Below, one piece after another: positions 1 to 47,380 of a stretch of DNA of 47,380 nt; position 1 is the first letter of the stretch; each line of letters opens with the position of its first letter. The stretch comes from Anaerolineae bacterium. Lineage in GTDB: Bacteria > Chloroflexota > Anaerolineae > Aggregatilineales > JAFGMM01. A model generated the notes under the pieces. It was given only the letters and a program-made list of their open reading frames with translations. It was not told where the DNA came from and made no database searches. The position numbers and the translations under genes were made by a program. Where the stretch lies: assembly GCA_016927535.1 (NCBI GenBank), contig JAFGMM010000417.1, positions 1 through 47,380 on the forward strand, read 5' to 3'.

Positions 1-1766
<1,766 letters not shown>

Positions 1767-1950
1767 TGGTTTTACATTCTCCTTTTATTGTGATTATTGT
1801 GCCCGGCTTAATGTGGCATCAATTATGCATTCATACCCAAGCAAACGCTTGATAGTTTAACACATTTGACGAGTTTGGCACAGCAAAATTACGCCACGCT
1901 AAAGAAGCGAAACCGGCGTTAAAGTTTTATAATAATAGTTTGACTAATTT

Positions 1951-1978
1951 TTGATAAGTCCGGCATTTCCGGTAATAT
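1951..1978 (+). promoter_or_regulatory. Candidate promoter for the MscS-type channel gene
   Basis: TTGATA (1951-1956) and TAATAT (1973-1978) are separated by 16 bases in an AT-rich gap, a reasonable housekeeping-sigma match. The spacer holds the small palindrome CCGGCATTTCCGG (1960-1972), which could be an operator; that is speculation. The purine-rich AGGGAGGGG at 1981-1989 sits 13 bases before the ATG, a rather long spacing. Confidence 0.45.
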
Positions 1979-2002
1979 CAAGGGAGGGGACTCTGCTTTG
2001 CG

Positions 2003-3088
2003 ATGATCGATTCATTCAATAACCTGCTCGTTCAACTCGGACTCCGCATCTTGCCTGCCCTGCTGATTCTGCTGCTGACCTGGCTGGTCGGCCGGCTGGA
2101 TACGCACATCTTGCGTCTTCTGCTCCGGCTCATCGACCGTGGGGTCGATTTCGTGCGCAAAACCGACGTTGACCTGGACCGGCAGCTAGAGACGGCATTC
2201 GCCCGCCCGCTGCAATTGTTGATCGTAACGATGGGCGCTTGGCTGGCGCTGTTGGCCCTCGACCTGCCTGAAATCTTCCGCAAGATTATCAACCCGGCGG
2301 GGAGTTCGTTTGTCCTGGCTTCGGTTTTCTGGGCCATCTACCGTTTGGTGGGTGTGGTGATTTATTATATAAATAAACAAAAAGATAACTATGCTGTTCT
2401 CGATGACGTAACGCTTCACTTCGGGAGGCAGCTTGTCCGGGCCGGGGTATTGATCCTGGCTTTCTTCAGCATTGCGCGCGAATGGGGCTATGACCTGGGA
2501 GCGATGCTCGCCGGGCTGGGGTTGGGCGGCCTGGCGGTTGCGCTGGCCGCGCAAGACGCCATCGCCAACCTGATCGGCTACTTTGCCATCATGATCGACC
2601 TGCCCTTTGCGGTCGGCGAGTTTATCGACACCGGCGCCGTGAAAGGTACGGTGGAGAAGATCGGTTTTCGCAGCACCAAGATTCGCCAGCTCGACCAGTC
2701 GCTTGCAATCGTGCCCAACAAGGAGATCACGGCGACTACCATCACCAATTGGTCGCGGCTGAAGAAGCGCCGGCTGAATCTAACGCTGAGCCTATCGCGC
2801 GCCGCTTCGCCCGCCCAGATTCTCGCCGTGGTGGAGGATGTCCGCAGCCTGGCCGTCAATCACGACTTAATTATCGAAGATTCGGTCACGGTGAAATTCA
2901 GCGGGTTCGGCGAAAGCTCGCTGGATATTCTGGTGATTGCCATGCTAGACACACCCGACTGGGGCGAATTCATGGCGGCGCAGGAAGAAATCCAACTGCG
3001 CATTATAGACATCCTGGCTGCGCACGGGGTCAGTCTCGCCGTGGGACAGGCCATCCTGGTCAGCCAGCAAGACCACTTCGTAAGATAA
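2003..3088 (+). CDS. MscS-family small-conductance mechanosensitive channel
   Basis: A 361-residue inner-membrane channel of the MscS family, expected to open under membrane tension and release solutes during hypo-osmotic shock. There are hydrophobic segments at about residues 10-30, 70-90, 100-125 and 145-165. The pore-lining helix and start of the beta domain are recognisable in GAMLAGLGLGGLAVALAAQD and the following IANLIGYFAIMIDLPFAVGEFI, matching the Gly/Ala-rich TM3 and the vGD-type turn of the family. The beta domain continues with GTVEKIGFRSTKIRQLDQ and VPNKEI. The C-terminal alpha/beta vestibule follows. Length is normal for a short MscS. It stands alone between divergent ppdK and convergent 3097-4689, with only 8 bases to the latter's stop and no obvious terminator. 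Confidence 0.93.
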   Translation: MIDSFNNLLVQLGLRILPALLILLLTWLVGRLDTHILRLLLRLIDRGVDFVRKTDVDLDRQLETAFARPLQLLIVTMGAWLALLALDLPEIFRKIINPAGSSFVLASVFWAIYRLVGVVIYYINKQKDNYAVLDDVTLHFGRQLVRAGVLILAFFSIAREWGYDLGAMLAGLGLGGLAVALAAQDAIANLIGYFAIMIDLPFAVGEFIDTGAVKGTVEKIGFRSTKIRQLDQSLAIVPNKEITATTITNWSRLKKRRLNLTLSLSRAASPAQILAVVEDVRSLAVNHDLIIEDSVTVKFSGFGESSLDILVIAMLDTPDWGEFMAAQEEIQLRIIDILAAHGVSLAVGQAILVSQQDHFVR

Positions 3089-3096
3089 ACGGGCAT

Positions 3097-4689
3097 TCAT
3101 TCATCATTGCGATGGCGGGCAAATATCAGAATGCCGTCCGTGTCGAAAATTGTCGTCGGTTCTTTCCACAGCAGAGTGTAACTGGCGTTAAAGGTCGCAT
3201 CGTGCAGCAGACCATGCCGCGCGTGTATCTCCATGACGACGACGTAATCCGGCGCGCCGTCGTTGATGACGGCCGGCGGGAGGGCATAGGTCTGTCCCGG
3301 TTCTATCCAGTCGGACGGCGCCGGGTAGTAATCCGAGGAAGCCGGCGACACCAGCCCCACCGTATCCAGGATCGTTGCGCCGCTGTAGTAGCCGAGAGCG
3401 CCGATGTCGCTGGTCGCAACGACCGTATCGAAATCGACGTGAAACTCCGCTGCGAGGCGCTGCCCGATGCGGGCATAGACAATCTCCTGGTCGTTCAGGG
3501 TCATGTCGGGCGCGAGGCGGGCGGGGTCAGTCGCCGAAGGCTGCCAGCTTCTCGACAGGAAAACCCCGGCAATCACCAGGCCGGCGGCGAGCACGACCGG
3601 CTGCACCCAGCGCGCCCGGCTGCCTCCAACTGCGCCGGCCAGGTACCAGACGCCCGCCGTGATGCCCAGTAGGGTTATCGCCAGAGGGGGAGTCAAATAC
3701 CAGCGGAAGATAGGCGGGTTACTGATGGAGAACGCAGCCAGGTAGAGAACGGGATAGGTGAAGAACGGCAGCAGGCGCGGCATACGGCGCGCGGCGCTCA
3801 ACGCGCCGGCGACGTAGAGCATGGGGTACAAAAATGAGCCGACAAAGACAAAGGGGATGCCCAACGTGTGCTGCTCAAAGAACGGCGTGACCAGGCTGCG
3901 CCAGAGCGTGCCGAAGGCGGTGAACGGCGGCACCTGGTACGCGCTGGACTTTGCCAGAATCGAATGCGGGAGCGGGTTACCGAAGTAGATTAGGCTGAAG
4001 ATCAGCCACGGAGCCAGCACCGCCGCGTAGACCAGCCAAGCGAGACGCTCGCGGCGACCGCCGGCCTCTGTGCGCCGGCGCACCCAGAGATAATGGGCCA
4101 GCAGCGGGACGACCCAGATCAGCGCGTCGGGCCGGGTGAGCGTCGCCAGGGCCGCCGCCGCCATCGTGAGATGGTCGCGTTCGCGGCTGTAGGCGTAGAG
4201 CGCTGCGACGATCCACATGACGTACACGCAGGTCTCCATGCCGATCACGGCCATCGCTGCGCTCAGGGTGGCGACCGCCCAGAGCAGCCCCAAAGCAGCG
4301 CCCAAAAACCGGCTCCCGGTCAGGCGCCGGCCGGTCAGGTACAGCAAGATACAGGTCACGGCGTCGGCGGCGATGCTGATGGCCGCCGCCAGGTAGGGAA
4401 AGTCGCGGCTGCCCGTCAGCGCCGACGCCAGCGCGAGCACGATGGTAAACAGCGGCGTCGTGGTGCCGAGCACGTGCTCGCCGGGGTTGTACACAAAACC
4501 CACACCATCGACGATGTTGCGCGCGTATCGAAACGTGATGAAGGCGTCGTCGATGGTATAGAGGCCCGGTACCAGGCGCACGACGACGGCCACGGCGACC
4601 AGCCCGGCCAGAATCGCCCAGTCCAAACGGGTGAGGTCGTTGGGTTCCTGGGCCGGGGTGTCGAGGGTCATTGTCCTTCTATCGCTCAC
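3097..4689 (-). CDS. Polytopic GT-C-type glycosyltransferase-like membrane protein
   Basis: A 530-residue protein with about 10-12 hydrophobic segments. An early extracytoplasmic loop reads YTIDDAFITFRYARNIVDG and continues into VYNPGEHVLGTTTPLF. The paired Asp of IDDAF in the first loop is the hallmark of GT-C enzymes, which transfer sugars from polyprenyl-phosphate donors on the outer face of the membrane. Donor and acceptor are unknown. The C-terminal 120 residues are a soluble extracytoplasmic domain. The start used is GTG 4689, which overlaps the histidine kinase stop as GTGA; an ATG at 4671 has AGAAGG only 3 bases upstream and is the alternative. The coupling implies co-expression with the kinase. 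Confidence 0.75.
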   Translation of the reverse strand: MSDRRTMTLDTPAQEPNDLTRLDWAILAGLVAVAVVVRLVPGLYTIDDAFITFRYARNIVDGVGFVYNPGEHVLGTTTPLFTIVLALASALTGSRDFPYLAAAISIAADAVTCILLYLTGRRLTGSRFLGAALGLLWAVATLSAAMAVIGMETCVYVMWIVAALYAYSRERDHLTMAAAALATLTRPDALIWVVPLLAHYLWVRRRTEAGGRRERLAWLVYAAVLAPWLIFSLIYFGNPLPHSILAKSSAYQVPPFTAFGTLWRSLVTPFFEQHTLGIPFVFVGSFLYPMLYVAGALSAARRMPRLLPFFTYPVLYLAAFSISNPPIFRWYLTPPLAITLLGITAGVWYLAGAVGGSRARWVQPVVLAAGLVIAGVFLSRSWQPSATDPARLAPDMTLNDQEIVYARIGQRLAAEFHVDFDTVVATSDIGALGYYSGATILDTVGLVSPASSDYYPAPSDWIEPGQTYALPPAVINDGAPDYVVVMEIHARHGLLHDATFNASYTLLWKEPTTIFDTDGILIFARHRNDE

Positions 4690-7600
4690 AGCGCCTGCGG
4701 GACGGTGAAGTAAAACGTGCTGCCTTCGTTTAGAACGCTGTGCACGCCCACCTCGCCGCCGTGCGCCTCGACCAAGCCGCGCACAATCGCCAGCCCCAGG
4801 CCGGTGCCCTCGATATCGCGGGCGCGCGCATCCTGCACGCGGAAGAAGCGGTCGAACACTTTGGGCAGCGCTTCTTCAGGGATGCCCAGCCCGTTATCCT
4901 GCACGGTGACTCGTATGAACCCGTTCTCGGTGGCGCTTGCCCATATTACCACCAGCCCGCCGGCCGGCGTGTATTTAATCGCATTGCCGACCAGGTTTTC
5001 GACGATTTGGCGCAGCCGCTCCCGGTCGGCCAGTGCAAGCGGCAGATCGTCGTCGAGCGTGCAGGAAAGCACAAGCCCTTTCTGGCGCGCCGCATCCGCG
5101 AAGTATTCCGCCGCCTCGTTGACCACCTCACCGACCGGGCACAACGCCAGGTCCAGGCGCGCGCCGCTCTCAATGCGCGCCAAGTCGAGCAGTTCGTCGA
5201 TCAATTCGCGCATACTTTCCACCGCGCGGTTGATGCGCGTCACGTAGGGCAGGCCGGCCGGGTCCACAAAGTGGCGCATCTCCAGCAGGTCGGCATAGCC
5301 GCCGATGATGTTCAGCGGGCTTTTCAAGTCGTGCGAGACCTGCGCGACGAACTCCGATTTCAGCCGGTCGATCTCTTTGTACTGGGTCACGTCCTGCATC
5401 ACCATCACCCAGCCCACCCCTTCGACCGGTGCAACTTGCACCGAGAGAGTCTGCTCGCCGACTTCCATCTCGCCGCGCACCAGCGCGCGGGTTTCGAGCG
5501 CCTGGCTCAGCAGGTCCAGCAGCGGCGAATGGGGCATCAGGTCGGCCAGTGTGATACCGTCCAGCGCGCCGGTGCTGCGCTGGACGTGCAGCATGGCGCG
5601 CGCGGCCCGGTTCATCAGCGATATCTCGCCCGTCTCGTCCACGACGATCACCGCGTCCGCCGTGCCGGCCAACACCGCCGCCAGCTTCTCCTGTTCCTGG
5701 TGCACTTCTTCAAATAGGCGCGCATTCTCCATAGCGACGGCGGCGCGGTCGGCCATGCGCTGCAAGAAGGCCAGGGTCTCGTCGTCGAACCGCCCCGCCA
5801 CCCGCGACTCCATGCTGATGACACCGACCGGCTTGCCCTCCAGTCGCACCGGCACCGCCACTACCGTATGCATTCCCTCCACCACGCTTTCATAAGCCAG
5901 CGCGGCGTCGATGTCTTCAATCAGCAGGGCTTTGTTCTCGCGCACCACCCGCCCGACGATATCTAGGCCCAGCGGCAGCCACACGCCGCTCTGCCACTCG
6001 TAGCCGTAGCTCAACACCCAGCGGATCGAGTCGCGGTCGCGGTGCACGATGCCGATGGCGCCCACGTCGGCGCCGGTGCGCCGCATCGCCCAGTCCAGCG
6101 TTACGCCCATCACGCGCTCGAAGTCCAGCGAGCGATTCAACTCGCTGTCGATCTCTTGCAGCATCGAGAGTTCCTGCACGCGCAGCGCCAGCGCTTCATC
6201 GACCAACTGGTACAGGCGGGCGTTCTCCAGCACCGTAGCCGCATTGGTCGCCAGCGTCATCAGCACGCGCTCGTCGTTGGCGGTGATGGGATGCCGGCTG
6301 AGGTGGTTATCGACCAGCAGCACGCCGGCCAGCCGCTCGCCGGCGCGCAGCGGCACGCCCAGCACCACCGGCACGTCGAGCACGTCGAGCAGCCAATCGA
6401 AGGGGTCGCCGGCATCCCGGACCAGGCGGGCCGGCTTGCCGGACATCCACGCCTCGACGACCTTCGAGTCGACCGGCGGCTCGGTGGAAAGGATGAGCGT
6501 CTTGAGCCGGGTTTGCTGTTCGGCCTCCGCCGGCAGGTCGCTCGCCCGGTTGAACTCTAACACCTGGCGCTCGTCGTCGTAGAGCAGGATGCCGGCGCGG
6601 TCGAAGTCCAGTTGATCGACCACTACCTGCATCAGGTTTTCCAGCACGGTATTGACCTCTAGCGCCGCGCCCAGGCTCAGGCTCGCTTCCTGGAGGGTAG
6701 TCAGTTCGCCCATGCGCCGCTCCATCTCGCGGCCGGCGCGCTCCAGTTGGGCGGAGACACGGCGCAGCGTCTCGTACTGGTCGAGGTGTTCGGTGCGCTG
6801 TTCCTCGGCTACCCGGCGGGCGTCCTGCAATTCCAAGCGCAGCAGTTGCGCCCGGCGGCCCAGGTATACGATTCCAAACAGCGGCGCAGCAAGCCCCAGC
6901 GCGAACTCGCCGCCGGGACTGCCGGTCGCCCAGTACGCGACCAGCGCCAGGCTCGCCGCCGCGCCGCCGACCAGCCAGTACAGCCCGCGCGAGGCCGCCG
7001 GCTTCCAGCGCACCTCCCATTGGTAGAAAGGGTCGCCTTCTAAGGCCGACATCTGGCGGGTGGTCTCGGCGCGCGGCAGCTTGTGAACTTTTTCCGGCAG
7101 CGCCTCCAGCAGCCCCTCCCATACGATCTCGCCGATTTGCAGCGCCTCCTCATGGTATACCGGCGGCAGACCGGCTAACTCGGTCTGCGGGTGCCATTGC
7201 ACGATGGCCGAGTAAGGCGTAATATCGGCCACACGCACATCCAGCTTTGAGACGATGCGCGCGCCGACCGGGATCAGGGCGTAGACGCGGCGCAGGCTCA
7301 GCGGGCGCGCCAATCGCAGCAGAAGCGGCGCGACGCTGTTCTCGCCCCGGTGCCGGATGGCGGCGTCGCCGGCGATGCGGCGCGTGTAATGGTTGGTCAG
7401 GTGATGGAATTCATACGAGTAGTTCATGTCGCTGCGGCACAGCAGCTCGCGCGTGACCCTTAGCTGTTTGTCCACCATCGACCGGTCGAGCAAACCGACC
7501 AGGGTATCGACGGCGAGGTTCGCCGCTGCGTCGATCTCGGCCTCGCCGGCTTCCGGGTGCGCATCGCGGACCTGACCGGCGACCACCGTATACACAGCTC

Positions 7601-7727
7601 GCACACAGGCTACAACGTTTTCCCCGTCCATGTCGCGCACCGGGCGCCCCAGCGCGTCTTCGCCGAAGGGTGGGCGGGTGACTTTTAGAACTTCTACTAA
7701 GGGCGGCTCCCACAGGGGCTTCGTCAC
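4686..7727 (-). CDS. Membrane-bound sensor histidine kinase: unknown N-domain, 2 TM, GAF-GAF-PAS-HisKA-HATPase
   Basis: A 1013-residue sensor kinase. Residues 1-245 form a soluble domain I cannot name, ending ALEGDPFYQWEVRW, a strand pattern reminiscent of V4R/H-NOX-like ligand-binding folds. Residues 249-290 form a two-helix membrane hairpin, followed by a coiled coil (295-345). GAF 1 spans about 346-505 and GAF 2 about 518-672. PAS spans about 682-785 (GTADAVIVVDETGEISLMN). HisKA has the phospho-accepting His799 in VSHDLKSPLN. The ATPase domain has the N box NLVGNAIKYTP, G1 DNGLGIP and G2 GTGLGLAIV. All catalytic boxes look intact. No response regulator lies nearby, so its partner is elsewhere. 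The GTG start gives MTKPLWEPP, with AGAAGG upstream. Confidence 0.93.
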   Translation of the reverse strand: MTKPLWEPPLVEVLKVTRPPFGEDALGRPVRDMDGENVVACVRAVYTVVAGQVRDAHPEAGEAEIDAAANLAVDTLVGLLDRSMVDKQLRVTRELLCRSDMNYSYEFHHLTNHYTRRIAGDAAIRHRGENSVAPLLLRLARPLSLRRVYALIPVGARIVSKLDVRVADITPYSAIVQWHPQTELAGLPPVYHEEALQIGEIVWEGLLEALPEKVHKLPRAETTRQMSALEGDPFYQWEVRWKPAASRGLYWLVGGAAASLALVAYWATGSPGGEFALGLAAPLFGIVYLGRRAQLLRLELQDARRVAEEQRTEHLDQYETLRRVSAQLERAGREMERRMGELTTLQEASLSLGAALEVNTVLENLMQVVVDQLDFDRAGILLYDDERQVLEFNRASDLPAEAEQQTRLKTLILSTEPPVDSKVVEAWMSGKPARLVRDAGDPFDWLLDVLDVPVVLGVPLRAGERLAGVLLVDNHLSRHPITANDERVLMTLATNAATVLENARLYQLVDEALALRVQELSMLQEIDSELNRSLDFERVMGVTLDWAMRRTGADVGAIGIVHRDRDSIRWVLSYGYEWQSGVWLPLGLDIVGRVVRENKALLIEDIDAALAYESVVEGMHTVVAVPVRLEGKPVGVISMESRVAGRFDDETLAFLQRMADRAAVAMENARLFEEVHQEQEKLAAVLAGTADAVIVVDETGEISLMNRAARAMLHVQRSTGALDGITLADLMPHSPLLDLLSQALETRALVRGEMEVGEQTLSVQVAPVEGVGWVMVMQDVTQYKEIDRLKSEFVAQVSHDLKSPLNIIGGYADLLEMRHFVDPAGLPYVTRINRAVESMRELIDELLDLARIESGARLDLALCPVGEVVNEAAEYFADAARQKGLVLSCTLDDDLPLALADRERLRQIVENLVGNAIKYTPAGGLVVIWASATENGFIRVTVQDNGLGIPEEALPKVFDRFFRVQDARARDIEGTGLGLAIVRGLVEAHGGEVGVHSVLNEGSTFYFTVPQAL

Positions 7728-7867
7728 CTGGATAACCTTCTACTAATGCCTCGCTCTTGAAGAATTATATGCGCCCTGCACACACCACGCCATTAACAGC
7801 CGGCGATCAAATGTTGTGGTTTTTTGCTTTGTCAATCCAACCCTTACGACAAAACCTTCCCTTCCGG

Positions 7868-7873
7868 TATAAT
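7868..7873 (+). promoter_or_regulatory. Candidate -10 element for the fabG-tatC operon
   Basis: A perfect TATAAT lies 77 bases before the fabG start. The best -35 is TTACGA (7844-7849) with an 18-base spacer, a weak match, so only the -10 is convincing. It sits in the 222-base divergent gap between the histidine kinase and fabG. Confidence 0.5.
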
Positions 7874-7949
7874 CGCGGTAGACTATACCCAGCGTCGGCG
7901 AGCGCAAGAGTCTGCTAGCCGCTAATCGTGAACTCGGAGGCAATTGTCT

Positions 7950-8708
7950 ATGTCAAACTTAGAGGGATCTGTTGCGCTGGTCACCGGGTCCGGGCAGGGG
8001 ATCGGGTGCGCGGTGGTGCAGGCGTTGGTGCTTCAGAAGGCGATTGTCTGCATCAACGACCGCGACCAGGAGCGCGCTCAGGGCACCGTCGATTGGGTGA
8101 ACGAGGTCGGCGGCGAGTGTCTTTCGGTGCCCGCCGACGTCAGCGACTGTGACGCCGTCCAGGAAATGTTTCAAAAAGTGGTGGATGCTTACGGTAAAAT
8201 CGATATCCTGGTCAACAACGCCGGCGTGACCCGTGACAATCTCTTGATGCGGATGAGCGAAGAAGAATGGGACCTGGTGATGGCCGTGAATCTTAAGAGT
8301 GTCTTTAACTGCTGCAAGGCCGCCGTGCGCCATATGATGCGCAAGCGTTACGGGCGCATCGTCAACATGTCGAGCGTCAGCGGCATCGCCGGGCAGGTCG
8401 GCCAGGTCAACTACAGCGCCAGCAAGGCCGGCATCATCGGCTTTACAAAGGCGCTGGCCCGCGAGGTCGCCAGCCGCAACATCACCGTGAACGCGGTCGC
8501 GCCCAGCTTTGTCCAGACGCCGATGACCGACGGGTTGGCCGACAGGGTGGGCGCAGAGGCGATGAAGCAGCTCAACGCGGCCATCCCGATGGGGCGTTGG
8601 GCCACGCCCGAAGAAGTCGCCCACGCCGTCCTATTCTTCTGCACCCCGGAGGTCGGCTATATCACCGGGCAGGTGCTCTCGGTGGACGGTGGTATGGTGA
8701 TGGGGTAA
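7950..8708 (+). CDS. fabG: 3-oxoacyl-[acyl-carrier-protein] reductase (SDR)
   Basis: NADPH-dependent reductase of fatty-acid elongation, 252 residues, a typical FabG length. The nucleotide motif TGSGQGIG is at 12-19 and the NNAG motif at 89-92. The catalytic set is Asn114 (MAVNLKSV), Ser142 (NMSSVSG), and Tyr155 and Lys159 (NYSASKAG). It ends with GYITGQVLSVDGGMVMG. The ATG at 7950 is chosen because GGAGG at 7936-7940 is 9 bases upstream; the TTG at 7944 is too close to it. It is first in a plus-strand operon with asp23-like, nusB, tatA/B and tatC. The class is easily confused with other SDRs, but the DGGMVMG end favours FabG. Confidence 0.9.
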   Translation: MSNLEGSVALVTGSGQGIGCAVVQALVLQKAIVCINDRDQERAQGTVDWVNEVGGECLSVPADVSDCDAVQEMFQKVVDAYGKIDILVNNAGVTRDNLLMRMSEEEWDLVMAVNLKSVFNCCKAAVRHMMRKRYGRIVNMSSVSGIAGQVGQVNYSASKAGIIGFTKALAREVASRNITVNAVAPSFVQTPMTDGLADRVGAEAMKQLNAAIPMGRWATPEEVAHAVLFFCTPEVGYITGQVLSVDGGMVMG

Positions 8709-8717
8709 ACTCCTATT

Positions 8718-9089
8718 ATGATGAGTGAGATACAAGAAGTCACGTCGCTTGAGGATAAGGTCACCATCGCGCCCAGCGTGCTGCTGACGGTCGTCCGCTA
8801 CACCACCCTGAGCGTGGAGGGTGTGGCGCGCATGGGCAATATGCCCGGCGGGGTGGACCGCATTTTCCGGCGCAACCCGGCGGCCAACGGCGTGATGATC
8901 GTGGTGGACGGCGAGGCGCAGACCGTGGTATGCGATCTTTATATCGTCGTCAAGCCGGATGTCAATATGCAGGAAGTAAGTTACAATGTGCAGCAGAAGG
9001 TCACGCGCGCCATCCATGAGATCGTCGGGATGGATGTGTTGGCGATCAACGTGCACATTGAGGACATCGCTTACGACACGCATTCGTGA
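8718..9089 (+). CDS. Asp23/Gls24 family protein
   Basis: A 123-residue cytoplasmic protein of the Asp23/Gls24 (YqhY/AmaP-associated) family. Family features are the start [20 protein letters not shown], the middle segment VARMGNM, and the end [25 protein letters not shown], which is the VxVxGxxxxxVNVxVxgv-type strand of the family. Members are linked to envelope stress and to fatty-acid supply (YqhY in Bacillus affects acetyl-CoA carboxylase). A site directly after fabG and directly before nusB fits that link. The start could be ATG 8718 or 8721. The stop overlaps the GTG of nusB by 4 bases. Confidence 0.88.
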
Positions 9090-9607
9090 CATCACACAAG
9101 GATAGAAAGCCGGGTAAGGCTTACGCGAGGTACGCATCTTTGAAAGCACGACGCAAGGCGCGCCAGATTGCCTTGCAAGCTCTTTACGAAATCGACTGCG
9201 CCGACCATGCCGTGTCGGAGGTGCTCGCGGAGCGTTTGCGGGTAGACCCTGTGCCGGACAGCGTGTTGTCGTTCGTATACCAGATGGTCCAGGGCGTGCT
9301 GAGCAGCAAGGCGCGCATGGATGTCGTCATCCAGGACTATGCGCCCGAATGGCCGTTGGACCAGATGGCAATTATCGACCGTAATATCTTGCGGATTGCC
9401 ATTTATGAATTTGCCGTCAGTGGGATTACCCCGATGAAAGTGGCGATTAACGAGGCGGTCGAGTTGGCGAAGGTCTTTGGCTCGGATAGTGCGCCGCGCT
9501 TTATCAACGGGGTGTTGGGCAGTCTTGCGAACCGGCACCGCGAGATTGTGCAGACGCTCCGGGCCGAAGCCGCCCAGAAGCCGGCCGAATCGACCGATGT
9601 GACATGA
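9086..9607 (+). CDS. nusB: Transcription antitermination factor NusB
   Basis: A 173-residue all-helical RNA-binding protein that acts with NusE/S10 at boxA of rRNA leaders. Motifs are [17 protein letters not shown] near residue 24, then [12 protein letters not shown], and [18 protein letters not shown] followed by [13 protein letters not shown], all standard for NusB. The first 19 residues ([19 protein letters not shown]) are a basic extension beyond the usual start, so TTG at about 9140 is a possible alternative. GTG 9086 overlaps the asp23 stop (GTGA), which supports translational coupling. The asp23-nusB order is also common in Firmicutes. Confidence 0.95.
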
Positions 9608-9632
9608 TGATGGACTGAGCCGGGTTATTAAT

Positions 9633-10148
9633 ATGGATATCTTGGGCGTTGGCGTCCCTGAATTGATTGTGGTCTTCCTGATCATGCTGGTCGTGGCCGG
9701 ACCACGCCGCATGACCCAGTGGGCGTTTCTGGCCGGGCGCGAGCTTCGAAAGCTGCGCGGGATGTGGGCGGAGGCCAAGGGAATGATCCGCCAGGAGCTT
9801 GAGGCGGCAGGTTTTACCGAAGAGGAAATCCAACAGGTTAAGAAGCTGCCGAACGAGTTGACCAACGCTGCCAGGACGGTCACCAACCCGGTTGGCGCGG
9901 CGAGCAAGCAGCTTGGCAAGGAGGTCAAGAAGACGACCGAGGCGACGACTACCGCCGTCGGCGCTGCCGCCGTCGATCTGAAAAAAGCGACTACATCGGC
10001 GCCTGAGCAAGCCAAAGAAGCCGCACCGCCATCTGAACCGGATTCCGGCGGCAAGGAGGCGGACGAATTGCCTCCGCCGGAGGCTCAGGCTTTCAAAACC
10101 GAGGCGCCGCGTGATGCGTCGGATAACGGCGCAAAGCCGGGCGCGTGA
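9633..10148 (+). CDS. Sec-independent translocase protein TatA/TatB
   Basis: A 171-residue Tat component. The N-terminal 20 residues, MDILGVGVPELIVVFLIMLV, are the single membrane helix with the GVPEL-type elbow; an amphipathic helix with PRRMTQWAFLAGRELRKLR follows. The remaining about 110 residues are an acidic/basic, Ala-Thr-Pro-rich tail without clear folds. The long tail and conserved Glu in GVPEL make it more TatB-like, but only one TatA/B gene is present here, so it may serve both roles or a second copy lies elsewhere. It precedes tatC by 32 bases. Antisense frames across it are shadows. Confidence 0.85.
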   Translation: MDILGVGVPELIVVFLIMLVVAGPRRMTQWAFLAGRELRKLRGMWAEAKGMIRQELEAAGFTEEEIQQVKKLPNELTNAARTVTNPVGAASKQLGKEVKKTTEATTTAVGAAAVDLKKATTSAPEQAKEAAPPSEPDSGGKEADELPPPEAQAFKTEAPRDASDNGAKPGA

Positions 10149-10180
10149 CCTGAAGCGCTTTTGATCTGGACCGAGTGTCT

Positions 10181-11071
10181 ATGGCTCTCAAATCGAAAGA
10201 AAAGAAACCCAACCTAATCGAAGAACCCGACTCCGAAAAGGCAGTCACGTACATCGAGGGCGAAGGCCCGGTGATGGGTTTCTTCGAGCACATCGACGAA
10301 CTGCGCAAGCACTTGATGCGCGCCGGCGCGGCGCTCCTGGTCACGACAACGCTGTGTATGTTTTTCACCGGCCAAATTTTGCAGTATCTCATCAGCGCCG
10401 CCCCTGAAACGGAAAGCATGGCGCGCAAACTCCAGATTCTCGGCCCCACCGAGTCGGTGGTCGTATACTTCCGGGTCGCGCTGATGTCCGGCGCGATCCT
10501 GGCGATGCCGATTATCACCTGGCAGGTGTTTGCTTTCGTCCTACCGGGCCTGACTCGAGAAGAGAAGCGCTTTGTGCTGCTTTCGCTGCCGGGCATCATG
10601 GTTTTCTTTCTTATCGGCGTGGCTTTTGCCTGGTTCATTATGACGCCCGCCGCCCTGACCTTTTTGGCCGAGTTCCAGAGCGAAGTCTTTGTCGTCGAGT
10701 GGACGGCAGACCAGTATGTTGCTTTTATCACGGCGCTGCTGTTCTGGATCGGCGTGGCGTTCGAGACGCCGCTGGTGTTCTTCGTGTTGGGGCGCATGGG
10801 GTTTGTCAGGCCGCGCGCGCTGGTGAAGAACTGGCGCTTTGCCGTGGTCGCGGCGGCGATCATTGCGGCGCTCATCACGCCGACCATCGACCCTTTCAAC
10901 ATGGCGCTCGTCATGGGGCCGCTGCTCGGATTATACGTTTTAAGCATTTTCCTGACGGCCATCGCCTACCGCCGGTCGGGGGTGGGCCAGGCCGAGATTG
11001 CTGAGAAGAAAGCGGCGCGCGAGGCCCAGAAACGCGCGAAGCAAGCTAAGAAACACACCAAGCGGTCGTAG
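10181..11071 (+). CDS. tatC: Twin-arginine translocase subunit TatC
   Basis: A 296-residue polytopic protein that recognises twin-arginine signal peptides. Six hydrophobic segments are visible. Family motifs are FFEHIDELRKHLMRA at the start, TESVVVYFRVALMSG, QVFAFVLPGLTREEKRFV, and FETPLVFFVLGRMGFV; conserved Phe/Glu positions of the first cytoplasmic loop and the Pro in LPGL are present. About 45 residues of charged tail precede the first helix and a lysine-rich tail (KRAKQAKKHTKRS) ends the protein. ATG 10181 is preferred; GTG 10175 in the same frame is an alternative. It is the last gene of the fabG operon. Confidence 0.96.
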   Translation: MALKSKEKKPNLIEEPDSEKAVTYIEGEGPVMGFFEHIDELRKHLMRAGAALLVTTTLCMFFTGQILQYLISAAPETESMARKLQILGPTESVVVYFRVALMSGAILAMPIITWQVFAFVLPGLTREEKRFVLLSLPGIMVFFLIGVAFAWFIMTPAALTFLAEFQSEVFVVEWTADQYVAFITALLFWIGVAFETPLVFFVLGRMGFVRPRALVKNWRFAVVAAAIIAALITPTIDPFNMALVMGPLLGLYVLSIFLTAIAYRRSGVGQAEIAEKKAAREAQKRAKQAKKHTKRS

Positions 11072-11106
11072 ACGCAATTTCCCGCCGTCACACCAATTAT
11101 AGTCAT

Positions 11107-11143
11107 CCCTCAGCGTAGCCTTTGATGCGTTGGGGGATTTTCT
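11107..11143 (+). terminator. Rho-independent terminator of the fabG-tatC operon
   Basis: An 11-bp stem of CCCTCAGCGTA (11107-11117) and TGCGTTGGGGG (11126-11136) with three wobble pairs and an 8-base loop, followed directly by ATTTTCTT. It lies 36 bases after the tatC stop. Confidence 0.7.
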
Positions 11144-11243
11144 TGCCAGGGAGCCGTTTTGCTCCAGGGCGTTTTGGTGTTGTGTACCGCGCGCCCCAGA
11201 GCAAAATCTCAAACGTATACGCTGATATAAGGAGAGGATCGAA

Positions 11244-12581
11244 ATGAGCAGGAAACGTGTCATCATCATGGGGGCCGCCGGGCGCGACTTCCACAACTTC
11301 AATACGTACTACCGCGATAACGAAGCTTACGAAGTCGTCGCCTTCACCGCTACCCAAATCCCCGATATCGCGGGGCGCAGGTATCCCCTCGAACTGGCCG
11401 GCGGCCTCTATCCGGCCGGCATTCCGATCTATGCCGAGGCCGAGCTTAACCGGTTGATCGTCGAGCACGATGTCGATGAGGTGGTCTTTGCCTACTCGGA
11501 CGTGTCGCACGAATACGTCATGCACAAGGCCAGCCAGGTCATCGCCGCCGGCGCCGACTTCCGGCTGATGGGGCCGAAGCGCACCCAGGTTCGCGCCGAA
11601 AAGCCGGTCGTGAGCATCGGCGCGGTGCGCACCGGCTGCGGCAAGAGCCAAACCACCCGCCGCGTCAGCGATGTGCTGCGCGCGATGGGCTATAAGGTCG
11701 TCGTGGTCCGGCACCCCATGCCCTACAGCGCCGATCTGGCCGCCAACGCGGTCCAGCGCTTCGCCGATTACGACGATATCGACGAGAAGTACAAGGTCAC
11801 CATCGAGGAAAAAGAAGAGTACGAGCCGCATCTCGACCGGGGCGTGGTGGTCTATGCCGGCGTCGATTACGAAGCCATCCTGGAGCAGGCGCAGCAGGAA
11901 GCCGATATCGTCCTCTGGGACGGCGGCAACAACGACCTGCCCTTCTACCAAAGCGACCTGCACATTGTTGTCGCCGACCCGCACCGCCCCGGCCACGAGT
12001 TGACTTACCATCCCGGCGAGGCGAACCTGCGTATGGCCGATGTGGTGGTCATCAATAAGATCGACACCGCCGACCACGCGAACATTGCCGCCGTGCGCCA
12101 GAACGTCATTGCCTGCAACCCGGAGGCGCAGATCGTCGAGGCTGCCTCGCCCATCTCGGTCGAGAACCCCGACGCCATCTGGGGTAAGCGCGTCCTGGTC
12201 ATCGAGGATGGTCCCACCCTCACCCACGGCGAGATGGCTTATGGCGCCGGCATCGTAGCCGCCCAGCGCTTTGGTGCCGCCGAGATCGTCGATCCGCGCC
12301 CTTACGCCATCGGCAGCATTCTCGAAACGTACAAGAAGTACCCGAACACCGGCCCGGTGCTCCCGGCGATGGGCTACAGTGATAAGCAGCGCGCCGAACT
12401 GGAACAAACCATCAACAATACGCCCGTCGATTTGGTCATCGTCGCTACGCCCATTGACCTGACCCATGTTATTACACTCAAGAAGCCTTACGAGCGTGTG
12501 CGCTACGAGCTTCAAGAGATTGGCAAACCCACGCTGGCCGACATTTTGGAGAAAAGATTCGGCTCGCGTAAGATAGAGTAG
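11244..12581 (+). CDS. Cyclic 2,3-diphosphoglycerate synthetase-like P-loop protein
   Basis: A 445-residue protein with an N-terminal Rossmann-like part (RVIIMGAAGRDFHNFN at 5-20) and a central P-loop domain: Walker A GAVRTGCGKS at 126-135, KIDTAD-type NKID at 271-274, and acidic strand VLWDGGNND near 223-231. This layout and length match archaeal cyclic 2,3-diphosphoglycerate synthetase, which closes 2,3-bisphosphoglycerate into its cyclic anhydride using ATP. Bacterial homologues are often annotated only as GTPases, and their substrate is largely untested. AAGGAGAGG 6 bases before the ATG gives a confident start. It follows the tat terminator and precedes the phosphofructokinase homologue by 55 bases, so the pair may act on glycolytic phosphate intermediates; that is inference. 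Confidence 0.82.
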   Translation: MSRKRVIIMGAAGRDFHNFNTYYRDNEAYEVVAFTATQIPDIAGRRYPLELAGGLYPAGIPIYAEAELNRLIVEHDVDEVVFAYSDVSHEYVMHKASQVIAAGADFRLMGPKRTQVRAEKPVVSIGAVRTGCGKSQTTRRVSDVLRAMGYKVVVVRHPMPYSADLAANAVQRFADYDDIDEKYKVTIEEKEEYEPHLDRGVVVYAGVDYEAILEQAQQEADIVLWDGGNNDLPFYQSDLHIVVADPHRPGHELTYHPGEANLRMADVVVINKIDTADHANIAAVRQNVIACNPEAQIVEAASPISVENPDAIWGKRVLVIEDGPTLTHGEMAYGAGIVAAQRFGAAEIVDPRPYAIGSILETYKKYPNTGPVLPAMGYSDKQRAELEQTINNTPVDLVIVATPIDLTHVITLKKPYERVRYELQEIGKPTLADILEKRFGSRKIE

Positions 12582-12590
12582 AAGTTCTGC

Positions 12591-12622
12591 CTCGTCCCGC
12601 TGCGCCGGCGCGGCGGGATGAG
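12591..12622. repeat. Hairpin between cDPGS-like and PFK-like genes
   Basis: CTCGTCCCGC (12591-12600) pairs with GCGGGATGAG (12613-12622), one wobble, around a GC-rich loop. No T-run follows, so it is not a classical terminator. The core resembles the hairpins at 36286 and 44655 and may belong to one small REP-like family. Confidence 0.55.
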
Positions 12623-12636
12623 AGGGAAGGCTAGCC

Positions 12637-13800
12637 ATGAGTCGGCGCGGTTTACTGGTCGGGCAGGCCGGCGGATCGACCACAGTCGTTAATGCTTGTT
12701 TGGCCGGCGTGATTATCGAAGCTCAGCAGCAGGCCGGCATCACGCATATCTACGGCATGCAAAACGGCATCTTCGGCGCGTTGCACGAACGCCTGGTCGA
12801 TCTTACGCATGTCAGCCGGGAGCGCCTGGACTTGGTGGCGCAGACGCCTGCCTCGACGCTCGGTGCGTCCCGGCGCGCGCTGGACGAGCAAGAGGGCGCG
12901 CGTCTCATAGCCGTGCTGAAGGCGCACGATATTCGCATGCTGGTCTACATGGGCGGGCGCGAAGCGATGCAGACCTGCTGCCGGGTTGAGCGTGCGGCGC
13001 GCGAACATGCCTACGACCTCGCGGTGGTCGGCGTGCCCAAGACCGCCGCTAACGATCTGCCGTGCACCGATCACACGCCCGGCTATGGCAGCGCAGCGCG
13101 CACGCTGGCGCTGGCGGTCCGCGATGCGGCGCGCGACCTGGAGGCGATGAGCAGCGTCGCGGACGTGGTGCTCTTCGAGGTGATGGGCCGCGAGAGCGGC
13201 TGGCTCGCCGCCGCGACGACGCTTGGGCGCGCCAACCCCGACGAAGCGCCGCACTTGCTCTACCTGCCGGAGCTGCCTTTCGACGGCGATGCTTTTCTCG
13301 GCGATGTGCAGCGCCAGTACGACGAGCGCGGCTATGTGCTGGCCGCCGTCTCTGAAGGGGTGTACATGCCGGGCAGTGTGCCGGGCGAGCCGGTCACGGC
13401 TTACCTGGCCGGCCGGGTCCGCGACGCGCTGGGGCTGCGGGCGCGCGAGATTCGCATGGACGCCTTACAGCGCTCGAATACGCTGGGCGTCTCGACCACC
13501 GATTTAGTCGAGGCGACGCTGGTCGGGCGCGAGGCGGTGCGCCAGGCGGTGCGCGGCGCCGGCGGCCAGATGGTGACGCTGGTCCGGGTGCCGGCGCCGA
13601 CTTATCGCTGCACGACCGGCGCCGCGCCGTTGGACCAGATCGCCGGCGCGGTGCGCACCCTGCCCGCCGAGTTCATCGCGCCTGGCGGCGATGTGAGCGC
13701 TGCTTTTCGGGCGTATGCCGAACCCCTGTTAGGCGACCCGCTCCCGCCGCATGGCCGGCTGGGCGGCAAGCCGATTTCGCCGCGTTTGCCTGTGTACTGA
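12637..13800 (+). CDS. Phosphofructokinase-family protein, PPi-type clade, catalytic residues replaced
   Basis: A 387-residue protein with the PFK fold: QAGGSTTVVNACLAGV (10-25), DHTPGYGSAAR (145-155), EVMGRESGWLAA (181-192) and LLYLPELPFD. PFK uses ATP or PPi to phosphorylate fructose 6-phosphate. Two active-site motifs are changed. The GGDGS/GGNDS phosphate-metal loop reads GGREA (106-110). The catalytic TIDND reads TAAND (136-140), so the residue equal to E. coli Asp127, the base, is Ala; Asp129 is kept. Substrate-side residues (MGR) are kept. It may be a pseudoenzyme, a sugar-phosphate sensor or an enzyme of new specificity. RBS-like GAGGGAAGG lies 6-14 bases upstream. A separate true PFK should exist elsewhere. 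Confidence 0.9.
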   Translation: MSRRGLLVGQAGGSTTVVNACLAGVIIEAQQQAGITHIYGMQNGIFGALHERLVDLTHVSRERLDLVAQTPASTLGASRRALDEQEGARLIAVLKAHDIRMLVYMGGREAMQTCCRVERAAREHAYDLAVVGVPKTAANDLPCTDHTPGYGSAARTLALAVRDAARDLEAMSSVADVVLFEVMGRESGWLAAATTLGRANPDEAPHLLYLPELPFDGDAFLGDVQRQYDERGYVLAAVSEGVYMPGSVPGEPVTAYLAGRVRDALGLRAREIRMDALQRSNTLGVSTTDLVEATLVGREAVRQAVRGAGGQMVTLVRVPAPTYRCTTGAAPLDQIAGAVRTLPAEFIAPGGDVSAAFRAYAEPLLGDPLPPHGRLGGKPISPRLPVY

Positions 13801-13814
13801 TCGGAGAAAACCTC

Positions 13815-14549
13815 ATGACGAAAGACAACCGTAAGCTCGTTTTGCTCGCCGTGCTGATTGCCGCCGCCGCGCTGGTTATCTACTACATACGGAAGTTGGT
13901 CGCGTTCTTGCATACGGTACCTACGGGCAGGATCAACGAAACTGTGTCCGCCGTCAACGACGGGTTTGTCAACATGTTCGTTTATACCGACGGCAAAGAC
14001 ACGATTGCCATTGACGCCGTTATGAACGCCGACAAGCTGGCGGGCGCGCTGGGCGAACTCGGCATCGACCCGGCGTCGGTGACGCACCTGTTCATCACGC
14101 ACGGCGACACCGATCACGTCGGCGGGGTGAATGTCTTCACAGACGCGGCGATTTACCTGCCGCGCGCCGAAGAGTGGATGTTCGAAGGCACGAAGGCGCG
14201 CTTTTCGGGCGTTACTGCGTCGCTTCACCTGCCGCGCCCTCACACTCCCCTCGACGACGGCGATGTCGTCACCGTGGGCGATATCACGGTTAAGGCCATC
14301 GCCACGCCCGGCCACACACCGGGCCACACGGCCTACCTCGTCAACGGCGACACGCTCTTTACCGGCGATACCCTCAGCCTGCGCGATGGGTGCGCGACCG
14401 TATTCCCCCGGATCATCAGCATGGACAGCGCTACCCAGTGCGAATCGATTCGCAAGCTGGCAGAGCTTGAGGGCGTCAAGTTAGTGTGCACGGCGCACAC
14501 CGGCTGCACCGAGGACTTTGCTGCCGCGATGCAGGGCTGGAAAGCCTAG
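13815..14549 (+). CDS. Membrane-anchored MBL-fold metallo-hydrolase
   Basis: A 244-residue protein with an N-terminal membrane helix (residues 7-32, KLVLLAVLIAAAALVIYY) followed by a metallo-beta-lactamase fold. Metal motifs are THGDTDHVGG, TPGHTPGH, FTGDTL and TAHTG. The first motif is HxDxDH instead of HxHxDH, a variant seen in other MBL branches; it replaces one zinc ligand. Substrate is unknown; glyoxalase II-like hydrolase is possible from fold alone. GGAGAAAACCTC precedes the ATG. The next gene starts 5 bases after the stop, so it is probably co-transcribed with the YfhO-like protein and the PFK-like gene 14 bases upstream. Confidence 0.85.
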   Translation: MTKDNRKLVLLAVLIAAAALVIYYIRKLVAFLHTVPTGRINETVSAVNDGFVNMFVYTDGKDTIAIDAVMNADKLAGALGELGIDPASVTHLFITHGDTDHVGGVNVFTDAAIYLPRAEEWMFEGTKARFSGVTASLHLPRPHTPLDDGDVVTVGDITVKAIATPGHTPGHTAYLVNGDTLFTGDTLSLRDGCATVFPRIISMDSATQCESIRKLAELEGVKLVCTAHTGCTEDFAAAMQGWKA

Positions 14550-14553
14550 CGTC

Positions 14554-17061
14554 GTGCGCTCCGGGGGGAATCTTCAAAAGACAGGGCCGGCGCTCGCGGT
14601 CGCTGCGCTGGTGCCGGTGTTCTGCGCGCGGCTGATTTTGACGCCGCTCATCATCGCACACGGTGACGCCTTCACCTACTTCTATCCCTACTGGCATGCC
14701 GCGAGTGATGCCCTGCGCGCGGGCCGCCTGCCGCTCTGGAATGATCTAATCTTCATGGGCGCGCCGTTCCTGGCGAACGGGCAGACCGGGCTGCTCTATC
14801 TGCCTAATCTGCTGGTCTGGCTGCTGGTCCCGGATACGCCCACCGCGTACACGCTGAGCTTGCTCTTGCATCTCGTGTGGGCGGGTCTGGGGATGCTGGC
14901 GCTGCTGCGCCTGGGGATGCGCGCCAATTCGCCGGCGGCGCTGACCGGCGCGGCGCTGTTTACGGTGGGCGGCGCGCTGACCACGCACGCCGGCCAGATC
15001 AACCAGTTGCAGGGGATGGCGTGGCTGCCGTGGTTGTTCCTGCTGTTGGATCGATCACGGCGTTCGCCGTTTGCCCCGGTGCTGCTGGCGGCAGCGTTGG
15101 CGATGCAGATTCTCGCCGGGCACGCGCAGACGGTTTTCATCGGCGCGGTGGGGATGGGCGTCGCGGCGCTGTGGTGGGCCTGGCGCGATTCGGGAATTTA
15201 CCACGGAGTGCACGGAGCACACGGAGAAGGAGTTTTTAAAAGCTCTGTGTGCTCTGTGTCTTTGTGGTTTATGAGACGCTTTGCCGGGGTGATTGCGCTT
15301 ACTACCGCCGGGGTTGCTGCGCTCGTGCTCACCCTGCCGCAGCTTGCGCCGATGCTCGAACTCAGCAGCTTTTCGAATCGCGCGGGCGGCCTGCCCATTA
15401 ACGAGGTGGTGTCGTTCTCGCTGCATCCCTTTTTATTCGGGCGCGCACTGCTGCCCAACTACGCGGTTACGCTACACGGCGAGTTTGTCGGCACTATCGG
15501 GGTCGGCGGGCTGGCGCTGGCGCTGATGGGCGCGTGGTGGGCGCGCAAAGACCCGCACTGGCAGGCATGGATTGCGGTAACGGCGGTGGGGCTGGTGCTG
15601 GCATCCGGCAAGTGGAACCAGTTTTACTGGAAGTTGGGCCTGCTGCCGGGCTTTAACCTGTTCCGGGTGCCGGCGCGCTGGCTGGCGCTGTGGGCCATCG
15701 GCGCGAGCGTGCTCGCCGCGTATGCGGTGCATGTTCTTACTGCCGGCTCACCGTACTCGCAGGGGATGGAGGCAAGGCGAAAAAGCGTCGAGTGTGTTTC
15801 CCCTCTATCCCCGGCCCTTTCCCCCACAAGGGGGGAAAGGGAGTCGGAATCGCGCGCGACGGCGACGGCGCATTTCCCCCTCGCCCCTTGTGGGAGAGGG
15901 GGCCAGGGGGTGAGGGGAAACTCGGCGCTCTTGCGCGCCGACAAAATCTTGATCCTGCTTTTCGGTGCGGGCGTGCTCGTGCTGGTCGGGGTTACGTATT
16001 GGGCGCCGCAAGCGAAGGGCCTCGATGTGCCGGGGCAGGTTGCGCCACAGCCGGTCGAGCTTGTCCTGTGGTTGGCGAGCCTGGGCGCGGCGGCCGGCGC
16101 GCTGGTGTTTTTGCGCGGGCGGTGGGCGGCCGGCGCGCTGATCGGGCTGGCGTTGTTAGAATTGTTCGTCATGTCGCACGCCATGCCGATGCCCTATAAC
16201 CGGCTCGCCCCGCCGCAGGCGTTCAGTGAGCCGCGCCCTGTGATTGAAGCCATCCTGGCGCGCGAGAAAGCCGCCGCCGTGCCGGCGCGCTATCTCAGTA
16301 TTGCCGGGATCGAGTACGAACCGGGCGACCGGGCGGATATCGCGGCGCGGTATGCCGGCTACCCCGAGAGCGCGGTCTATGATTATACGGTCGCGGCCAA
16401 GCTCAAGGATGTGATCGCGCCGAACCTGGGCATGATCTGGGGCATCGCCACGGTGGACGGCTACGACGGCGGCGTGCTGCCGCTGCAAGCGTGGACCGAC
16501 TTCACCGCGCCCCTGCTGGACGAACCCGCCGTCGATGGCCGGCTGCGCGAGCGTCTGGCCGCCCCGCCTCCTGCCGATTGGGGCGTCAAGTATTTGATCG
16601 CCGCGCCCGGCGTCGCGGTCGCGGATGAGCAGTGGCGGCTCGTGGCGGCGGGCGACGTGAACCTGTACGAGCGCCGGGAGCCGGGCGCGGCGGTGCGCCT
16701 GGTCGAGTCCCCCGATGCCGGCGCGCCCGTCGCCGGCCGGGCGGTCATCACCCGCTATGCACCCGAAGCGCTCACTATCGAGACCGATGGCGCCGGCGAC
16801 GCTTATGTCTTGCTGCTAGATGCTTACTATCCCGGCTGGACGGCTGCTGTAGACGGCGAAGCGGCGCAGGTTCTCCCGGCAATGGGCATGTTCCGTGCCG
16901 TACCCGTCCCGGCCGGTGAGCATGTTGTACAGATGAACTATTTGCCGACAAGTTGGCCGGCGGCGTGGGTAATCGGAGCGGCGGCGTGGAGTGTGCTGGT
17001 GGGGGTGGGTGGGATCGTGTGGCGCAGAGCCGGCAGGCCGGGCTACTGGATTTGCCGGTAG
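14554..17061 (+). CDS. YfhO-like polytopic membrane protein containing two in-frame repeat insertions
   Basis: An 835-residue membrane protein. The start resembles the GT-C/YfhO family: IAHGDAFTYFYPYWHA then LWNDLIFMGAPFLANGQTGLLY, followed by about 10-12 hydrophobic segments. The C-terminal extracytoplasmic domain ends with YYPGWTAAVDGEAAQVLPA and PVPAGEHVVQMNY, the typical YfhO ending. YfhO of Bacillus is needed for glycosylation of lipoteichoic acid; here a lipid-linked sugar transferase role is likely. Residues about 216-239 and 415-456 are encoded by palindromic repeats (separate entries) lying between membrane segments. GTG 14554 is chosen, 5 bases after the MBL stop; a TTG at 14518 would overlap that gene. 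The end overlaps the convergent small gene by 19 bases. Confidence 0.82.
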   Translation: MRSGGNLQKTGPALAVAALVPVFCARLILTPLIIAHGDAFTYFYPYWHAASDALRAGRLPLWNDLIFMGAPFLANGQTGLLYLPNLLVWLLVPDTPTAYTLSLLLHLVWAGLGMLALLRLGMRANSPAALTGAALFTVGGALTTHAGQINQLQGMAWLPWLFLLLDRSRRSPFAPVLLAAALAMQILAGHAQTVFIGAVGMGVAALWWAWRDSGIYHGVHGAHGEGVFKSSVCSVSLWFMRRFAGVIALTTAGVAALVLTLPQLAPMLELSSFSNRAGGLPINEVVSFSLHPFLFGRALLPNYAVTLHGEFVGTIGVGGLALALMGAWWARKDPHWQAWIAVTAVGLVLASGKWNQFYWKLGLLPGFNLFRVPARWLALWAIGASVLAAYAVHVLTAGSPYSQGMEARRKSVECVSPLSPALSPTRGERESESRATATAHFPLAPCGRGGQGVRGNSALLRADKILILLFGAGVLVLVGVTYWAPQAKGLDVPGQVAPQPVELVLWLASLGAAAGALVFLRGRWAAGALIGLALLELFVMSHAMPMPYNRLAPPQAFSEPRPVIEAILAREKAAAVPARYLSIAGIEYEPGDRADIAARYAGYPESAVYDYTVAAKLKDVIAPNLGMIWGIATVDGYDGGVLPLQAWTDFTAPLLDEPAVDGRLRERLAAPPPADWGVKYLIAAPGVAVADEQWRLVAAGDVNLYERREPGAAVRLVESPDAGAPVAGRAVITRYAPEALTIETDGAGDAYVLLLDAYYPGWTAAVDGEAAQVLPAMGMFRAVPVPAGEHVVQMNYLPTSWPAAWVIGAAAWSVLVGVGGIVWRRAGRPGYWICR
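15200..15269. repeat. Palindromic ACCACGGAG...CTTTGTGGT element inside the YfhO-like gene
   Basis: A 70-base imperfect inverted repeat: arms begin ACCACGGAGTGCACGGAG and end CTCTGTGTCTTTGTGGT, with AGTTTTTAAAAGCT in the centre. This is the widespread intergenic CACAGAG/CTCTGTG type of small repeat. Here it is read through in frame as HGVHGAHGEG...CSVSLW. A right-half copy occurs at about 35298-35319. Confidence 0.8.
15796..15921. repeat. 126-base palindromic repeat inserted in frame in the YfhO-like gene
   Basis: Perfect 10-base terminal inverted repeats GTTTCCCCTC (15796-15805) and GAGGGGAAAC (15912-15921) enclose two inner hairpins, CTTTCCCCCACAAGGGGGG-type and CCCCTTGTGGGAGAGGGG-type. This is the well-known CCCTCTCCC-ACAAGGG intergenic repeat, whose translations read SPALSPTRGERE-like. 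Its length is exactly 42 codons and the frame stays open. Confidence 0.9.
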
Positions 17062-17315
17062 TGGGCTTCGATTTGCGCCGCCAAGCTGCTCGCATCCTCG
17101 GAAGACATACAACTGCCGTTCCAGGAGATGCGCCAGGCCAGGAAGCGCCGGCCGTTATAACGAGCCGTCCACCGGTTGAAGGTGGGATCAACTTTCGCAG
17201 GGATATGTCGATCTAAAACGCTTTGAACGATTGCTTTATCGGTTTCTGTCCAATCGCCTTCCAGTGTCCAGACGATGACTTCTTGACCGAGTACACCGGG
17301 TCGTTTTGCCTCCAT
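17043..17315 (-). CDS. Hypothetical 90-residue protein
   Basis: An unrecognised small soluble protein starting MEAKRPGVLGQEVIVWTLEG and ending SLAAQIEAHYRQIQ. The ATG at 17315 is strongly supported by GAGGAGG two bases upstream in a clear leader; longer frames upstream are not needed. It contains conserved-looking RWTARYNGRRFLAWRISWNG and two Cys-free termini. Its last 19 bases overlap the end of the convergent YfhO-like gene, so the tail is constrained by both frames. A candidate promoter (TTGCCG, 17 bases, TATTGG on the minus strand, 17371-17399) lies just upstream. Function cannot be proposed. Confidence 0.7.
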   Translation of the reverse strand: MEAKRPGVLGQEVIVWTLEGDWTETDKAIVQSVLDRHIPAKVDPTFNRWTARYNGRRFLAWRISWNGSCMSSEDASSLAAQIEAHYRQIQ

Positions 17316-17627
17316 TTGCCTCCTCACCCTGTGCTTTTCTAAAAATCCCGCGCAAAGGCCACTTCCCTTACCAATACTAGTCCAAAATCGGGCCGGCAAT
17401 ATTTGCATTATGTGGCAAATCTGTAGAAGCTCGGTGAAAGCTTTATAAGGATTTACACGATTTTAATGCAATCTTTGTACGCCGCCAAATTTTTAGCCGC
17501 CCTGCGATCTTAACCGAGATTTCACCGATCCGGTGTTACAATATGAAAGCTGAAACCTTTTGATCTTCTCGACGTATCAGCATATAGGGGAAGTGTTGCC
17601 TGTTAAATAAACAAGGAGAAAAAGAGT
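17316..17627. other. 312-base non-coding divergent region
   Basis: An AT-rich gap between the divergent 90-residue gene and the first DUF3352 gene. On the minus strand TTGCCG (17394-17399) and TATTGG (17371-17376) are 17 bases apart. On the plus strand TTGATC (17560-17565) and TATAGG (17583-17588) are 17 bases apart. An isolated TACAAT is at 17537. No convincing RNA gene or open frame is seen. Confidence 0.6.
17560..17588 (+). promoter_or_regulatory. Candidate promoter of the DUF3352 tandem
   Basis: TTGATC (17560-17565), 17-base spacer, TATAGG (17583-17588). Transcription would start about 30 bases before the ATG and include the strong AAGGAG site. Confidence 0.4.
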
Positions 17628-19418
17628 ATGCGAAAGCTCACGTTGGGGTTTTTACTCGTTGTTCTGCTGGTGGGCGCGCTGCCGGCATTTGCCGCCGTGC
17701 CCGGTGAAAACCTGACCGCGCTGGCGCGCTATTACCCGGAGAATACGGTTGTGTTCGCCGCGCTCCGCACCGACGCCGGCTTTGTCGAAACTCTCGACGG
17801 CGTGCTGGAGAAAATCGGCGCGGCTTTCCCCGAGGCCGGCATCTCGGCGGCGCCGCTTGGTGCTATGCTCGATGAGACCGCCCAGCGTATGGGCGGCGAA
17901 GACTTCGAGACGGTTTTCCGTGCCTGGATGGGTGACGCCGCCGCGCTGGGCATCACCGATTTTGGTGAATACGGCGAGCCGGCCGGCATCTTCGGGTTCG
18001 CGGTCGCCGACCGCGCCGCCGCCGAGGCCTTCGTCGATGCGCAGTTCACCCAACCGGATGGCGATGATTACGAGAAGCAGGTGACCTCTGATTACACCCT
18101 TTGGGAGGCGCAGAAAGAATGGCTGTCCGACATTGTGCTAGATGATGATGCGCTGCTGTTCTTCGCCGGCTTTGAGACGCTCCCGCTTGAAGGCTACAAG
18201 ACCGCCCTCGCCGACGCGGTGGACTTCCACGCTATGCTCACGCTGCTGCCCGACCGCGAGAACGATTACAGCGTCATTGGCTACTTCAACCCGGCCCCGC
18301 TCATGGCGATGATGGAGAAGAACACCGAGATGCCGCAGCTTTTCCTTGAACTGGCGAAGGCGCGCGGCCCCTATATGGTGGGTATGGCGGTCCGCGACGG
18401 GCGCGCGTTGGTGATGGATGTCGCCGGCGCGTGGGGCGATACGGCCAAACTGGAGGAGGCCGGCTTTGCGCTGGCAATGGATATCCAGCCCGCCGACCTG
18501 GGATTCGCCAGCTACGTCCCTGCCGATGCCCCGTTGGTGGCGCAGACCATCAATCCCGGCGGCCAGGCGCAGATGATCTTTGATAACATCCGCGCGATTG
18601 ATGCCTGGATGAAAGCGGAGGGTCTTTCGTTTGCGCCGGAGGACAGAAGCGACCCGGAGACCGAACGCATACTCTCCGGCCTGGAATTGGGCGACCTGCT
18701 CGCCTTTGCCAACCTGATGCTCAAGGGAATGACCGGCCTCGAGTACGAGAAGGATATCTTGCCGGTCATGGACGGTAACATGGCTGCCTACCTGCGCTTT
18801 ACCGGCAACATGGCGCTGGCGAAGAAGCTGGCCGGCCAGGGCATTTACTACCTGCCCGCCGAGATGGCCGTCGTCGCCGAGATCAACGACTCCGAAACCG
18901 CCGAGCGGGTTACCGAGGCCTTCGCCGGCATGTTGGAGCAGAACGGCTTCGAGATCGAGCGCGAGGAAATCGGCGGCGCGAATATGGTCGTGCTGCCGCG
19001 CCTGGCCGCGATGGTCTACCTGATGCTGCCGGGCGAGTACGTAGTGGAGATGCCCGAATTAGACGCGATGTTCGGCTGGAACGGCGAAGTATACGTCGCC
19101 GGCACGCGCAGCGCCGCGACCTTCAGCCTCGCGCCCGGCGAAAGTCTCGCCGATAACCCGGTGTTCCTCGCGGCGCAGGCGTATATGCTGCCCGGCGCGC
19201 AGGATATCCTGTACCTGAACCCGGACGGCTTGACGGCGTTGCCCCCTGCCCTTGAAGCGCTTGCCGCTGCCGAAGCGCCGTCCTACCAGGACGATGTGAA
19301 GGAGGCCGCGGCGATCCTTCGCGGGTTGTTCGACTTGATCGAAAGCGGCTCCATCACTGCCGCCGCCACCGACAACGGCGATACCATCGTCCGCATGGTA
19401 TTGACCCTGGCCGAGTAA
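17628..19418 (+). CDS. Secreted DUF3352 family protein, copy 1
   Basis: A 596-residue exported protein. Residues 1-22 are a signal peptide ending PAFA-AVPG (SPase I type, no lipobox Cys). The mature start LTALARYYPENTVVFAALR is the recognisable DUF3352 beginning (Leu-x-x-hydrophobic, P-x-x-T/A-hydrophobic-x-A). The rest alternates short strands and helices with repeated GFAVADRAAAEAFVDAQ- and LVMDVAGAW-like segments, suggesting two related halves. No catalytic motif is evident and the family has no established function. AAGGAG is 12 bases before the ATG. The next paralogue starts 29 bases after its stop, so the two form a bicistron. A third member is at 36323. Confidence 0.88.
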   Translation: MRKLTLGFLLVVLLVGALPAFAAVPGENLTALARYYPENTVVFAALRTDAGFVETLDGVLEKIGAAFPEAGISAAPLGAMLDETAQRMGGEDFETVFRAWMGDAAALGITDFGEYGEPAGIFGFAVADRAAAEAFVDAQFTQPDGDDYEKQVTSDYTLWEAQKEWLSDIVLDDDALLFFAGFETLPLEGYKTALADAVDFHAMLTLLPDRENDYSVIGYFNPAPLMAMMEKNTEMPQLFLELAKARGPYMVGMAVRDGRALVMDVAGAWGDTAKLEEAGFALAMDIQPADLGFASYVPADAPLVAQTINPGGQAQMIFDNIRAIDAWMKAEGLSFAPEDRSDPETERILSGLELGDLLAFANLMLKGMTGLEYEKDILPVMDGNMAAYLRFTGNMALAKKLAGQGIYYLPAEMAVVAEINDSETAERVTEAFAGMLEQNGFEIEREEIGGANMVVLPRLAAMVYLMLPGEYVVEMPELDAMFGWNGEVYVAGTRSAATFSLAPGESLADNPVFLAAQAYMLPGAQDILYLNPDGLTALPPALEALAAAEAPSYQDDVKEAAAILRGLFDLIESGSITAAATDNGDTIVRMVLTLAE

Positions 19419-19447
19419 TCGATTACGAGGAAGGAGACGAAATTGCT

Positions 19448-21313
19448 ATGAAGAAGTTAATGGTGCTTATTCTGCTTGCCAGCTTGTTGCTCGGTATGCT
19501 GCCTATCGCGTCGGCGGCGGCGCCTGCCGCAGACCTGACCCGGCTCGCAAGTTACTATCCTGAAAAGACCGTGTTGTTTGCCGCTGCCAACGTCAACGAC
19601 ACGTTCGCCGGTGTGGATACCCTCGCGGCGCGCCTCTCTGAGCGCTTCCCGGACTTGGTGCCGCCCGATTTCACGCTGAAGGGTGCGCTTGAAGCGCTGC
19701 TCCGAGAGAACTTCTACACTGCCGGCGACTTCGAGGCGCTGGTCGGCTCCTGGCTGGGCGATACGGTCGCCGTGGGGCTGCCCTCGGTGCAGAGCGCGAT
19801 GTCTGGCGCGCAGAACCTGTTTGGCCCTTTCACCTACGTCGTCGATATCACCAACCGGGGCGCCGCCGAAGCTTTCTTGGGGGGGATACTGTACGCCAGT
19901 GATTATGCGATCCAGCGCACCGAGACTCAGACGACGTACACCGCGCAGGATTGGCAGCGCGACCCCTCCTTCGCCATTTTCGACGAGATGATGATGGTCG
20001 TGCCTAACCCGCGTATGCTCGCGCGCCTGCCCGAAGTCTCGCTCGCCGATGACCCGCTCTTTACCGGCGCGGTCGGCCTGCTGCCCGGCGACGACTACCG
20101 CGCCATCCTTTACCTGGATACCCAGGGCATCATGAAGCCGTTGATGAGTATGATGAACATGACTAACCTGCCCATCGCCGTGTCGATGTCCTCCCAGGGT
20201 ATGAGGATGGCGATGGATGTCACTGGTCCCCAGGTTTTCGGTTTTGCCTTCTTGGATGACCGCACGCTGATGATGGACGTGGTGCAGCAGTACGCCGACC
20301 TGACCTCGATGCAAGAAAGGGGCGTCCAATACCTGTTCGATGTCCCGCCGGTCGATCTCGAATTCGCCGCGCATGTCCCCGGCGATGCGCCGCTGGTCGT
20401 CCAGGGCACCGACTTCGGCCCGACCGTCCAGGCGACTTTCGACAACCTGCGCGCGCTCGGCCCGGTCTACCAGGAGATGTTTTTGCAGCAGTTGGAGGCG
20501 GCGCGGGAATACATGGAGCCGATGCAATACCAGATGACCACCAACGCCATCCGCCGCTATCTTGACTTCGGCCACCTGGTCACGCTGTTCGACGCAGCAT
20601 ACGCCGGTTTGACCGGCCTGAACCTAGAAAAAGACGTGCTGCCGTGGATGACCGGGGATTATGCGGTCTTCGCGCGGCTGCTGCCGTTTAAGAATGCGAC
20701 TTCAGATGGCTATACACTCGACGTGGGCGTCATCAATGAAGCCACCGACGCCGAAGCCATCGCCGGGATGATGGACGGCCTGCAATACGCGCTCGACTCG
20801 TATAACGGAATGTACACCGTAGAGGAGGTCGGCGGCGGCCAGGCGCTGGTGCTGCCTAACATTGTCCCTACCTTTTTCCCCGGCGGCCCATACGAAACGG
20901 CGCTCGAAGTTCCTGAACTGCACCTTATGGTCGGCGCCAACGACGCGGTATTCGGTTGGGGAACGCGCCCCGGCGTCGCTTTCGGCATGGCGCCGGGCGA
21001 AGACAACCTCGCCGGCCTCCCGGCCTTCATCGCGGCGCAGGAATACTTCCTTGAGGACGCGACCGGCGTCGCTTTCCTCAACTCGGACGGCCTGACGACC
21101 CTGGCCGCTCTGTACCTTTCGGTCAATCAAACTTATGTGAACATCTTGGAAGGGGTGAACGCCGCCGAGGCCGCCGCCGAACTTGAAGCGGCCGGCGCGC
21201 GTGACGCCGCCGCAATTCTGAAGATCATCGACCTGATCGATAGCGCCAGCATCAGCGCCGTTTCAAGCGAGGCCAGCATGGTGCAGCGCTTCGTTGTTAC
21301 GCTGTCCGAATAG
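19448..21313 (+). CDS. Secreted DUF3352 family protein, copy 2
   Basis: A 621-residue paralogue of the preceding protein. The signal peptide (residues 1-24, LLLGMLPIASAAAPA) leads into LTRLASYYPEKTVLFAAANV, parallel to copy 1. Shared landmarks include a mid-protein P-A/G-D-APLV motif (HVPGDAPLVVQGTDFG here, YVPADAPLVAQTINPG in copy 1), GLTGLNLEKDVLPWM against GMTGLEYEKDILPVM, and the end SISAV...VVTLSE against SITAA...VLTLAE. The two are clearly homologous along their length but well diverged, so the duplication is old. Extracytoplasmic role unknown. RBS AAGGAGACG is about 10 bases upstream of ATG 19448. Confidence 0.88.
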   Translation: MKKLMVLILLASLLLGMLPIASAAAPAADLTRLASYYPEKTVLFAAANVNDTFAGVDTLAARLSERFPDLVPPDFTLKGALEALLRENFYTAGDFEALVGSWLGDTVAVGLPSVQSAMSGAQNLFGPFTYVVDITNRGAAEAFLGGILYASDYAIQRTETQTTYTAQDWQRDPSFAIFDEMMMVVPNPRMLARLPEVSLADDPLFTGAVGLLPGDDYRAILYLDTQGIMKPLMSMMNMTNLPIAVSMSSQGMRMAMDVTGPQVFGFAFLDDRTLMMDVVQQYADLTSMQERGVQYLFDVPPVDLEFAAHVPGDAPLVVQGTDFGPTVQATFDNLRALGPVYQEMFLQQLEAAREYMEPMQYQMTTNAIRRYLDFGHLVTLFDAAYAGLTGLNLEKDVLPWMTGDYAVFARLLPFKNATSDGYTLDVGVINEATDAEAIAGMMDGLQYALDSYNGMYTVEEVGGGQALVLPNIVPTFFPGGPYETALEVPELHLMVGANDAVFGWGTRPGVAFGMAPGEDNLAGLPAFIAAQEYFLEDATGVAFLNSDGLTTLAALYLSVNQTYVNILEGVNAAEAAAELEAAGARDAAAILKIIDLIDSASISAVSSEASMVQRFVVTLSE

Positions 21314-21339
21314 AGCTTACCTCTCAATTTTTCAAAGAT

Positions 21340-21372
21340 GGGGACATGGCGCGCACCGCGCGCCGTGTCCCC
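21340..21372. terminator. Bidirectional hairpin between DUF3352 copy 2 and mutS2
   Basis: A 14-bp stem GGGGACATGGCGCG (21340-21353) / CGCGCCGTGTCCCC (21359-21372) with one wobble pair, between two convergent genes. On the minus strand a T-containing stretch follows (ATCTTTGAAAAATT); on the plus strand no T-run follows. Terminator role is likely but not certain. Confidence 0.5.
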
Positions 21373-21394
21373 CTGCGGTGATCCACCTACTCAT

Positions 21395-23785
21395 TTACTG
21401 CTCGACGATCTTGACCACGGTCACGCCGTCGCCGCCCTCTTTGTGGCTGCCGCTCTCCGACGACTTCACCAGCGGATGGTCGCGCAGCCTGTCGCGGATT
21501 GCGCGCCGCAGCGCCCCGGTGCCTTTGCCGTGGATGATGCGCACGAACGGCAGCCCGGCCATGTACGCCGCGTCGAGGTAATCATCCAGGCGGGGCAGCG
21601 CCTCCTCGACCATCTGCCCGCGCATGTCTAATTCCATGCCCGGCGAGGCGCTGCGCGCCGGCAGCGGGTCACGGCGTCTCTCGGTCTCGGCGAGCTTCCG
21701 GTCGAGCCGGCCGCGTCGCTCCAGGTCGTCCAGGTTGGCGCGCGCGCGCATCCGCCCGATTTGCACTTCGGCGTCTTCGGCGGTCAGTTCGGTGATCTGG
21801 CCTTCCATCTTGAGCGGGCGCACCCATACTATCTCGCCCAGCCGGAAGGCCGGCGCCTGGTCTTCTAAGTCAACCGGTTCGGTTGCCGGCGCGACCGGCT
21901 CGGCCAGGCGCGTTTCCAGGTCTTCGGTCTGGCCCTCGATCTCGTTAAGGGCGTCCAGGGGCAGGGCGGCCTGGCGCATTTGCTGGCGAAGCTGGCGCAT
22001 CTTCTTGCGCAGCCGGCTTAGCTCGCGCTGGCCCTTGTTGCGGGTTTTCTGGAGCAGTTCGCGCCGCTCGTCTTCGATGTTGTCCAGGCGCTTTTGCAGT
22101 TCGGCGCGCAGTTCATCCGCCTCCGCGCGGATGCGCTCGGCGTCGGCGCGGGCGGCTTTGGCTTCGTCGCGCGAGACTCGAATCTCCTCCAGCAGGTTAT
22201 CGACCTCCAAGTCGTCCGCTTTTACCAGGCTGCGCGCCTCGTCGATGACGCTCTCCGGCAGGCCCAGCCGCGCCGCAATATCCAGCGCGTTGCTGCGCCC
22301 CGGCAGGCCCACGATGAGCCGGTAGGTGGGCGCGAGCGTTTCCAGATCGAACTCCACGCTGGCGTTGCGGAGGCCGGGCGTCTCTTGTGCGAAGATTTTT
22401 AGCTCCGGGTGGTGGGTGGTGACGATGGTCGTCGTGCCGGTATCCAGCAGGTGCGAGAGCAGCGCGCGCGCCAGGGCGCTCCCCTCGGTGGGGTCGGTGC
22501 CGGCGCCCAGTTCGTCCAGCAGCACGAGCGTGTGTTCGTCGGTCTCATCCAGGACGTGGATGATATTGGTCATATGCGACGAGAAGGTCGAGAGCGACTG
22601 CTCGATAGATTGCTCGTCGCCGATGTCGGCATAGACGCCGTGGAACACGGTCAGGGTCGCGGCTTTGGCCGGGAGGTGCAGGCCGCACTGTGCCATCAAG
22701 ATCATGAGACCTACCGTCTTGAGCGCGACCGTCTTGCCGCCAGTGTTGGGGCCGGTGACGACCAGGCCGTAAGTCTCGTCGTCCAGCGCCAGGTCAATCG
22801 GCACGACCGTTTGCGGGTCGAGCAGCGGGTGGCGTGCCTCGATCAGCTCGATGGCGCCGCCGGGATGCCGCCGCGTGCCCCGTCCGGGCATCGCGCGGAA
22901 GCCGACCAGGTTGGGCCGCGTGCCTTTGATCGCGTAGGCGTATTTAGCTTTGGCAAGGGCAAAGTCGATCTGGGCCAATGCCTCAACCGTGCGCGCAATC
23001 GACGCGGACCGTTCGCCGACCATGCTCGAAAGCTCGGCCAGGATGCGGTTGATCTCGTCGATTTCATCCATTTGAAGCTGGCGGTAGGTGTTGTTCAATT
23101 CGACCGTGCTCAACGGCTCGATGAACAGGGTCGCGCCGCTTGCACTCTGGTCATGCACTACGCCTTTGATGCGCCCTTTGTACTGCGCCTGGAGCGGGAC
23201 CACGTAGCGCCCGCCGCGCTGGGTAATCAGCGCCTCTTGCAGCCACTTGGTGTTTGTGGGGCTGTGGATGATCGCATTCAGCTTGCTCATCAACCGGTCG
23301 AAGGCGACGCGCATTTCCGAGCGGATTTTGCCCAGCCGGGGCGAGGCGCTGTCCAGGATTTCGCCGCGCTCGTTGATGGCGTCGCCGATGGCGTCTACGA
23401 TGTCCTCGTTCGGCTCGATGAAGTCGGCGATCTCACCCAACAGGGGAAACTGCCCACCCAGCCGGCCGAGGGTGCGCTTCAGGATGGCGCCGCGCTGCAA
23501 AGTCGCTTGTACGTTGAGGAGGAGCTGCGGGTCGAGCACGATGCCCCGGCTGGCCCGGCTGGCGTCGGCGCGCACGTCGCGCGCCCCGCCGATGGTGAGA
23601 TTGCTCTTCTGCTCCAGGAGTTCGACTGCTTCGGCGGTTTCCTGCTGGCGGCGCTGGGCCTCCTCCAGGCGCGGGGTGGGCGCCAGGCGGTGAACCAAGT
23701 CAGCGCTGGCCGAGAAGCTGGTGAATTCTACAACCCGCGCTAATATCTTGGGAAGTTCTAATACTTCGGTTGATTTGATGTCCAT
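21395..23785 (-). CDS. mutS2: Endonuclease MutS2
   Basis: A 796-residue MutS2, which suppresses homologous recombination and, in some bacteria, rescues stalled or collided ribosomes. The ATPase has Walker A GPNTGGKT (345-352), a following LKTVGLMILMAQCG, and Walker B TLVLLDELGAGTDPTEG (419-435). The clamp coiled coil lies around 500-610. The C-terminal Smr nuclease domain (about 715-796) has LDMRGQMVEEAL and HGKGTGALR, with the usual LDLRG written LDMRG. The mismatch-recognition domain of MutS1 is absent, as expected. ATG 23785 is preceded by AAGAAG. It is single, convergent with the DUF3352 pair. Confidence 0.97.
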   Translation of the reverse strand: MDIKSTEVLELPKILARVVEFTSFSASADLVHRLAPTPRLEEAQRRQQETAEAVELLEQKSNLTIGGARDVRADASRASRGIVLDPQLLLNVQATLQRGAILKRTLGRLGGQFPLLGEIADFIEPNEDIVDAIGDAINERGEILDSASPRLGKIRSEMRVAFDRLMSKLNAIIHSPTNTKWLQEALITQRGGRYVVPLQAQYKGRIKGVVHDQSASGATLFIEPLSTVELNNTYRQLQMDEIDEINRILAELSSMVGERSASIARTVEALAQIDFALAKAKYAYAIKGTRPNLVGFRAMPGRGTRRHPGGAIELIEARHPLLDPQTVVPIDLALDDETYGLVVTGPNTGGKTVALKTVGLMILMAQCGLHLPAKAATLTVFHGVYADIGDEQSIEQSLSTFSSHMTNIIHVLDETDEHTLVLLDELGAGTDPTEGSALARALLSHLLDTGTTTIVTTHHPELKIFAQETPGLRNASVEFDLETLAPTYRLIVGLPGRSNALDIAARLGLPESVIDEARSLVKADDLEVDNLLEEIRVSRDEAKAARADAERIRAEADELRAELQKRLDNIEDERRELLQKTRNKGQRELSRLRKKMRQLRQQMRQAALPLDALNEIEGQTEDLETRLAEPVAPATEPVDLEDQAPAFRLGEIVWVRPLKMEGQITELTAEDAEVQIGRMRARANLDDLERRGRLDRKLAETERRRDPLPARSASPGMELDMRGQMVEEALPRLDDYLDAAYMAGLPFVRIIHGKGTGALRRAIRDRLRDHPLVKSSESGSHKEGGDGVTVVKIVEQ

Positions 23786-24065
23786 GTCTTCTTGACTATT
23801 CGTCTACGTCACCGGGTCCGACTTTTGCGTTGTGTAAAAATCTGCTACTATCATGCCCTGTAGATCGTTTTCTTGCCAATCATTGGTGGGCTGTGCTGCG
23901 CCGCGCTTCTAACGGGTGATGAACTTTACCGTTTGGTTTTGGGAGCAGGATTGTGTTAGAATGCCCATGCGTGATGTATGATCCTAAACAAGTACTCGAA
24001 CCAGTATTGGCTGGCGTTTGCGATAAAGGTTTGTCCTCCTGGCTCTATGTTTCAACTTAGGCAGG

Positions 24066-24094
24066 TTGTACATATGGGCGATGGAGATTATACT
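24066..24094 (+). promoter_or_regulatory. Candidate distal promoter of the V4R-like gene
   Basis: TTGTAC (24066-24071), 17-base spacer, TATACT (24089-24094): one of the best sigma-70-type matches in the window. It predicts a start near 24101 and a 200-base leader. Confidence 0.55.
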
Positions 24095-24183
24095 CTAATG
24101 CTATGACCTTTCACCTAAGCGGTATCCTGTACGAATCATAGTAAGGACAGCGGAACAAAGTTGTCGGGCATGAGCAGAATCAC

Positions 24184-24211
24184 TTGCAATCCGGCAAAAT
24201 TAGTGTACACT
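24184..24211 (+). promoter_or_regulatory. Candidate proximal promoter of the V4R-like gene
   Basis: TTGCAA (24184-24189), 16-base spacer, TACACT (24206-24211). The predicted start at about 24218 would fall inside the folded leader, so the two promoters would give transcripts with and without its complete outer stem. Confidence 0.45.
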
Positions 24212-24213
24212 GT

Positions 24214-24281
24214 GCTGGTGGGTAGGCCAAAGCTGATGGGAAAACGATTTCTTTTGCAGGCCTAAATCCCAGCGGACCAGC
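24214..24281 (+). promoter_or_regulatory. Putative structured leader RNA (unknown class)
   Basis: Three nested stems: GCTGGT (24214-24219) with ACCAGC (24276-24281); GGG (24220-24222) with CCC (24268-24270); and TAGGCC (24223-24228) with GGCCTA (24259-24264). A small hairpin GAAA-ACGA-TTTC (24240-24251) caps it. Unpaired AGCGG (24271-24275) and AAT (24265-24267) form bulges on the 3' side. It ends 20 bases before the ATG and about 8 bases before AGGAG, a position suited to control of translation. It matches no riboswitch consensus that I could recall. Confidence 0.5.
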
Positions 24282-24301
24282 AACCACAGGAGTAAAGCAA
24301 T

Positions 24302-24958
24302 ATGCCTATCCAGAAAATCGAACCGTCAGGGTTGTGCTATCCAAACAAGTTTGCCTTAATCTGGCTTACGGCTTTGGAAGAGGTAATGGGCAAGAATGGC
24401 CTCAATGCCATTCTCAACCTGGCGGGCCAGTCAAAATACATCAACAACTACCCCCCCGATAACCTTGATAAAGAAGTAGACATGGCAGATATTACGGCTT
24501 GGCAGCTTGCCGTGGAGGAATTGTATGGTCGGCGCGGGGGGCGCGGGTTGGCGTTGCGGGCCGGGCGTACCCTCTTTTCAGATGCACTTAAGGGTTTCGG
24601 CGCGATGGCCGGCGTCGGCGACTTGGCTTTTAAAGTACTACCGCTCCAGGCCAAGTTAAAGGTTGGCTTGCCGGCGGTCGCGGGTATTTTTCGCCAGTTC
24701 AGCGATCAGGTTAGCTATGTGCTGGACGAGGACGACCGTTACATCTACACTTACGAACTGGTAGACGGCCTGCGCCGGTGCCCCATGTGCCAGCAGCGCG
24801 ATGCTGAACAGCCGGTTTGCTTTACCGGACAGGGCCTGCTCCAGGAGGCGCTGCGCTGGGTGAGCGGCGGCCACGAATTCAAAGTAGATATGGTCGAGTG
24901 CATGGCCTGCGGCGATTCGCGCGGTGCATATCACATTTACAAAGAGCCGATTTCTTAA
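24302..24958 (+). CDS. V4R-domain-like small-molecule-binding protein
   Basis: A 218-residue cytoplasmic protein. The C-terminal third has the Chloroflexota V4R-like pattern: RRCPMCQQRDAEQPVCF, GLLQEALRWVSGGHEFKVD and VECMACGDSRGAYHIYKEP. V4R (4-vinyl reductase, BchJ/H-NOX-like fold) domains bind hydrophobic ligands or tetrapyrroles. The cysteines (CPMC, PVC, CMAC) could hold a metal or a redox pair. The N-terminal part (FALIWLTALEEVMGKNGLNAILNLAG) is helical. ATG 24302 has AGGAG 8-12 bases upstream. It is monocistronic, with its own promoters and terminator, which suggests a regulator-like or sensor role; no partner is obvious. Confidence 0.7.
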   Translation: MPIQKIEPSGLCYPNKFALIWLTALEEVMGKNGLNAILNLAGQSKYINNYPPDNLDKEVDMADITAWQLAVEELYGRRGGRGLALRAGRTLFSDALKGFGAMAGVGDLAFKVLPLQAKLKVGLPAVAGIFRQFSDQVSYVLDEDDRYIYTYELVDGLRRCPMCQQRDAEQPVCFTGQGLLQEALRWVSGGHEFKVDMVECMACGDSRGAYHIYKEPIS

Positions 24959-24993
24959 AATCTCTACAGTAGTCATTGCTTCGCTCTTTATCC

Positions 24994-25030
24994 CTAGCCA
25001 CCTACAAGCCTTAGGTGGCTAGATATGTTT
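24994..25030 (+). terminator. Terminator after the V4R-like gene
   Basis: A perfect 11-bp stem CTAGCCACCTA (24994-25004) / TAGGTGGCTAG (25012-25022), 7-base loop, then ATATGTTTT. It lies 36 bases after the stop codon. Confidence 0.65.
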
Positions 25031-25125
25031 TGGGCTTGGGTCATGCTGAGGTAAAATGAGCAGCGTCGAGACAGACCGTCTTTACCCTTCTACAGCTTAA
25101 GCTAAAGCATTAAGGAGAAGAAACA

Positions 25126-26322
25126 ATGAAAACCTGGTCGAAGCGTCTGACCGCGTTCGGCGTGCTGGCGATGTTGCTGCTTGCCCCGTTCGCCTCGGCG
25201 CAGGATGAGGAATTGGTGTTCGGTATGGTGCTGGTCGGCCCGAAGGACGACCACGGCTGGAGCGAAGCCAACTACACCGCCGGCGAGTATGTCATGGAGA
25301 TGGTCCCCGGCACGAAGATGCTCGTCTTCGAGAGCCTGAACGCCGCCGACGCGCCGGAGACGACCCTAGAGCAGGTGGTCGATCAGTTTGTTGAAGAGGG
25401 CGCGCAGTTGATCTTCACCACCTCCGACGCTTTCGAGGAAGACACGACACTGGTCGCCGCGAAGTACCCCGACGTGGTGTTCATCAACGTTTCGGGCGAC
25501 GATGTGCTTACCGGCGAAGCGTCTGAGAATCTCGGCAACATCATGGGCGAGATGGAATGGGGCAAAGCGCTGGCCGGCTGCGCGGCGGCGCTCGCCACCG
25601 AGACCGGTAAGATCGCTTACCTCGGCCCGCTGATCAACTTTGAAACCCTCCGTCTGGCCTCCTCGGCCTACCTGGGCGCCAAGTACTGCTACGAGCAGTA
25701 CGCGGGCGGCGACCCGGCTGAACTCGAATTCACCGTCACCTGGATCGGCTTCTGGTTCAACATTCCCGGCGTCACGCTCGACCCGACCGAGGAAGTGAAC
25801 CGCTTCTTCGACGCCGGTGTGGACGTGGTGATCTCCGGCATCGATACCACCGAAGCCATTGTTGAGGCCGGCCGCCGCGCCACCGAGGGCGAGAAGGTCT
25901 GGGCCATTCCCTACGACTACGAAGGCGCCTGCGAAGAAGCCCCCGACGTGTGCTTGGGCGTGCCTTACTTCAACTGGGGGCCGGCTTATGTAAAGACCGT
26001 CAGCGCCGTCATGGACGGCACCTGGGTGCCGGCCTGGGATTGGAACCCGCCCGACTGGGAGGATATCAATAACCGTGACACGACCGCTGTGGGCTTCGTC
26101 ATGGGGTCTGGCTTGACCGAGGAACAGGAGGCGACTCTCTGGGAGGTCGTGGATATGATGGCCGCCAGTGCCGAGGAAGGGCATTTTGCGCTCTGGCAAG
26201 GCCCGCTGAACCTGCAAGACGGCACCGAATACCTTGCCGAAGGTGAGTGGGCAACGCCGGAGCAGGTCTGGTACTTGCCGCAACTGCTCGAAGGCATGGA
26301 AGGTGCCAGCAGCAGCCAGTAA
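25126..26322 (+). CDS. BMP-family ABC transporter substrate-binding protein
   Basis: A 398-residue exported binding protein of the BMP/PnrA family, whose members bind nucleosides or related purines. Residues 1-25 are a signal peptide ending FASA-QDEE, with no lipobox Cys. Family features are VFGMVLVGPKDDHGWSEANY at the mature start, DQFVEEGAQLIFTTSDAF, and ISGIDTTEAIVEAGRRATEG. Typical BMP proteins keep the D-x-G/SxN hinge (here DHGWSEAN) and bind the base between aromatic residues. AAGGAG is 9 bases before the ATG. ATPase and two permeases follow. Lack of a lipid anchor raises the question of how the protein stays near the membrane. Confidence 0.9.
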   Translation: MKTWSKRLTAFGVLAMLLLAPFASAQDEELVFGMVLVGPKDDHGWSEANYTAGEYVMEMVPGTKMLVFESLNAADAPETTLEQVVDQFVEEGAQLIFTTSDAFEEDTTLVAAKYPDVVFINVSGDDVLTGEASENLGNIMGEMEWGKALAGCAAALATETGKIAYLGPLINFETLRLASSAYLGAKYCYEQYAGGDPAELEFTVTWIGFWFNIPGVTLDPTEEVNRFFDAGVDVVISGIDTTEAIVEAGRRATEGEKVWAIPYDYEGACEEAPDVCLGVPYFNWGPAYVKTVSAVMDGTWVPAWDWNPPDWEDINNRDTTAVGFVMGSGLTEEQEATLWEVVDMMAASAEEGHFALWQGPLNLQDGTEYLAEGEWATPEQVWYLPQLLEGMEGASSSQ

Positions 26323-26340
26323 CTACACCGTATGATCGTA

Positions 26341-26367
26341 GGGGCGCGGCATCGCCCGCCGCGCCCC
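26341..26367 (+). repeat. Hairpin between binding-protein and ATPase genes
   Basis: GGGGCGCGGC (26341-26350) and GCCGCGCCCC (26358-26367) form a perfect 10-bp stem with a 7-base loop and no T-run. Such intercistronic hairpins often stabilise the upstream binding-protein message. The GTAGGGGCG... start also resembles the repeat at 47300. Confidence 0.55.
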
Positions 26368-26418
26368 GATCCGTCGTTGCGTTCGATCCCCCGCTTTTAG
26401 CCGAAGGAACTTGCCCTT

Positions 26419-27903
26419 ATGCGCGTCGATTTGCGTAACGTCTGCAAGCGATTCGGCCCGGTGCAAGCCAGCGACAGCGTGACTCTGACCTTCGAGGATG
26501 GGCTGATCCATGCCTTGCTCGGCGAGAACGGCGCCGGCAAGAGCACGCTGATGAAAATCCTCTCCGGCTTCTACACCGCCGACTCCGGCCAGATCGTGCT
26601 CGCCGGCAAGCCGGCCGTCTACGATACGCCGGCCGGCGCCATCGCGCACGGCGTGGGTATGCTGCACCAGGACCCGCTTGACTTTGCGCCCTTCTCGGTC
26701 CTGGAGAATTTTATCTATGGGCAGCCGGGCGGTCTGCTGCAAAAGCGCGGCGCGGCTCGTGATGCGTTTGTGCGGCTGGCCGGGCGCATCGGCTTCGATC
26801 TGAACCCGGACGCCTACGCCGACACGCTCACCATCGGGCAGCGCCAGCAGCTCGAAATCCTGCGGCTCATCAGCTTGGGTGTGCGCGTGCTCATCCTCGA
26901 CGAGCCGACGACCGGCATCTCCGCCGAGCAGAAGAATGTTCTTTTCGATACGCTGCGCCGTCTGGCGCACGACGAGGGGCTGAACCTGATTTTCGTCTCG
27001 CACAAGCTCGAAGAAGTCGAAGAACTCTGCGACGACATCTCGGTGCTGCGCCACGGCCAGGTGGTCTGCACCCAGGCGATGCCCTGCCCGACCGAGTACA
27101 TGGTCGAGATGATGTTCGGGCAGAAGTTGGTGCGCGCGCGCCGGCCCGATGTGATCCTGGGCGACCCCGCGCTCCAGGTGCGTGACCTCACCGTCTCGAC
27201 CGCCCGGCTTGCCGTCGAGCGCTTGAATTTTGAAGCGCGCGCCGGCGAGGTGATCGGGTTGGCCGGGCTGGACGGCAGCGGGCAAAAGCTGTTCCTGCGC
27301 GCGTGCGCCGGCCTTCAGCGCGTCGAGCACGGGCGCGTCGTTGTCGCCGGGCGCGACCTCACCGGGCGCGACTATCACACGTTTATGCGCGCCGGTGTGA
27401 TCTACGGCCCGGCAGGGCGGCTTGAGGAGGGTCTTGTGGGCGGGCTGACGCTCGCCGAGCACATCGCGCTCGCCGACCCCAAACCGCGTATGTGGCTTGA
27501 TTGGGCCGGTATCACAGCCCGCACGCGCGCCCAGATCGCGCGCTTCAACATCAAAGGGCGTGCGCACGACGACGTGCGCGGTCTCTCCGGCGGCAACCAG
27601 CAGCGCGCGCTGCTCGCCCTCACGCCGCCGAACCTGGGTTTGCTGCTGTTGGAACATCCTACGCGCGGCCTGGACGTGGAGAGCGCCGTCTGGGTGTGGG
27701 GGCAGTTGCTCGCCCGGCGCGCCGAGGGCACCGCGATCCTCTTCATCTCGGCGGACCTGGACGAGATCATGGACTACAGCGACCGCGTGCTGGTCTTCTT
27801 CAACGGCCAGGTGACCGAGATCGCCGCCGCCGATACCTGCGTCGAAGACCTCGGCTATCTCATCGGCGGCAAGGCGATAGGGTCTGTGGAGGGCGAAGCA
27901 TGA
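26419..27903 (+). CDS. BMP-type ABC transporter, double ATP-binding subunit
   Basis: A 494-residue fusion of two ABC domains, the RbsA/YufO-like architecture. Domain 1 has Walker A GENGAGKST, signature LTIGQRQQLEILRL and Walker B VLILDEPTTGIS with the switch His in LIFVSHKLEE. Domain 2 has a degenerate Walker A GLDGSGQKLFLRA, signature LSGGNQQRALLA and LLLLEHPTRGLDVES. A degenerate second P-loop is common in this subfamily, so one site hydrolyses and the other is likely structural. It energises the permeases that follow; its stop overlaps the next ATG as ATGA. Confidence 0.94.
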   Translation: MRVDLRNVCKRFGPVQASDSVTLTFEDGLIHALLGENGAGKSTLMKILSGFYTADSGQIVLAGKPAVYDTPAGAIAHGVGMLHQDPLDFAPFSVLENFIYGQPGGLLQKRGAARDAFVRLAGRIGFDLNPDAYADTLTIGQRQQLEILRLISLGVRVLILDEPTTGISAEQKNVLFDTLRRLAHDEGLNLIFVSHKLEEVEELCDDISVLRHGQVVCTQAMPCPTEYMVEMMFGQKLVRARRPDVILGDPALQVRDLTVSTARLAVERLNFEARAGEVIGLAGLDGSGQKLFLRACAGLQRVEHGRVVVAGRDLTGRDYHTFMRAGVIYGPAGRLEEGLVGGLTLAEHIALADPKPRMWLDWAGITARTRAQIARFNIKGRAHDDVRGLSGGNQQRALLALTPPNLGLLLLEHPTRGLDVESAVWVWGQLLARRAEGTAILFISADLDEIMDYSDRVLVFFNGQVTEIAAADTCVEDLGYLIGGKAIGSVEGEA

Positions 27904-29333
27904 ACGTTCCCCGGCGCGCCAGCGACGTTATCACCATTGCCGGCGCGGTCGTCCTGGCGCTGGGGCTGACCACGTTGATGCTCGCCGCCGTCGAAGCGCC
28001 GCCCGGCGATGTCTTCGGCAATCTCTTAAGCGGCGCGTTTGGTACGTTGGTCGGCGAAGACGGCGCGATCAGCCTGCTCAACCCGCGCACCGCCGACACG
28101 ATCACCTTCTGGGTGCCGCTGTTCTTGTGCTCCATCGGGCTGCTGTTCACCTTCACGGGCGGGCTGTGGAACATCGGCGTCGAGGGGCAGATGACGATGG
28201 GCGCGGTCGCGGCGAGCTTTATCGCGCTGCAAGTTGCGACGATTGCGCTGCCGTCCGATTACGTGTTGGTGGTGCCGGCCGAGATGGAAAGGCCGGTTAA
28301 CCAGATTGATGACTTGCGCCGCCGCCCGGTTGGAGTGATGCACCCCGAATCCCTCGACGGGCTGATCTTGCCGCAGATTCAAATGCTGTCGTTTGGCGGC
28401 GAGACCGACACGGCGGCGGCGTGGTTGGGCAGCGACGACGAAGAAAACCGGGTTGACGCGCTCGTTGCCACACCGGGCGAGGCTGAGCAGGTCATCGCGG
28501 CGGGCGCAGCAGCCGGCCGGGCGCTGGTGGTGAGCGACGTCGCGCTGCAAGGACACTTGCCGGGCTGGCTGCTGCTGGCGCTGGCGTTGGCGGCGTCGAT
28601 GGCGGGCGGGGCGCTGTGGGCGCTGGTCTGCGGCGTGCTCAAGACGCGCGGCAGCGTCCACGAGATTTTCGGCGGCGTGGCGCTCAATAACCTGGCGTCG
28701 ATTTTTGCGATTTACCTCATCTCCGGCCCGTGGCAGCCGCCCGAAGGCGGCAGCGCGCAGTCAACGCCGCTTTTCCCCGGCTACGTCCTGCTCCCCAACC
28801 TGGAGGCGGTGAGCTTGGACCCGCTGACGTTGGCGCTGGCGCTGGCGGCGTTTGTGCTGGCTTACCTGGCGCTGCGCGGCACGTTCTGGGGTTTGCAGCT
28901 TAGGGCGATGGGCAAGAACCCGCGCTCGGCGTTTTTACTCGGCGTGCCCACCGAGAAGCGCGCGCTCGGCGCGTTTGCGCTTTGCGGCGCGCTGGCCGGG
29001 CTGGCCGGTTCGACGCGGGTGCTCGGCGTGTACGACAGCCTGCGCCCCAACATCGCGGGCGGGATCGGCTTCCTGGCGCTGTTGGTGGTGCTGCTGGCGC
29101 GGACGCGCGCCGTGTGGGTGCCGTTTATTTCGTTCTTCTTTGCGGCGATTCTCAGCGGCAGCACGCGCCTGAAGATTCTCATGCAGTTAGATGCATCGCT
29201 GGCGGGCGTGCTGCAAGGGTTCCTGGTGCTGGCGGTGATTATCGCGCTGGGGGTGCGCGGGCGGCTGGCCGGCCGGCGCGCCGCGCCGGTGCCGGGCGAT
29301 GAAGCGCCCGGCGCAAGGACGGACAATGGATGA
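27900..29333 (+). CDS. BMP-type ABC transporter permease 1 with an inserted extracytoplasmic domain
   Basis: A 477-residue permease of the BPD_transp_2 (YufP-like) type. N-terminal helices include ASDVITIAGAVVLALGLTTL and PLFLCSIGLLFTFTGGLWNI with the conserved NIGVEGQ. The ABC-contact loop has GLQLRAMGKNPRSAF and later GFLALLVVLLARTRAVW. Relatives are about 350-370 residues. The excess is an insert at about 117-221 between membrane helices, soluble and extracytoplasmic, with DLRRRPVGVMHPESLDG and VDALVATPGEAEQVI that recall half of a periplasmic binding protein. ATG 27900 overlaps the ATPase stop (ATGA). A much longer upstream open extension exists in frame but is a shadow of the ATPase. Confidence 0.92.
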   Translation: MNVPRRASDVITIAGAVVLALGLTTLMLAAVEAPPGDVFGNLLSGAFGTLVGEDGAISLLNPRTADTITFWVPLFLCSIGLLFTFTGGLWNIGVEGQMTMGAVAASFIALQVATIALPSDYVLVVPAEMERPVNQIDDLRRRPVGVMHPESLDGLILPQIQMLSFGGETDTAAAWLGSDDEENRVDALVATPGEAEQVIAAGAAAGRALVVSDVALQGHLPGWLLLALALAASMAGGALWALVCGVLKTRGSVHEIFGGVALNNLASIFAIYLISGPWQPPEGGSAQSTPLFPGYVLLPNLEAVSLDPLTLALALAAFVLAYLALRGTFWGLQLRAMGKNPRSAFLLGVPTEKRALGAFALCGALAGLAGSTRVLGVYDSLRPNIAGGIGFLALLVVLLARTRAVWVPFISFFFAAILSGSTRLKILMQLDASLAGVLQGFLVLAVIIALGVRGRLAGRRAAPVPGDEAPGARTDNG

Positions 29334-30294
29334 GCTAATCAGCAACCTGCCCTCGATTGTGCGCTTTGCGACGCCGCTCGTCCTGGCGGCGGTCGGCGAG
29401 ACCATCACCGAGAAGGCGGGCGTGGTCAACCTCTCGCTCGACGGGTCGATTGTACTGGCGTCGCTGGCCGGGTTCGTCGCGGCGTACACGTCGGGCAGCA
29501 TCCTTGTCGGCCTGGCGGCGGCGGCGTTGGTCGGCACGGCGATGGCGCTGCTCGTCGCGTTCGCCAGCCTCACTCTGAAGCAGGATCAGGTCGCGGTCGG
29601 TTTTGTGCTCACGCTGCTGGCGGTTGACCTGGCAAAGTTCCTGGGCCGCGATTACCGGGGCCAGTCGGGTTTGTGTATGACGCGCGCGCCGGTGCCGCTG
29701 CTGAGCGATCTCCCGGTGCTCGGCCCGACCTTCTTCAACCAAGACGTTTTGGTGTACTTCGGCTTTACGCTCATCATCGCCGCGTGGTGGTTCATGTACC
29801 GGACACGGCCCGGTATGGCGCTGCGCGGCGTCGGCGAGCGCCCGGAGGCGGCGTTTGCGCGCGGGGCGCACGTGAACCGCCTGCGCTACCTGTACGCGGC
29901 GGTGGGCGGCGCGCTGGTAGGATTGGCCGGCGCACATTATACGCTGGCGATTAAGTGCGACTGGGCGGCCAACCCAAGCATGGTCGGGCAAGGCTGGATC
30001 GCGCTGGCGATTGTGATCTTCGGCGGGTGGCACCCGTTCAAGGTGGCGTTCGGCGCGTATCTCTACGGCGCGCTGCGGACGCTGGCCTCACTGTTGCAAC
30101 AGAGCACCGATCTACCGGTGGTATTAATCAACGCCGTGCCGTGGCTTTTGATGATCCTCACGCTGCTGCTCGTAAGCAGCGGCTTCGTTGACCGGCTGAT
30201 TCGAATCACGCCGCACCGCTACCAACCGGTGATTCGCGCGCTGCTGCGCTCCGATTCCCCGAAGGCGCTGGGCGTCGATTTCGAGCGGGAGTAG
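29326..30294 (+). CDS. BMP-type ABC transporter permease 2
   Basis: A 322-residue YufQ-like permease. It has 8-9 hydrophobic segments and the family motif VGETITEKAGVVNLSLDG near residue 25, plus GMALRGVGERPEAAFARGA, the coupling loop that contacts the ATPase, and GLAGAHYTL. The start at ATG 29326 has AAGGA 7 bases upstream and overlaps the end of permease 1 by 8 bases. Length is normal. It ends 2 bases before the proposed start of the AviRa-like gene. Together with 25126-29333 it completes one importer; the nucleoside substrate is inferred from family only. Confidence 0.94.
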   Translation: MDELISNLPSIVRFATPLVLAAVGETITEKAGVVNLSLDGSIVLASLAGFVAAYTSGSILVGLAAAALVGTAMALLVAFASLTLKQDQVAVGFVLTLLAVDLAKFLGRDYRGQSGLCMTRAPVPLLSDLPVLGPTFFNQDVLVYFGFTLIIAAWWFMYRTRPGMALRGVGERPEAAFARGAHVNRLRYLYAAVGGALVGLAGAHYTLAIKCDWAANPSMVGQGWIALAIVIFGGWHPFKVAFGAYLYGALRTLASLLQQSTDLPVVLINAVPWLLMILTLLLVSSGFVDRLIRITPHRYQPVIRALLRSDSPKALGVDFERE

Positions 30295-30296
30295 CG

Positions 30297-31031
30297 CTGA
30301 GATATCTTTACGTTACGCATAAGGCGAACTATAAAGACTACGCCGCCGGGCGTGTGTTGTTGAGCTATCCCGGCGCAGCGCCTTTCCCGGTGCGGCTGCT
30401 CAGCGAGCTTTTCCGGCGCGGCGCAGCTTTCCTCGAAGCAGCAGGCAGCCCCGGCCCCTACACGCTTTACGATCCCTGCTGTGGCACCGGTTATCTGCTG
30501 ACCGTGCTGGGGTACCTGCACGGGGCGCGGCTGCGCGCGCTGTCCGGCTCGGATATCGACCCGGTAGCGATAGAATTCGCGCGGCAAAACCTGGCGCTGC
30601 TGACGGCTGAGGGGCTGGCCGCGCGCACGGCGCAGCTTGAAGATTGGGCGGCGCGCTTCGGCAAAGCGTCGCACCGCGAGGCGCTGGAGAGCGCACAGCG
30701 CCTCAAGACGCGCTTGCCGGGGGCGCTTGCTGCGGCGTGCTTCACCGCCGACGCCGCGCGCTTAGAAGACGCTGCGCCGCCCGTTGCCGGCGTCGATATG
30801 GTCATCACCGATGTCCCGTATGGCCGGTCGGCGCAGTGGGCGGGCGGCGGCGCGCCCGATGACACGATAAGCCGGCTGCTCGCCGGCGTGCGGCCTGTGC
30901 TCGCGGCGCCGGCGGTCGTCGTGATCGTGAGCGCCAAAGGCCAGACCGCCCGGCACCCGGCCTATCGCCGGGTCACGCGCCTATCGGCGGGCAAGCGGCT
31001 CGTGACGATGTTGGCGCCGGTTGACGCTTGA
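30297..31031 (+). CDS. AviRa-like 23S rRNA methyltransferase
   Basis: A 244-residue class I methyltransferase closely resembling AviRa, the avilamycin-resistance enzyme that methylates a guanine in 23S rRNA domain V. Shared features are LLSYPGAAPFPVRLLSELF (21-39), motif I LYDPCCGTGYLLTVLG (57-72), GSDIDPVAIEFARQNLALL, FGKASHREAL and the catalytic ITDVPYGRSAQW. The family normally begins with RYxxVTxxxNYxDYAxGRVL-like sequence, which is present (RYLYVTHKANYKDYAAGRVL) but no ATG or GTG precedes it; CTG 30297, with GGGAG 6 bases upstream, is the best start. GTG 30354 would delete this segment. It is translationally tied to the importer. Confidence 0.82.
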   Translation: MRYLYVTHKANYKDYAAGRVLLSYPGAAPFPVRLLSELFRRGAAFLEAAGSPGPYTLYDPCCGTGYLLTVLGYLHGARLRALSGSDIDPVAIEFARQNLALLTAEGLAARTAQLEDWAARFGKASHREALESAQRLKTRLPGALAAACFTADAARLEDAAPPVAGVDMVITDVPYGRSAQWAGGGAPDDTISRLLAGVRPVLAAPAVVVIVSAKGQTARHPAYRRVTRLSAGKRLVTMLAPVDA

Positions 31032-31034
31032 GGC

Positions 31035-32270
31035 TCAGCCGGCGCGCGGTTGCACCCGGTGCGCTGCGCGCCGGGCGACCCACAGCGTCCACGGTAGGGC
31101 CAGCGCCGTCAGCGCCGCCGACGCCAGACACACGCCGCGTATGCCGATGAGCGGCAGGAGCGCGAACGCCAGCAGCGGCCCTGCCGTGCTCCCGGCGTCG
31201 GAAGCGATGTTGAATATGCCCAAAATGCGCCCCTGCCGGTTGGCGTCGCCGTAATCGCCGGCGAGCGTCATCACCTGGGTTTGCAGCAGGCTGGAGGTCA
31301 CGGCGGTTAAGAGCGTCGCCGTGACGACGGTGGCCCCGGCTCCATCGGCGGCGGCGACCAGCGCAGCCACGCCCAGCGCCAGCCCGAACACCATCAGACC
31401 CCAGCGCTCGCCCTGCCGGTCGGAGAGCCAGCCGGCGAGCGGCGACGTTAATAGGCTGGCTGCTTTGTTGGCTGCCGAGAGCGCGCCGGTGAAGGTCGCC
31501 AGCGGGATGAGCAGCCCGGCCATCAGCACGGCGTCGCCGATGCGCTGCTGCAACAGCAGCGGCAGGATCGACCCGATGACGCCGACGAAGATAAACCGGT
31601 TGAGTCCTTGCAGCGCGGTCGCAGTAGCGAGCGGCAGAAAGTGACGGCGAAACGGGGCGACCGGGGCGGCAATCTCGGTTGGGCGCGATCCGTCATCGGT
31701 GGGACGGGTTTCCGGCAGCAGCCACCCCCACAGCAGCGCGCCCAGCGCATTGACTGCCGCGAAGATGCCGAAGACCGACCGGTAGCCCAGCCAGTCGGTC
31801 ATCAACCCGCCGATCAACGCGCTGCCGCCGGCCCCGATGAAAAACCACATCTGGAAGCGGCCCATCAAGCGCCCCCGGTTGTCGTCGCCGGCCAAGTCGA
31901 GCACGACGGCGCTGCCGCCTGTCCATATCCCCGCCCACGCGACGCCCCACAGGATGCGCCCGGCCAGCAGCGCCCAGAAGCCGGGTATGCTGTAGAGCAG
32001 CGTACTGAGTGCGCCGATGAGCAGCGAGGGGACGAGCATCAGGCGGCGCGGGATGCGCTCGACGAACACGCCGTAAGGTCCGCTGATGAGGATGCGCACG
32101 GCGCGGTTGGCCGAGAGCATCAGCCCGACATCGGTCAGCAGGATACCGGCCTGCGCGGTCTGGGTCGGCAGGACGACGTAAAGCGTGGCGTCGCCCAGCA
32201 GCGACGCCGACATACCCAGGCCCAGCAGGGTTATCACCTGCCCGGCGCCGGGCGTTTTACGCAAATGCAT
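31035..32270 (-). CDS. MFS transporter
   Basis: A 411-residue major facilitator with about 12 hydrophobic segments. The motif-A-like loop after helix 2 reads NRAVRILISGPYGVFVERIPRR, and the equivalent loop after helix 8 reads TSPLAGWLSDRQGERWGLMV. Other helices include GRILWGVAWAGIWTGGSAVV. Substrate is unknown; drug or metabolite efflux is usual for such proteins. Its ATG overlaps the upstream phosphodiesterase gene by 14 bases, so it is the third gene of the methyltransferase-phosphodiesterase-MFS operon. It ends 3 bases from the convergent AviRa-like stop with no room for a terminator. Confidence 0.88.
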   Translation of the reverse strand: MHLRKTPGAGQVITLLGLGMSASLLGDATLYVVLPTQTAQAGILLTDVGLMLSANRAVRILISGPYGVFVERIPRRLMLVPSLLIGALSTLLYSIPGFWALLAGRILWGVAWAGIWTGGSAVVLDLAGDDNRGRLMGRFQMWFFIGAGGSALIGGLMTDWLGYRSVFGIFAAVNALGALLWGWLLPETRPTDDGSRPTEIAAPVAPFRRHFLPLATATALQGLNRFIFVGVIGSILPLLLQQRIGDAVLMAGLLIPLATFTGALSAANKAASLLTSPLAGWLSDRQGERWGLMVFGLALGVAALVAAADGAGATVVTATLLTAVTSSLLQTQVMTLAGDYGDANRQGRILGIFNIASDAGSTAGPLLAFALLPLIGIRGVCLASAALTALALPWTLWVARRAAHRVQPRAG

Positions 32271-33057
32271 CGTAGACAGGCCGGCCTTCCCAGACCTCAG
32301 GCTGGGGCACGCCGAGCAGGTAGGCGATGGTCGCGGCGGTGTCGTAGATGGCGACCGGCGCCTGGATGAGGTAGCCGCGCTTCACGCCGGCGCCGTTGAT
32401 GATCCACGGAATATTCATATGCGCGGGAACGTCGCCGCCGTGCATATGCCCATCCCCGCCGTGATCGGACGTGACGATGAGCGTGTACGCATCCTCCAGG
32501 TCGGCGGCGTCTAAAGCGGTGAGCACGCGCCCGATGGCTTTGTCGCCCTCCGCGATGGCTTGCAGGTACGGCGGCGACATCCAGCCCGCCTGGTGGCCCA
32601 CTTCGTCGGTTGCGCCCAAATAAAGTATGCAGAGGTCGGGCTGTTCGTCTGCGAGGTATGCGGCGGCGGCTTCGGCAGTGCCCGCGCCGGTCGGCTCGCC
32701 TGGGCGGTAGTCGCGGAAAAGGCTAAAGTTCAAACTGCCGGGCGTGGAGAGGTCGCGGAGTTCTTCCCAGTCGTAAAACATGGCAGTGTGCAGCCCGGCC
32801 TGGTGTGCTACGTCGATGATGCTGGGAAAGGCCGACGCCGACGGCTGGAAAATGTTGTTGGTGACGCCGTGCTTGCCGGGCGCGACGCCGCGCAGCATCG
32901 ACATGTGCGCCGGCAGGGTGATCGTGGGCATCACCGACTGCGCCGTCCAGGTGTAGGCGCCGGTCTGCCAGAGTACGTCGATGTGAGGGGTGGCGGCCTG
33001 GGCGATACCGTCGGGCCGGCAGCCGTCGAGAATGGTAAGGATCACTTTTTGTTTCAT
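32257..33057 (-). CDS. Alkaline-phosphatase-superfamily phosphodiesterase (type I nucleotide pyrophosphatase-like)
   Basis: A 266-residue protein of the alkaline phosphatase/PDE fold. Metal ligands and nucleophile are visible: Asp in ILTILDGCRPDG, Thr in MPTITLPAHMSMLRG, Asp and His in GATDEVGHQAG, Asp-His in VTSDHGGDGHMHGG, and a late His in PAHMNIPWI. It is short for the family (usually 350-450), but all metal sites are present. No signal peptide is seen, so it acts in the cytoplasm. Candidate substrates are nucleotide pyrophosphates, phosphonates or phosphodiesters. Its start is 8 bases after the methyltransferase stop. Confidence 0.85.
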   Translation of the reverse strand: MKQKVILTILDGCRPDGIAQAATPHIDVLWQTGAYTWTAQSVMPTITLPAHMSMLRGVAPGKHGVTNNIFQPSASAFPSIIDVAHQAGLHTAMFYDWEELRDLSTPGSLNFSLFRDYRPGEPTGAGTAEAAAAYLADEQPDLCILYLGATDEVGHQAGWMSPPYLQAIAEGDKAIGRVLTALDAADLEDAYTLIVTSDHGGDGHMHGGDVPAHMNIPWIINGAGVKRGYLIQAPVAIYDTAATIAYLLGVPQPEVWEGRPVYDAFA

Positions 33058-33065
33058 GGGTGTGC

Positions 33066-33833
33066 TTATGCCTTGTGTGCCGTTATTATCACGTACCAGT
33101 GATTGAGATGAAGCTCGCCGTTGATTTCGCGCAGATCAAAGATAGCGCGCCGGTCGGATGTTAGCGAATCGAGCAGCGCATAGATCGCAGCGATGTTTTC
33201 TTCCGAAACGTCCCCGGTCAGCGCGCTGATCGGGCGGTGCCGGACGTAAGGCTCGACGGCTTCGACCGCGAAGCCCAGCGCTTCCAGCATCGCGCGCCAG
33301 CGGCTTGGCCGGTACTGGCGCACGTGCGACTCGTCGTGATAGCGGTCGAGCCGGTTCATGATGGCGTCGGCGGCGGCGTCCTCCGGCCCGCTCCGGTCGT
33401 CGATCAGCAAGCGCCCGCCCGGTTTGAGCGCCCGGCGCATTTCGTGCAGTGCCTCAAGAAGGTTCGAGAAGTGATGCGCGGCGCGCCGGCAGGTCACCAG
33501 GTCGAACACGCCGTCATCGAAAGGGATGGCATGCGCATCGGCAAGCCGGAACGTGACGTTATCGACATTTCGCGCCGCGCACAGCCTTTCCGCCTCGGCG
33601 AGCATCTCCGGCGTGATGTCAACGGCGACGACCGACGCGACGTGCGGCGCGAGCGCGAATGCAGTGTGCCCGGTCCCTGTGCCGACATCGAGCACCGTCC
33701 AGTCCGGCTGGGGCGCGGCGAGTTCCACGACTCGCCCCAGGACCGCCGGGTCGGTGTGGCATTTGCTGGCGCCGTAAAACGCCGCGCGCGCACCGAAGAC
33801 GCGCCGGGCGGCTTGTTCGGGAGATTCTGACAT
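33066..33833 (-). CDS. Class I SAM-dependent methyltransferase (UbiE/COQ5-like)
   Basis: A 255-residue methyltransferase. Motif I is VLDVGTGTGHTAFAL, motif II has VVAVDITPEMLAEA, and motif III-like LKPGGRLLIDDRSGPED follows DLVTCRRAAHHFSNL. The C-terminal YVRHRPISALTGDVSEENIAAI is not shared with UbiE in general and may give specificity. ATG 33833 has GAGG 6-9 bases upstream; the open frame continues far upstream to about 34106, but that part is AT-rich leader and unlikely to be coding. It heads the three-gene minus operon. Substrate unknown. Confidence 0.87.
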   Translation of the reverse strand: MSESPEQAARRVFGARAAFYGASKCHTDPAVLGRVVELAAPQPDWTVLDVGTGTGHTAFALAPHVASVVAVDITPEMLAEAERLCAARNVDNVTFRLADAHAIPFDDGVFDLVTCRRAAHHFSNLLEALHEMRRALKPGGRLLIDDRSGPEDAAADAIMNRLDRYHDESHVRQYRPSRWRAMLEALGFAVEAVEPYVRHRPISALTGDVSEENIAAIYALLDSLTSDRRAIFDLREINGELHLNHWYVIITAHKA

Positions 33834-33961
33834 CTTGTCCTCGCATAGAAGATTTTTCATCACGGCGGCGCTTTGTTGCGCCGCCGTGGTGAGATTATAC
33901 GAGGGATACCGCGATTTTACCCAAGTGCGAAATGGCGGCGGGTTTATGTTACAATAGAGGC

Positions 33962-34681
33962 ATGAGCGCGCGAGAAGAAACCACGAAGATAATCGAAAAG
34001 CGGCAAGAGACGGCCATGACCTATGAGGAATTCCTCGGCTGGGCGGACGAAGACACGCTGGCGGAGTGGGTGGACGGGAGGGTGGTGATGTATTCGCCTG
34101 CTTCATTTAAGCACCAACAGCTAGCCATCTGGCTGCACCAACTACTTGGTATCTATGCGCGTCTTCTTCGGTTGGGTGAAGTGCTTGTCGCGCCCATGCA
34201 GATGAAGCTTAGGCAGTCGGGGCGCGAGCCGGATATTATGTTTGTGGCGACCGAACACCTGGACCGCATCCAGGCGGTATACCTGGATGGTCCCGCCGAC
34301 CTGGTGATCGAAATTGCTTCGTCGAGCACGGTAGGCATAGACCGGGGCGACAAGTATTACGAGTACCAGGAAGCCGGCGTCCGCGAGTACTGGCTGGTCG
34401 ATCCGCGTCTGGATTGGCAGCAAGCCGAGTTCTATCGCCTGGATGATAAGGGCCGTTACAAGCTCATCGCTCCGCAGGATGGGGTCTTTCGTTCGGCGGT
34501 GCTGCGCGATTTTTGGCTGCGCGTCGATTGGCTCTGGCAAGACCCGCTGCCCGATCCTACTGCCGTCCTTGCCGAGATACGAGGCTTGCCGGCTTGGTTC
34601 GGCGATATCATCACTCGTGCTTTGCAGAGCGGGGAGGTCCCAACGGATCTGGCGCCGGACGGCGATACTCAAGCTTCTTAG
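33962..34681 (+). CDS. Uma2 family endonuclease-like protein (DUF820)
   Basis: A 239-residue protein of the Uma2 (DUF820) restriction-endonuclease-like fold, abundant in cyanobacteria and Chloroflexota. Features are MTYEEFLGWADEDTLAEWV, REPDIMFVATEHL (Asp of the PD-D/ExK site), DLVIEIASSSTVG (ExK-like strand) and DKYYEYQEAGVREYWLVDP. Actual nuclease activity is unproven for most members. ATG 33962 is used; a TACAAT at 33950 sits so close that the message may be leaderless or start at ATG 34016 instead. The last 4 bases overlap the convergent next gene. Confidence 0.85.
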   Translation: MSAREETTKIIEKRQETAMTYEEFLGWADEDTLAEWVDGRVVMYSPASFKHQQLAIWLHQLLGIYARLLRLGEVLVAPMQMKLRQSGREPDIMFVATEHLDRIQAVYLDGPADLVIEIASSSTVGIDRGDKYYEYQEAGVREYWLVDPRLDWQQAEFYRLDDKGRYKLIAPQDGVFRSAVLRDFWLRVDWLWQDPLPDPTAVLAEIRGLPAWFGDIITRALQSGEVPTDLAPDGDTQAS

Positions 34682-35244
34682 TCTGCGGCTGTCGTCTCTT
34701 TTGCTGCCTCCAGCGCTGCCAGCATTTGCCGGTAGCGCTCGCCGCGCTTGACCCGTTCCGGCAGGCGCGCCTCCAGGTCGCCCAGCAGCGCCGCGCCCTC
34801 GAACCACGTGAGATTGATATTGCGCTGCCGCCCGCTGCGGTGCGTCAAGACCAGATAGCGCGGCAGGTCGTCTGTGTGCTTGCGGCGCAGCGAAGTTCGC
34901 AGCGCGAACGAGGATACTTCGTCGGTCAAGTCAACGCCGTCTAGGTCGCGGTAGATCACTTCCCACGGCCCGCCCATCCCGTGATACTGCATCAGGCTGT
35001 CGCTCAGCGCCACCAGCACCGTCCGGGAGGCGTTGAAGACGCGCCAGATGCACAACAGCGCAAACGCGCCGTAGATAGCCGTATCGAAGTACGGCGGTTC
35101 CGGCGGCAGAGAGACCAGAAACAGCAGCCCGCCGATGGGCATCAGCAGCGGCCACAAACCCAGGCTGTTGATCCAGCCGCGCTGGGTGCGTTGGTAGATG
35201 ATGTTGCCGCTTGCGGTAACGGTGCGGGCGCGCGATTTGTTCAC
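34678..35244 (-). CDS. Hypothetical protein with two membrane helices
   Basis: A 188-residue protein with an N-terminal basic part (NKSRARTVTASGNIIY), two hydrophobic stretches (about 29-45 and 56-68) and a soluble C-terminal domain of about 110 residues containing MQYHGMGGPWEVIYRDLDGVDL and RYLVLTHRSGRQRNINLTWFEG. This resembles the layout of PH-domain-like (YdbT/DUF304 type) membrane proteins: helix pair then a small beta domain. That link is weak. RBS-like AAGGAG is upstream of ATG 35244 (GTAAAGGAGCCGG). No function is proposed. Confidence 0.7.
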   Translation of the reverse strand: MNKSRARTVTASGNIIYQRTQRGWINSLGLWPLLMPIGGLLFLVSLPPEPPYFDTAIYGAFALLCIWRVFNASRTVLVALSDSLMQYHGMGGPWEVIYRDLDGVDLTDEVSSFALRTSLRRKHTDDLPRYLVLTHRSGRQRNINLTWFEGAALLGDLEARLPERVKRGERYRQMLAALEAAKETTAAD

Positions 35245-35276
35245 CGGCCGGCTCCTTTACAAACTACGAATCCGAA

Positions 35277-35417
35277 TCACGACGAAGCTTTAAGAGCAAT
35301 CTCTGTGTCTCTATGGTGAAAAAGTAAATCACGCTTTGCCGCTTTGAGTGCGGTGGTGACCTCCGCGACCGCTTCTTCGTAGGGGATGTCGCGTTTGACT
35401 TTGAAGGATATTTGCAT
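35277..35417 (-). pseudogene. 46-residue frame apparently cut short by a repeat
   Basis: A short frame MQISFKVKRDIPYEEAVAEV followed by TTALKAAKRDLLFHHRDTEI and ALKASS, with GGAG upstream. The first 30 residues look coding (charged, helix-forming). From about base 35319 down to 35298 the sequence is a half copy of the CTCTGTGTCTCTATGGTG repeat and the frame ends shortly after. Either a truncated remnant of a longer gene or a real micro-protein whose tail came from the repeat. Confidence 0.4.
35298..35320. repeat. Half copy of the CTCTGTG repeat
   Basis: AATCTCTGTGTCTCTATGGTG matches the right arm of the palindromic element at 15200-15269 (CTCTGTGTCTTTGTGGT) with a few differences; the left arm is missing. 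Confidence 0.55.
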
Positions 35418-35459
35418 AAGCTCATGACTCCTGTTCTCTCGAATCCCGGACTCTTGCCC

Positions 35460-36206
35460 CTATTCTTGCTGCAACGCCGCTTCGATGGCAACTTGCAGCG
35501 CCTCGAAATCCGGCTCCGAGGCGGCGAACCGCGCGCCTTGGATGTAAATCTGAGGCAGGTCGTCGCCCACATCCTGCCCGATCGTCGAGCCGGCGTCGAG
35601 CGCCGCGTGATAAGTTCCCTCGCGCATGCAGGCCAGCAGCGCGTCCGGGTCGATCTGCACCTGCCGGGCCGCCAGCTCGATCTCGCCGGGCGTGGCGTAT
35701 TGCGGCGGGGGCGCTTCGATCAGCCCGTAAGCCTCGAACTGCTGCTCCCACATCGAGAACAACGCATCGTTGAGCGCCCACGCGCTGCCCTGTTCGTAAG
35801 CGCAGAAGACCGCTTCGACGGCGGCGACGGCATCTTCGGTGTACGAGTCGTTTCGCAGCACCGGGTATTCCACCAGGAGAACTTTGCCGGCGCGGATGTA
35901 CGGCTCGACCAACTGCCGCAGCGCCCGGTACAGCCGCGCCGACCGGATATCGGTGAAATCGACCGCCGCTTCTACGATGACCGGCGGGGCGGCTTCGTCC
36001 CATTTGCCCAGCGAAATCGCGCCGGTCTCGGCGTTCAATCCCTGCGGGATGCCGTCATAAGGCGAGCGCGGGCTGCCGGCCAGCGCTGCCAACGTGACGA
36101 CGACGACGACGCTCACCGCGCCGATGATGGTCAGCACCAGCGCGCGCATGCGCTGCCGGTGTCGCAGCGCCCGATGATCTGGCGAGTCGGTCTTGTTCTC
36201 GCTCAA
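35460..36206 (-). CDS. Membrane-anchored DsbA/thioredoxin-fold protein without CxxC
   Basis: A 248-residue protein with a cytoplasmic basic tail, one membrane helix (21-43, ALVLTIIGAVSVVVVVTLAA) and an extracytoplasmic DsbA-like domain. The order of elements fits DsbA/Thioredoxin_4: VIVEAAVDFTDIRSARLYRAL at the redox site, GKVLLVEYPVL, the helical insert AAVEAVFCAYEQGSAWALNDALF, and DLPQIYIQGARF for the cis-Pro loop. The usual CPYC is replaced by RSAR (88-91), so disulfide chemistry is impossible at this site. It may be a chaperone or binding domain. The start is TTG 36206, with GAGG 9 bases upstream; ATG inside the basic tail is an alternative. Confidence 0.75.
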   Translation of the reverse strand: MSENKTDSPDHRALRHRQRMRALVLTIIGAVSVVVVVTLAALAGSPRSPYDGIPQGLNAETGAISLGKWDEAAPPVIVEAAVDFTDIRSARLYRALRQLVEPYIRAGKVLLVEYPVLRNDSYTEDAVAAVEAVFCAYEQGSAWALNDALFSMWEQQFEAYGLIEAPPPQYATPGEIELAARQVQIDPDALLACMREGTYHAALDAGSTIGQDVGDDLPQIYIQGARFAASEPDFEALQVAIEAALQQE

Positions 36207-36285
36207 AGGATAATCCTCAGTTTAACGGCTTCAACTAGAAGCTTACCGTTCTGAGGGCGGCTGTCAAGAATCCTGGAATCCTTTG

Positions 36286-36315
36286 CTCTCACCCCGGCGC
36301 GCGCCGGGGTGAGAG
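36286..36315 (-). terminator. Perfect 15-bp palindrome after DUF3352 copy 3
   Basis: Two perfect 15-base arms meet without a loop, CTCTCACCCCGGCGC and GCGCCGGGGTGAGAG, 8 bases beyond the stop of 36323-37900. No T-run follows on the minus strand, so it could be a Rho-independent-like stop or a repeat of the CTCACCCCGG family. Confidence 0.5.
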
Positions 36316-36322
36316 AGCTGTT

Positions 36323-37900
36323 TTATCGTGCCACGACCAGCGCCGAGACGATGACCAGCTTGCTTTCTTCGACCACATCCACCGACAGCATGGCGAAGTC
36401 ATAAGGTGCGGTCATGCCTTCGCTCAGTGTATTGAGCGTCTCGCTCGCCGGTACGTAGAGCAGCGCTTCGCTGCCCGGTTCGACCGACCGGGCGCGCGCC
36501 TGCCAAGCTGCGCTGCCCGCCAGGTTAGGCGCGCTGCCGCTCGCCACGTCCACAAGCTGCTGGATGCTGTCGCCGGTCGCGACCACCAGGAAGTCGCCGA
36601 CCATGCCGAAGATGAACAAATTGCCGCCGCTGGCCGTATCCGGCACGGCGCGCAGATCATAGCCGCCGATATTAACCAGGTTAAGCGTCAACTCGAACTG
36701 TGAAGCGAGCACCCGGCTGAGAATCTCGACGATGTTCATCGTAGCGTTGCGGTCGATGATTTGGGTCATGGCGAACCCATCGACGGGGATGCTAGGAGCG
36801 CCCCACAGCCCGGCTGGATTGGGCAGCAGCCCCAGCGCATACTCGCCGCTCAGCCAATCCAGTACATCCTGTTCGAGGCTGATCTGCAGGCCGGTGCTGC
36901 GCAGCATCAGGCTGCCGGTCGCGAGCAGGCTGTCCGCCATCGAGGCGGACTGGGATTGGGTGGGCATCTTGGGCAGCGGTTCGCCTTTGGCGGCGGCTTC
37001 CATGCCGTCTTGAACGTAGGTTTGCAGCGCGAAAGCATACAGGCCGGCGCGCACCGGCACGCGCAAATCATACGCTGTGAACAGACCCAGCGCGTCCGCC
37101 GGTACCGCCTTCTCGACCAGGCTGCCCAGCGCAGCCGTGCTCGGCACCGGCGCCGGCACCGGCTCGCTGAAACCCAGCGCCACGTCGAAACGCGCGGCCT
37201 CCGGGTTATCCGCCGGCGACGACGCGGCGAAGCCAATCCCGGTCAAGGCATTGTCGCCCAGCACCATGCCGGAATCGATGCCCGACGCCAGAAGCAAATG
37301 GGTTACGGCTTCCCCGTCCACGTAGGCGGCGGCGAACCGGTCCACCGGCAGCCGGCTGAAAACCTGCTGCACCCCAGGCGCTTCGGCCAGCGCGGCGGCT
37401 TCGCCGCTCATCACGCTGACGACCTGCCGGATGCCCTCGACCGCGCCGTATGCGACGTAGCCCTCCAGCGCGGTGATGGTGATTGCCCCGCCCGCCAACG
37501 CCGGGCTGACCTTCTGGACGAACGCATCGGAGCGCGCCGTGTCGGTGGTGGCGGCCAGCGCCACGAAATCGTTTTCGTCGTCCAGGCGAAAGCCGATGGT
37601 GATGTGTTCGCCCAACCACGGCGCAATATCGTTCGCGTAGCTGACGCCGGCGCCGGGGAAGATCGCGTCGGTGATGCCCTGCATCGACGCGCTCGCGTCG
37701 GCGCCGAGACCGAGCAGCGCGCGCAGCTTCGCCAGGTGCGCCGGCAGGTCGCGCCCTGCCAGGTTGATGAACCCGTCATAGCCGGCGGGGATCAGGTCGG
37801 CGCCCGGATCGACCGGCGCGCCCGCCGGCGGCGCAGCCAGCGCCGGCGCGGATAGGCTCAGAACGGCCAGAATCATAAAAAGGACAGCAGCCCGCTTCAT
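36323..37900 (-). CDS. Secreted DUF3352-like protein, copy 3
   Basis: A 525-residue exported protein. The signal peptide (1-23) ends APALAAPPAG. The mature protein begins DPGADLIPAGYDGFINLAGRDL, the shorter DUF3352 start with P-x-G/x-hydrophobic strand, then segments such as ITIGFRLDDENDFVALAATTDT and VEKAVPADALGLFTAYDLR that parallel the P-x-D-A-P-L-V stretch of copies 1 and 2. It is more distant from copies 1 and 2 than they are from each other. AGGAGA is 9 bases before ATG 37900. It stands alone; the DsbA-like gene downstream begins 117 bases after its stop. Confidence 0.75.
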   Translation of the reverse strand: MKRAAVLFMILAVLSLSAPALAAPPAGAPVDPGADLIPAGYDGFINLAGRDLPAHLAKLRALLGLGADASASMQGITDAIFPGAGVSYANDIAPWLGEHITIGFRLDDENDFVALAATTDTARSDAFVQKVSPALAGGAITITALEGYVAYGAVEGIRQVVSVMSGEAAALAEAPGVQQVFSRLPVDRFAAAYVDGEAVTHLLLASGIDSGMVLGDNALTGIGFAASSPADNPEAARFDVALGFSEPVPAPVPSTAALGSLVEKAVPADALGLFTAYDLRVPVRAGLYAFALQTYVQDGMEAAAKGEPLPKMPTQSQSASMADSLLATGSLMLRSTGLQISLEQDVLDWLSGEYALGLLPNPAGLWGAPSIPVDGFAMTQIIDRNATMNIVEILSRVLASQFELTLNLVNIGGYDLRAVPDTASGGNLFIFGMVGDFLVVATGDSIQQLVDVASGSAPNLAGSAAWQARARSVEPGSEALLYVPASETLNTLSEGMTAPYDFAMLSVDVVEESKLVIVSALVVAR

Positions 37901-38026
37901 CAGTACATCTCCTGGATAGCTCTTTCACATATGGTATGTTGATGATAGCACGACCGGCGGGCGAAGCGTAGCACGCGCGTTATACCGTGTTCCTACTGTC
38001 CGCATACGCGGCATCTACTTCGCCCG

Positions 38027-38611
38027 CTAAAGCGCCAACACCATATCGTGATTATCGACCCGGGTCGTGAAGTCGCCGACCTTGCGGAAGCCGAACTTTT
38101 CGTAGAAGTGGATCGCGCGGTAGTTGGTGGCCTGCGTGCCGCCGAGCAGCACCATTTGGCGGCGGCCCAGCCGGCGCGCAGTATCGAGCACGTGCGGCAT
38201 CATCGCACTGCCCAGGCCGCTGCTCTGGTGCGCGTCCGCGACCGACGGCGCGAAGGTGCAGTCACGGTCGCCGTCGAGCGCGATGCCGTAGCCGGCGTAG
38301 CGCTCCTGTTCCGTGCCGGTGACCCACAGCCCCAGGATAAAGTACGCGATGATCGCGCCCGCCTGGGTCACGGCGAGCAGGCGCAGCGTCTTACGGTAGT
38401 CGGTCGCGTCGCAAAGCTGCTGAGCGGTCGCCATGTCGAACGGGTGAGGGCCGTAGCGCTCCGTAGTGGCCTTCGATAGCCCGGCGAAGTAGCGGCCCAG
38501 ACGCGCGGCGTCGTCTGGGCGCAGCACGCGGAAAACCGCCGGCGCGCCGGATTTAAGCGCGAGCGGGGCCGTGAGGAGGTCCGGGTTCCGGGTAATGTCG
38601 TCGGGGGTCAT
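38027..38611 (-). CDS. GNAT family N-acetyltransferase
   Basis: A 194-residue GNAT protein that transfers an acetyl group from acetyl-CoA to an amine. The acetyl-CoA-binding motif A is SVADAHQSSGLGSAMMPHVL, followed by the motif-B pattern NYRAIHFYEKFGFRKVGDF. The N-terminal part (RVLRPDDAARLGRYFAGLSKATTERYG) matches the RimI-like or PatZ-C-like GNATs with FxxLS-x-x-T-x-x-R. The target is unknown; small molecule or protein. Its ATG overlaps the stop of the upstream methyltransferase (ATGA), so the two are translationally coupled. Confidence 0.88.
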   Translation of the reverse strand: MTPDDITRNPDLLTAPLALKSGAPAVFRVLRPDDAARLGRYFAGLSKATTERYGPHPFDMATAQQLCDATDYRKTLRLLAVTQAGAIIAYFILGLWVTGTEQERYAGYGIALDGDRDCTFAPSVADAHQSSGLGSAMMPHVLDTARRLGRRQMVLLGGTQATNYRAIHFYEKFGFRKVGDFTTRVDNHDMVLAL

Positions 38612-39180
38612 GGCTGTTTCTCCACCACCACCCAGTAGTTTACCGGGTGGTCGTCGTGTACGGTGACCCGCGCGCCCGGCACCGGCGCGAACATCTCGCG
38701 CATCGTGCGCGGGTTCTGAAAGCGGCTGCGCATCAAAAGCAGGTTCTCGGAGAGCGCGCCCAGCTTCACCGGAAGCTTGTCGATGTTGAAATCCTCGATC
38801 ACCAGCCGCCCGCCCGGCTTCAGCACGCGCACCAGGTCGCGGGCGGCGCCGGGTTGGTCGCCGAAATGGTGCCAGGCGTCCACGGCGATAATGCGCTCGA
38901 AAGAGTCGTCGGCGAAGGGGAGCTGCTGCACGCGCGCCCGCGAAGCGCTGAAGCCGTTCTTGCCGCGCGTCTGCGCCAGCATCCCGGCGGAAATATCCAC
39001 CACCACCAGGCCGCCGGTCTCATCTTTCAGACGGTGTGCGATGCGCCCGGTGCCGCCGCCCGCGTCGAGCAGCCAACCCGCGACGGGCAGTTGCAGCAGG
39101 CGGCGCAGCCGTTCCGAGCCGGCCACGCCGAACACGCGGTCGTAGAGCGGCGCGACGAGTGCGAAGTGGTCTAAAGGCAT
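38608..39180 (-). CDS. Class I SAM-dependent methyltransferase
   Basis: A 190-residue methyltransferase of the Methyltransf_11 type. Motif I is LLDAGGGTGRIAHRL, the acidic post-I residue is in LVVVDISAGMLAQT, and LVRVLKPGGRLVIEDFN is motif III. FERIIAVDAWHHFGDQPGAA is typical of small-molecule or lipid methyltransferases. It is short, ending soon after the core fold. A TATAAT on the minus strand (39220-39225) lies about 40 bases upstream, so it likely has its own promoter, then shares its message with the GNAT gene. Confidence 0.88.
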   Translation of the reverse strand: MPLDHFALVAPLYDRVFGVAGSERLRRLLQLPVAGWLLDAGGGTGRIAHRLKDETGGLVVVDISAGMLAQTRGKNGFSASRARVQQLPFADDSFERIIAVDAWHHFGDQPGAARDLVRVLKPGGRLVIEDFNIDKLPVKLGALSENLLLMRSRFQNPRTMREMFAPVPGARVTVHDDHPVNYWVVVEKQP

Positions 39181-39219
39181 GGAATTGTGTTTTCCTCACG
39201 ATTAAAGTACGTTGTGTCG

Positions 39220-39225
39220 ATTATA
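39220..39225 (-). promoter_or_regulatory. Candidate -10 element for the methyltransferase-GNAT pair
   Basis: TATAAT on the minus strand in the 116-base gap, directly beside the hairpin 39234-39272. No good -35 is seen because the matching position lies in the GC-rich stem. Confidence 0.4.
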
Positions 39226-39233
39226 CACAAAGC

Positions 39234-39272
39234 GGCGCCCTCGCCGGCTTGGGTGCAACCGGGGAGGGCGCC
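39234..39272 (-). terminator. Hairpin after the SH3-repeat gene
   Basis: A 9-bp stem GGCGCCCTC (39234-39242) / GAGGGCGCC (39264-39272) extended by CCGG/CCGG (39244-39247, 39259-39262). On the minus strand it follows the stop of the SH3 gene by 24 bases; GCTTTGTG follows, so the T-run is weak. Confidence 0.5.
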
Positions 39273-39296
39273 GTCGGGCCGGGCGATCATGACCTG

Positions 39297-41198
39297 TCAG
39301 GGATTTTGAAACGTTAGCTCGGTCCCGCGACTCACTACACCGTCAAGCGATTCGACGAGGAACGCCTTGGTGAACAGGTTAAACACATACTGCATATCCT
39401 GCGTAAGGTTAACTACGTCGGGCGGCTCTGCGTCTGCATCGACGACCTGGGCGCCGGGATGGGTTAGAAAGCCGATGCCTATCCTCAACATATCGAGCGC
39501 GCCCACGCTGTCTTCAGCCTCGAAGCGCTTCGCCTCGCCGGGGTTGAGTGTGATTTGGATGGTGCGCCGCCCGTAATCGTCGGGTTCGCCCACCGTCAGC
39601 CAAGCCCGTTCGCCGGCCGGGCCGGCGACCATGCCCGCCGCCAGGTCTTGGTCTTCCGCCAGGAGGAAGTTGGCCGTGCTCAGGTCAACCGCCACCCAGG
39701 TAATCGCGCCGGGTTGGTTGCGGCAGCACCCGCTTGACTGGTCGGGGAACCAGATCACCGGTTTGAGCACGCCGCTTTTCGCCATCGCCAGGAACATCTC
39801 GAATGGGATCGCGGGGTTGGCGCGGGCTTCGGCGACTTTTTCCTGGATTTCTTCGACGGTCATATCGTAGGGCGCGGGCAAAGCCTCGCCGTCTTCATCT
39901 AGCGCCGGCAGGCCCGAGACGTACATCGCCCAGCGTGTGCGCGCCATGAGCCGGCCCAGGTCGGTCAGGAGCGCATCGCCCCCGGTGTTTTCGATGAGCC
40001 GTTGTTCGCTTCTCACGCAGTTGCGGCCGGCGAAGAAGCTGTAAAAGCATAGCTCGTGGCCTATGTCACTCTGTTGAAAGACGGCGAAGTTTTCTTGGCG
40101 GCTCAATTGCGCCAACTCTGCCGCGTCCATATCTTCCACCGACTTGGTAGCATCCGGTATCTCGCTGGTCGGCGTCCATTCGCCGGCGCCTTCGGCGCTG
40201 GGAACGAAAATCGCCAGCGGTGCGTCGTCGTCGCCGAGGGCGTACAGGTCGTCCATGATAAGTTGAAAACGTCTGGTGGCCTGCTGGAGCGCGGCGGGCA
40301 GCGTGTCGAACGCAGCGCGCGCCGCCGCGCTCAACAAGTTGGTGCCTTTGATAGGAGTTTGCACCGAGACAAAGGGCACCGCAACCCACGCATTTTGACC
40401 GTCCGCCACGATCGGAATCCAGACATAAGTGCCGTCGTTGATCTGCGGTACCCCTTCGCGCAGCACGAAGGTTTCGCCTACCCTGGCGACGCGGATCGGC
40501 GTGTTGTCGACGGTAGATGGGGTTTCACGCAGGTTTACAGCCTGTATCACCTCGACCGTGGTCGTCAGCAAGGACTGGGTTTCTGCTGCTGATGCGGTCT
40601 CGATCTCGCCGGCCGGCGCAGCCGCGGCCGGCTCGGCGCCCGGTTCGAGCGCTGCGACCTCTACGAAACTGCTGGCTACCCAGGCTTCGCGGTCGGCGGC
40701 GACGATGGGCAGCCAGGTGTAGCCATCCTTCTCGACCGGCAGCATGCCTTCGCGCACCCGGAACGTTTCGTCTACCTGGGCGACGCGGATCGGCATGTTA
40801 TCGAGCGATGGGCTGGTGCGCAGGTTAACGTTGGCGATCACGCGCGCCTCCCTGGGGACCAGGAGGTCGGAGTCTTCGATGCGGTCGGTCACGACATAGC
40901 TCCCGGCGACCCAGGCGTCTTGTCCATCGGCTACGATGGGTATCCATATGTAGGTGCCGTCATCGACCGGCGACACGTTTTCCTCGCGCACCAGAAACGC
41001 TTCGCCTACCTCGGCGGTCCGAATGGGTTTGTTATCCAGCGACGGCTCAGGGCGCAGGTTGACTCGCGCGACCGCACGCGCCACCATAATGGTCGTGAGG
41101 CTTATCCCTTCATCCTCTTGTGCATTCGCATGTTTTATGAGCGGAACCCATATCATGATTAGAGCAAGCCCAATCAGTGATAGTTTCTTGAGTTGCAT
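39297..41198 (-). CDS. Exported protein with three bacterial SH3 repeats and an unknown C-terminal domain
   Basis: A 633-residue exported protein. A signal peptide (1-26, ending KHANA-QEDE) is followed by three SH3b repeats of about 70 residues: ARVNLRPEPSLDNKPIRTAE (about 43), ANVNLRTSPSLDNMPIRVAQ (about 112) and QAVNLRETPSTVDNTPIRVA (about 220). Each ends with W-x-P-I-V and DAWV/EAWV/NAWV. SH3b domains usually hold proteins to peptidoglycan. The remaining about 350 residues start SAAARAAFDTLPAALQQATR and contain CFYSFFAGRNCVRSEQR and DQSSGCCRNQPGAITW; I recognise no family. It is divergent from the PstS-like gene. An extended -10 lies upstream. Confidence 0.82.
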   Translation of the reverse strand: MQLKKLSLIGLALIMIWVPLIKHANAQEDEGISLTTIMVARAVARVNLRPEPSLDNKPIRTAEVGEAFLVREENVSPVDDGTYIWIPIVADGQDAWVAGSYVVTDRIEDSDLLVPREARVIANVNLRTSPSLDNMPIRVAQVDETFRVREGMLPVEKDGYTWLPIVAADREAWVASSFVEVAALEPGAEPAAAAPAGEIETASAAETQSLLTTTVEVIQAVNLRETPSTVDNTPIRVARVGETFVLREGVPQINDGTYVWIPIVADGQNAWVAVPFVSVQTPIKGTNLLSAAARAAFDTLPAALQQATRRFQLIMDDLYALGDDDAPLAIFVPSAEGAGEWTPTSEIPDATKSVEDMDAAELAQLSRQENFAVFQQSDIGHELCFYSFFAGRNCVRSEQRLIENTGGDALLTDLGRLMARTRWAMYVSGLPALDEDGEALPAPYDMTVEEIQEKVAEARANPAIPFEMFLAMAKSGVLKPVIWFPDQSSGCCRNQPGAITWVAVDLSTANFLLAEDQDLAAGMVAGPAGERAWLTVGEPDDYGRRTIQITLNPGEAKRFEAEDSVGALDMLRIGIGFLTHPGAQVVDADAEPPDVVNLTQDMQYVFNLFTKAFLVESLDGVVSRGTELTFQNP

Positions 41199-41258
41199 TT
41201 TATGTATCCCCTTGCAAAGCTGTCAGGCGCACCGGACTTCATAGCTGATGTGGACGCC

Positions 41259-41264
41259 ATTATA
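41259..41264 (-). promoter_or_regulatory. Extended -10 promoter of the SH3-repeat gene
   Basis: On the minus strand TGCTATAAT gives TGnTATAAT, the extended -10 form, about 60 bases before ATG 41198. No clear -35, as is usual for extended -10 promoters. Confidence 0.5.
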
Positions 41265-41390
41265 GCACAGGAATCAAAATCATAGATTCTGGCGGTATCG
41301 ATCGACCGTAATTTGATTCCTTGCTGGGTTTGCGATAAATTCCGCAAGTCGTGTCACCGTTCACGTTTTACCGAGGAGGCCGTTTCTAAA

Positions 41391-42767
41391 ATGAAACTTA
41401 CGCACAGGTGGCTTATGCTCACCAGCTTACTTGTTGTCTTGGCGCTGATTTGGGCCGGGCCGGTCGTTCTTGCTCAGGACGATGCTGAACCCACCGCAAC
41501 CGAAGCAGTGACCGAGGAGACCGTCTCTGAAGAAGCAACCGAAGAAGCAACCGAGGAGGCTACCGAAGCGCCCACCGAGGAGGCTACTGAAGAAGCGACC
41601 GAAGAGGCCGCTACGGAGGAGGCGACTCCTGCCGGCGAAGCTCCAACCCCGTCCCCGCAGGATGTCGCGTCTGAGTTCCGCGTCAGCGGCGCGAGCAATG
41701 TCTACAAAATCACCCAGGCCGTCGCCAACGATTTCGGCCTCGATTATCCCAATGTCGAGATTACGGTGGGAATTGCCGGGACGGCAGGCGGCTTCCAGCG
41801 CTTCTGCAAGAGCGAAAACGAAACTTACCTCAACGACGCCGCGCGTCCCATCTTTGAGAGCGAAGCCGCGTCGTGCGCCGAGAACGAGGTCGAGTGGATT
41901 GAATTATTAGTCGGCTACGAAGGCATCGTACTTGCTGCGCATCCTGAAACCGCCGCCCAGATCAACGCCTGCCTGACCGTCGATCAGCTCGCCACGATGT
42001 GGGCTGCCGCCGCCGAGCCGACTGCCGAGACCGACCTTTCGGAAGAAGAAATCGCCGCCGCTGGCGTCGAACTGCCGAAACCCAATCCGGGCGTTGTCAA
42101 TTGGAACGAAGTAGACGAGAGCTTCCCGGATCAAGAACTGCTGCTCTTCGGCCCTAACGTCACGACTGCGCCCGCCGATATCTTCAGCGCGTGGGTCGCC
42201 GGCACGGCCGGCGATATCCGCACCGACTATAAGCAGAACAGCAACTACCAGACGTTGTTCGACGAGATGGTCGGCAAGTCCGGCTCGCTCGGCTTCTTCG
42301 GCTTCGATTTTTACAACCACGGCGAAGAAGACCTGGTGCTGCTCGCCGTGGACGCCGGTGAGGGCTGCGTTCTGCCGGGCGAGGCGACCATCGCCGACGG
42401 AAGCTATATCCTGGCCCGCCCGATGTATCTCTATCTCAACGCGGCGGTGCTCGAAGACCCGGTTGTTAAATCGTTCGTCGAGTTTTATTTCGACGCGGCG
42501 ACACTTGAGAAAGTCACCGCCCAGGGATTCTATCCCGCGCCGGCGGCAGTTTATGAGAAAGACCGCGAGCTAATCGCCGCTGTTACCACCGGGCGCAGCT
42601 TCACCGAAGCGCCGCCCGAACCGGAGCCGGTCGTCGAGCCGACGCCTGAGCCAACCCCTGAGCCGACGCCCGAACCGACGCCCGAACCGACGCCGGAATC
42701 GGCTGATGAGACCGGCGCCGAGGCTGAGCCAGAGGTCACCACCGAGGCCACCGAATCGAATGAGTAA
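41391..42767 (+). CDS. PstS-like phosphate-type solute-binding protein with low-complexity linkers
   Basis: A 458-residue exported protein. Residues 1-27 form a signal peptide (ending VVLAQDD; no lipobox). About 28-90 is an acidic linker of repeated EEAT units. The binding domain starts FRVSGASNVYKITQAVANDF and has VGIAGTAGGFQRFC, ARPIFESEAASC, VGYEGIVLAAHP and GKSGSLGFFGFDFY, the PstS/PBP-like-2 pattern of Ser/Gly phosphate contacts. The C-terminus is a PEPTPEPT repeat. No pstC, pstA or pstB lies near it, so it is an orphan. GAGGAGG is 11 bases before ATG 41391. The overlapping next gene is another binding protein. Confidence 0.85.
   Translation: MKLTHRWLMLTSLLVVLALIWAGPVVLAQDDAEPTATEAVTEETVSEEATEEATEEATEAPTEEATEEATEEAATEEATPAGEAPTPSPQDVASEFRVSGASNVYKITQAVANDFGLDYPNVEITVGIAGTAGGFQRFCKSENETYLNDAARPIFESEAASCAENEVEWIELLVGYEGIVLAAHPETAAQINACLTVDQLATMWAAAAEPTAETDLSEEEIAAAGVELPKPNPGVVNWNEVDESFPDQELLLFGPNVTTAPADIFSAWVAGTAGDIRTDYKQNSNYQTLFDEMVGKSGSLGFFGFDFYNHGEEDLVLLAVDAGEGCVLPGEATIADGSYILARPMYLYLNAAVLEDPVVKSFVEFYFDAATLEKVTAQGFYPAPAAVYEKDRELIAAVTTGRSFTEAPPEPEPVVEPTPEPTPEPTPEPTPEPTPESADETGAEAEPEVTTEATESNE
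41508..41663 (+). repeat. Degenerate tandem repeat coding for EEAT units
   Basis: About a dozen imperfect units of GARGAGGCNACC type give EEATEEATEEATEAPTEEAT-like protein. It is a low-complexity linker inside the PstS-like gene, prone to slippage. Confidence 0.75.
42612..42701 (+). repeat. Tandem PEPT-coding repeat
   Basis: CCNGARCCGACG/C units repeated about six times encode PEPTPEPTPEPT near the end of the PstS-like protein. Such Pro/Thr tails are typical of exported proteins in Chloroflexota. Confidence 0.75.
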
Positions 42768-44646
42768 CTCTGGAAACCGGGGCGTCCGGGCATGCTGCGT
42801 GGGCGCCGCGATGCTCGTGTTGGTCGTGCTGGCGCCGGCGGACGGGCTACTCTCCCGCACCGCCGGCGCTCAAGATGCCCCGGTTACTTTTTACCAGTGG
42901 ACTGCCGACGCTGCGCCCGACCTCGACCCCCAGTCCGGCGCCGGCCAGGACGCGACCGATATCGTCGCCAACCTTTTCCTCGCCTTGACCGATTACGATC
43001 CGGTAGGCGGCGAGGTGCTGCCGGCGCTGGCGGCTGCGTGGGAGGCATCGGATGATGGGCGCGAATTCACCTTCACCCTGCGCGACGACGTTTACTGGGT
43101 GCGCTACGATCCCAATACGCACATTACGGCGCGGGTGCGCGTCGTTACCGCGCCGGACTTTGCCGCCGGGTTACAGCGGCTCTGCACGCCTGGCGGCGGG
43201 CAGTTGGGTGCGCTGCTGCGCGATATCGTCGTGGGATGCGATGCGGCGGCGCCCGACGTCGATGCGCCAGATGCCCGCACCCTGGTCGTTGCGCTAAAAC
43301 AGGCGGCGGGCTGGTTTCTTTCCCTCACGCCCGCGATACGCCCCGCGCCTGCCGATGTGATCGACCGCTACGGCGCGGGCTGGACGCTCCCCGGCAACCT
43401 GGTCACGACCGGCCCGTTTGTCCTGACGCAGTACACGCCGGGGCAGCGGGTCGCCCTGGCGCGCGCCAATACTTACTTTCCCCAAGATTTGCAGGGGGCC
43501 GGCAATGTGCAACGTGTCATCTACGATATCGTGCGCGATACGAACGCCGGCTTTTCGCTTTACCTGGAGCACAAGGCCGACACGTCGATGCTGCCGGCCC
43601 TGGAGGTGGCGGGGTTTGTCGGGCAGCGCCCCGATGAAGCGGCGCTGCTGCCCGCCCAGCGTGTCGCTTACCTGGGCTTTATCAATGACCGCGCGCCGTT
43701 CAACGACGTGCGGGTGCGCCTGGCCTTTGCCGCCGCGTTGGACCGCGCAGCCTTCGCCGCCGACGTGCTCGGCGGCGCCGGCCGGCCGATGACTCACCTG
43801 GCGCCGCCGGGCGTCGTGGGCGCGCCGGCCATCGACCAGATCGGCGTGCGTTATGATCCCGAACTGGCGCGCGCAGCGCTCGCCGAAGCCGGCTATCCGG
43901 CGTGCGCCGGCTTCCCCTATGTTACGCTGCTGGCGCACCAGAGCACCTCCGCATGGGTCGATTTTATGGTCGGATCATGGCGGGATGTGTTGGGGTGCAG
44001 CAAGGCGGTTTTCAAAGTGGAACTGGCCGATTTTGCGACGCTGCTGACGCGCACCGGCCCTGACACCAGCTATGCCGATTTGCCGCACCTGTTTACCCTG
44101 GCATGGCACGGCGAATATCCCGACGAACACGCCTGGGTGGGCGAACTGCTCGACTGCAAGGCTGCGCCACGCACGCGCCGGCCCTGCTCCGAGACCGATG
44201 ATCTCATCGTCCAGGCGGCGGGCGCCGGCGACCTTGCGCGCCGGCGCGCGCTCTACGCGCAAATCGAGGCTCAGTTTTTTGACCCGGAGGGAACAATCCC
44301 TTTAGTCCCGCTCTATCAGCAAGCTTACTGGCTGGCGGTTAAGCCCTGGGTGAGTCTGCCGCCGCAATTGGCGGGCGGGCTGGCGACGGTCGGGCGTGTT
44401 CGCTGGGACGATGTGGTGATTGACGGCGAGTTACAGCAGCGCTGCCGCCGCAAGGCAGATGATACCTCCGCGTGCGGCGGGCCGTCGGTACCGCTGCCGC
44501 TGCCGGCGACGCCGACCGAAACCCCATCGCCGACCTCGACGCCGCGCGCGACTGCCCAACCCAACGCCGACCTCGGCGATATCTCGATTCCGGTCACGGC
44601 TACTCCGACCCCGACGCTTTCGGCGCGCCCGCCCGGCCCGCCCTAG
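42760..44646 (+). CDS. ABC transporter substrate-binding protein, SBP_bac_5 type (oligopeptide-like)
   Basis: A 628-residue exported family-5 binding protein. The signal peptide (1-37) ends SRTAGA-QDAP, with two Cys inside (RACC) that do not form a clear lipobox. Family features are PALAAAWEASDDGREFTFTL, GPFVLTQYTPGQRVALARAN and VRLAFAAALDRAAFAADVL, standard for DppA/OppA-like proteins. The C-terminal about 50 residues are Thr/Pro-rich (TPTETPSPTSTPRAT). No permease or ATPase is adjacent. ATG 42760 overlaps the PstS-like stop by 8 bases, so both orphan binding proteins are made together. Ligand unknown. Confidence 0.88.
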   Translation: MSNSGNRGVRACCVGAAMLVLVVLAPADGLLSRTAGAQDAPVTFYQWTADAAPDLDPQSGAGQDATDIVANLFLALTDYDPVGGEVLPALAAAWEASDDGREFTFTLRDDVYWVRYDPNTHITARVRVVTAPDFAAGLQRLCTPGGGQLGALLRDIVVGCDAAAPDVDAPDARTLVVALKQAAGWFLSLTPAIRPAPADVIDRYGAGWTLPGNLVTTGPFVLTQYTPGQRVALARANTYFPQDLQGAGNVQRVIYDIVRDTNAGFSLYLEHKADTSMLPALEVAGFVGQRPDEAALLPAQRVAYLGFINDRAPFNDVRVRLAFAAALDRAAFAADVLGGAGRPMTHLAPPGVVGAPAIDQIGVRYDPELARAALAEAGYPACAGFPYVTLLAHQSTSAWVDFMVGSWRDVLGCSKAVFKVELADFATLLTRTGPDTSYADLPHLFTLAWHGEYPDEHAWVGELLDCKAAPRTRRPCSETDDLIVQAAGAGDLARRRALYAQIEAQFFDPEGTIPLVPLYQQAYWLAVKPWVSLPPQLAGGLATVGRVRWDDVVIDGELQQRCRRKADDTSACGGPSVPLPLPATPTETPSPTSTPRATAQPNADLGDISIPVTATPTPTLSARPPGPP

Positions 44647-44654
44647 CGGGTGCG

Positions 44655-44683
44655 CTCATCCCGGCGCACGACACCGGGATGAG
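44655..44683. terminator. Hairpin between SBP_bac_5 and fmt genes
   Basis: CTCATCCCGG (44655-44664) / CCGGGATGAG (44674-44683), perfect 10-bp stem, 9-base loop, between convergent genes. No T-run on either side, so a stabilising or two-way stop element; sequence is shared with the hairpins at 12591 and 36286. Confidence 0.55.
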
Positions 44684-44701
44684 GGTAAGCGTCTGTCCGG
44701 C

Positions 44702-45646
44702 TCAATTCAAGATGCCGCCGACAAAATCAGGATAGCCGTTCACGAATGATTCGGCGTCGGTGGGTGTGCGTCCTTCGAGTTGGATTTCTTCCAGCACCAG
44801 CAGTCCGTCGCCCGTGCCGACCGCGATGCCCATGTCCGAATCGACGACGCGGCCCGGCGGGAACGGCGCTTCAGAGGTGGTGATGCTCGGCTCCGGGTGT
44901 GCTTTTAACACCTTGAGTACTTTCCCATTCCACCGGGTGAACGTGCCCGGCCACGGGTCGTAGGCGCGCACCAGCCGGTCGATCTCCTCTGCCGGGCGCG
45001 ACCAGTCGATCTTGCCCTCCGATTTCGTCAGTCGCGGTGCGTGCGTTATGCTCTCGCGGGGCTGCGGTTTCGGCTTGATGGCGCCGGCAACGTAGCCCGG
45101 CAGCGCCTCTGTGAGTAGTTCTGCGCCCAGCTTGGCGAGCCGGTCGTGTAGGGTGGATGCGGTCTCGCGCTTGTCCAGTTCGATCTCGCGCTGTGCGATG
45201 ATGGGGCCGGTGTCCATGCCGGGGTCGATGCGCATGAGCGTCACCCCACTGACCTTATCGCCGGCGCGGATGGCGGCGTTGATCGGCGATGCGCCGCGCC
45301 ACCGGGGTAGCAGCGAAGCGTGCACGTTGGTACAGCCGTGCGGCGGGATGTCGAGCACTTCAGGAGATAGGATTTGCCCGAACGCCGCAACGACCGCTAT
45401 ATCGGGCTGCCAGCTCTTGATCTGTTTGATCGCTTCTTCGCTGCGGAGCGTTTTCGGCTGGTAAATCGAAAGGCCGGCTTCTTTCGCCGCTCTCTTAACA
45501 TGGCTCTCGCGCAACTGCCGGCCCCGGCCGGCCGGCCGGTCGGGCGCCGTGACGACGCCTACTACGTCGAAGTCATCCATGACCATTAAAGCTTGCAGGC
45601 TCGGCACGGCAAATTCGGGCGTGCCCATAAATATTACTCTCGCCAT
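44702..45646 (-). CDS. fmt: Methionyl-tRNA formyltransferase
   Basis: A 314-residue cytoplasmic enzyme that formylates initiator Met-tRNA from 10-formyl-THF. The N-terminal formyltransferase fold has MGTPEFAVPSLQAL and the catalytic set Asn-x-His plus Asp: NVHASLLPRWRGASPINAAI and RIDPGMDTGPI. The C-terminal OB-like tRNA domain begins DRLVRAYDPWPGTFTRWNGK. Length is normal. The ATG is 45646; GGAGG is 13 bases upstream, further away than usual. The deformylase gene usually next to fmt is not in view. It is co-directional with the tRNA-Leu upstream. Confidence 0.97.
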   Translation of the reverse strand: MARVIFMGTPEFAVPSLQALMVMDDFDVVGVVTAPDRPAGRGRQLRESHVKRAAKEAGLSIYQPKTLRSEEAIKQIKSWQPDIAVVAAFGQILSPEVLDIPPHGCTNVHASLLPRWRGASPINAAIRAGDKVSGVTLMRIDPGMDTGPIIAQREIELDKRETASTLHDRLAKLGAELLTEALPGYVAGAIKPKPQPRESITHAPRLTKSEGKIDWSRPAEEIDRLVRAYDPWPGTFTRWNGKVLKVLKAHPEPSITTSEAPFPPGRVVDSDMGIAVGTGDGLLVLEEIQLEGRTPTDAESFVNGYPDFVGGILN

Positions 45647-45743
45647 TGATCTTTATATGCCTCCGTGCCATATCGTATCGACCAATTGTGCTAATAGGTA
45701 TAGTGTAACACATTTTGCGCGCGCTTGACAGGAGGTTGTTCCG

Positions 45744-45780
45744 GTTAAAAGGAAACGCGAGCCGTTTTGACTCGCGCTTT
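45744..45780 (-). terminator. Terminator of tRNA-Leu
   Basis: On the minus strand CGCGAG (comp. 45771-45776) pairs with CTCGCG (comp. 45756-45761), flanked by AAA/TTT, and CCTTTT follows. It sits just past the tRNA 3' end. Confidence 0.6.
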
Positions 45781-45784
45781 AGCA

Positions 45785-45866
45785 TAGGGCAGGTGGGATT
45801 CGAACCCACACGGGGGTTACCCTCTGGTTTTTAAGACCAGTGCGTCTGCCATTCCGCCACTGCCCC
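45785..45866 (-). tRNA. tRNA-Leu(UAA)
   Basis: An 82-base tRNA gene. The acceptor stem GGGGCAG pairs with CTGCCCT (G1-U72 wobble) with discriminator A. The anticodon arm is CTGGT-CTTAAAA-ACCAG, giving anticodon UAA. A long variable arm (GGGTAACCC) marks class II and the T arm is GTGGG-TTCGAAT-CCCAC. CCA is not encoded. D-arm GGCGGAATGGCAGACGC has the usual Leu features. Confidence 0.95.
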
Positions 45867-45876
45867 AACTCATTTG

Positions 45877-45906
45877 ATTTTATCACATTTCCCCGCCGGG
45901 TGTGAA
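45877..45906 (-). promoter_or_regulatory. Candidate promoter of tRNA-Leu
   Basis: On the minus strand TTCACA (comp. 45901-45906), 18-base spacer, TAAAAT (comp. 45877-45882). Transcription would start a few bases before the tRNA 5' end. Confidence 0.45.
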
Positions 45907-45968
45907 TTTTTGCCCAAACATGCTACGATTGCGCTGCACTGCGCGGTTCGAGCGAGGAGAGACGGTCT

Positions 45969-46952
45969 ATGAAACTGCTGGTCATCGGTGGGACGCGCTT
46001 CTTAGGCTTGCATACGGTGCAGGCGGCGCTTGCGCGTGAGCACGAAGTTACCCTGTTCAACCGGGGACGGAGCAATCCCGATATTTTCCCCGACATCGAG
46101 AAGTTAACCGGCGACCGCGACGGCGGCCTTGATGTGCTGAGGGGGCGCACGTGGGACGCGGTGATCGACACGTGCGGCTATGTGCCGCGTGTGGTGCGCG
46201 CGTCGGCGGAACTGCTCGCGGACGCGGTGGAGCACTACACATTCGTCTCGACCCTTTCGGTGTATACCGATTGGACCGTGCCCGGCATCGACGAGAGCGC
46301 CGAACTTGCGACGATGGAAGACGAAACGGTCGAGGAGGTCACCGGCGAGACTTACGGCCCGCTCAAGGTGTTGTGCGAGCAGGCCGTCGAGACTGCCATG
46401 CCGGGGCGTGCGCTGGTGGTCCGCGCCGGTCTCATCGTCGGGCCGAACGATGTCAGCGACCGGTTTACTTACTGGCCGGCGCGGGTGGCGCGGGGCGGCG
46501 AGGTGCTGGCACCGGAGGGACCGGATTACCGGGTGCAGTTCATCGATGCGCGCGACCTGGGCGCGTGGATGGTAAGGATGACGGAGGCGCGCAAAGCCGG
46601 CGCGTACAATGCCACCGGCCCAGACTACGAACTGACGTTGGGCGAAGTGTTGGCGACGTGCAAGGACGTAGCCGGCAGCGACGCAGTCTTCACGTGGGCC
46701 GATAAAGATTTCCTGGCCGAGCACGAGGTGCAGCCATGGACGGAACTGCCGCTGTGGATTCCCGGCGAGGTGCAGGCGGTTGATTGCAGCAAGGCCATCG
46801 CCGCCGGGCTGAGCTTCCGCCCGCTGGCGGCGACCGTCCGCGACACGCTGGAATGGGACCGGACGCGCCCGGCGGACGCCGAGCGACGCGCGGGTCTCGC
46901 GCCGGCGAAAGAAACCGAAGTGCTTGAGATGTGGCAGGCGCGGGAGAAATAG
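45969..46952 (+). CDS. NAD-dependent epimerase/reductase (atypical/extended SDR)
   Basis: A 327-residue SDR. The Rossmann motif GGTRFLG is at 7-13 and reads VIGGTRFLGLHTVQAAL. The Tyr/Lys pair is in ETYGPLKVLCEQAV, and the upstream Ser in FVSTLSVYTD. The GGTRFLG start with VTLFNRGRS is typical of the SDR group that includes chloroplast CSP41-like and isoflavone-reductase-like proteins; sugar-nucleotide epimerase is possible. GAGGAGAGACGG precedes ATG 45969. It stands alone. Substrate is not predictable from sequence. Confidence 0.88.
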   Translation: MKLLVIGGTRFLGLHTVQAALAREHEVTLFNRGRSNPDIFPDIEKLTGDRDGGLDVLRGRTWDAVIDTCGYVPRVVRASAELLADAVEHYTFVSTLSVYTDWTVPGIDESAELATMEDETVEEVTGETYGPLKVLCEQAVETAMPGRALVVRAGLIVGPNDVSDRFTYWPARVARGGEVLAPEGPDYRVQFIDARDLGAWMVRMTEARKAGAYNATGPDYELTLGEVLATCKDVAGSDAVFTWADKDFLAEHEVQPWTELPLWIPGEVQAVDCSKAIAAGLSFRPLAATVRDTLEWDRTRPADAERRAGLAPAKETEVLEMWQAREK

Positions 46953-47021
46953 GTTGAGCGCCGATGACTGCGCTTAGGCCGGTCCGGCGGGTGGATGGAA
47001 GGCTGAGGGGGCGATGCGCGG

Positions 47022-47138
47022 CTATTGCGGCCCATATTCCATTTCTTCGCTTCGCCCGGCGAGCACGCGCCCGACGGCCATCCCCAGCGGAATCGAGAGC
47101 ATGAACCAGGAAATCAGCAGAGTGATGAGGTGTTCCAT
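47022..47138 (-). CDS. 38-residue single-helix membrane peptide
   Basis: A short frame MEHLITLLISWFMLSIPLGM followed by AVGRVLAGRSEEMEYGPQ. One membrane helix spans about 4-27 and a charged tail follows. The start is strongly supported by AAGGAGG 8 bases before the ATG (GACAAGGAGGAACGGTTATG). The longer upstream frame is unlikely to be real. Function unknown; similar small peptides regulate membrane complexes. It would be missed by length filters. Confidence 0.6.
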   Translation of the reverse strand: MEHLITLLISWFMLSIPLGMAVGRVLAGRSEEMEYGPQ

Positions 47139-47299
47139 AACCGTTCCTCCTTGTCGTTTGCTGGCTCTATCATGGAGCAGCAATGTGAGGAACCGGTGAG
47201 CGAAGTGTGAGGAAGTCATGTCGTCCGATATTCTTGTATTTAAAAAGCCCCGGCTCAACGGGTAGCTCTGCAAGATAGCGTGGTTGCCGGTTTGGGGTA

Positions 47300-47322
47300 G
47301 GGGCGGGTTTCAAACCCGCCCC
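47300..47322. repeat. Palindromic GGGGCGGGTTT-C-AAACCCGCCCC element
   Basis: Perfect 11-base arms around a single C. This type of GGGGCGGGTTT palindrome is a common dispersed intergenic repeat. The last 20 bases of the window (TGTTCCCCCTCTCCCCAAAC) look like the beginning of another palindromic repeat of the kind seen at 15796, cut off by the edge. Confidence 0.7.
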
Positions 47323-47380
47323 ATGCACATCAACTTAAGAATTTTGACCGTTTGTGCGCCTGTTCCCCCTCTCCCCAAAC

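Follow-up and report, generated by a model that had tools for sequence, protein, structure and literature searches.

A divergent PPi-phosphofructokinase homologue lacking the catalytic base: a probable lineage-specific pseudoenzyme in an Anaerolineae genome

The window, meaning the whole analysed stretch of 47,380 nucleotides from an Anaerolineae bacterium (contig JAFGMM010000417.1), carries on its forward strand an open reading frame (ORF) that starts with ATG at position 12637, ends at 13800, encodes 387 amino acids and contains zero internal stops. The profile search matched residues 3-367 of the product to NF010675/PRK14072 (diphosphate--fructose-6-phosphate 1-phosphotransferase) with 370.7 bits, above the curated cut-off of 273 bits, and the PF00365 match scored 147.9 bits. 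The window protein has a single domain, and its score of approximately 46 bits against TIGR02478 is below the cut-off of 708; that profile represents the fused eukaryotic-type phosphofructokinases (PFKs) of approximately 740 amino acids, with two tandem PFK domains and scores above 708 bits. The AlphaFold2 model had a pLDDT of 95.9 and a pTM of 0.93, and its best Foldseek matches were 3k2q and 3hno (TM 0.86-0.88). The GC3 of the gene was 0.83, similar to that of the neighbour genes. The features of the locus are as follows.

11244-12581, forward strand: co-directional GTPase-like gene upstream, with a weak CobW/HypB match, last gene of an SDR-Asp23-NusB-TatA-TatC-GTPase block (profile search, locus comparison)
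12620-12629, forward strand: Shine-Dalgarno-like gagagggaag, 7 bases 5' of the ATG (sequence read directly)
12637-13800, forward strand: gene of a putative PFK-like pseudoenzyme, 387 amino acids, NF010675/PRK14072 PPi-PFK subfamily (ORF translation, profile scores, predicted structure)
12952-12966, forward strand: GGREA, residues 106-110, donor-phosphate/metal loop, with Asn to Arg, Asp to Glu and Ser to Ala relative to the clade's GGNDS (alignments)
13036-13056, forward strand: PKTAAND, residues 134-140, catalytic-base loop, with Lys135 and Asp140 (Ec129) kept (alignments)
13066-13098, forward strand: TDHTPGYGSAA, residues 144-154, conserved segment, kept (alignments)
13183-13191, forward strand: MGR, residues 183-185, fructose 6-phosphate side, kept (alignments)
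13372-13395, forward strand: site of an in-frame deletion, where relatives carry a D-x-[F/L/M]-G-[H/R] loop (alignment)
13815-14549, forward strand: metallo-beta-lactamase-fold hydrolase with an N-terminal hydrophobic stretch, downstream, 14 bases past the PFK-like stop (ORF, profile search)

The two catalytic loops of the window protein, GGREA and PKTAAND, departed from the clade motifs GGN[DG]S/T and PKT[IV]DND. Alignments to 3k2q, 3hno and 3pfk concurred in placing Ala138 (codon GCT, 13048-13050) at the equivalent of Asp127 of the E. coli and G. stearothermophilus enzymes, as the initial annotation had read from the TAAND loop. The further claim of that annotation, that both catalytic Asp motifs were replaced, stood for Asp127 and not for the donor loop. 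Ec103 is Asn, not Asp, in all PRK14072-clade sequences sampled. Their acidic residue comes one position later, at Ec104 (GGNDS), where the clade has Asp, or Gly in some homologues, and the window protein has Glu109, a conservative change. Judged from the alignments, a single catalytic Asp is truly lost, and the clear losses comprise Asp127 to Ala, the Asn103 equivalent to Arg and the Ser105 equivalent to Ala. Among the residues that mark an EC 2.7.1.90 enzyme, the general-base Asp of PKT[IV]DND is absent (Ala138), as is the Ec104 Asp that sets the PPi register in GGDD/GGND (Glu109), and the Lys of the PKTIDxD motif is present (Lys135).

The in-frame deletion removed approximately 12 or more residues. 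At this point the window protein has 27 residues, the shortest among 169 sequences, versus 36-49 in the other complete ones, and the deleted D-x-[F/L/M]-G-[H/R] loop is found throughout its own subclade. When columns at least 95% conserved among 123 close homologues were considered (n = 63), 59 were kept in the window protein; the four altered were N108R, S110A, D138A and G247S, the last of which adjoins a deletion. The other three fall in the two catalytic loops, and the hypergeometric probability of finding at least three of the four in ten loop columns by chance was approximately 0.011, a value that is only suggestive, as the loop set was picked post hoc. Within its own subclade (27 sequences), the protein departs from the 58 invariant columns at N108R, D138A and P274M. 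Because the changes centre on the catalytic loops and both the framework columns and the predicted fold are retained, the pattern suggests that catalysis was lost and the fold kept. The confident AlphaFold model leans on the alignment of intact relatives and would by itself be no proof that the protein is maintained. The gene is apparently not decaying, as the initial annotation had held, given its full ORF, conserved columns, host-like GC3, Shine-Dalgarno-like site and well-predicted fold; the retention of the full length and of the sugar-phosphate side (MGR, TDHTPGYGSAA), noted in the same annotation, was likewise seen.

Homologues were gathered from the relatives of the window, its class, its phylum and a species-genome collection, which gave 169 sequences including the window protein; 10 further order members, from a search that spanned 154 genomes of the order, brought the total to 179. 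The loop types among the 169 were GGNDS/PKTIDND (123), GGNDS/PKTVDND (33), GGNGS (9), GGNDT (3) and the GGREA/PKTAAND of the window protein (1). The Asp at the base position was kept in all 168 other homologues of the alignment and in all 10 extra order members, which are of the GGN-G type, and the Asn108 equivalent was missing only in the window protein among the 179 sequences. No other member of this set (178 sequences) had the R-E-A or A-A substitutions, and scanning the species-genome collection by pattern yielded no relative with the same changes among its loci. A scan of viral contigs found no relatives of the window protein. The possibility raised in the initial annotation, that these substitutions mark out a group of conserved, orthologous pseudo-PFKs, was rejected, as they occur in 1 of 169 sequences and in none of the 10 further order members. 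On this sampling, the loop substitutions appear to be a lineage-specific singleton on one long branch. The branch length was 1.25 versus a median of 0.22, the longest among the clade's own members, and the closest relatives are approximately 48% identical. In the tree, the protein sits in a well-supported neighbourhood of 25 sequences that includes the GGNGS/GGNGT members of the order; its membership of the order's GGNGS clade was neither supported nor rejected (p 0.18). The PRK14072 copy of a family-mate (G001, L005) is 47% identical and located elsewhere in the family-mate genome; it is probably not an orthologue, since the tree and the AU test spoke against orthology, with a borderline p of 0.047.

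The SDR-Asp23-NusB-TatA-TatC-GTPase block is conserved among members of the order and class, and the family-mate proteins across it are mostly 66-79% identical to those of the window (TatA is lower, approximately 54%). In the window it occupies positions 7944-12581, and the same order of the SDR, Asp23, NusB, TatA, TatC and GTPase-like genes was seen in other genomes of the class. The family-mate's block is followed by an ABC-F ATPase (named from reading its translation) and no PFK, so the pairing of the GTPase-like and PFK-like genes is absent there. As both the PFK-like gene and the hydrolase gene lie outside the block in relatives, the gene context yields no function, and an operon-based function was dropped. 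The hydrolase gene may be co-transcribed with the PFK-like gene. The upstream GTPase-like protein presumably resembles cyclic-2,3-diphosphoglycerate-synthetase-like/COG2403 proteins.

The initial annotation had pointed to a second intact PFK as relevant, and the genome holds two, in tandem on contig C188: an ATP-type GGDGS/SIDND enzyme and a GGDDT/TMDND enzyme. They belong to other subfamilies (24-27% identity) and are unlinked to the PFK-like gene in the assembly. An intact PRK14072 paralogue that could serve as a partner was not found in the 89%-complete metagenome-assembled genome. Because of the two intact PFKs, glycolysis should not need the PFK-like gene.

Compared with known systems, the window protein is like the NF010675/PRK14072 PPi-PFKs of Nitrosospira multiformis (3hno) and Marinobacter aquaeolei (3k2q) over 365 residues and in predicted fold, sharing with this subfamily the sugar-phosphate side, the PKT Lys and most invariant framework residues; it is unlike them in the Asp127 to Ala change, the GGREA donor loop and the deleted D-x-[F/L/M]-G-[H/R] loop. 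In eukaryotes, PFK domains without catalytic function are familiar as fused halves or subunits. The window protein resembles the C-terminal regulatory half of eukaryotic ATP-PFKs, the site of fructose 2,6-bisphosphate binding, in that the Asp127 equivalent is lost, the donor loop ends in E-A and the sugar pocket is kept; for yeast PFK beta, alignment of this half puts GGFEA...TLSNN at the GGREA and TAAND sites. Unlike that half, it is a separate bacterial protein of 387 residues, derived from a PPi-PFK and unfused to a catalytic half, and we take the resemblance as a convergent precedent. In eukaryotic PFK, catalysis was lost from the C-terminal half and the fructose 6-phosphate (F6P) pocket turned into a fructose 2,6-bisphosphate effector site (PMC12203962).

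We consider the window protein a real, intact, lineage-specific pseudo-PFK that most likely binds sugar phosphates or has a regulatory function. From the residues present, it is nearly certain that PFK catalysis was lost; as to a sugar-phosphate sensing or signalling role and its ligand, both are what we infer. The best explanation, which we favour with modest confidence, is a protein that performs no phosphoryl transfer, binds fructose phosphates and acts as a sensor or regulatory partner; the suggestion of a pseudoenzyme sensing fructose phosphates, made in the initial annotation, thus fits the lost base and the kept sugar-phosphate side best. In PFK, Asp127 is the general base and deprotonates F6P at its 1-hydroxyl; in PPi-PFKs, the ATP alpha-phosphate site is filled by the Ec104 Asp, and a Borrelia structure places the Lys of PKTIDxD 3.1 A away from the 1-phosphate of fructose 1,6-bisphosphate (FBP) (PMC12203962). 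The protein would have originated as a PRK14072-type PPi-dependent PFK and retained the two-Rossmann fold of PFKs and the pocket for fructose phosphates. Phosphoryl transfer would have been lost when the base that deprotonates the sugar 1-hydroxyl became Ala, the donor-phosphate loop gained an Arg and lost a Ser, and the clade-invariant loop was deleted, so that the old active site may now hold a fructose phosphate without turnover. Because the base is gone, Lys135 kept and Arg108 added, the pocket should bind a sugar bisphosphate and not transfer phosphate; removal of the negative Asp would add to this preference. Occupancy of the pocket might be signalled through the conformation of the oligomer, either by a sensor that stands alone or by a protein that partners and regulates another PFK or a different enzyme. 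More tentatively, and with some doubt, the protein might be a stand-alone bacterial fructose bisphosphate sensor, derived from a PPi-phosphofructokinase by loss of the base and recharging of the donor pocket, which would independently repeat the step that created the eukaryotic fructose 2,6-bisphosphate site.

Should the window protein bind fructose phosphates and not turn them over, a PFK active site would have become a sugar-phosphate effector site a second time, independently, and the protein would provide a simple single-domain system in which to study such a change. No description of a free-standing pseudo-PFK from bacteria emerged from the literature search, to which subscription journals were mostly closed. 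The protein is a singleton from a metagenome-assembled genome, which limits its general importance until a second carrier is known.

Slow decay of a redundant copy is the main rival, which we regard as rather unlikely. It would make the gene a functionless pseudogene in the making, under relaxed selection, with stops and frameshifts yet to come. The variant is a singleton, the gene is missing at the equivalent place in the family-mate, the two other PFKs make it dispensable, and the longest branch among the clade's own members also fits relaxed constraint. With the variant seen in a single genome, conservation cannot demonstrate selection on the inactive form, and dN/dS is not possible because the closest relatives are so distant. 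Against decay stand the 59 of 63 intact columns with changes centred on the catalytic loops, the multiple non-synonymous changes and in-frame loop deletion in an unbroken frame, the host-like GC3 and the very confident predicted fold.

In a narrower version of the favoured non-catalytic sugar-phosphate binding protein, it would join one of the C188 enzymes in a hetero-oligomeric PFK and serve there as the regulatory subunit. Plant PPi-PFK has a regulatory subunit, the loss is of the same type as in the eukaryotic regulatory half, and two intact PFKs are available in the genome; their membership of other subfamilies, their unlinked position and the missing PRK14072 partner make this version improbable.

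Very unlikely, in our assessment, is an enzyme that remains active by a changed chemistry or on a changed substrate, in which Asp140, Glu109 or a group of the substrate serves as the base, or which acts on a different sugar phosphate in a less demanding phosphoryl or hydrolytic reaction. The initial annotation had named another chemistry as its second option, and the analysis brought nothing in its favour beyond compatible features: Glu109 is still an acid at Ec104, Asp140, Lys135 and the sugar side are retained, and some PPi-PFKs also phosphorylate sedoheptulose 7-phosphate (PMC12203962). Opposed to it are the demonstrated role of Asp127 as the general base (PMC12203962) and its retention in 178 of 178 other sequences, the Arg in place of a universally conserved Asn in the donor/metal loop, and the loss of the invariant loop. 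Chance, a base-call or sequencing error and a frameshift were ruled out: two loops differ at several codons, which takes six or more nucleotide changes from the family consensus (two of them for Asn to Arg alone), the separate loop loss is in frame, and the frame is unbroken.

The PRK14072 PFKs of the order (L006, L007, L008, L211-L220) group with L131, which belongs to a different order of the class, in a supported clade with Gly in place of the Ec104 Asp (GGNGS/GGNGT). The members from the order share the subfamily of the window protein and an altered Ec104; unlike it, they keep Asp127 and the invariant loop. Their Gly points to a donor site of the ATP type and not to catalytic death, and suggests that the phosphate donor changed from PPi towards ATP. 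In a separate family, f82 (L144, L145, L146, L161, L163), each genome has two PRK14072 copies, one of the GGNDS type and the other of the GGNGS type, whose N-terminal loop is altered (QSGGSTATLS); this Ec104 Asp to Gly change apparently arose independently, following duplication or transfer. Fused eukaryotic-type PFKs of approximately 740-760 amino acids occur in several same-order genomes (L206, L207, L208, L209, L210), and none above the TIGR02478 cut-off was found in 14 named control genomes. The L206 protein (263-2485, forward strand) scored 1002.6 bits against the cut-off of 708.4, and its best solved match was human platelet PFK (765 bits). In these fused proteins, the first half has intact GGDGS/SIDND loops and the second lacks the Asp127 equivalent (SINNN; SINND in L207). 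Elsewhere in the window, positions 17628-21313 encode two adjoining DUF3352-like proteins of approximately 600 amino acids, of which one passes the Pfam cut-off and the other falls short of it.
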